Part shown: positions 1 through 37,630 of the stretch, piece after piece
Layout: each line of letters begins with the position of its first letter
How positions within the stretch are numbered: position 1 is the first letter of the stretch
From: Candidatus Tectimicrobiota bacterium
GTDB taxonomy: Bacteria > JACPSX01
DNA length: 37,630 nucleotides
Direction of reading: 5' to 3'
NCBI GenBank assembly: GCA_016193065.1
Contig: JACPSX010000032.1
Location: forward strand, 1 to 37,630
Program-made: the position numbers and the translations under genes
The notes under the pieces: model-generated
Told to the model about the DNA's origin: nothing
Database searches by the model: none
Seen by the model: the letters and a program-made list of their open reading frames with translations, nothing else

Positions 1-30
1 CGATGGTTCTACCTCAGAGCCCCGCGGGGC

Positions 31-708
31 TCAGCGCGGAGTGTCAGTAAATAAAATGCTCCCGTCAGTGCCCACAATTCGGTAAATCCGGGTTGGAAGG
101 AAAGAAACCGGAGCCTGGTAGATGCGGAAGATCTTCTCCAGATAGCTGGTTGTTTCCCTGTAGGGGGGGACTCCGCCGTGACGGTCTACGCTGTTTTCGC
201 CCGCATTGTAGGCAGCTAGGGCCAGCTTCAGATTCCCCTGAAATCGCTCCATCAGATACTTCAGATACTGGGCCCCGGCCCGGATGTTTTGCTCCGCGTT
301 GAAAGGGTCCAGAACCCGGAAGCGGTTCACGGTCTCCGGCATGAGCTGCATGAGCCCCTGGGCTCCGCGCCGCGACACGGCCCGTGGATCATAATTGGAC
401 TCCACCCGAATGACGGCCCTGACCAACTCGGGGTCCAGGCCGTGCTGACCGGAGATCTTCGAGATGAGGCTCTCAATGGAGGAGTCGGTGAGGGCGGGTT
501 CGTTCTTGCCGGTGGCGGCTGTCCTTCCCGAGTTGCGGGGGGCCGGGCCGACAAGGGCGTGAAAGCGGCCGTCGCTGGGCGCATCCGTAAAGTGGAGGTT
601 GCCCTGCTCGTCAATCCATTTGAAGACCTCCGCCTGGGCCGGGGCGGGGACGAACCACGCACTCCAGGACGCGAAAAACAAGCTAAGAAAGACAAGAATA
701 TAACCCAT
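31..708 (-). CDS. Lytic transglycosylase (SLT domain) with N-terminal DUF4124-like region
   Basis: ORF 31..777(-); start more likely at MGYILVFLSLFFASW (signal peptide, ~708). Motifs EVFKWIDEQGNLHFTD and ESNYDPRAVSRRGAQGLMQLMPET...AYNAGE. Confidence 0.9.
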   Translation of the reverse strand: MGYILVFLSLFFASWSAWFVPAPAQAEVFKWIDEQGNLHFTDAPSDGRFHALVGPAPRNSGRTAATGKNEPALTDSSIESLISKISGQHGLDPELVRAVIRVESNYDPRAVSRRGAQGLMQLMPETVNRFRVLDPFNAEQNIRAGAQYLKYLMERFQGNLKLALAAYNAGENSVDRHGGVPPYRETTSYLEKIFRIYQAPVSFLPTRIYRIVGTDGSILFTDTPR

Positions 709-810
709 CGGGGGGACCCTCTCTCGTCCTCTTATCGGCAGCCGGCGGGTGAAATCAATTGTGCCGAGAAAATACACCAGAAGCGGTGGGAAGTCAACGA
801 GATTAAAGGG

Positions 811-1674
811 TTAGTTCAGGTAATCCCGCAGGGTCTTGGTCTTGGCCTTGGAGCGCAGGCGCAATTTGGCCTTTTTCTCGATTTGCCGCACCCGTTCCCG
901 GGAGAGCCCGATCTCCTGGCCGATTTCCTCCAGGGTCTTGGCCTCGCCGTCAAAGCCGTAGCGCATGCGGAGGATTTGCTGCTCCCGTTCGGGGAGGTCG
1001 CTCAGGAGTTCCTCGATTTCTCTGGACAGGGATGCTTTCACCAGGTGTTCCTCGATGGAAGGGGTGTTTTGTCCTTCCATCATGTCCAGATAGCTCGTGT
1101 CGTCATCGTTCTTCATGGGGGTGTCCAGGGACAAGTGGGCCCGGTACACTCTCATGATCGATTCGAGATCTTCAGCGGGAACACTGAGCTCCTTGGCCAT
1201 CTCCTCGATGGTGGGTTCTTTGTTGTTGTCCTGGACGAGGCGCCGGTAGGTTTCCCCGATCTTGTAGAGAAGGCCGGCCTGCTTGATGGGCAGGCGGACC
1301 GTACCGGATTGATCGGCCAGAGCGTGCATGATGGCCTGGCGGATCCACCAGACTGCGTAGGTGATGAACTTCACACCCCGGTCGGGATCGAACCGCTTTG
1401 CCGCCTGGATGAGCCCCACGTTCCCCTCGTTGATGAGGTCCAGGAGAGAGAGCCCGCAGTCGCGATAGCGTTTGGCGACGCTCACCACGTAGCGCAAGTT
1501 GGCCCTGATCAGGTGGTCCAGGGCCGCCGGGTCCCCGGCCTGGGAGGACTTCCCCAGAGCCTGCTCTTCTTCCTTGGTCAGGAGTGGAACCTCGCTGATG
1601 TGCTTCAGATAGGCTGACAAGCCATCTTCCGTGACGCGCTTGTATTCGCCGTCTGAATGGGAAAACATAATCAC
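811..1674 (-). CDS. RNA polymerase sigma-70 family factor (RpoD/RpoS-like)
   Basis: Region 2 '[57 protein letters not shown]' and region 4 '[26 protein letters not shown]'. Confidence 0.93.
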
Positions 1675-1704
1675 CCCGGAGGTTGAGGGTTGCAGGGCTG
1701 GAGG

Positions 1705-2100
1705 TTATCCCTCTTTCTCGATCTTTACCTTTATCATCTTGCCGGGAGAGGACTTCACCAAGGAATTGTGCGCTTTTTCTTTGATCAGTCTGGGATCTTC
1801 TCCGACCTTTTCCTTGATAAACTCAGAGAGTGCATCCATCTCCCTCTGCATCTCATCAATCTTCTCCCGCATGCTGAGAATCACCTCGACTCCGGCCAGG
1901 TTGATTCCCAGCTCGCGCGTAAGACGCAAGATGAGCCGGATCTGCTCCACGTTCTTCTGGGAATAGAGACGGGTGTTTCCGTCGGTTCGGGACGGCTTGA
2001 CGAACCCCTCACGTTCGTAGAGTCGCAGGGTTTGCGGATGGATGCTGAGCATCTGGGCCACAATGCTGATCATGAAGAGGGGACGGTCATCAATGCCCAC
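1705..2100 (-). CDS. hspR: MerR-family regulator, HspR-like
   Basis: 'MISIVAQMLSIHPQTLRLYEREGFVKPSRTDGNTRLYSQKNVEQI' MerR helix-turn-helix; directly downstream of hsp20. GTG start. Confidence 0.8.
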   Translation of the reverse strand: MGIDDRPLFMISIVAQMLSIHPQTLRLYEREGFVKPSRTDGNTRLYSQKNVEQIRLILRLTRELGINLAGVEVILSMREKIDEMQREMDALSEFIKEKVGEDPRLIKEKAHNSLVKSSPGKMIKVKIEKEG

Positions 2101-2146
2101 TGCTCTTATCTCCTGCCCCGTCGCGGTGATTGAGGGCGCAGCCGAT

Positions 2147-2599
2147 TCATTCCATGCTTACCCGAATGCTCTTGGGCTTGGTCTGGGGCGCCTTGGGGAG
2201 GATAACCTTTAAGATTCCATCTTTCAACGTGGCCCGGGTCTTGCCGGCATCGACGGTGGACGGCAGGGTAAAGCTCCGGCGGAAGCGGCCGTTGGGGCGC
2301 TCCCTGCGCAGGTAGTTTTCTTGCTTTTCCCCGGGCTGGACATCCGGATTCCGGTGCCCCTGCAGGGTCAGCACGTCGTCCAGGATCTGCAGGTCGATGT
2401 CTTCCTGCGGGATCCCCGGCAGCTCGGCGGTCAGAACGTATTCCTCCGGAGTTTCGTAAATGTCCAGGGCCGGAGACCAGGTGCCCTCCGGGCTCTGGGG
2501 TCTCCCCTGGGTATGGGAAAACGTTTCATTAAAAAGGGCGTTCATACGGTCCTTGAGGGCCAGCAAGTCATGCAGTGGATCCCATTGGCTGCTGCTCAT
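2147..2599 (-). CDS. Small heat shock protein, Hsp20/alpha-crystallin family
   Basis: 'SPALDIYETPEEYVLTAELPGIPQEDIDLQI...GRFRRSFTLPSTVDAGKTRATLKDGILKVILPK'. ATG at 2599 preceded by GGGGGAGGA. Confidence 0.93.
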   Translation of the reverse strand: MSSSQWDPLHDLLALKDRMNALFNETFSHTQGRPQSPEGTWSPALDIYETPEEYVLTAELPGIPQEDIDLQILDDVLTLQGHRNPDVQPGEKQENYLRRERPNGRFRRSFTLPSTVDAGKTRATLKDGILKVILPKAPQTKPKSIRVSME

Positions 2600-2661
2600 G
2601 ATTTCCTCCCCCACAGTTCGCCGGGTCTAAGTCCTTAAATCAAATAATATGCACCAGGTGC

Positions 2662-2690
2662 ATTATATGATTTGAGTGTATCTTTGCCAA
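2662..2690 (-). promoter_or_regulatory. Sigma-70 promoter of hsp20: TTGGCA-N17-TATAAT
   Basis: Minus strand: -35 TTGGCA (2690-2685), 17-bp spacer, -10 TATAAT (2667-2662). Confidence 0.75.
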
Positions 2691-2691
2691 G
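2671..2691 (-). promoter_or_regulatory. Candidate HAIR-like HspR operator overlapping the -35
   Basis: Minus strand CTTGGCA-N7-ACTCAAA against HAIR consensus CTTGAGT-N7-ACTCAAG; half-sites 4/7 and 6/7, exact 7-bp spacing. Confidence 0.45.
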
Positions 2692-2716
2692 TGGTTTTTC
2701 CCTTTTCCCGGAAGTT

Positions 2717-3535
2717 CTAGGAGCGGGGCGAGATGGAGCTTGAAATTGCCTGCAATCGCTTGCGGGCCGTGATGATGTACCGGCTTTTCGGGAAGCTGGA
2801 GAGCAAAGCGCTGTAGTAGTGGGAGGCCTTGGCGAAATTTTCCTCTTGGAAATAAGATTCCCCGAGCATGTAAAGGACCTCTTCGCGGGCTTCCATCTCG
2901 GGATATGATTTTTCAAGTGCGGTGAGTCTGGAAATTGCCGAGTCATAATCCCTCTGCATGAAGTAGAAGCGGCCCACGTAGAATTCGTGCGCGGCAAGAC
3001 GCTCCCGGGCCTGCTCCAGGCCGTCCTTCGCAGTCGGGACGAACGGAGAATCGGGGTATCGGTTGATGACTTGTTCGAATGCCTTGATCGCCTCACGGGT
3101 GTAACTCTGGTCCCGGTCCAGGCTCTTCATCAGGACCATGTTGCTCATACCGACCTGGAATTGGGCCTCGGCGGCGGCCGGGTGCAGCGGGTAGAGTTCC
3201 ACGAATTTCTTGTACTGGTAGCTTGCCTCGATGTATTGTTTGTTGGCATAATAGGAATCCGCCAGTTGCAGCAGTGCATCGATGCGGAGGCGGTTGTCAG
3301 TGTACTCTTCCAGCACTCTCGCAAATGCCTTCTGGGCCTCTTCGTAATCCTTGGACTCGAGGTTCTTCTCTCCCAGGATGTACCACTCGCTGGCCGATCG
3401 GGGTTCCAGCTTGGTGGGTCCGCCGAACATTCCGCAGCCTCCGAGGGGGAGAGCCAAGGTGAGAAGGAGAAAGAAGACGGAAAGAATCGAGTGTCGCTGC
3501 TCGGGGTGATCGTGGAAGCGGGAACATTCCTTCAT
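2717..3535 (-). CDS. bamD: Outer membrane assembly lipoprotein BamD
   Basis: Lipobox 'LPLGGCG', TPR repeats 'ASEWYILGEKNLESKDYEEAQKAFARVLEEYTDN'. Confidence 0.88.
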   Translation of the reverse strand: MKECSRFHDHPEQRHSILSVFFLLLTLALPLGGCGMFGGPTKLEPRSASEWYILGEKNLESKDYEEAQKAFARVLEEYTDNRLRIDALLQLADSYYANKQYIEASYQYKKFVELYPLHPAAAEAQFQVGMSNMVLMKSLDRDQSYTREAIKAFEQVINRYPDSPFVPTAKDGLEQARERLAAHEFYVGRFYFMQRDYDSAISRLTALEKSYPEMEAREEVLYMLGESYFQEENFAKASHYYSALLSSFPKSRYIITARKRLQAISSSISPRS

Positions 3536-3616
3536 GGGATCAAGTCTCCGGCAATCAGGCCTGCAATTGCGGCCATTCTATAGCGCGGCGGCCTGCGAGT
3601 CAAGGAAAGGCGGCTA

Positions 3617-3682
3617 CTTGCCCACCCCCATCAGTTTATTGCCGATGAATTGCTATGGATTTGCAAGATGGGGGTGGGTAGG
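3617..3682. repeat. Inverted repeat (12-bp perfect stem) between bamD and queG
   Basis: CCCACCCCCATC (3621-3632) / GATGGGGGTGGG (3667-3678). Confidence 0.85.
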
Positions 3683-3711
3683 AAGGCAGCTAGAGGGCTT
3701 AGGAGTTTTAA

Positions 3712-4755
<1,044 letters not shown>

Positions 4756-4773
4756 TCTCCGTTCCGGAATCTC

Positions 4774-5697
4774 TTAAGATTTCACGTACTGCTTGCGCAG
4801 CAGCTCGGCCACGTCAATCGTGCGGGAAAACCAGACCTCCGGGTAACCCTTGATGTGCTTCAGCATCCCTTCCACGGCCTTGGAGCGGTTGGCGCGGCCC
4901 GAGATATACGGGTGCATCGTCACGATGAACATCTTGGGCTCCCGCTTGGCCTCCTCGTAGAGGACGTCAAACTCGTCCTGCCATACCCACAAAGCGTTGC
5001 GCGGGTTCCCGTATGGGCCCGGCGCCACCGTGGCCCCACCTCCCTGGCGCCGCACCGAACCGGGCATGTAGAGCTGGGCGTCGTCGGTGGCCACGGTGTA
5101 GGGGATCTCGACCATGGTCTTGCCGTTGACCTTGAGCAGGTAGGGGAGGTCATCGTTGAGGTAATCACTGCGCCAGATGAAGCCGTTTTCCAGAAGAAGA
5201 TTCAGGGTATTCTCGCTGGCCCGGATCTGCGGCGAGCGCCAGCCCACGAGCGGAGCACCGGAAATGTCCTCCAGAACCTGTTTTGTCTTGCGGATTACTT
5301 CGTTTTCTTGCTCCCGGTTCATCTCCCACAGGGATTCATGGAGATAGGCATGTCCTCCGATGTCGTGCCCCGCCTCGTGGATGGCCCGGGTGGCTTGGGG
5401 GTAGAATTCGGCGGTGCGCCCCGAGATCATGAAGCTCGCCTTGACCCCGTTGCGCTCCAGGATTTCCAGGATCCGCCAGACTCCCCGCCGGCCGCCGTAC
5501 TGGCGCTCCGTCAGCTCCATGTAATCGGGTTTCCCCGTCGGCAGCACAGGAGTCCCGAGCTCCGCTTGAAAGTCGAAGGTAATGAGAACGGCGATTCTGG
5601 CGCCGTCGGGCCAGTGAAAGTCCTCGGGAAGCTGGATCTCCGAGACATTGGGAAGCAAGTGAGACCCGGATTTGTTGTCACCTCGATGAAATTTCAT
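4774..5697 (-). CDS. Polysaccharide deacetylase family protein (NodB homology)
   Basis: 'RIAVLITFDFQAELG', 'GHDIGGHAYLHESLWEM', 'GWRSPQIRASENTL'. Confidence 0.85.
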   Translation of the reverse strand: MKFHRGDNKSGSHLLPNVSEIQLPEDFHWPDGARIAVLITFDFQAELGTPVLPTGKPDYMELTERQYGGRRGVWRILEILERNGVKASFMISGRTAEFYPQATRAIHEAGHDIGGHAYLHESLWEMNREQENEVIRKTKQVLEDISGAPLVGWRSPQIRASENTLNLLLENGFIWRSDYLNDDLPYLLKVNGKTMVEIPYTVATDDAQLYMPGSVRRQGGGATVAPGPYGNPRNALWVWQDEFDVLYEEAKREPKMFIVTMHPYISGRANRSKAVEGMLKHIKGYPEVWFSRTIDVAELLRKQYVKS

Positions 5698-5785
5698 GCC
5701 GCTTCTCCTCTTTAAGCATGCCGGGTGTGAAATCGGGCACTACTTTATTGAAAACGGAGTGGAGACGCAAGGTAAAGAAACGCCC

Positions 5786-5908
5786 GAGTCCTCGGGAGTG
5801 CCCCCTTGGCTCACGAAGGGCTTGCGACGCAAGTTGTTTTGGCCGGATTGAGAGTCTTCTTCCTCGCAACCCCTTAGATCGCCTACGGGGGCAACTCCCT
5901 CGGAACTC
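5786..5908. repeat. Dispersed structured element A, copy 1
   Basis: Similar to 32500..32620. Outer stem GAGTCC..GGGAGTGCCCCC / GGGGGC-A-ACTCCC..GGAACTC; inner stem AAGGGCTTGCGA / TCGCAACCCCTT; conserved loop GGCCGGATTGAG. Confidence 0.85.
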
Positions 5909-5950
5909 AAGGATGATAGTTGGCCGCTTGAGTGGGGCATGGTAAGAGGG

Positions 5951-6108
5951 GAGGCCGGGTGTGCCCCGTAGGGCGACTTGGCCCCAGTCCGAAATTCTCG
6001 GCCGGCGTTGTCCCGCACGGGCCTGCGGGTGGCGCCGGGGAAGCCTCCGCAGAGCCGCGCGAAAGTGGGACCCTCGTCAGGGTGACGGAGCGCGGATCGA
6101 GGAGGCGA
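5951..6108. repeat. Dispersed structured element B, copy 1
   Basis: Gap-free 158-nt match to 37473..37630 with 9 mismatches. Confidence 0.95.
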
Positions 6109-6156
6109 CCTGGTGACAGGACCCGCGGGCCGATTGGGGCGGGGCCAGAATTCTCC

Positions 6157-6185
6157 TTGACTCACCTGCGAAAATCCCCTAAAAT
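6157..6185 (+). promoter_or_regulatory. Sigma-70 promoter upstream of ffh: TTGACT-N17-TAAAAT
   Basis: TTGACT 6157-6162, 17-bp spacer, TAAAAT 6180-6185. Confidence 0.75.
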
Positions 6186-6259
6186 TCCGATTTTAAACGG
6201 GTTTTCAATACCTGTTCCGGACGGATGAACGCCAAGGCGGGAACTTTTTCGGGCCTGGA

Positions 6260-7606
6260 GTGGAGCGCAAGGGTATGTTTGAGGCACTGACCGGCCGGCT
6301 GGAGGGGATCTTTCAAAAACTTCGCGGACGGGGCCTGCTGACCGAGGAGAACATCCGGGAAGGTCTGCGGGAGGTCCGCTTGGCCCTCTTGGAGGCGGAT
6401 GTCCATTTCACGGTGGTCAAGCAGTTCGTCGAGCGGGTTCGAGAACGAGCTGTTGGTCAAGAGGTCCTGAAGAGTCTCACCCCCGGGCAGCAGGTGGTAA
6501 AGATTGTCCATGAGGAGCTGATCGGACTTCTGGGGGTGAACCATGTGCCGCTGGCTTTTGCTCAGCAGCCCCCGACCCTGATCTTCCTCGTGGGCCTGCA
6601 GGGTTCCGGAAAGACGACCACGGCCGGGAAGCTGGCGCTGTGGTGCCGGGAAAAGGGGCGTTCCCCCTTGCTGGTGGCTGCCGACGTACAGCGCCCCGCC
6701 GCTGCGGCCCAGTTGGCCACGCTGGGAGAGCAGTTGAAGGTTCCCGTTCTGACTCCGAAGCCCGGGGCCAAGCCCGTTGAAATTGCCAGGGAGGGGCTTT
6801 CCCGGGCGCGCAAGCAGGCTCACGATGTGGTCCTTGTGGACACGGCGGGCCGCTTGCACATCGATCCGGATCTCATGGCGGAGCTCAAGGAGATGGCGGC
6901 AGCCCTGCGGCCTCACGAGGTCTTGCTGGTGGCCGATGCGATGACGGGGCAGGACGCGGTCAACAGCGCCACCGCATTTCACGGGGGGGTGGGACTCACG
7001 GGGATCATTCTCACCAAGATGGACGGAGATGCCCGGGGCGGCGCCGCTCTCTCCATTCGGGCGGTCACCGGGCAAGCCATAAAGTTCATCGGGGTGGGGG
7101 AGAAGCTGGACCGCCTGGAAGCCTTTCATCCGGAGCGGATTGCCTCGCGAATTTTGGGGATGGGGGATGTCCTCTCTCTGGTCGAGAAGGCCCAGCAGGC
7201 TGTGGAGTTGGAAAATGCAGAGAGGCTGGCCCGCCGGATCCGGGAAGACAAGTTTACGCTGGATGATTTTCGTCTCCAGCTTCAGCAGGTCAAGCGGATG
7301 GGATCCCTGGAGCAAATCATGGAGATGATTCCCGGGTTCAAGAAGCTCAAAGGGGTGCAACCCGATGAGCGGGAACTGGTGAAGGTGCAGGCGATCATCG
7401 ACTCCATGACCGCCGAAGAACGGCGAGATATTGCCGTGATCAATAGCAGCCGCAAGCGGCGCATTGCCATGGGCAGCGGCACCCAGGCTCACGATGTGAA
7501 CCGGCTGCTCAAGCAGTTTACCGAGACCAAGAGGCTCATGCGCCAGATCTCCCGCGCCGGCCCTCAGGGACTGGGGAAAATGTTCCCCGGGCTGCGCGGT
7601 TCCTAG
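6260..7606 (+). CDS. ffh: Signal recognition particle protein Ffh
   Basis: 'FLVGLQGSGKTTTAGKLALW', 'VDTAGRLHID', 'GIILTKMDGDARGGAALSI', M-domain 'GSGTQAHDVNRLLKQF'. GTG 6260 or ATG 6275 (MFEALTGRL) start. Confidence 0.96.
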   Translation: MERKGMFEALTGRLEGIFQKLRGRGLLTEENIREGLREVRLALLEADVHFTVVKQFVERVRERAVGQEVLKSLTPGQQVVKIVHEELIGLLGVNHVPLAFAQQPPTLIFLVGLQGSGKTTTAGKLALWCREKGRSPLLVAADVQRPAAAAQLATLGEQLKVPVLTPKPGAKPVEIAREGLSRARKQAHDVVLVDTAGRLHIDPDLMAELKEMAAALRPHEVLLVADAMTGQDAVNSATAFHGGVGLTGIILTKMDGDARGGAALSIRAVTGQAIKFIGVGEKLDRLEAFHPERIASRILGMGDVLSLVEKAQQAVELENAERLARRIREDKFTLDDFRLQLQQVKRMGSLEQIMEMIPGFKKLKGVQPDERELVKVQAIIDSMTAEERRDIAVINSSRKRRIAMGSGTQAHDVNRLLKQFTETKRLMRQISRAGPQGLGKMFPGLRGS

Positions 7607-7711
7607 TGCCGTTCCAACTATTCTCGGCTACGTTCCCGGCTCACATGGTCCATACTTTTTCTACCGGGCAGGCCGTTCAAATTTGGGCGCATTAAGTTGG
7701 AACGGTACTAG
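7603..7711. mobile_element. MITE-like element between ffh and rpsP
   Basis: TIRs TGCCGTTCCAACT (7607-7619) and AGTTGGAACGGTA (7695-7707), 1 mismatch, flanked by CTAG at 7603-7606 and 7708-7711; no internal ORF. Confidence 0.75.
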
Positions 7712-7736
7712 AAGACAAAGAGGCGTTGAAGGTGTA

Positions 7737-7752
7737 GGGTCTGTGTAGACCC
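7737..7752 (+). other. Small hairpin in rpsP leader
   Basis: GGGTCT-GTGT-AGACCC perfect 6-bp stem with tetraloop. Confidence 0.5.
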
Positions 7753-7790
7753 GGAGCCGAGACCCAAGGTTTTTGGAAGGAGGTGGAGAC

Positions 7791-8042
7791 GTGCCAGTAA
7801 CGATCCGTTTGCAGCGAATGGGCGCCAACAAGAAGCCGTATTATCGGGTGGTCGTCGCGGACAGCCGGTTTCCCCGGGATGGTCGCAGTATTGAGACCAT
7901 CGGTACCTACGATCCGAAGCGGGCCAACAACCCGGTGACCATCCAGACCGAGCGGGCAGTCGAGTGGATCCGGCAAGGGGCTCAGGTAACCGAGACCGTC
8001 CGCAGCCTGCTAAAGCAGGCAAAAGTTCCGGGGATATCATAA
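7791..8042 (+). CDS. rpsP: 30S ribosomal protein S16
   Basis: '[43 protein letters not shown]'; GTG start with GGAGGTGG upstream. Confidence 0.96.
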
Positions 8043-8154
8043 GGTCGAGACCCGTCCCAGTTCGAGCGGACCTGGAGGGGGAGATGTTCCCGTTCCTGGC
8101 GTCAAAAGGAGGCAGTTTGGAGAGGTTCCATTGCTTTCCGCGGAGGGACGAGCG

Positions 8155-8385
8155 ATGAAGGAATTGATCCTGTACATTGCCAGGGCGCTGGTGGACAACC
8201 CCGAGGAAGTAAGCGTGATGGAAGTGGAAGGCGAGAAGACGACCGTCATCGAACTGCGAGTTGCCCAGGAGGATTTGGGAAAGGTCATAGGCCGCCAAGG
8301 GAGAACGGCGCGGGCCATGCGGACCATCCTCAATGCCGCTGCCACCAAGTTGAGGAAGAGAGCGGTGTTGGAGATTCTGGAATAG
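8155..8385 (+). CDS. KH-domain RNA-binding protein (KhpA-type)
   Basis: '[59 protein letters not shown]'. Confidence 0.93.
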
Positions 8386-8394
8386 GAGGCAAGA

Positions 8395-8946
8395 GTGCCC
8401 GAACTGGCGGGGAATCTCCGGAGGCCAGCCCTCTCCGGCGGCAGGGTGGCCGTCGGGAAGGTCACACGGCCCCATGGCCTGCGGGGAGACGTTCATGTGC
8501 TCCCCTATGCAGAGAACTTAATGGACTTGCTGCCGATGGAAGAGTTTTTTTTGGAACCGGAGGGCGGCCGGTGCCTGACCATACAGGAGGCCCGCGGGCG
8601 GGCCTCGCACTTGGTCGTCCATTTTCGGGACATTGACAGCCTGGAGCAAACCCGCCCTCTCCTCCAGCAGGAGCTGTGGGCGGAGAGACAGTCCTTCGCA
8701 GCGCTGCCGCCGGGGGATTACTACTGGTTCGAGATTGAGGGACTTGCGGTGCACACGGTGGAGGGCGAATTTCTGGGCACTGTACAGCAAATTCTGGCCA
8801 CCGGAAGTAACGACGTTTACGTTGTGCAGGGAGAGCGCGGAGAAATTCTGGTGCCGGCGATCCGGGGATTCATTCACGCGATTGACCTGGAAGCCGGGAT
8901 CCTGACCATCCGAAATCTCCCGGGGTTACTGGATTATGTGGATTGA
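8395..8946 (+). CDS. rimM: Ribosome maturation factor RimM
   Basis: 'VAVGKVTRPHGLRGDVHVLPY', 'YYWFEIEGLAVHTVEGEFLGTVQQILATGSNDVYVV'; operon position. Confidence 0.93.
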   Translation: MPELAGNLRRPALSGGRVAVGKVTRPHGLRGDVHVLPYAENLMDLLPMEEFFLEPEGGRCLTIQEARGRASHLVVHFRDIDSLEQTRPLLQQELWAERQSFAALPPGDYYWFEIEGLAVHTVEGEFLGTVQQILATGSNDVYVVQGERGEILVPAIRGFIHAIDLEAGILTIRNLPGLLDYVD

Positions 8947-9763
8947 CGTCCTCACGCTCTTTCCGGAGATCCTGCAGTCCCCTTTGAACGCGAGTCTTCT
9001 GCGCAAGGCTCAGGAACGGGGGGCCGTCCGTTTCGCGATCCACAACCTGCGCGACTATGCTCTCGATCGTCACCGGACCACGGACGATTCTCCCTTTGGA
9101 GGGGGGGCCGGAATGGTTCTCAAGCCGGAGCCCATTGCCCGGGCTCTGGAAGCAGTCCGCGCCCCGGGTACCCGGCTTCCGGGTGCACCCAGGGTACCCG
9201 AGGGGGAGCGGGGGCGGGTCATCCTGCTCTGCCCTCAGGGCCGGCAGCTCAACCAGAAAATCGTCCGGGAACTGGCCGCTGAAAGCCGGCTGATTCTGGT
9301 CTGCGGCCACTATGAGGGAGTGGATGAACGCATCCGGTTGCACTATGTGGACGACGAGATCTCGATTGGGGACTACATCCTGACCGGGGGAGAGTTACCC
9401 GCCCTGGTCCTTCTGGACGCAGTGGTCCGGCTGCTTCCCGGGGCCCTGGGGAATCCCTGTTCGGCCGCTGACGAATCGTTTGGCGGGGGGGGGCTCGATT
9501 ACCCCCACTATACCCGGCCCCGGAAATTTGGCGACAAACGGGTGCCGGACGTTCTCCTTTCGGGCGATCACCGGGAAATTGCGCGCTGGAGGCGCAAGGA
9601 AGCGTTGCGCCGGACCCGGGAAAAGCGGCCCGATTTGCTGGATCCCGGTGCGCTGACACCGGAGGACCGCACGATCCTGGAAGAGATCGAGCGGGAGGAC
9701 CTGTTAAGAACTTCCTCGCCGGACGGTCGCGCCGTGGAGCCCTCCGCAGCGCGACAAAAATGA
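8936..9763 (+). CDS. trmD: tRNA (guanine-N1)-methyltransferase TrmD with a short proline-rich insertion
   Basis: 'MWIDVLTLFPEI', 'CGHYEGVDERI...DDEISIGDYILTGGELPALVLLDAV'. Confidence 0.96.
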   Translation: MWIDVLTLFPEILQSPLNASLLRKAQERGAVRFAIHNLRDYALDRHRTTDDSPFGGGAGMVLKPEPIARALEAVRAPGTRLPGAPRVPEGERGRVILLCPQGRQLNQKIVRELAAESRLILVCGHYEGVDERIRLHYVDDEISIGDYILTGGELPALVLLDAVVRLLPGALGNPCSAADESFGGGGLDYPHYTRPRKFGDKRVPDVLLSGDHREIARWRRKEALRRTREKRPDLLDPGALTPEDRTILEEIEREDLLRTSSPDGRAVEPSAARQK

Positions 9764-10368
9764 GTCGATTCTTTTCCGACGTTTTTCTAGCCCTGGTTCA
9801 CTATCCGGTTACCAACAAGCGGGGTGAAGTGGTCGTCACGGCCCTCACCACTCTTGACCTGCACGATATTTCCAGAGCTGCGGTCACTTACGGGGTGCGC
9901 GGGTTTTATGTGGTGACCCCTCTGGATGCTCACAAGGAACTGGCGGCGCGGATGTGGCGCCATTGGACCGAAGGCTACGGTTCGACCTATAATCCCTTGC
10001 GGGGGGAAGCCCTGCGCAATTCCCGGGTCGTTGATACTGTAGCAGACGCCGTCGCGGCTGCGACCCGGGAGGCGGGCAGACCTCCGGTCGTTGTGGCCAC
10101 GACGGCTCGGGATGTTTCGAGGCCGCGGCTCTCTTACGAGGTGCTGCGCCGGCAGTTGCAGGAATCCGGGGGCGCCTATCTTCTCCTGTTCGGAACCGGC
10201 TGGGGTCTGGCGGAGGAGATCCTCTTAAAAGCAGACCAGGTGCTGGATCCGATATACGGCCCGACCCCGTACAATCACCTTTCGGTGCGCAGCGCCGTTG
10301 CCATCACCCTGGACCGCCTTCTCGGATTGCGAGGAGGGGAAGAGAATTTTCGGCAGGGCACAGAGTGA
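9760..10368 (+). CDS. SPOUT-type RNA methyltransferase, trmD-associated family
   Basis: 'ALVHYPVTNKRGEVVVTALTTLDLHDISRAAVTYGVRGFYVVTPL', 'LLFGTGWGLAEEIL'; position between trmD and rplS. Confidence 0.85.
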   Translation: MSRFFSDVFLALVHYPVTNKRGEVVVTALTTLDLHDISRAAVTYGVRGFYVVTPLDAHKELAARMWRHWTEGYGSTYNPLRGEALRNSRVVDTVADAVAAATREAGRPPVVVATTARDVSRPRLSYEVLRRQLQESGGAYLLLFGTGWGLAEEILLKADQVLDPIYGPTPYNHLSVRSAVAITLDRLLGLRGGEENFRQGTE

Positions 10369-10393
10369 CTCCGGTTCTCTGCCGTGCTATACT
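10365..10393 (+). promoter_or_regulatory. Possible promoter for rplS: GTGACT-N17-TATACT
   Basis: GTGACT 10365-10370, TATACT 10388-10393. Confidence 0.4.
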
Positions 10394-10522
10394 ACTCCCC
10401 CGTGTCGGGCAGGGACCCAAGAATACAGCCCAGCGAACACGCAATCCTACGCTCCCGCAGAAGGGCGTTGTCCTATTGATGAGGGCGTGGCTTAAGAATT
10501 TTCAGTAGAGGAGAAATATTCC

Positions 10523-10909
10523 ATGGGTGGGGTGGAGATCGTCGCGGCCGAGCAGGTAAAGCAGCGAGTGCCCTCCTTTCGAATCGGGGACCAGGTGAAA
10601 GTTCACCTCCGCATCAGCGAGGGGGAAAAAGACCGGATTCAGGTGTTTGAGGGGGTTGTCATTTCCCGTCGCGGTGAGGGCGTCAACGAGAGTTTTACCG
10701 TGCGGAAAATTTCCTATGGGATCGGGGTCGAGCGGATTTTTCCCTTGCACTCGCCCCGGGTGGAGAAAATCGAAGTGGTCCGGCAGGGCAAGGTGCGGCG
10801 GGCCAAGCTCTACTACTTGAGGCAGAGGGTGGGGCAGAAGGCCCGGATCAAGGAGAAGGGGGTCAGAGAATCCTCGGGGGCCGGGAAAAAGGGAGCCGGA
10901 AAGGCTTAG
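10523..10909 (+). CDS. rplS: 50S ribosomal protein L19
   Basis: '[63 protein letters not shown]'. Confidence 0.96.
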
Positions 10910-10917
10910 CTGACGGT

Positions 10918-11544
10918 ATGGATTGGTGGGCCCGGGAACAGGCCGCCCGCGCTGCCGGATTCATTCGGATTGCCGGTGTGGATGAGGCCGGAAGGGGTCC
11001 CCTGGCGGGACCTGTGGTGGCCGCGGCGGTCCATTTTCCAGTACCGGTTCCTATCCCCGACCTGAATGACTCCAAGAAGCTGAAGCCAGCGGCCCGGGAA
11101 GCCCTTTACGAGCGGATCACTACCTGCGGGGCGAAGTGGGGCCTGGGCATCGTTGCCGCGCCGGAGATCGACCGGATCAACATCCGGCAAGCAACGCTGA
11201 GAGCCATGTGCGAAGCGGTGGCTGGCCTCGAATTCCCTCCGGATCTGATCCTGGTGGACGGCCTCGACCGTCTGCCCCTTCCTACGGCCCAGGAAACCCT
11301 GATTGGTGGCGACGCCTGTTGTGCTTCCATTGCAGCGGCCTCGATTCTGGCCAAGGTAACCCGGGACCGTCTGATGGACGAGTTCGAATTGAAATTTCCC
11401 CAGTATGGCTTCTCCCTTCATAAGGGTTATCCCACCCGTCTTCACCTGGACCGTCTTAAGTTATACGGGCCTTGTCCTATCCACCGGCGGACGTTCCGCG
11501 GCGTGTCGGAGCTTCCCCTTGCGAAAAAAGCTTTCAGGTCTTAA
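10918..11544 (+). CDS. rnhB: Ribonuclease HII
   Basis: 'IAGVDEAGRGPLAGPVVAAAV', 'SIAAASILAKVTRDRLMDEF...GFSLHKGYPT'. Confidence 0.96.
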   Translation: MDWWAREQAARAAGFIRIAGVDEAGRGPLAGPVVAAAVHFPVPVPIPDLNDSKKLKPAAREALYERITTCGAKWGLGIVAAPEIDRINIRQATLRAMCEAVAGLEFPPDLILVDGLDRLPLPTAQETLIGGDACCASIAAASILAKVTRDRLMDEFELKFPQYGFSLHKGYPTRLHLDRLKLYGPCPIHRRTFRGVSELPLAKKAFRS

Positions 11545-11950
11545 ATCCCCAGCCTCCGCGGGCTCCCTCCCTGGTGGATCCGGGACCGCACTGGGACCTG
11601 CCGGTGAAGCAGTGGCTGTGGCTGCGCTGGCTCGCCGGGGTTATCGAATTGTGGAGCGCAACTATCGCTGCCGTTGGGGGGAAATCGATATTATCGCCCG
11701 GGATGGAGAGACCCTCGTCTTTGTCGAGGTCAAAGCGAAACGTTCGGGCGATTTCCTGCCGCCCACGTTTGCGGTAACGTCCCGCAAGCAGAGAACCCTG
11801 GTCAAGGTGGCCACGGATTACTTGATCCGAAAAAAACTGTTTCAGACCCCCTGCCGCTTCGATGTGGTCTCGGTCATCTGGCCCGCCGGGGGGGAGCCCA
11901 AATGGGAGATCATCGCCGGCGCTTTTGAGGCGGACCCGGATCTGGTCTAG
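11519..11950 (+). CDS. YraN family (UPF0102) nuclease-like protein
   Basis: 'GEAVAVAALARRGYRIVERNYRCRWGEIDIIARDGETLVFVEVKAK'; probable TTG start at 11519 overlapping rnhB. Confidence 0.88.
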   Translation: MRKKLSGLKSPASAGSLPGGSGTALGPAGEAVAVAALARRGYRIVERNYRCRWGEIDIIARDGETLVFVEVKAKRSGDFLPPTFAVTSRKQRTLVKVATDYLIRKKLFQTPCRFDVVSVIWPAGGEPKWEIIAGAFEADPDLV

Positions 11951-11965
11951 CCGTAGGGACGGGAC

Positions 11966-12045
11966 ACCCGCAAAGCGGGTACCCGGCAAAGCGGGTACCC
12001 GGCAAGGCGGGTACCCGGCAAAGCGCGGGTACCCACGAAGTGGGT
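11966..12045. repeat. Contiguous array of five mini-hairpin units (15-18 nt each)
   Basis: ACCCGCAAAGCGGGT | ACCCGGCAAAGCGGGT | ACCCGGCAAGGCGGGT | ACCCGGCAAAGCGCGGGT | ACCCACGAAGTGGGT, no spacers. Confidence 0.95.
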
Positions 12046-12050
12046 GCGGC

Positions 12051-12950
12051 TCAGGAGGGGCGGGCAGGAGGAGGGTTTCGGGACTTGAGAGTGCCTTGCA
12101 CATCTCCCAAGCCGATAGCGTCTTCAACGGTTCCCACGAGGGGGATCAGATCTTCACCCAGCCACAGGCGGATCTTGCCCGTTTTGGTCTGGAAAATTTC
12201 TCGCGGGATGACCACGTAGGCGAGGAAGGCAGCGTTCACCGTTAATGCAGCTCTAGCTTTTTCTTCTCGTTCCTCGGCAGTGCTGGCCAGGTAGACGTCG
12301 AACCGGGATCTGCCCCTGCGCGGGAGCATGCGCAGCGTGTAGGCTTTTCCCTTGATCGGGGGGCCGTAGACTCCGTAACGGAAATTGTAGAAGCCTGACA
12401 GAATGTCCTCAAATTCAACGCCGGCAGGGATCGGCGTCTTTTCCTCCTGGGTCTTTTCGGAGTTTTCGTATTCCTGGAAGAGGAGGTCTCGGGTCTTGTA
12501 GTTCATGGTGTGCACGCTGTAGTAATTACTGCTGGCCACCTGGATGTCGATCTCGAACTTTTCGGAGCGCAGCTTGCGCTCGCCTTCTGCAAAGGACATG
12601 GTGGAGGTGTAGCGGTGCCGGCGGTAGCCGGACACAAACCCGACGAACCCTTCGGTGGCCGCTTCCAGCACAGCCTTGTAGGAACCGGTGGCGGGATCTT
12701 TAAGAAAGCGCAGGGTTCCCTGAGCGGCATTCTTAAACCAGAGGAAGCTGATGTCGTAGGCGAGGTTTTCACCCAGGAATCGATCGACGGAAGGATCCCG
12801 GCCGGCGACAGGACCTGGAGAGGGGATGATGCCGGGCCCCGAGGTCCCGGACCCCGTCCCGGGAGAGGTCAAGCGCCGCACGGGGGGAAAGACAAGCCAG
12901 ACCCCTGCAACGGCGGAGGCGAAAAAGCCCAGGAAGTCCCGTCTCCGCAT
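12051..12950 (-). CDS. DUF3108-like protein with Tat-like signal peptide
   Basis: 'GENLAYDISFLWFKNAAQGTLRF...YKAVLEAATEGFVGFVSGYRRHRYTSTM'; N-terminus MRRRDFLGFFASAVAGVWLVF. Confidence 0.7.
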   Translation of the reverse strand: MRRRDFLGFFASAVAGVWLVFPPVRRLTSPGTGSGTSGPGIIPSPGPVAGRDPSVDRFLGENLAYDISFLWFKNAAQGTLRFLKDPATGSYKAVLEAATEGFVGFVSGYRRHRYTSTMSFAEGERKLRSEKFEIDIQVASSNYYSVHTMNYKTRDLLFQEYENSEKTQEEKTPIPAGVEFEDILSGFYNFRYGVYGPPIKGKAYTLRMLPRRGRSRFDVYLASTAEEREEKARAALTVNAAFLAYVVIPREIFQTKTGKIRLWLGEDLIPLVGTVEDAIGLGDVQGTLKSRNPPPARPS

Positions 12951-13017
12951 GCCGAACCTCCAATGAGATCTCAGATTATAGAGAGTGCTGTCTCCCTATG
13001 CCAATGGAAAATCTCTT

Positions 13018-13047
13018 TTGACACCCCCCCCGCTTCTCCTTTATACT
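13018..13047 (+). promoter_or_regulatory. Sigma-70 promoter upstream of fur: TTGACA-N18-TATACT
   Basis: TTGACA 13018-13023, TATACT 13042-13047. Confidence 0.75.
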
Positions 13048-13064
13048 CGACTTGGAATTGATGG

Positions 13065-13526
13065 ATGAGGGTCATGTCTGGTACAGGGAATCCCACGATG
13101 AGCAAAGAAAGCGAGGTTTTTCGCCGCTATATCGAGCGCAACAACCTCAAGATGACCAAGCAGCGGGAGCTCATCCTGGAGACCTTCCTGTTCAGCCGCG
13201 GGCACGTGAGCGCCGAGGAACTCTACCAGACGCTGATCGAGAAGGACCCCGCTATCGGACTGGCCACCGTGTACCGCACCTTGAGCCTGCTGTGCGATGC
13301 GGGGCTGGCCCAGCAGCGTCATTTTGGCGACGGCCAGACCCGTTACGAGCACGATTTCGAGCAGGGCCACCACGATCACCTGATCTGCGTCAACTGCGGC
13401 AAGATTCAGGAATTTTTTCACCCGCATATTGAGACCCTCCTGGAGCAAGTGGTCGCCGATCACAACTTCACCATCCAGAATCACCGCGTCGAGCTCTACG
13501 GGCTGTGCCCAGATTGTCAGAAATGA
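13065..13526 (+). CDS. Fur family transcriptional regulator
   Basis: 'LKMTKQRELILETFLFSRGHVSAEELYQTLIEKDPAIGLATVYRTLSLLCDAGL', 'HHDHLICVNCGKIQEF', 'HRVELYGLCPDCQK'. Confidence 0.93.
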   Translation: MRVMSGTGNPTMSKESEVFRRYIERNNLKMTKQRELILETFLFSRGHVSAEELYQTLIEKDPAIGLATVYRTLSLLCDAGLAQQRHFGDGQTRYEHDFEQGHHDHLICVNCGKIQEFFHPHIETLLEQVVADHNFTIQNHRVELYGLCPDCQK

Positions 13527-13533
13527 AGGGACG

Positions 13534-15279
13534 ATGAAGGATCGTCTCCTTGAACTTCTACGTGCAGCTTTGCAGGAAGCCCTCCGAAACGGTTCTCTGA
13601 GAACCCTGAATCCCCCTCCTGTCATCCTGGAGCGGCCGCGCGATCCGGCCCACGGAGATTTTTCTACGAACCTGGCTATGCTTTTGGCTGGAGCCGAGAA
13701 AAAGAGCCCGCGAGCGGTAGCGGAGATTCTCCTTCGGCATCTGGGCGAGAAAAACTCCGGGATCATCGAGCGGACCCAAGTCGCCGGGCCCGGATTCATC
13801 AATTTCACCGTGCGCCGGGACGTCTGGATGCAGGAGTTCCGCCGCAAAGCCTTGGCCGGAACCCTGTGCGCGACCGCGAACCTGGGGCAGGGGCGCAAAA
13901 TTCAGGTGGAGTTTGTCAGCGCCAACCCCACGGGCCCCTTGCACGTGGGACACGGCCGTGGAGCGGCGGTGGGGGATGTGCTGGCGAACATCTTGAAGAA
14001 GGTGGGCTGGGACGTCTTCCGCGAGTACTACATCAATGATACGGGCAAGCAGATCGAGACTCTGGGGCGTTCTACCTACCTGCGCTACCTGGAGCTGCTC
14101 GGGCGCTCCGTGGAGTTCCCTCCTGATTGCTACCAGGGGGACTACATTGTGGAGATCGCCCGTGAGATCCGCAACCGCCACGGCGACGGGCTGGCGGACA
14201 AACCGGAATCCGAAGTCGTCCCGTTCTTCGCCAAGTTTACCGCCGACTGGATCCTAGAGGGAATCCGAAAGGACCTGGAGAATTTTGGAGTCTCGTTCGA
14301 CTGCTGGTTTTCCGAGGCGAGTCTGCACGCACGCGGGGAGGTCGAGCAGGCCTTGGAGGAGATCCGGAAGAAAGGGCTGGCCTACGAGCAGGACGGCGCA
14401 TTATGGGTGAAATCTTCCGACTTGGGTGATGAAAAGGACCGGGTGGCGGTCCGGCAGGGGGGGGAGACTACCTACTATGCGGCGGATATCGCCTACCTCC
14501 GTGACAAGTACCGCCGCGGTTTCGAGCGGATCATTGATATCTGGGGAGCCGATCACCACGGCTATGTTCCCCGCGTGAACGCGGCGGTGCAGGCGTTTGA
14601 TCATCCCCCGGAATCGTTCCACGTCCTGCTGGTGCAGTTGGTCACGTTGCGGCGCGGGCGCGAGGTGATCTCCATGTCCACCCGGTCCGGGACCTTTGTC
14701 GAGCTGGCCGAGGTCGTCCGTGAAGTGGGGACCGATGCGGCTCGTTTCTTTTTCCTCACCCGGCGCTGCGACAGCCCCCTTGACTTCGACCTGGAACTGG
14801 CCAAGCAGAAGTCCGCCGACAACCCGGTTTTTTACGTGCAGTATGCCCATGCGCGGGTGTGCAGCATCCTGAGGACGGCTGCCGAGCGCGGCCTCTTACG
14901 GCAGGGAGGGGAAACCGTATCCGCCTCTCGTGTGGAGGAAATGCTGGCGCAGCAACCTCAAGAGCTCTTCGGCGTCCTGCCGGGCGGGGCAGAGGTGGAT
15001 CTGGCGGGCCTCGAGGAAGCCGAGGAGGTGGGCCTTGTCAAAGAGATTCTGGCCTACCCGGACCTGGTGGAGGGGAGTGGGGAAACCCTGGAACCGCACC
15101 GCCTCACCTGCTACTTGCAGGAGGTGGCGGGTCTTTTTCATGGTTATTACAATCGCACCCGGGTCGTCAGCGAGGATCCCGGCAAGACGGCCTGCCGCCT
15201 GTTCCTGGTTACGGGGATCCTCCAGATCCTGCGGGACGGCCTTGCCCTGCTGGGAGTTTCAGCGCCCCGTTCCATGTGA
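13534..15279 (+). CDS. argS: Arginyl-tRNA synthetase
   Basis: 'VEFVSANPTGPLHVGHGRGAAVGDVLANIL', 'YYINDTGKQIETLG', C-terminal 'GYYNRTRVV'. Confidence 0.97.
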   Translation: MKDRLLELLRAALQEALRNGSLRTLNPPPVILERPRDPAHGDFSTNLAMLLAGAEKKSPRAVAEILLRHLGEKNSGIIERTQVAGPGFINFTVRRDVWMQEFRRKALAGTLCATANLGQGRKIQVEFVSANPTGPLHVGHGRGAAVGDVLANILKKVGWDVFREYYINDTGKQIETLGRSTYLRYLELLGRSVEFPPDCYQGDYIVEIAREIRNRHGDGLADKPESEVVPFFAKFTADWILEGIRKDLENFGVSFDCWFSEASLHARGEVEQALEEIRKKGLAYEQDGALWVKSSDLGDEKDRVAVRQGGETTYYAADIAYLRDKYRRGFERIIDIWGADHHGYVPRVNAAVQAFDHPPESFHVLLVQLVTLRRGREVISMSTRSGTFVELAEVVREVGTDAARFFFLTRRCDSPLDFDLELAKQKSADNPVFYVQYAHARVCSILRTAAERGLLRQGGETVSASRVEEMLAQQPQELFGVLPGGAEVDLAGLEEAEEVGLVKEILAYPDLVEGSGETLEPHRLTCYLQEVAGLFHGYYNRTRVVSEDPGKTACRLFLVTGILQILRDGLALLGVSAPRSM

Positions 15280-15347
15280 GATGCAGTTCTTTCCGGGGAG
15301 GATCCAGCCCGCCACCCTCGCGGATGCTTCCAACGTCCTGAAATCCC

Positions 15348-15376
15348 TTGACCTAACCTTAGTCCGCGAGTAAAAT
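15348..15376 (+). promoter_or_regulatory. Sigma-70 promoter upstream of the aminotransferase: TTGACC-N17-TAAAAT
   Basis: TTGACC 15348-15353, TAAAAT 15371-15376. Confidence 0.65.
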
Positions 15377-15502
15377 GAATCTCTTGACGCTGGCTTGACC
15401 GCCCCTGGGTGGCCGGAGGCGCGCAGTAAAGTCTCCCGTAGGCCCTTTCTTTATTTCCTCATCATGCATTTTGGGGGACGGTCCCAAAGCTTGGAGGGTT
15501 CC

Positions 15503-16669
15503 GTGTTTCGTTTTCAGAGAATTGATCGTTTGCCCCCCTATGTCTTCAGCGTCGTGGACGAACTGAAGTTAAAGGCCCGCCGCGCCGGCGACGATATCAT
15601 CGACTTCGGTATGGGAAACCCCGATCAGCCCCCTCCCCCCCACATCATTCAGAAGCTGTGCGAGGCGGCCCAGAAGGAACACAACCACCGCTACTCGGCA
15701 TCCCGCGGGATCACCCGCTTGCGTAAAGGGATTGCGGACTGGTACGGGCGCAACTTTGATGTAGATATCGATCCCGAGACAGAGGCGATTGCCACGATCG
15801 GCTCCAAGGAGGGGATTTCCCACTTGGCGCTGGCTACGGTAGGGCCCGGAGACCTGGTGCTGGTGCCCACGCCCACCTATCCCATCCACACCTACGGGGT
15901 GATCATCGCCAACGGCGACGTCGTCCACGTTCCTTTGCGCAACGGAGAGGATTTCCTGGGCAATCTTCTGGCCGCTTTCCGCAGTTTGTGGCCGCAACCG
16001 AAAATGCTCATCTTGAATTTCCCCCACAACCCCACCACCTCCTGCGTCGATCTCTCTTTCTTCGAAGAGATCGTGGCCTTTGCCCGCGAGCACAAATTGC
16101 TGGTCGTGCACGATTTTGCTTACGCGGATCTGGTCTTCGACGGCTATCGGGCCCCGAGCATGCTGCAGGTCAAGGGGGGGAAGGAGATCGGGGTCGAGTT
16201 TTTTACGCTCTCCAAGAGCTACAACATGCCGGGATGGCGGGTCGGGTTTGCGGTCGGCAACCGCGAGGTCATCGACGCGCTGCGGCGCATCAAGAGTTAC
16301 CTGGATTACGGCATGTTTCAGCCCATTCAGATTGCCGGCATCATTGCTCTGGACAGCCCCCGGGAGCACGTGGAAGGGATCCGGGAACTCTACTGCCGGC
16401 GCAGGGATGTTCTGGTCGAGGGCCTCAACCGAATCGGCTGGCCCGTCGCCAAGCCCAAGGCCACCATGTTCGTGTGGGCGGAGATTCCGAAGATCCATCA
16501 GGGAATGGGCTCCCTGGAGTTTGCGAAATTTCTCATCAAAGAAGCCAAGGTAGCGGTGTCTCCCGGAATCGGGTTTGGGGAAGAGGGGGATCGCTACGTG
16601 CGCTTTGCCCTCGTGGAAAACGAGCACCGCACCCGTCAGGCGATCCGGGGTATCAAGAACATCTTGTAG
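15503..16669 (+). CDS. Class I/II PLP-dependent aminotransferase (AlaC-like)
   Basis: '[34 protein letters not shown]', '[20 protein letters not shown]'. GTG start after TTGGAGGG. Confidence 0.93.
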
Positions 16670-16685
16670 AGCCGGGAAGGGTTTC

Positions 16686-17993
16686 ATGGACGCGATTCAC
16701 GTGGGGATCCTGGGTTTCGGCACCGTCGGCACCGGCACGGCGCAAATTCTCCTGGAAAACAAAGATCTGATCCTGCAGAGGCTGGGGGTGCCCGTGTGCC
16801 TGGCCAAGGTGGCGGACCGGGACCTGGAGCGCAAGCGCAATTATCCTCTACCCGACGGGGTATTTACCACCCGGGTGGAAGATGTGCTGGAGGATCCCTC
16901 GATTCACATCGTGGTGGAGCTCATCGGAGGGTTGGAGCCGGCCCTGTCCTTCATCCGGCGCGCCATTGCCGGCGGGAAGCATGTGGTCACGGCCAACAAG
17001 GCTCTTCTGGCCCACGCCGGCGCCCAGCTCTTCGGCGAAGCTGCCGCCCGGGGGGTTGAGATCGGCTTTGAGGCCAGCGTGGGGGGCGGGATTCCCATTA
17101 TCCGGGCTCTCAAGGAGGGGTTTGCCGCAAACCAGATCCAGTCCATTTACAGCATCATTAACGGTACCGGCAACTACATCCTCTCCCGGATGACCAACGA
17201 GGGACGCAAGTTTGCTGACGTCTTGAAGGAAGCCCAGGAAAAGGGGTACGCCGAGAAGGACCCAACCCTGGATGTGGAGGGGATCGACTCGGCTCACAAG
17301 ATCGCCATTCTCGCTTCTCTCGCCTTTGGCGTGACCGTGCCCCTGGAGTCCGTGTACACGGAGGGGATCACGCACATCGACCCACTGGACATCCAGTTTG
17401 CCCGGGAGTTCGGATTCAAGATCAAGCTCCTGGCCATCGCCAAGAATCACGGGGATCAGATCGAGGTCCGGGTGCACCCCACGATGCTGCCCTCCGAAAG
17501 CCCCATTGCCAAGGTGGATGGGGTCTTCAACGCGATCCAGGTCGAGGGCGACTGGGTAGGAAAGAACATGTTCATCGGCCGCGGAGCCGGAGCCTTGCCC
17601 ACCGGCAGCGCGGTGGTCGGGGATATCGTAGACATCTCCCGCTCCCTGCTCAAGAGGGCCTGCGGGCGGGTCTCCCCCCTGTCCACTTTGCCCCGTTACG
17701 TGCGGCCCGCCCGGGTCAAGGCGATGGAGTCCATCAGCAGCGAATTTTATCTGCGCTGCTCCGCCCTGGACAAACCAGGGGTCATGGCAAAGATCTCCGG
17801 GGTCCTGGGACGGCACGGGATCAGCATCGCCTCGGTGATTCAGAAAGGGCGCCATGAGGAGCGGGCGGTCCCCGTGGTCTTCGTCACGCATAGCGCCCGC
17901 GAACAGGATGTGCGCGATGCTCTAGGGGAGATCGACCGGCTCGAGGTAGTGACCGAGAAGACCATGCTGGTTCGTCTGGAGAGCAGCGTTTAG
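16686..17993 (+). CDS. hom: Homoserine dehydrogenase with C-terminal ACT domain
   Basis: '[19 protein letters not shown]', '[17 protein letters not shown]', '[10 protein letters not shown]', '[23 protein letters not shown]'. Confidence 0.96.
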
Positions 17994-18039
17994 AGTTTTC
18001 CGGCAGGATCGTTTCGGAGGGGGATTCGGGAGGAGCAAG

Positions 18040-19278
18040 ATGGGGCTGGTTGTACAAAAGTACGGGGGCACCTCGGTGGGCAACGTGGCCCGGATTCGGG
18101 ATGTGGCCAAGAAGGTGGTGGAGGCTCGGCGGGCAGGTGACGGTGTCGTGGTAGTGGTTTCCGCCATGGCCGGAGAGACCGACCGGCTCATCCGCCTGGC
18201 CCGTGAGGTGACCGAGAGACCCAACGCCCGGGAGATGGACATGCTCGTGTCCACGGGGGAGCAGGTCTCCATTGCCCTGCTGGCCATGGCCATCCAATCG
18301 CTGGGAGAGCTCGCCGAATCGTTCACCGGGGAGCAGGTGGGGATCCTGACGGACAGCGCGTACACCAAGGCCCGGATCAAGAAGATCTCGGCCGACCGCC
18401 TGCGTGAAGCCCTCAAGGAAGGAAAAATCGCCGTGGTGGCGGGCTTCCAGGGCGTAGACGAGCGCCGCAATGTGACCACCCTGGGGCGCGGCGGGTCCGA
18501 TACCACCGCCGTGGCCATGGCGGTCGCCCTGCAGGCGGATCGCTGTGAAATCTATACGGATGTGGACGGAGTTTATACGGCGGACCCGAGCATCGTGCCC
18601 GATGCGCGCCGGCTTGACAAGGTCTCTTACGAGGAGATGCTGGAGCTGGCCAGCATGGGAGCCAAGGTTTTGCAGACCCGCTCCGTCGAGTTCGCCAAAA
18701 AATATGAGATGCCGATTTTGGTAAAATCCACTTTTATGGGAGGTCAGGGGACATTGGTGACGAGAGAAGATCAAGACATGGAGCAGGTGGTGGTCTCCGG
18801 GGTCGCCTATGCGAAGGATCAAGCCAAGGTGACCGTGGTCGGAGTTCCGGATCGTCCCGGCATTGCCGCCAAGATTTTTGGACGCATTGCTGAGGAGAAC
18901 ATCGTGGTCGATATGATCATCCAAAACGTGAGCGAAAGGGGCCTCACGGACATCTCCTTCACCGTGCCCAAGTCGGATGCGATCCAGGCGCTGGAAATCG
19001 TCAAAGAGGTGGCGACGGAAATCGGGGCCCAGGAGGTAACCCTGGACGACCGGATTGCCAAGGTCTCCATCGTGGGCGTCGGGATGAGGGGGCACTCGGG
19101 GGTGGCCAGCCAGATGTTTCAAGCCCTGGCTCGGGAGAACATCAACATCATGATGATCAGCACCTCGGAGATCAAGGTGTCCTGTGTCATTGAAGCGAAG
19201 TACGCAGAGCTGGCCGTGCGGGTTCTCCATGATGCCTTCGGGCTTGGCGAAGGACGCCCGGAGGTTAAGGAGGTCTAG
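18040..19278 (+). CDS. lysC: Aspartate kinase
   Basis: '[19 protein letters not shown]', '[19 protein letters not shown]', two ACT repeats. Confidence 0.97.
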
Positions 19279-19319
19279 GATGACCGGGATGGGCCTCCGG
19301 AGAGAGGGGGGAAGTTAGG

Positions 19320-20996
19320 ATGAGGAAGGTGAAAGTCTACGACACGACCCTGCGCGATGGCACGCAAGGGGAAGAAATCGCCTTCACGGTGGAAGACAAG
19401 GTGCGGATTGCCCAGAAGCTGGATGAGCTGGGGATCCATTACATCGAGGGGGGCTGGCCAGGATCCAACCCCAGGGACATTGAATTCTTTGCAAAGATCA
19501 AGGGCGTGCGTCTCAGACACGCCAAGGTGAGCGCTTTCGGCAGCACCCGCAGGGCCCGGACCCGACCTGCCGACGACCCCAACATCCAGGCGCTTCTGGA
19601 AGCCGGGACTTCCGTGGTCACCATCTTCGGCAAGAGCTGGGACCTGCACGTGCGGGACGCGCTGCGGGTCTCTCTGGATGAGAATGTGGCCATGATCCAG
19701 GACTCCGTGCGCTTTCTCAAAGGGAGGGTCGACGAGGTCATCTACGACGCCGAGCATTTCTTCGACGGTTACAAGCGGAACCCCGAGTACGCCCTGAGAA
19801 CCGTGCGGGCGGCGGGAGAAGCCGGCGCCGATTGCATCGTGCTGTGCGATACCAACGGCGGCACCCTCCCTGTGGAGCTCATGGAGATCTTCAAGAAGGT
19901 CAGAGCCGAGTTCAAACATCCCCTGGGGATTCACACGCATAACGACGCCGAGGTGGCTGTGGCCAATACGATATGCGCCGTGGCCATGGGGGCGGAGCAG
20001 GTCCAGGGGACCATGAACGGCTTTGGCGAGCGCTGCGGCAACGCCAATCTGTGCTCGATCATCCCCAACCTCGTGTTGAAGATGGGGATCCAGTGCGTTT
20101 CCAACGAGCAGCTCCGGCAGCTCCGCAATGTGTCCCGGTTCATCTACGAGCTTGGCAACTTGAAGCCCTGGACGCACCAGCCCTACGTGGGCAAGAGTGC
20201 TTTTGCCCACAAGGGGGGCGTGCACGTCCACGCGGTGCAGCGCAACCCGGAGACCTACGAGCACATCCGGCCGGAACTGGTGGGAAACCGGCAAAGGGTT
20301 CTGATCTCCGACCTCTCGGGGAAAAGCAACGTCGTCTACAAGGCCGAGGAGTTCAACATCGATTTTGGCAAGGATGAAGCGGCTGCCCATCGCATTTTGG
20401 CCGCACTGAAGGATCTGGAGAACAAGGGGTACCAGTACGAGGGGGCGGAAGGATCCTTTGAGCTGCTGATGAAAGAGGCTCTGGGAAAGCGCCGGAAGTT
20501 TTTTGACCTGCAGGGCTTCCGGGTCATCGTGGAGAAGCGCAACGAAAAAGAAGAGCCCCACTGCGAGGCCACCATCATGCTCCGGGTGGATGGAGTGACC
20601 GAGCATACGGCCGCGGTGGGAAACGGTCCCGTGAACGCGTTGGACAATGCCGTGCGGAAAGCTCTGGAGACCTTCTACCCCGGTCTCTCGGAGATGGAGC
20701 TCTTGGATTACAAGGTGCGCATCTTGGATGAACACAAAGGGACTCAGGCCGTGACCCGCGTCCTCATCGAGTCCGGGGACAAGGCGAGCAAGTGGGGAAC
20801 GGTCGGGGTGTCCCCGAACATCATCGAGGCGAGCTGGCAGGCGCTGCTGGACAGCATCGAGTTTAAACTGCATCGGGATGCAGAGGGCAAGTCCCCCAAG
20901 AGCAATGGGACCGTCCCGAAGAGGAAGACCTCTTCCCGGCCCAGGCGTGGGGTCGCGAGCCACCTGAGTAGGGAGGCGGAGAAGGTAGCCAAGTGA
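19320..20996 (+). CDS. cimA: Citramalate synthase
   Basis: '[50 protein letters not shown]'. Confidence 0.94.
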
Positions 20997-21880
20997 CTTT
21001 CCAGGAATTGATTCTCGCCCTGCAATCCTTCTGGGCCGTCAAAGGCTGCATCCTGCAGCAGCCTTACGATATCGAAGTCGGCGCCGGGACCATGAACCCT
21101 GCCACCTTCTTGCGGGTCTTGGGACCCGAACCCTGGAAGGTGGCCTACGTTGAACCCTCGCGCCGCCCCACGGATGGCCGCTACGGCGAGAACCCCAACC
21201 GGCTGCAGCACTACTACCAGTTCCAGGTGATCCTGAAGCCTTCACCCATCGACTCCCAGGATCTCTACCTGGAGAGCCTGATGAGCTTCGGGATTGATCC
21301 CCGGGCTCACGATATCCGTTTCGTGGAGGACGATTGGGAATCCCCGACGCTGGGGGCCTGGGGGCTAGGCTGGGAGGTCTGGTTGGACGGTATGGAGATT
21401 ACCCAGTTCACTTATTTCCAGCAGGCCGGGGGCATCGACCTGAAGCCGGTCTCCTTGGAGCTGACCTACGGGATTGAACGCATCGCCATGTACCTGCAGG
21501 GGGTGGACAACGTCTACGACCTAGAATGGGCCCCCGGCATCACCTACGGGGACGTTCACCATCGCAGCGAGGTGGAGTTTTCCCGCTACAACTTCGAGGC
21601 AGCCGACATCGACATGCACTTCCAGACCTTCAGTCTTTACGAGAAGGAAGGTCTGCGCCTCATTGAGCACAGGCTCACGTTGCCGGCGTATGACTGCTGC
21701 CTGAAATGCTCTCACCTCTTCAACGTACTTGACGCCCGGGGGGCCATGAGTGTTTCCGAGCGCGCCTCCTACATCGGGCGGGTGCGGCGTCTGGCGAACT
21801 TGTGCGCCACGGGATACTTGCAGACCCGGGAAGAGATGGGCTTTCCCCTGCTGAACCGATCAGGGAAAGGAGCGCTGTGA
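20993..21880 (+). CDS. glyQ: Glycyl-tRNA synthetase alpha subunit
   Basis: '[48 protein letters not shown]'. Confidence 0.97.
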
Positions 21881-24006
21881 GCGCCGACCTGCTGCTGGAA
21901 ATTGGCACCGAAGAAATCCCCTCGCTCTATCTCCCTGCGCTCGTGGAGCAGATCCGGGAGCGCACGAGCACTCTGCTGAGCCAGGCGCGTCTCGCCTGCG
22001 CCGCCATCATCCCGATGGGGACTCCCCGCCGGATCACCCTCTGGGTGAAAGATCTGGCCGAAACACAGGAAAGCTTGCGGACCAAGGTTTTCGGCCCGCC
22101 GCGGCAGGCGGCCATGGACGCGAGCGGCCGCCCTACTCAGGCGGCCGTCGGCTTTGCGCGAGGACAGGGGGTCCCCGTTGATGCTTTGCAGGTCGAATCC
22201 ACTCCCAAAGGGGATTACGTCTTTGTCTTGAAAGAGGAGAAAGGACGGCCGAGCCGCGAGGTCCTGGCCGGGCTATTGCCGCAATGGATCTCCTCCTTGT
22301 TTTTTCCTAAAACCATGCGCTGGGGGGATGGGTCCTTCCGTTTTGTGCGACCGGTTCACTGGATCCTGGCCCTTTTGGGGCCGGAGGTGATCCCCTTTGA
22401 GATTGACGGGATTCGCAGCGGAAACCAGACCTACGGCCACCGCTTCTTGAGCCGGGGGCCCGTGGTCGTTTCCAGCCCGGATCAATACCTGCGGGTGCTG
22501 CGGGATTCCCAGGTGATCGTCGATCCGGAAGAGCGCCGGAAACTGGTGGCGCGCCAGGTTCTCGATGCGGCCTCCCGGGAGGGGGGAACCCCTCTTGAGG
22601 ACGAAGGCCTGCTCAATACCGTCACATTTCTCGTGGAGATTCCCACGGCCATCGCGGGCCATTTTAAGCCCCAGTACCTCTCTCTTCCCAAGGAAGTCCT
22701 GATCACGGCCATGGTCAAGCATCAGCGCTATTTCCCCGTGGAAAACCCGGCCGGGGAGCTGCTTCCATGCTTTGTGGCGGTGGCCAACACGGCGACCACG
22801 GATCCCCAGGCGCAACAAACGATCCGAGCGGGGAATGAGAGGGTGCTGCAGGCGCGGCTGGCCGATGCCAGCTTCTTTTTTCAGGAAGATACCCGCAAAC
22901 CCCTGGAGGGTTATCTGCCGGGTCTGGCCCGGGTGGTCTTTCAGGAAAAGCTCGGTACGCTCCAGGAAAAGGTGAGCCGGATTGCATCTCTCGTGTCGAG
23001 ATGGGCGGTCTCCTTCGCTGAGGATGTAAAAAAAGTGGCTGTGCGGGCTGCTCAGCTTTGCAAGGCTGATCTTCTCAGCCAGATGGTTTATGAGTTTCCC
23101 GAGCTGCAAGGGGTGATGGGGCGCGAGTATGCCCGCAAGTCAGGGGAGCGCGAAGAAGTCGCGCTGGCCATTTTCGAACACTATCTGCCCCGCTTCCCCG
23201 GGGACCAGATCCCCAAGTCGGCGCCGGGATGTCTCGTGGGTCTTGCGGATCGGTTGGATACACTGGTTGGATACTTCGGAGTGGGACTCGTGCCCAGCGG
23301 CTCGGAAGATCCCTTTGCCCTACGGCGGCAGGCCCAAGGGATCATCGCCATCCTGCAGGGTGGCAACCTACGCCTGGACCTGGGCCCGCTGCTCAAGGAT
23401 GCTTTGGATCTGCTCAAGGGCAAGATCACGGCGCCTGGGGACCAGGTACGGGAAGATGTCGTCTCCTTCCTGCGCCAGAGGCTCTTTGGGAATTACATGG
23501 CCCAAGGTCATCCGAGCGATGTGGTCAATGCGGTTCTTGCCGCAGGGTGGTCGGATCTCGTTCCGCTCACCGGCAAGATCGACGCGCTGAGCCGCTTTAA
23601 GACCCACCCGGAGTTTGAAGCTCTCTTCTTGACTTCGAAGCGCCTTCTCAACATTACGCGCAGTGCTCCTCCACCAGCGGGACAGGATCTGGGGCAATCT
23701 CTGCTCGTCCGTGAGGATCTGTTTGTCCAGCCGGAGGAGCGGGAGCTTTTTGATTTGGCCATGAAACTTGGGAATGAAATACAGCAGGAGATGGGAGTGG
23801 GAGACTTCGCGGCGGTGCTTGATTTGCTTCGGCAATTGAGGGGGCCGGTGGATCGCTTTTTTACGGCTGTAATGGTGATGGTGGAAGACCAGCAGATGAA
23901 GCAAAACCGCCTTGCCTTGCTGCGGCAAGTGGCGGGGCTTTTTGCGGCGATAGCGGATTTTTCCCAATTGGTATTGTCGGACCCGGCTCGCAAAGGAGCG
24001 GCGTAG
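21877..24006 (+). CDS. glyS: Glycyl-tRNA synthetase beta subunit
   Basis: '[26 protein letters not shown]'; GTG start overlapping the glyQ stop (GTGA). Confidence 0.97.
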
Positions 24007-24047
24007 GGGGAGACGGCCGACGGCAGTCCTGCAACAGGAGGGGTTTC

Positions 24048-26705
24048 ATGTCGAAGAAATACACCTACTTTTTCGGGAACAGGGCGGCCGAGGGCGCTGC
24101 CGATATGAAAAACCTCCTGGGTGGCAAGGGGGCAAACCTGGCCGAGATGACGAACCTGGGCATCCCCGTACCCCCGGGATTCACGATCAGCACAGAGGCC
24201 TGCGCGTACTTTTACGAGAACGGGAGGGCGCATCCCCCGGGGCTCTGGGACGAAGTCCTGGAGAATTTGAAGAAGGTCGAGGCGGCCATGGGCTCGCGGT
24301 TTGGCGATCCGGGTAACCCGCTGTTGCTTTCGGTGCGGTCCGGAGCCAGAGTGTCGATGCCCGGGATGATGGACACGGTGCTGAACCTGGGGCTCAACGA
24401 CTCCACCTTGCAAGGGCTCGCCAAACGAGCCGGGAACGAGCGCTTTGCATTTGACAGCTACCGGCGCTTCATCAATATGTTCGGCGATGTCGTTTTGGGG
24501 ATGAAGCACAGCGACTTTGAAGAGATTCTTCATGGCAAGAAGAAGGCGCTGGGGGTGAAGCTCGATACGGATCTCGAGGTCGAAGCACTCAAAGAGCTGG
24601 TGGCTGCCTACAAGGAGAAGGTGCGCGCTGCCATTGGTCAAGATTTTCCTACGGACCCTCTCGAACAACTGAAAATGGCCATTGACGCGGTCTTTGCATC
24701 CTGGAATACCCCGCGGGCCGTTACTTATCGCAAGATCCACGGGATCCCACACAACTGGGGTACGGCGGTTAATGTGCAGGCCATGGTTTTCGGCAACCTG
24801 GGCGAGACCTCAGCCACTGGGGTGGCCTTCACCCGGGACCCGGGGACCGGCGACAAGCGCTTCTTCGGTGAGTTCCTGATCAATGCCCAGGGCGAGGACG
24901 TGGTGGCGGGAATCCGCACCCCGATGGCAATTTCCGAGCTCAAACAAAAGATGCCCGGGCTCTACAAGGAGCTGGAAAAGATTTATCGGAGTCTCGAGAC
25001 TCACTACCGGGACATGCAGGATATCGAATTTACCATCCAGGAGGGCCGGCTGTTCATGCTCCAGACCCGCAGCGGCAAGCGGACGGCTGCCGCCGCTGTG
25101 CGGATCGCCGTGGAGATGGTGAAGGAGGGGCTGATTTCGCGGGAGACGGCCTTGCTCCGGATCGAGCCCGAGCAGCTCGATCAGCTCCTTCATCCCACCG
25201 TGGATCCGAAAGCCAAGGTGACCGTTCTCGCCAAGGGCCTGCCGGCTTCTCCGGGGGCTGCCGTGGGCAAAGTGGTCTTTACAGCAGAGGAAGCCGAACG
25301 CCAGGCTGTAAAGGGAGAAAAAGTTGTCCTGGTCCGTGAGGAGACCTCGCCCGAGGACATTGGGGGGATGAACGCTGCTCAGGGGATCCTCACCGCACGG
25401 GGAGGAATGACCTCCCACGCGGCTGTGGTGGCCCGGGGGATGGGGAAATGTTGCGTGGCCGGCGTTGGCGATATCCGCATCGATGAGAAGAAAAAACAGT
25501 TCAACGTGAAGGGGGTCACGGTCAAAGAAGGTAATTTTATCACTCTGAACGGGAGCACGGGGGAGGTTCTCGATGGGAAAGTGAATCTGGTGCAACCCGA
25601 GCTGGGACAAAACTTTGCCACTTTGATGGAATGGGCAGACGCCGTGCGCACGTTGAAGGTCAGAACGAACGCCGACACCCCTCACGATGCCCAGGTGGCC
25701 AGGGATTTCGGCGCGGAGGGGATCGGACTGTGCCGCACGGAACACATGTTCTTTGAAGGCAACCGGATTGAAGCCGTGCGGGAAATGATTGTGGCCGGGG
25801 ACACGGCAGGACGCCGGGCGGCGCTGGCCAAGATCCTCCCCATGCAGAAAGGGGATTTCAAGGAGATCTTCCGGGTGATGAAGGATCTCCCCGTGACCAT
25901 CCGCCTCCTCGATCCACCACTGCACGAATTCCTGCCGCACACGGACCGGGAGATTGAAGATCTCTCCAAGCAGATGGGCGTGTCGGCGGAGGCGTTGCGA
26001 AACAAGGTGAGCAGCCTGAGGGAGTTCAACCCGATGCTCGGGCACCGGGGCTGCCGGCTGGGGATCAGCTTTCCGGAGATCTATGAAATGCAGGCCCAGG
26101 CCATCTTTGAGGCGGCCTGCGAGCTAGCCGCGGTGGGGTTCTCCATTGTGCCCGAGGTTATGATTCCCCTGGTGGGCCACGTCAACGAGCTTTCGATCAT
26201 TAAAGAGCAGGTCATTCAAGTGGCCGATCGAGTCATGAAGGACAAGGGGGTAAAGATCAAGTACCTCATCGGAACCATGATCGAGCTGCCTCGCGCCTGC
26301 CTCACGGCCGATCAGATCGCCCGGGACGCGGAGTTTTTCTCCTTCGGGACCAACGACTTGACCCAAACGGTTTTCGGGCTTAGCCGGGACGATGCCGGTA
26401 CGTTCCTCCCCTACTACGTCGATCAGCGGATCCTCCCCGATGACCCCTTCGTGGTCATCGACCGGCAAGGGGTGGGAGCCTTGATGTCGATCGCGGTCGA
26501 AAAAGGACGCCGGACCCGGCCCGACTTGAAGCTGGGAATCTGCGGGGAACACGGTGGGGAACCCAGTTCGGTTGAGTTCTGCCACCTGTTGGGCCTGGAA
26601 TACGTGAGCTGCTCCCCGTTCCGGGTTCCCATTGCCCGGCTGGCGGCCGCGCAGGCTGCTTTGAAACAGAGTGGGAAGGAAGCCATTCCGGAACGCGACG
26701 TCTAA
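24048..26705 (+). CDS. ppdK: Pyruvate, phosphate dikinase
   Basis: 'KKYTYFFGNRAAEGAADMKNLLGGKGANLAEM', 'GGMTSHAAVVARGMGKCCV', 'GTNDLTQTVFGLSRDD'. Confidence 0.97.
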   Translation: MSKKYTYFFGNRAAEGAADMKNLLGGKGANLAEMTNLGIPVPPGFTISTEACAYFYENGRAHPPGLWDEVLENLKKVEAAMGSRFGDPGNPLLLSVRSGARVSMPGMMDTVLNLGLNDSTLQGLAKRAGNERFAFDSYRRFINMFGDVVLGMKHSDFEEILHGKKKALGVKLDTDLEVEALKELVAAYKEKVRAAIGQDFPTDPLEQLKMAIDAVFASWNTPRAVTYRKIHGIPHNWGTAVNVQAMVFGNLGETSATGVAFTRDPGTGDKRFFGEFLINAQGEDVVAGIRTPMAISELKQKMPGLYKELEKIYRSLETHYRDMQDIEFTIQEGRLFMLQTRSGKRTAAAAVRIAVEMVKEGLISRETALLRIEPEQLDQLLHPTVDPKAKVTVLAKGLPASPGAAVGKVVFTAEEAERQAVKGEKVVLVREETSPEDIGGMNAAQGILTARGGMTSHAAVVARGMGKCCVAGVGDIRIDEKKKQFNVKGVTVKEGNFITLNGSTGEVLDGKVNLVQPELGQNFATLMEWADAVRTLKVRTNADTPHDAQVARDFGAEGIGLCRTEHMFFEGNRIEAVREMIVAGDTAGRRAALAKILPMQKGDFKEIFRVMKDLPVTIRLLDPPLHEFLPHTDREIEDLSKQMGVSAEALRNKVSSLREFNPMLGHRGCRLGISFPEIYEMQAQAIFEAACELAAVGFSIVPEVMIPLVGHVNELSIIKEQVIQVADRVMKDKGVKIKYLIGTMIELPRACLTADQIARDAEFFSFGTNDLTQTVFGLSRDDAGTFLPYYVDQRILPDDPFVVIDRQGVGALMSIAVEKGRRTRPDLKLGICGEHGGEPSSVEFCHLLGLEYVSCSPFRVPIARLAAAQAALKQSGKEAIPERDV

Positions 26706-26738
26706 CGGAGCACTTCCTGCCTTGCCCACTCCCATCTC

Positions 26739-26770
26739 TGGAAGCGGCTCCATAGGAAAGGGGCCGCTTC
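26739..26770 (+). terminator. Possible stem-loop downstream of ppdK
   Basis: GGAAGCGGC...GCCGCTTCC, 9-bp perfect stem; no U-tract, so terminator function is uncertain. Confidence 0.35.
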
Positions 26771-26787
26771 CCGCCCTTCGCTTCCGC

Positions 26788-26819
26788 ACCCACTTCGTGG
26801 GTACCCGCGCTTTGCGGGT
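26788..26819. repeat. Two mini-hairpin units, inverted copy of part of the 11966 array
   Basis: ACCCACTTCGTGGGT | ACCCGCGCTTTGCGGGT; reverse complement matches 12013-12049 except one inserted G. Confidence 0.93.
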
Positions 26820-26826
26820 GTTCCGT

Positions 26827-26869
26827 TGCTCCCGGCAGTTGCGCTCAGGACGGGAAAGTCGGCCCCCTC
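26827..26869. repeat. Dispersed repeat C, copy 1
   Basis: TGCTCCCGGCAGTTGCGCTCAGGACGGGAA...; 37/43 identical to 37374-37416 (28/30 over the first 30). Confidence 0.8.
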
Positions 26870-26889
26870 GGAAGAAGACTACCATGTAG

Positions 26890-26969
26890 GGGCACCCCTG
26901 CGCCTGCCTGTGCGTGTCCTGCCTGTGCCGCCACGGCAGACAGGTCCGCACGCAGACAGGTGGGTGCCC
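26890..26969. repeat. ~80-bp imperfect palindrome upstream of the FMN riboswitch
   Basis: GGGCACCCCTG...CCTGCCTGTGCCG-CCA-CGGCAGACAGG...CAGGTGGGTGCCC. Confidence 0.85.
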
Positions 26970-26995
26970 ACACAGCTAAGGTTCCACCTTGACAA

Positions 26996-27106
26996 GCACT
27001 TCCGGGCGCCGGCGGTATAGCCCGCGACTCCCGTCAGAACTCGGTTCTGGCGGGACTGAGCCGGTGAAATTCCGGAGCCGACAGTGAAAGCCTGGATGGA
27101 AGAACG
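26996..27106 (+). promoter_or_regulatory. FMN riboswitch (RFN element), apparently lacking P2
   Basis: CUUCCGGGC-G-CCGGCGGUAUAGCCCGCGAC...GCCGGUGAAAUUCCGGAGCCGACAGUGAAAGCCUGGAUGGAAGAACG; upstream of ribD. Confidence 0.92.
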
Positions 27107-27142
27107 GTGGGAAAAAGTCCAACGGACATATGTGTCTGTCTA

Positions 27143-27173
27143 CCCGAAGGTTGGTCTCTTCGGGATTTTTTTT
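27143..27173 (+). terminator. Intrinsic terminator of the FMN riboswitch
   Basis: CCCGAAG-GUUGGUCU-CUUCGGG-A-UUUUUUUU just before ribD. Confidence 0.9.
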
Positions 27174-27177
27174 GCGC

Positions 27178-28293
27178 GTGAACGATGAAGGATATATGAG
27201 ACAGGCTCTGACGTTGGCCCGGAATGGACTGGGTCTTACGAATCCCAATCCCTTGGTCGGCGCCGTCATTGTCCGCGATGGCGAGGTCGTGGGCAGCGGG
27301 TATCACCAGCGAGCGGGGTTGGAGCATGCCGAAATCCTGGCTCTGCGGATGGCCGGGGAGGCGGCGCGGGGAGCGACCCTCCACGTGAACCTTGAGCCTT
27401 GCTGCCACTCGGGAAAGACCCCGCCCTGCACCCGGGCGCTCATTGCTGCCGGCCTAAAGCGGGTTGTGGCAGGAATGGAAGACCCAAATCCTCTCGTGGC
27501 CGGCAAAGGGATTCGCGAGTTGCGGGAGGCCGGGATCGAGGTAACGGTGGGAATCCTGGAAGGGGAATGCCGCCAGCTCAACGAGGCTTTCATCAAGTAT
27601 ATCTCCACGGGTTCCCCTTTCGTCACGGCGAAAGTCGCCATGACCCTGGACGGCAAGATCGCCACTCGCACGGGCGAATCCCGCTGGATCACAGGAGAGG
27701 AAGCCCGGCGGAGGGCCCATCAGATGCGCAGTGAGGCGGACGCCGTCCTGGTCGGGAGCCGCACGGTTCAGGTCGATGATCCTGAACTGACGGTCCGCCT
27801 CCCCGGCCGGACTTGGCCCCGCCAGCCACTTCGAGTTATACTGGACTCTAAGTTATCCATCCCATTGTCATATAAAGTATTTTGTGATGGAGGGGGCACA
27901 CTGGTCGTAGGCACCGATCAGGCTTCGGCGGGGCGGCTGAGGAGCCTGGAAGAGAAAGGGATTTCCGTGCTCATTCTCCCTTCCCGGGGTGGCCGGGTGG
28001 ATCTCTCGGCCCTCGTCCGGGAGTTGGGGCGGCGTACGGTCAGCCATCTCTTGATCGAAGGAGGGGGAGAAGTCATTGGTGATGCCTTAAGCATGGGAGT
28101 TGTCGACAAGATGGTCTTCTTTATCGCTCCCAAGATTCTGGGAGGGAGGGAGGCCGTGCCCGCCGTCGGTGGCCCCGAGCTGGATCGTCTTGCGGAGGCC
28201 CGCTCGTTGAGCGATGTGATGGTGGAGCGAGTTGGAGAAGACATCCTGGTTTCCGGCTACTTCCGGCCATCGGCGACCGTGGGGGTTCATTAA
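27178..28293 (+). CDS. ribD: Bifunctional riboflavin deaminase/reductase
   Basis: 'NDEGYMRQALTLARNGLGLTNPNPLVGAVIV', 'HVNLEPCCHSGKTPPCTRALI'. GTG 27178 or ATG 27196 start; the longer ORF would contain the terminator. Confidence 0.95.
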   Translation: MNDEGYMRQALTLARNGLGLTNPNPLVGAVIVRDGEVVGSGYHQRAGLEHAEILALRMAGEAARGATLHVNLEPCCHSGKTPPCTRALIAAGLKRVVAGMEDPNPLVAGKGIRELREAGIEVTVGILEGECRQLNEAFIKYISTGSPFVTAKVAMTLDGKIATRTGESRWITGEEARRRAHQMRSEADAVLVGSRTVQVDDPELTVRLPGRTWPRQPLRVILDSKLSIPLSYKVFCDGGGTLVVGTDQASAGRLRSLEEKGISVLILPSRGGRVDLSALVRELGRRTVSHLLIEGGGEVIGDALSMGVVDKMVFFIAPKILGGREAVPAVGGPELDRLAEARSLSDVMVERVGEDILVSGYFRPSATVGVH

Positions 28294-28294
28294 G

Positions 28295-28957
28295 ATGTTT
28301 ACGGGGATTATCGAAGAGGTGGGCACGGTGGAGCGGCTCACGCTCACGGGACAGACCGCGGTTTTGCAGGTGAAATGCCAGCGGATCTTCACTGACCTCA
28401 AAGCCGGGGACAGCATTGCGGTGAACGGGGTCTGCTTAACAGCGGTTTCCGTTTCTTCCCACGGTTTCGCAGCAGACACCTCGGCGGAGACCCTGCGTAA
28501 AACGAATCTGGGGCGGCTGAGGCCCGGGGAAACGGTCAATCTGGAGCGGCCCCTGCGCCTGGGGGCCCGCATTGGAGGGCACCTGGTGAGCGGGCATGTG
28601 GACGGGGTCGGGAGGTTGCTGGGAATTGTCCCCGAGGGGGATTCCTACCGGTTCCAATTTGAACTTCCCGCCCAGTTGGATCGTTATGTGGTGCTGGAAG
28701 GCTCCATCGCCGTGGATGGCATCAGTCTTACCGTGGCCCGCCTGCAGCCTGGTTCTTTTGAGGTGGCCGTGATCCCGTTCACACTGCGGGAAACCAATCT
28801 CGGAAGGAGGAAGCCGGGGGATCAAGTAAATCTGGAAGTGGATATGCTTGGCCGCTATGTGGAGAAGCTCCTAGCCCATAGTCGACCGAAGACGGAGCCA
28901 GAGGGGGTGAGCAAGGAACTATTAAGTAATTACGGGTTTTTAGGAGAGGAAGGTTAA
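28295..28957 (+). CDS. ribE: Riboflavin synthase alpha chain
   Basis: '[15 protein letters not shown]', duplicated lumazine-binding domain '[13 protein letters not shown]'. Confidence 0.96.
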
Positions 28958-28961
28958 GGTA

Positions 28962-30176
28962 ATGGCTGAGGTTCGTTTCAATACGATTGAGGAGGCAATT
29001 GAAGACATTCGCCTCGGGAAGATGATCATCCTGGTGGACGATGAGGACAGGGAAAACGAGGGGGACCTGACCATTGCGGCGGAAAAGGTGACTCCGGAGG
29101 CGATTAATTTCATGGTCATGTATGGCCGGGGTCTGGTCTGTCTGGCTCTCAATCCCGAGCGGGTGGAGGAGCTCCGGCTGCCGCCGATGGCCAACGACAA
29201 CACTTCTCCCTTGGGGACGGCCTTCACAGTCTCCGTCGAGGCGAAGCATGGGGTAACGACCGGAATCTCAGCCGCAGACCGGGCGACGACCATTTTAGCT
29301 GCAATCCACCCGGATACCCGTCCTGAAGATCTGACCCGGCCCGGGCATGTCTTTCCTCTGAAAGCCCGCCAGGGTGGAGTTCTGGAGCGGGCCGGCCAGA
29401 CGGAGGGTTCCGTCGATCTGGCCCGGCTGGCCGGCCTCTATCCCGCCGCGGTGATCTGCGAGATCATGAACGATGACGGGACCATGGCACGAGTGCCACA
29501 GCTCATGGAGTTTGCCCGCAAACAGCAGATCAAGATCGCTACCATAAAGGATCTCATCCATTACCGCATGAAGCGGGAGACCTTCGTGAGGCGCGCCGTG
29601 GAAACCCGCATTCCCACGGAATACGGGGTCTTCAATCTGGTGGCCTTCGAGAACCTTCTGGACGACCAGATTCACGTCGCGCTGACCATGGGATCCATCT
29701 CCCCGGAAACTCCCACCCTTGTCCGGGTGCACTCCCAGTGCGTTACCGGGGACATTTTCGGTTCGCACCGGTGCGACTGCGGGGAACAGCTCCACGCAGC
29801 TATGGAGATGATCGCCGCCGAGGGGAAAGGAGTGCTTCTCTACCTGCACCAGGAGGGTCGTGGGATCGGCCTCCTGAACAAGCTCAAGGCGTACTCCTTG
29901 CAAGATCAGGGCAGGGACACGGTCCAGGCCAATCTCGATCTGGGTTTTAAACCCGATTTGCGGGAGTACGGCATGGGGGCTCAGATGCTCGCTGCTCTGG
30001 GTTTGGGGAAGATCCGTCTCATGACCAACAACCCGCGCAAAATTGTGGGACTGGATGGATATGGTTTGGAGGTCGTGGAGCGCGTGCCCCTGGAGATTCC
30101 TCCTTCCCAGGACAATCTGCGCTATCTGAAGACGAAAAAGGAAAAGCTCGGGCATCTGTTCTCAAACCTGGGGTAA
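28962..30176 (+). CDS. ribBA: Bifunctional DHBP synthase / GTP cyclohydrolase II
   Basis: '[30 protein letters not shown]', '[22 protein letters not shown]', '[16 protein letters not shown]'. Confidence 0.97.
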
Positions 30177-30199
30177 GCCCCACAGCGGGAGGGTCCGAT

Positions 30200-30676
30200 A
30201 TGCCCAACATCTATGAGGGGAAGCTGAGAGGGGAAGGACTGAGATTTGGCATCGTGGTCAGCCGCTTTAATGAGTTTATAACCGGTCGCCTCCTCACGGG
30301 AGCTCTGGACGCTCTCTTCCGGAGCGGAGTTGTGGACAAGGATGTGGATGTGGTGAAAGTTCCCGGCTCTTTTGAAATCCCCTTCATGGCCCGCAAGCTC
30401 GGCCTGTCCAAGCACTATGATGCCGTCATCTGCCTGGGAGCCTTGATCCGGGGGGATACCCCTCATTTCGAGTACCTTGCCGCCGAGGTGACCAAGGGCG
30501 TCGCCAGCGCCGCCATGGAGGTCGGGGTGCCCATGATTTTCGGGGTACTCACCACCGATAATCTGGAACAGGCCATCCAGCGCGCCGGGAGCAAGGAAGG
30601 GAACAAGGGGTGGGAATCTGCCCTGTCTGCCATTGAAATGGTCAATTTACAAAGGGAACTGGGGAGCAAGAAGTAG
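30200..30676 (+). CDS. ribH: 6,7-dimethyl-8-ribityllumazine synthase
   Basis: '[24 protein letters not shown]', '[14 protein letters not shown]', '[21 protein letters not shown]'. Confidence 0.97.
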
Positions 30677-30677
30677 C

Positions 30678-31094
30678 ATGGGGAAGAGACGGAAAGCCCG
30701 CGAGGCGGCTTTGCAAGCTCTCTATCAGGCCGATGTGACTTGGGAAGATAAGGGGGTTGAGCGGGCCGTATTGCTGGCGCGAGCAGGCCCCTTGGGTGAG
30801 GAGATGGATACCTTCACCGCTGAACTGGTGGATGGTACCTTGGCGCACAAGGAGGAAATCGACCGGGAAATCGGGCGCTGCAGCGAACACTGGACCCTGG
30901 ACCGAATGGGGGTCGTGGACCGCAACATCCTCCGCTTTGCCGCCTATGAACTCATGTTTCGCAACGACATTCCCGCCAGCGTCACGATTAACGAGGCCGT
31001 CGAGATCGCCAAGAAGTTCGGTTCCGAGGAATCCTCGATGTTTATCAACGGCATTCTGGACCGGATCCGAAGGGAATGCCAAAGGGACGCATGA
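30678..31094 (+). CDS. nusB: Transcription antitermination factor NusB
   Basis: 'MGKRRKAREAALQALYQADV', 'RNILRFAAYELMFRNDIPASVTINEAVEIAKKFGSEESSMFINGILDRI'. Confidence 0.95.
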   Translation: MGKRRKAREAALQALYQADVTWEDKGVERAVLLARAGPLGEEMDTFTAELVDGTLAHKEEIDREIGRCSEHWTLDRMGVVDRNILRFAAYELMFRNDIPASVTINEAVEIAKKFGSEESSMFINGILDRIRRECQRDA

Positions 31095-31660
31095 AATTTT
31101 TCCTCTACCCCGCGGAGCTCACTCAAGCAAACTGTGAGCTTGTCTTCCTGCCGCTGTTCCAGGATCAAATTCCACTGAAGGGGGAGATCGGGTTTTTCGA
31201 TTGGTATTTGGACGGCCGGATTTCGCGGCTCCTCCGGCAGGGGAAACTCAAGGGGACCTTTGGCGAGTCCGGCTTGCTGCATGGGGCCGGGAAATTCCAG
31301 GTCGAGAAAGTCCTGGTGATCGGCCTGGGAGAGAGCTGGGGGTTGGCCAAGCGTGCCGAGCCCGTCTCCTCCCTGGTCGTGGATGTGATCTCCAAGCTGA
31401 AAGTATCCCACTTCGCCATGGCGATTCCGGGCCGGCTCCTCCCCCATCAGGACTATGAGAATCTGGCTGCTCAAGTCATCCAGGGGCTGGCAGACAGCGG
31501 AGGCCACCGCCAGTTCCCCCAGGTCATTGAGATCTATGAGCCGGACCGCAGGTTTTTCCAGTACCTCTCCACTTACTTCTCAGACCAGGTGGGGAACTGG
31601 GGCCCCGACATCACTTACGAGACCCGTGGGGCAACCGGTCCTTCCAGCAGCGGTGCATGA
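31091..31660 (+). CDS. Stand-alone protein resembling the M17 leucyl aminopeptidase N-terminal (macro-like) domain
   Basis: 'CELVFLPLFQDQIPLKGEIGFFDWYLDGRISRLLRQGKLKGTFGESGLLHGAGKFQVEKVLVIGLGE'; no catalytic C-terminal domain follows. Confidence 0.6.
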   Translation: MKFFLYPAELTQANCELVFLPLFQDQIPLKGEIGFFDWYLDGRISRLLRQGKLKGTFGESGLLHGAGKFQVEKVLVIGLGESWGLAKRAEPVSSLVVDVISKLKVSHFAMAIPGRLLPHQDYENLAAQVIQGLADSGGHRQFPQVIEIYEPDRRFFQYLSTYFSDQVGNWGPDITYETRGATGPSSSGA

Positions 31661-32385
31661 GAATCGGCATCTTCTCCGACGTTCACGGCAATCTGGAAGC
31701 GCTCCTGGTCGTGCTGGCCGGCCTGGAAGCGGAAAAAGTGGAGCGCCGGGCCTGCCTGGGGGATCTCGTGGGCTACGGCCCGGATCCCGGGGCCTGCATG
31801 GACCTGATTCGCCAACGCGCGGACGTGGTCCTGGCCGGAAACCACGACCACGCAGTTCTGGGGCTCACAGATATTTCTCTCTTTAATCCGTATGCACGGA
31901 CCGCCGTCCTTTGGACCCGAAGCCAGTTGACCCCGGCGGAGACTTCCTACCTGGCGGGTCTTCCCGTTTCTTGTTCTTGGGAGGGCCTGTGCCTGGCACA
32001 CTCCTCGCCGTGTGAGCCTGCAATGTGGCACTATGTCTTCTCGCTGGAAGAGGCGGAGACGAATTTCCACTGCTTCCGGGAGCCGATCTGTTTCGTGGGC
32101 CATTCCCATTCTCCCGCATTCTTTGTCCAAGAGGAGCCGGGCCGTGTGGTTTGCCGGCAGGCCACCCGGCTCGATATCGAGAAGGGCAAGCGTTACCTGA
32201 TCAATGTGGGGAGCGTGGGCCAGCCCAGGGATGGGGACCCTCGTGCCGGTTATTTGATTTACGACACGGACGCTGCCCGGATCGAGTTGAAACGGGTCGC
32301 ATACGATGTCGCCGCAACTCAGGCAAAGATGGCGCGGGCCGGCCTCCCCCGGTTTCTCATCGAGCGCTTGGCTGTCGGGCACTAG
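31657..32385 (+). CDS. Metallophosphoesterase
   Basis: 'MRIGIFSDVHGNLEALLVVL', 'GDLVGYGPDP', 'LAGNHDHAVLG', 'GHSHSPAFF', 'INVGSVGQPRDGDPRAGYLIYD'. Confidence 0.92.
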   Translation: MRIGIFSDVHGNLEALLVVLAGLEAEKVERRACLGDLVGYGPDPGACMDLIRQRADVVLAGNHDHAVLGLTDISLFNPYARTAVLWTRSQLTPAETSYLAGLPVSCSWEGLCLAHSSPCEPAMWHYVFSLEEAETNFHCFREPICFVGHSHSPAFFVQEEPGRVVCRQATRLDIEKGKRYLINVGSVGQPRDGDPRAGYLIYDTDAARIELKRVAYDVAATQAKMARAGLPRFLIERLAVGH

Positions 32386-32499
32386 GGATTGCGGGAAGGT
32401 GTTACCAACCTGCCGCTTCATGTCGTGCACGCAAACGATGGATCACAAGATGACAGAGGTTCGCCTGTCCTAGTTTCTGAGGGGTTGGCACACGGGCGA

Positions 32500-32620
32500 G
32501 GTCCTCGGGGGCGCCCCCTTGGGCTCCCGGAGAGCTTGCGACGAGAGATTTGCCGGCCGGATTGAGTATTCTGTACCTCGCAACCTCTCAGATCGCCTGC
32601 GGGGGCCACCCCCTCGGACC
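32500..32620. repeat. Dispersed structured element A, copy 2
   Basis: Same architecture as 5786..5908: GGTCCTCGGGGGCGCCCCC / GGGGGCCACCCCCTCGGACC; inner GAGAGCTTGCGA / TCGCAACCTCTC; GGCCGGATTGAG loop. Confidence 0.85.
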
Positions 32621-32692
32621 AAGATGACTAGCCCGCAGACCCGTTCGTGATTCCGCAGGCATACACTGGAGGTGGTAAGATCACAGTGGGAG

Positions 32693-32721
32693 TTGAGAAA
32701 GCGGGAGGTTTGTGCTAATCT
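32693..32721 (+). promoter_or_regulatory. Sigma-70 promoter upstream of leuS: TTGAGA-N17-TAATCT
   Basis: TTGAGA 32693-32698, TAATCT 32716-32721. Confidence 0.6.
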
Positions 32722-32791
32722 GCATAATTTAAATAGCTTGGGCAGTGGAATGCAGGGGACACGGAAAATGCAGAAAGGATAGTTGGCAGGG

Positions 32792-35284
32792 ATGGAAGAA
32801 CATTACGATCCCCAGGAAATCGAGCTCAAGTGGCAGAAGCGCTGGGAGGAGAAAAACCTCTTTCGCGTCACGGAAGCAGCCGGGAAGCCAAAGTACTACC
32901 TTCTCGAGATGTTTCCCTACCCTTCGGGGAAAATCCACATGGGGCACGTGCGCAATTACTCGATCGGGGACGTGTTGGCGCGCAGCTTGCGCATGAAGGG
33001 AGTGAACGTTTTGCACCCCATGGGCTGGGATGCCTTCGGCCTGCCGGCGGAAAATGCCGCCATCCAGCACAATACTCACCCGGCCCGCTGGACTTTCGAC
33101 AACATTCGCACGATGCGCGCTCAGCTCAAACGCCTGGGGCTCAGCTATGACTGGGAGCGAGAGGTAGCTTCCTGCCATCCGGGATACTACCGATGGACCC
33201 AGTGGCTTTTCCTCAAAATGCTGGAGCGGGGATTGGCGTACCGGAAAATGGCTCTGGTCAACTGGTGCGGTTCCTGCCAGACGGTCCTCGCCAACGAGCA
33301 GGTGGAAGGGGGGTGCTGCTGGCGCTGCGGGGAGCCTGTGGGTGAAAAAGAGGTAGAGGGATGGTTTCTGAAGATCACGGACTACGCTGAGCGCCTTCTC
33401 CAGGGGTGCGACAAGCTTGCGGAGGGCTGGCCCGAGCGGGTGCTGGTCATGCAGCGGAACTGGATCGGCAAGAGCTTTGGGGCCGAAGTTTCCTTCCCCG
33501 TGGAGGGAGCCGCCGCAGAGATCCGGATCTTTACGACCCGTTCCGACACTCTCTACGGGGCGACTTTCATGATCCTGGCGCCTGAGCATCCCCTGGTCAA
33601 GCGGCTTGTGGCGGGTACTGCTCAGGAAGCTGCGGTCCTGGAGTTTGTGCGACAGGTGGCCCGGGAGGACCGACTGCTGCGCGGCGCCGAGACGACCGAG
33701 AAACGGGGGGTTTTTACCGGCCGTTGCGCCATCAACCCTCTGACCGGAAAACCCATTCCCATTTGGGTGGCCAATTACGTCTTGATGGAGTACGGCACCG
33801 GGGCCATCATGGCGGTGCCCGCTCATGACCAGCGGGATCTGGAATTTGCCCGCAAGTACGCTCTCCCGGTGCGCGTCGTCATCTATCCCCGGCAGGGGGA
33901 AATTGATGAGAAAACGATGACCGAGGCGTATGTGGAGGCGGGCTATCTGGTGAATTCGGGACGGTTCAACGGTCTTGGCAACGAAGAGGCCCAAGGGAAA
34001 ATCATCGCCTACCTGGAGGAGAAAAAAATCGGCCGCGGAGCCGTCAATTACCGCCTGCGCGACTGGGGGATCTCGCGGCAACGCTACTGGGGTTGCCCGA
34101 TTCCCGTAGTCTATTGCCAGGAGTGTGATGTCATCCCCGTCCCTTACGAAGATTTGCCGGTGATTCTGCCGCTTGATGTCCCCGTGACGCCAGAAGGGGG
34201 CTCTCCGCTGGGCCGAGACAGCCGCTTCGTGGAGAGCTCCTGCCCCCGTTGCGGTGGCCGGGCCCGGCGGGAAACGGATACGATGGACACGTTTATCTGC
34301 TCCTCCTGGTATTTTGACCGCTACACCTCCCCCCGTTTTGAAGAAGGACCCGTGGATCCCAAAGCGATCCGCTACTGGATGCCGGTCGACCAGTACATCG
34401 GCGGCATCGAACATGCCGTCCTGCATCTGTTGTACGCCCGGTTTTTCACCATGGTTCTCAAGGACATGGGTCTGATCCACGTGGAGGAACCGTTTCAGCG
34501 GCTCCTGACCCAGGGGATGGTGATCAAGGACGGGGCCAAGATGGCCAAGTCCAAGGGGAACGTGGTCGATCCCGACGCAATCATCCGCCGTTATGGTGCC
34601 GACACTGCCCGCCTCTTCATCCTGTTTGCCGCGCCTCCGGAAAAAGATCTGGAATGGAGCGATCAGGGGGTGGAGGGGAGCCACCGGTTTCTGCAGCGGC
34701 TCTGGCGCCTGGTGCAGCAGCATCGGGAGCGCCTGGCCGGGGTGAACCTCCCCTGCGATGGAGCCGGAAGCCTTCCGGAGCCGCTGCGGCAGTTGCGCCG
34801 CCGCACTCATCTGACCGTGAAACGGGTGACGGAAGATCTCGGGGATCGGTTTCACTTCAACACTGCCCTGAGCGCCATCATGGAGCTGGTCAACGATCTG
34901 TACCGCTTCGACGTCGAGGCCCAGAATTCCCCGGCGGCCGCCGGCGTTTTGCGGGAGGCCCTGGAGATCTGCCTGCAGCTCCTGTCGCCGTTTGCACCGC
35001 ACCTGGCCGATGAGCTCTGGGAGCAACTGGGACACACGTCCTGCCTTATCGAACATCCCTGGCCCACCTGGGATCCGGCCTGCATCGAGGCTCAAGAGCA
35101 CTTGATCGTGGTCCAGGTAAACGGCAAGGTGCGCGGGAAGTTGACGATCAGACCGGGAACCCCGGAAGAGGAGATCCGGCGCCTGGCCCTGGAAAACGAC
35201 CGGGTGCAGCGCTGGACCGCGGGGAAAGAGGTGAAGAAGATCGTGGTGGTTCCCGAGAAGCTCGTGAACGTGGTGGTGGCATGA
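32792..35284 (+). CDS. leuS: Leucyl-tRNA synthetase
   Basis: '[24 protein letters not shown]', '[17 protein letters not shown]', '[12 protein letters not shown]'. Confidence 0.97.
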
Positions 35285-35799
35285 GCCGGCCAAAAGCTCT
35301 TGTGCGGGCGGTGCCGCTGTTGGTCCTGCTGTTGGCAGGGTGCGGGTACCAACTGGTGGGCAAAGCCCGCAGCCTTCCTCCCGACATTCAAAAGGTGGCC
35401 ATCGTCCAGTTCGAAAATCACTCCCAGAAACCCGGGGTGGAGCGCACCCTCACCGACGCGGTGAAAGAGGAATTCATTGCCGACGGCCGCCTGACCCTGA
35501 CGTCCGGAGAAACCGCCGATCTCCTCGTGACCGCTGCTATTCGCGCCTACACGTTGGAGCCTGTCACCTTCAACCCCTCGGATCGGGTTAATGACTACCG
35601 CCTGTACCTGGAGGCCGATGTGACGGTGAGGGATCTGGTGCGCAAAAAGTTGTGGCTCAAGCAGCGTCTCAGCACGAAAACCGATTTCCGGGTCACGGCC
35701 GATGTGGCTTCTTCGGATGTGGCCGAGAGCGCTGCTGCCCGCCATGGTTCACGGGAGTTTGCCCAGCAGTTTTTGAACCTGGTTCTGGAGGGATTCTGA
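35281..35799 (+). CDS. lptE: LPS-assembly lipoprotein LptE
   Basis: Lipobox '[12 protein letters not shown]', '[27 protein letters not shown]'; between leuS and holA. Confidence 0.85.
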
Positions 35800-36800
35800 A
35801 CTTCCGCGCTTTCCTCTCCCATCTGGAAAAAGAGCCGCTGCGCTCCATTTACCTGTTCACAGGCGAGGAATCCTACTTTCACGAGGAGGGCTTCCGGCGT
35901 CTGCTGGCCCGGGCGGTCCTCCCCGGGCAAGAGGCGACCAACCGGGAAGTTTTTTCAGGAGGGGAGATCAACTGCGCCCATCTGGCCCACCGGATTGAGA
36001 GCTCCACCCTGTTCAGCGGAGGCCGCCTGGTGGTTCTACGTCAGGCCCAGGATCTCGACCTGCGAGGTGAAGATTTTCTGCGGCGGGCGTTGACTCCTGC
36101 CCCCCCCAGTCTCACCTTCCTTGCTCTGTTTCCCACCAAGTCCCTTCCCGGGGGAGGGCTATGGGATCAACTGAGCCAGACCGCCGTCACGGTGGACTGT
36201 GCTCCTCTGCGGGGGACCGCCTTGCGGCGTTACCTGAAAGATCTGTTCGCTCAAGAAGGGGTCAGCGTGGAGGAAGAAGCTTTGCAACTCCTGGTTTCCC
36301 TGGTGGGGGAGGAACTCCCCCGCCTGCACCAGGAGCAGGAAAAGCTGGTTCTTTACCTGGGCTCGGGCGGAGGACATGTGGGTGGCGAGCTGGTCGAAAG
36401 AATGATTGCGGGCCACAGGATGCATTCGGTGTTCGAACTCACGGATGCCCTGGGAGAAAAGAATCTCGGCAGGAGCCTCACTTTGCTGCATCGACTTCTT
36501 GCCCAGGGCGCCCCTCCTTTGCAAGTCTTGCACCTGCTGGCCCGCCAGCTCCGGCTCTTGCTGGAGATCAAAGCCCTCAAGCCGAAAGGCGCGCCGGCCG
36601 GGCAAGTGGCCAGAGTTCTCGGGGTCCCCCCGTATCGGCTCGAAGAGAATTATGCGATGGCGAACCGGTTCACGGCTGTGGAGCTTGCCCGCAGCCTGCT
36701 CCGCTTGCAGGAGGCCGAGATGGAGCTGAAGACGTCAGACCATTCCCCCCGGCGGGTTCTGGAAGGGTTCTTTCTGGACGTCCACAGCCCGGGCCTGTAG
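35796..36800 (+). CDS. holA: DNA polymerase III subunit delta; probable CTG start
   Basis: '[36 protein letters not shown]', 'HSVFELTDALGEKNLGRSLTLLHRLLAQG', 'LLARQLRLLLEIKAL'. Confidence 0.88.
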   Translation: MNFRAFLSHLEKEPLRSIYLFTGEESYFHEEGFRRLLARAVLPGQEATNREVFSGGEINCAHLAHRIESSTLFSGGRLVVLRQAQDLDLRGEDFLRRALTPAPPSLTFLALFPTKSLPGGGLWDQLSQTAVTVDCAPLRGTALRRYLKDLFAQEGVSVEEEALQLLVSLVGEELPRLHQEQEKLVLYLGSGGGHVGGELVERMIAGHRMHSVFELTDALGEKNLGRSLTLLHRLLAQGAPPLQVLHLLARQLRLLLEIKALKPKGAPAGQVARVLGVPPYRLEENYAMANRFTAVELARSLLRLQEAEMELKTSDHSPRRVLEGFFLDVHSPGL

Positions 36801-36817
36801 AACTCCGGAGGGATCTG

Positions 36818-37099
36818 TCAGGAGGGATTTTTTCCGGTGAGAGTCTTTGACACCTGCGCGGTCAGGCGCGAAATTTTCCGTGAGGCGTTGTTCTTATGAA
36901 TGAGACCCTTGGAGGCAGTCTTGGCAATTACGGGGACGGCCTCGCGCAGAGCCTTCTCGGCCGACTCCCGATCTCCTGCTGCCGCCGCCTCACGAACGCG
37001 GCGCACCGCTGTCCGCATGGCCGACCTGGCCGCCTTGTTGCGCGCGGTGCGGCCTGCGGTTTGACGGACCCGCTTGCGGGTCGTTTTGCTTGTACCCAC
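36818..37099 (-). CDS. rpsT: 30S ribosomal protein S20
   Basis: 'KTTRKRVRQTAGRTARNKAARSAMRTAVRRVREAA...KGLIHKNNASRKISRLTAQV'. Confidence 0.94.
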   Translation of the reverse strand: MGTSKTTRKRVRQTAGRTARNKAARSAMRTAVRRVREAAAAGDRESAEKALREAVPVIAKTASKGLIHKNNASRKISRLTAQVSKTLTGKNPS

Positions 37100-37373
37100 T
37101 TGGTTTCCTCCTCAGAGACAATCGCTTGCATCAGGTACCACAAGGGCTTTCCCCTGTCAAGGCCTTTCTCCCCTTGCCTACCCCCAGTTTCTGCCTGCGC
37201 TATTGCGATCGGGACTGCCCTCCCGCCCTTCGCTTCACGCCTCCCGCAGCGACCCTTCTCGGGGCGCCCAGGGTGGGAGCCCTCCGCTACCGCCACGGTA
37301 AGTTCACGGCTGCCTGCAAGCACGTCTAGGCTACGCGGTTTCCCATCCCTGGCCGCTCCCGGTGGGTCCCCGC

Positions 37374-37416
37374 TGCTCCCGGCAGTTTCGCTCAGGGCGG
37401 GAATGGCAGCCCTCTC
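37374..37416. repeat. Dispersed repeat C, copy 2
   Basis: TGCTCCCGGCAGTTTCGCTCAGGGCGGGAA...; see 26827-26869. Confidence 0.8.
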
Positions 37417-37472
37417 AATGCTCTCCCTTCTAGGGGGTAGCTCCTGCAGGCGACCGAACAGGGTTGCTGGAA

Positions 37473-37630
37473 GAGACCGGGTGTCCCCCGCAGGGCGACT
37501 TGGCCCCAGTCCGAAATTCTTGGCCGGCGTCGTCCCGCACGGGCCAGCGGGTGGCGCCGGGGAAGCCTCCGCGGAGGCGCGCGAAAGTGGGACCCTCGTC
37601 AGGGTGGCGGAGCGCGGATCGAGGAGGCGA
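37473..37630. repeat. Dispersed structured element B, copy 2 (cut by window end)
   Basis: 149/158 identical to 5951..6108, no gaps. Confidence 0.95.

Follow-up and report, generated by a model that had tools for sequence, protein, structure and literature searches.

Element A, an imperfect hairpin of about 116-120 bp, very probably forms the left one of the internal hairpins in a family of MITE-like, non-autonomous DNA transposons; the pairing of its arms has been kept either by selection or by arm-copying repair. We judge this family to be a new one of a known kind, the bacterial MITEs, with an unusually modular hairpin-in-hairpin architecture. The window, i.e. the whole stretch of 37,630 nucleotides of Candidatus Tectimicrobiota bacterium that was analysed, is contig C15 of a 2.9-Mb genome, which is 86% complete, consists of 294 contigs and is broken at many repeats. 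It contains two copies of A, the first of which, the focal copy, represents either a fragment or a mosaic.

The family-wide conserved part of A, which reads TCCTCGG...CCTCGGA and is composed of a left arm, a variable loop, and a right arm, extends from 5789 to 5904 in copy 1 and from 32502 to 32618 in copy 2, in both cases on the plus strand. Copy 1 was matched by nhmmer and by the covariance model at 5789-5905 (130.9 bits), and copy 2 scored 131.4 bits with the covariance model. The outermost GAG/CTC (5786-5788 / 5906-5908) is paired in copy 1 only. The left strand of the inner stem (AAGGG-C-TTGCGA), which includes a conserved C.C mismatch, is located approximately at 5816-5828 on the plus strand and its partner at about 5864-5875. 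A sequence-only reading of the window had described two copies folding into one and the same hairpin, and this description holds: the same imperfect hairpin is obtained from both strands of both copies with z-scores of -2.9 to -4.9 relative to shuffled sequences, and the three double changes named in that reading are exact (5797A-5896T vs 32510G-32610C, 5816A-5875T vs 32530G-32589C, and 5819G-5872C vs 32533A-32586T). Across the A copies the C.C mismatch is unchanging, the unpaired internal loops are conserved, and a 5x5 internal loop is present in nearly all of them; the mean column identity is 0.94 in the stems, 0.89 in the internal loops, and 0.78 in the hairpin loop, which is the most variable part of A. 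The loop motif GGCCGGATTGAG, previously called invariant, occurs in further copies in variants such as GGCTGAATCGAG and GGCCAAATCGAG.

The dispersed nature of A was confirmed by searches of the host genome, which gave 36 blastn matches to copy 1 and 37 genome-wide matches to the covariance model, far beyond chance, with 32 distinct, near full-length copies among the covariance-model matches examined; script scans covered selected stretches of the genome. No ORF of 150 aa or more is overlapped by 21 of the 32 copies, both window copies among them, and the ORFs overlapped by the remaining copies may be spurious in this G+C-rich DNA. Relatives of A were found neither in 40 other genomes by DNA search nor in 289 other genomes by covariance model, the nearest of which share only the domain with the host, nor in the viral contigs, phages or plasmids searched. 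A single match in a Gemmatimonadales MAG (L036 1403-1426) to a 24-base pattern of the right arm is attributed to chance, the rest of A and its arms being missing around it. Rfam 15 gave no covariance-model match in the window at the gathering score and none at E up to 1 in seven loci, in agreement with the earlier reading, in which A was not recognised as a member of a known family.

The parent element of A is non-coding, about 240-460 bp long (237-464 bp), and is bounded on each side by an 18-bp terminal inverted repeat, CTTGCCCACCCCCAGTTT or its reverse complement. A search that tolerated at most 2 mismatches in 16 bases detected 45 terminal-repeat sites versus 3 for a reversed control pattern. 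Seven elements (237-452 bp) possess both ends, and six of these elements contain A; when the 10 bp adjoining their two ends are compared, 7-10 positions agree, as against a mean of 2.4 and a maximum of 6 in a control in which left and right flanks were taken from different elements. The 10-bp target-site duplications are perfect in C153 (ATTTCTCGGT) and C14 (CGATCCGTCC), whereas 9 of 10 bases match in C246, C123, and C61, 8 in C201, and 7 in C36. The usual order in many loci is end, spacer, A, domain II, end; in the canonical element the spacer comprises about 30 bp, and domain II is a second long imperfect hairpin of about 230-280 bp. The C36 element contains A only, and the C61 element contains domain II but no A. 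Recognisable ends are lacking in the vicinity of about 12 of the 32 A copies; A may therefore have a further means of spreading.

An autonomous transposase copy with the family ends was not found in the genome, 86% complete and broken at repeats as it is, and among the matches listed no two ends 0.7-4 kb from each other formed a credible inward-facing pair; the partner enzyme with these ends may be missing because of the broken assembly. Two apparent long pairs of terminal repeats (C182 27145-28362 and C142 625-1775) are regarded as spurious, as one end of each has 5 mismatches; C60 535-666 and the right end of C78 at 8498 are treated likewise, since they lack the duplication. The only PF01609 transposase ORF (484 aa, on C242, L121) has a further ORF, also transposase-like, as its neighbour on the opposite strand; it was rejected as the partner, since its ends do not match (best 6 mismatches of 18). 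The sequence-only reading had allowed that A might prove to be the end of a known IS; A is located in the interior of a MITE-like element, and an IS that matches was not found.

Copy 1 is located between a polysaccharide-deacetylase-like gene (4774-5697, minus strand) and an ORF without Pfam match (6179-7492, minus strand), and copy 2 between a metallophosphoesterase gene (31657-32385, plus strand) and the leucyl-tRNA synthetase gene (32783-35284, plus strand). As both copies are on the plus strand, they have opposite orientations relative to their flanking genes. The focal locus consists of A, a spacer (5905-5949, plus), the left part of a palindrome B (GGAGGCCGGGTGTGCCCC..., 5950-5976, plus) and a palindromic module C (5977-6134, plus), and terminal repeats are absent. 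The spacer is common to three other A copies that are followed by B (L002, L006, L020), B is apparently interrupted by module C, and a stretch made up of B and module C recurs with 94% identity (5951-6108 and 37473-37630). Around copy 2, weak matches found by eye suggest decayed ends: a possible left terminal inverted repeat at 32459-32476 (plus, 11 of 18 matches), directly preceded by ATGACAGAG (32450-32458), 7 of the 9 bases of which match those after the right end, and, at 32663-32679 (minus), ACACTGGAGGTGGTAAG as a possible right terminal inverted repeat, after which comes ATCACAGTG. Further family elements are present in the window. A terminal inverted repeat at 37173-37190 (plus, 1 mismatch) belongs to an element that runs into the contig end, and domain II is located at 37200-37425 (minus); another element, at 26721-26872 (minus), lacks A and contains a terminal repeat with 4 mismatches (26721-26738) and domain II in two pieces. 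The latter site, situated between pyruvate phosphate dikinase-like and ribD-like genes, also harbours a module D with CCTGCCTGTGCG repeats (26721-26970). At 3617-3682, two facing terminal-repeat-like sequences with 4 mismatches each occur within 66 bp, and a variant of this sequence, TTGCCCACCCCCATCA, is also found on C43 and C177.

The palindromes B (GGAGACCGGGTGTGCCCC...GGGGCACCCCGGTCTCC), C, and D recur beside or inside family elements, and module D holds the GTAG-led palindrome GTAGGGGCACCC...GGGTGCCCTC. In C94, C55, and C139, B stands between the left and right arms in place of the A-type hairpin loop, which in C143 is replaced by another palindrome; short GGGTACCC hairpins take the place of parts of the left arm of A (L017, L019, L030) and of domain II. 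Module C is a palindromic repeat in its own right with further copies on C57, C35, and C201. A cluster of GGGTACCCG mini-palindromes is located at 11966-12049, part of which matches 26784-26819 in inverted orientation with 97% identity; further mini-hairpins of this type occur at 9165-9193 and, elsewhere, inside A and domain II. Rather speculatively, and with more doubt than confidence, the interior of the mini-transposon could be regarded as a branching set of hairpins which grows by the gain of hairpins in loops and stems, as with B replacing the A loop and GGGTACCC in A and domain II, the fold itself being selected as single-stranded DNA or RNA, e.g. as a transposase signal or by the survival of fold-preserving insertions alone.

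The base pairing of the A arms is maintained. In 23 aligned copies, 97.4% of the cells pair and nine pairs are changed on both sides; the number of double-change cells is 27 versus 5.9 in shuffles, and the covariation signal is lost when the partner is slid by 1-3 columns. In a purpose-made tree-based simulation serving as null model (27 copies, 1000 simulations), a mean of 0.4 branches with a pair-keeping double change was expected, with a maximum of 4, whereas nine such branches were observed; three of the nine double changes fall on a single branch (C246), and three changes affected the pair at alignment positions 31 and 84. It is this excess over the tree null and the controls from which maintenance of pairing follows. 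The original proposal of selection for structure rather than simple duplication stands as far as maintained pairing is concerned; selection as the cause is a possibility, but correction of one arm by the other would give the same pattern, and the dispersed copies did arise by duplication or transposition. The pairing may have been kept by selection of a DNA hairpin, by selection of an RNA, or by arm correction, causes which are not separated by these data.

Quasi-palindrome correction is known to occur at imperfect palindromes of bacteria, and the double changes may be a mutational by-product of such correction from arm to arm that involves no selection of the fold, an explanation of the covariation that is compatible with the MITE reading and to which we assign a substantial, though less than even, chance. 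Four of the nine double changes exchange the pair by transversion (C-G to G-C, for example), for which no G.U intermediate is possible, and a strand bias is absent, both as expected for correction; on the other hand, the C.C mismatch and the 5x5 internal loop are still present in almost every copy, although the copies may be too young to have lost them. The strand test is based on the consideration that in an RNA selected from one strand G.U would be tolerated there and A.C would not. One-sided stem deviations comprise 11 G.U and 8 A.C cells (6 vs 6 sites) in A and 31 G.U and 29 A.C cells (15 vs 14 sites) in domain II, counts which are small and whose balance gives no support for a one-strand RNA. 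That A is a structured non-coding RNA, or a domain of a larger RNA covering the whole element, with a selected fold spread by the transposon, would account for the covariation, for the conservation of the internal loops relative to the hairpin loop and the unchanging C.C mismatch, and for the better folding of the plus strand of domain II in 19 of 19 copies. We nevertheless consider it improbable: besides the balanced deviations in both A and domain II and the absence of an Rfam match, in 21 of 27 copies the folding of the minus strand of A equals or surpasses that of the plus strand, the window copies are oppositely oriented with respect to the genes around them, and nowhere is A more variable than in its loop. 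A structured RNA standing alone is not supported: a strand bias is lacking in the stem deviations, and in most cases A forms one module within a larger element that has 18-bp terminal inverted repeats and 10-bp target duplications.

More improbable still is that A belongs to the REP/BIME-like palindromic repeats and is mobilised by a Y1 (RAYT/IS200-type) transposase without involvement of the terminal repeats. The end-less A copies at some loci, the BIME-like mosaics with other palindromes, two Y1 transposase-like genes in the genome, and the GTAG-led palindrome in module D would fit this view, but the flanks examined of both Y1 genes are devoid of any family module, and many A copies reside in elements that have terminal repeats and are flanked by 10-bp duplications, features that Y1 enzymes are not known to make. 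A is also far longer than 20-40 bp and carries neither GTAG nor CGTC tags at its ends; by length, tag, and neighbouring gene, A does not qualify as a REP.

REPs are 20-40 bp in length and many of them have GTAG or CGTC tags and associated RAYT genes, while BIMEs are mosaics of palindromic units in both orientations (PMC2817692, PMC3733652); mosaics of several palindromic units in both orientations are found here as well, whereas A lacks the tags and RAYT genes of REPs. Bacterial MITEs are short, non-coding, dispersed, and mostly intergenic elements with terminal inverted repeats and target-site duplications, the transcripts of which are predicted to form long stem-loops (PMC10969869, PMC2229807). 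The parent element of A resembles them in all of these features, but it is G+C-rich instead of A+T-rich, has no TA at its ends, generates duplications of 10 bp, and contains two internal hairpins and nested palindromes, and its parent IS was not found. YPAL/RU-2 of Yersinia, a palindromic element of about 168 bp that is not A+T-rich, possesses internal inverted repeats, and causes duplications on insertion (PMC2229807), is similar by description in all of these features, with the difference that its duplications range from 3 to 26 bp (PMC2229807), compared with 10 bp and separate 18-bp ends here. ERIC/IRU/RU-1, a 127-bp intergenic repeat with a long stem-loop fold (PMC2229807), resembles A by description in this fold, but is a complete element with TA termini, whereas A is part of a larger one. 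A literature search under limited terms yielded no bacterial repeats with compensatory changes.

In the MITE-like transposon family that we favour, recognition of the ends would be the task of a DDE transposase supplied in trans, whose staggered cut on insertion of the element would give rise to the 10-bp duplications observed. Copies would then have decayed, lost parts, and joined other palindromes, leaving mosaics in which A is either devoid of ends (5789-5904) or accompanied by apparently decayed ones (32502-32618), and the pairing of the A arms would be kept either because the hairpin is selected or because repair uses one arm as the template for the other. A palindromic module of a mini-transposon can thus give rise to compensatory changes among its dispersed copies, which are usually taken as the sign of a functional RNA. 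The approximately 30 copies of A provide material for telling selection from arm correction, and the nested hairpin mosaic lends itself well to studying how such repeats assemble.
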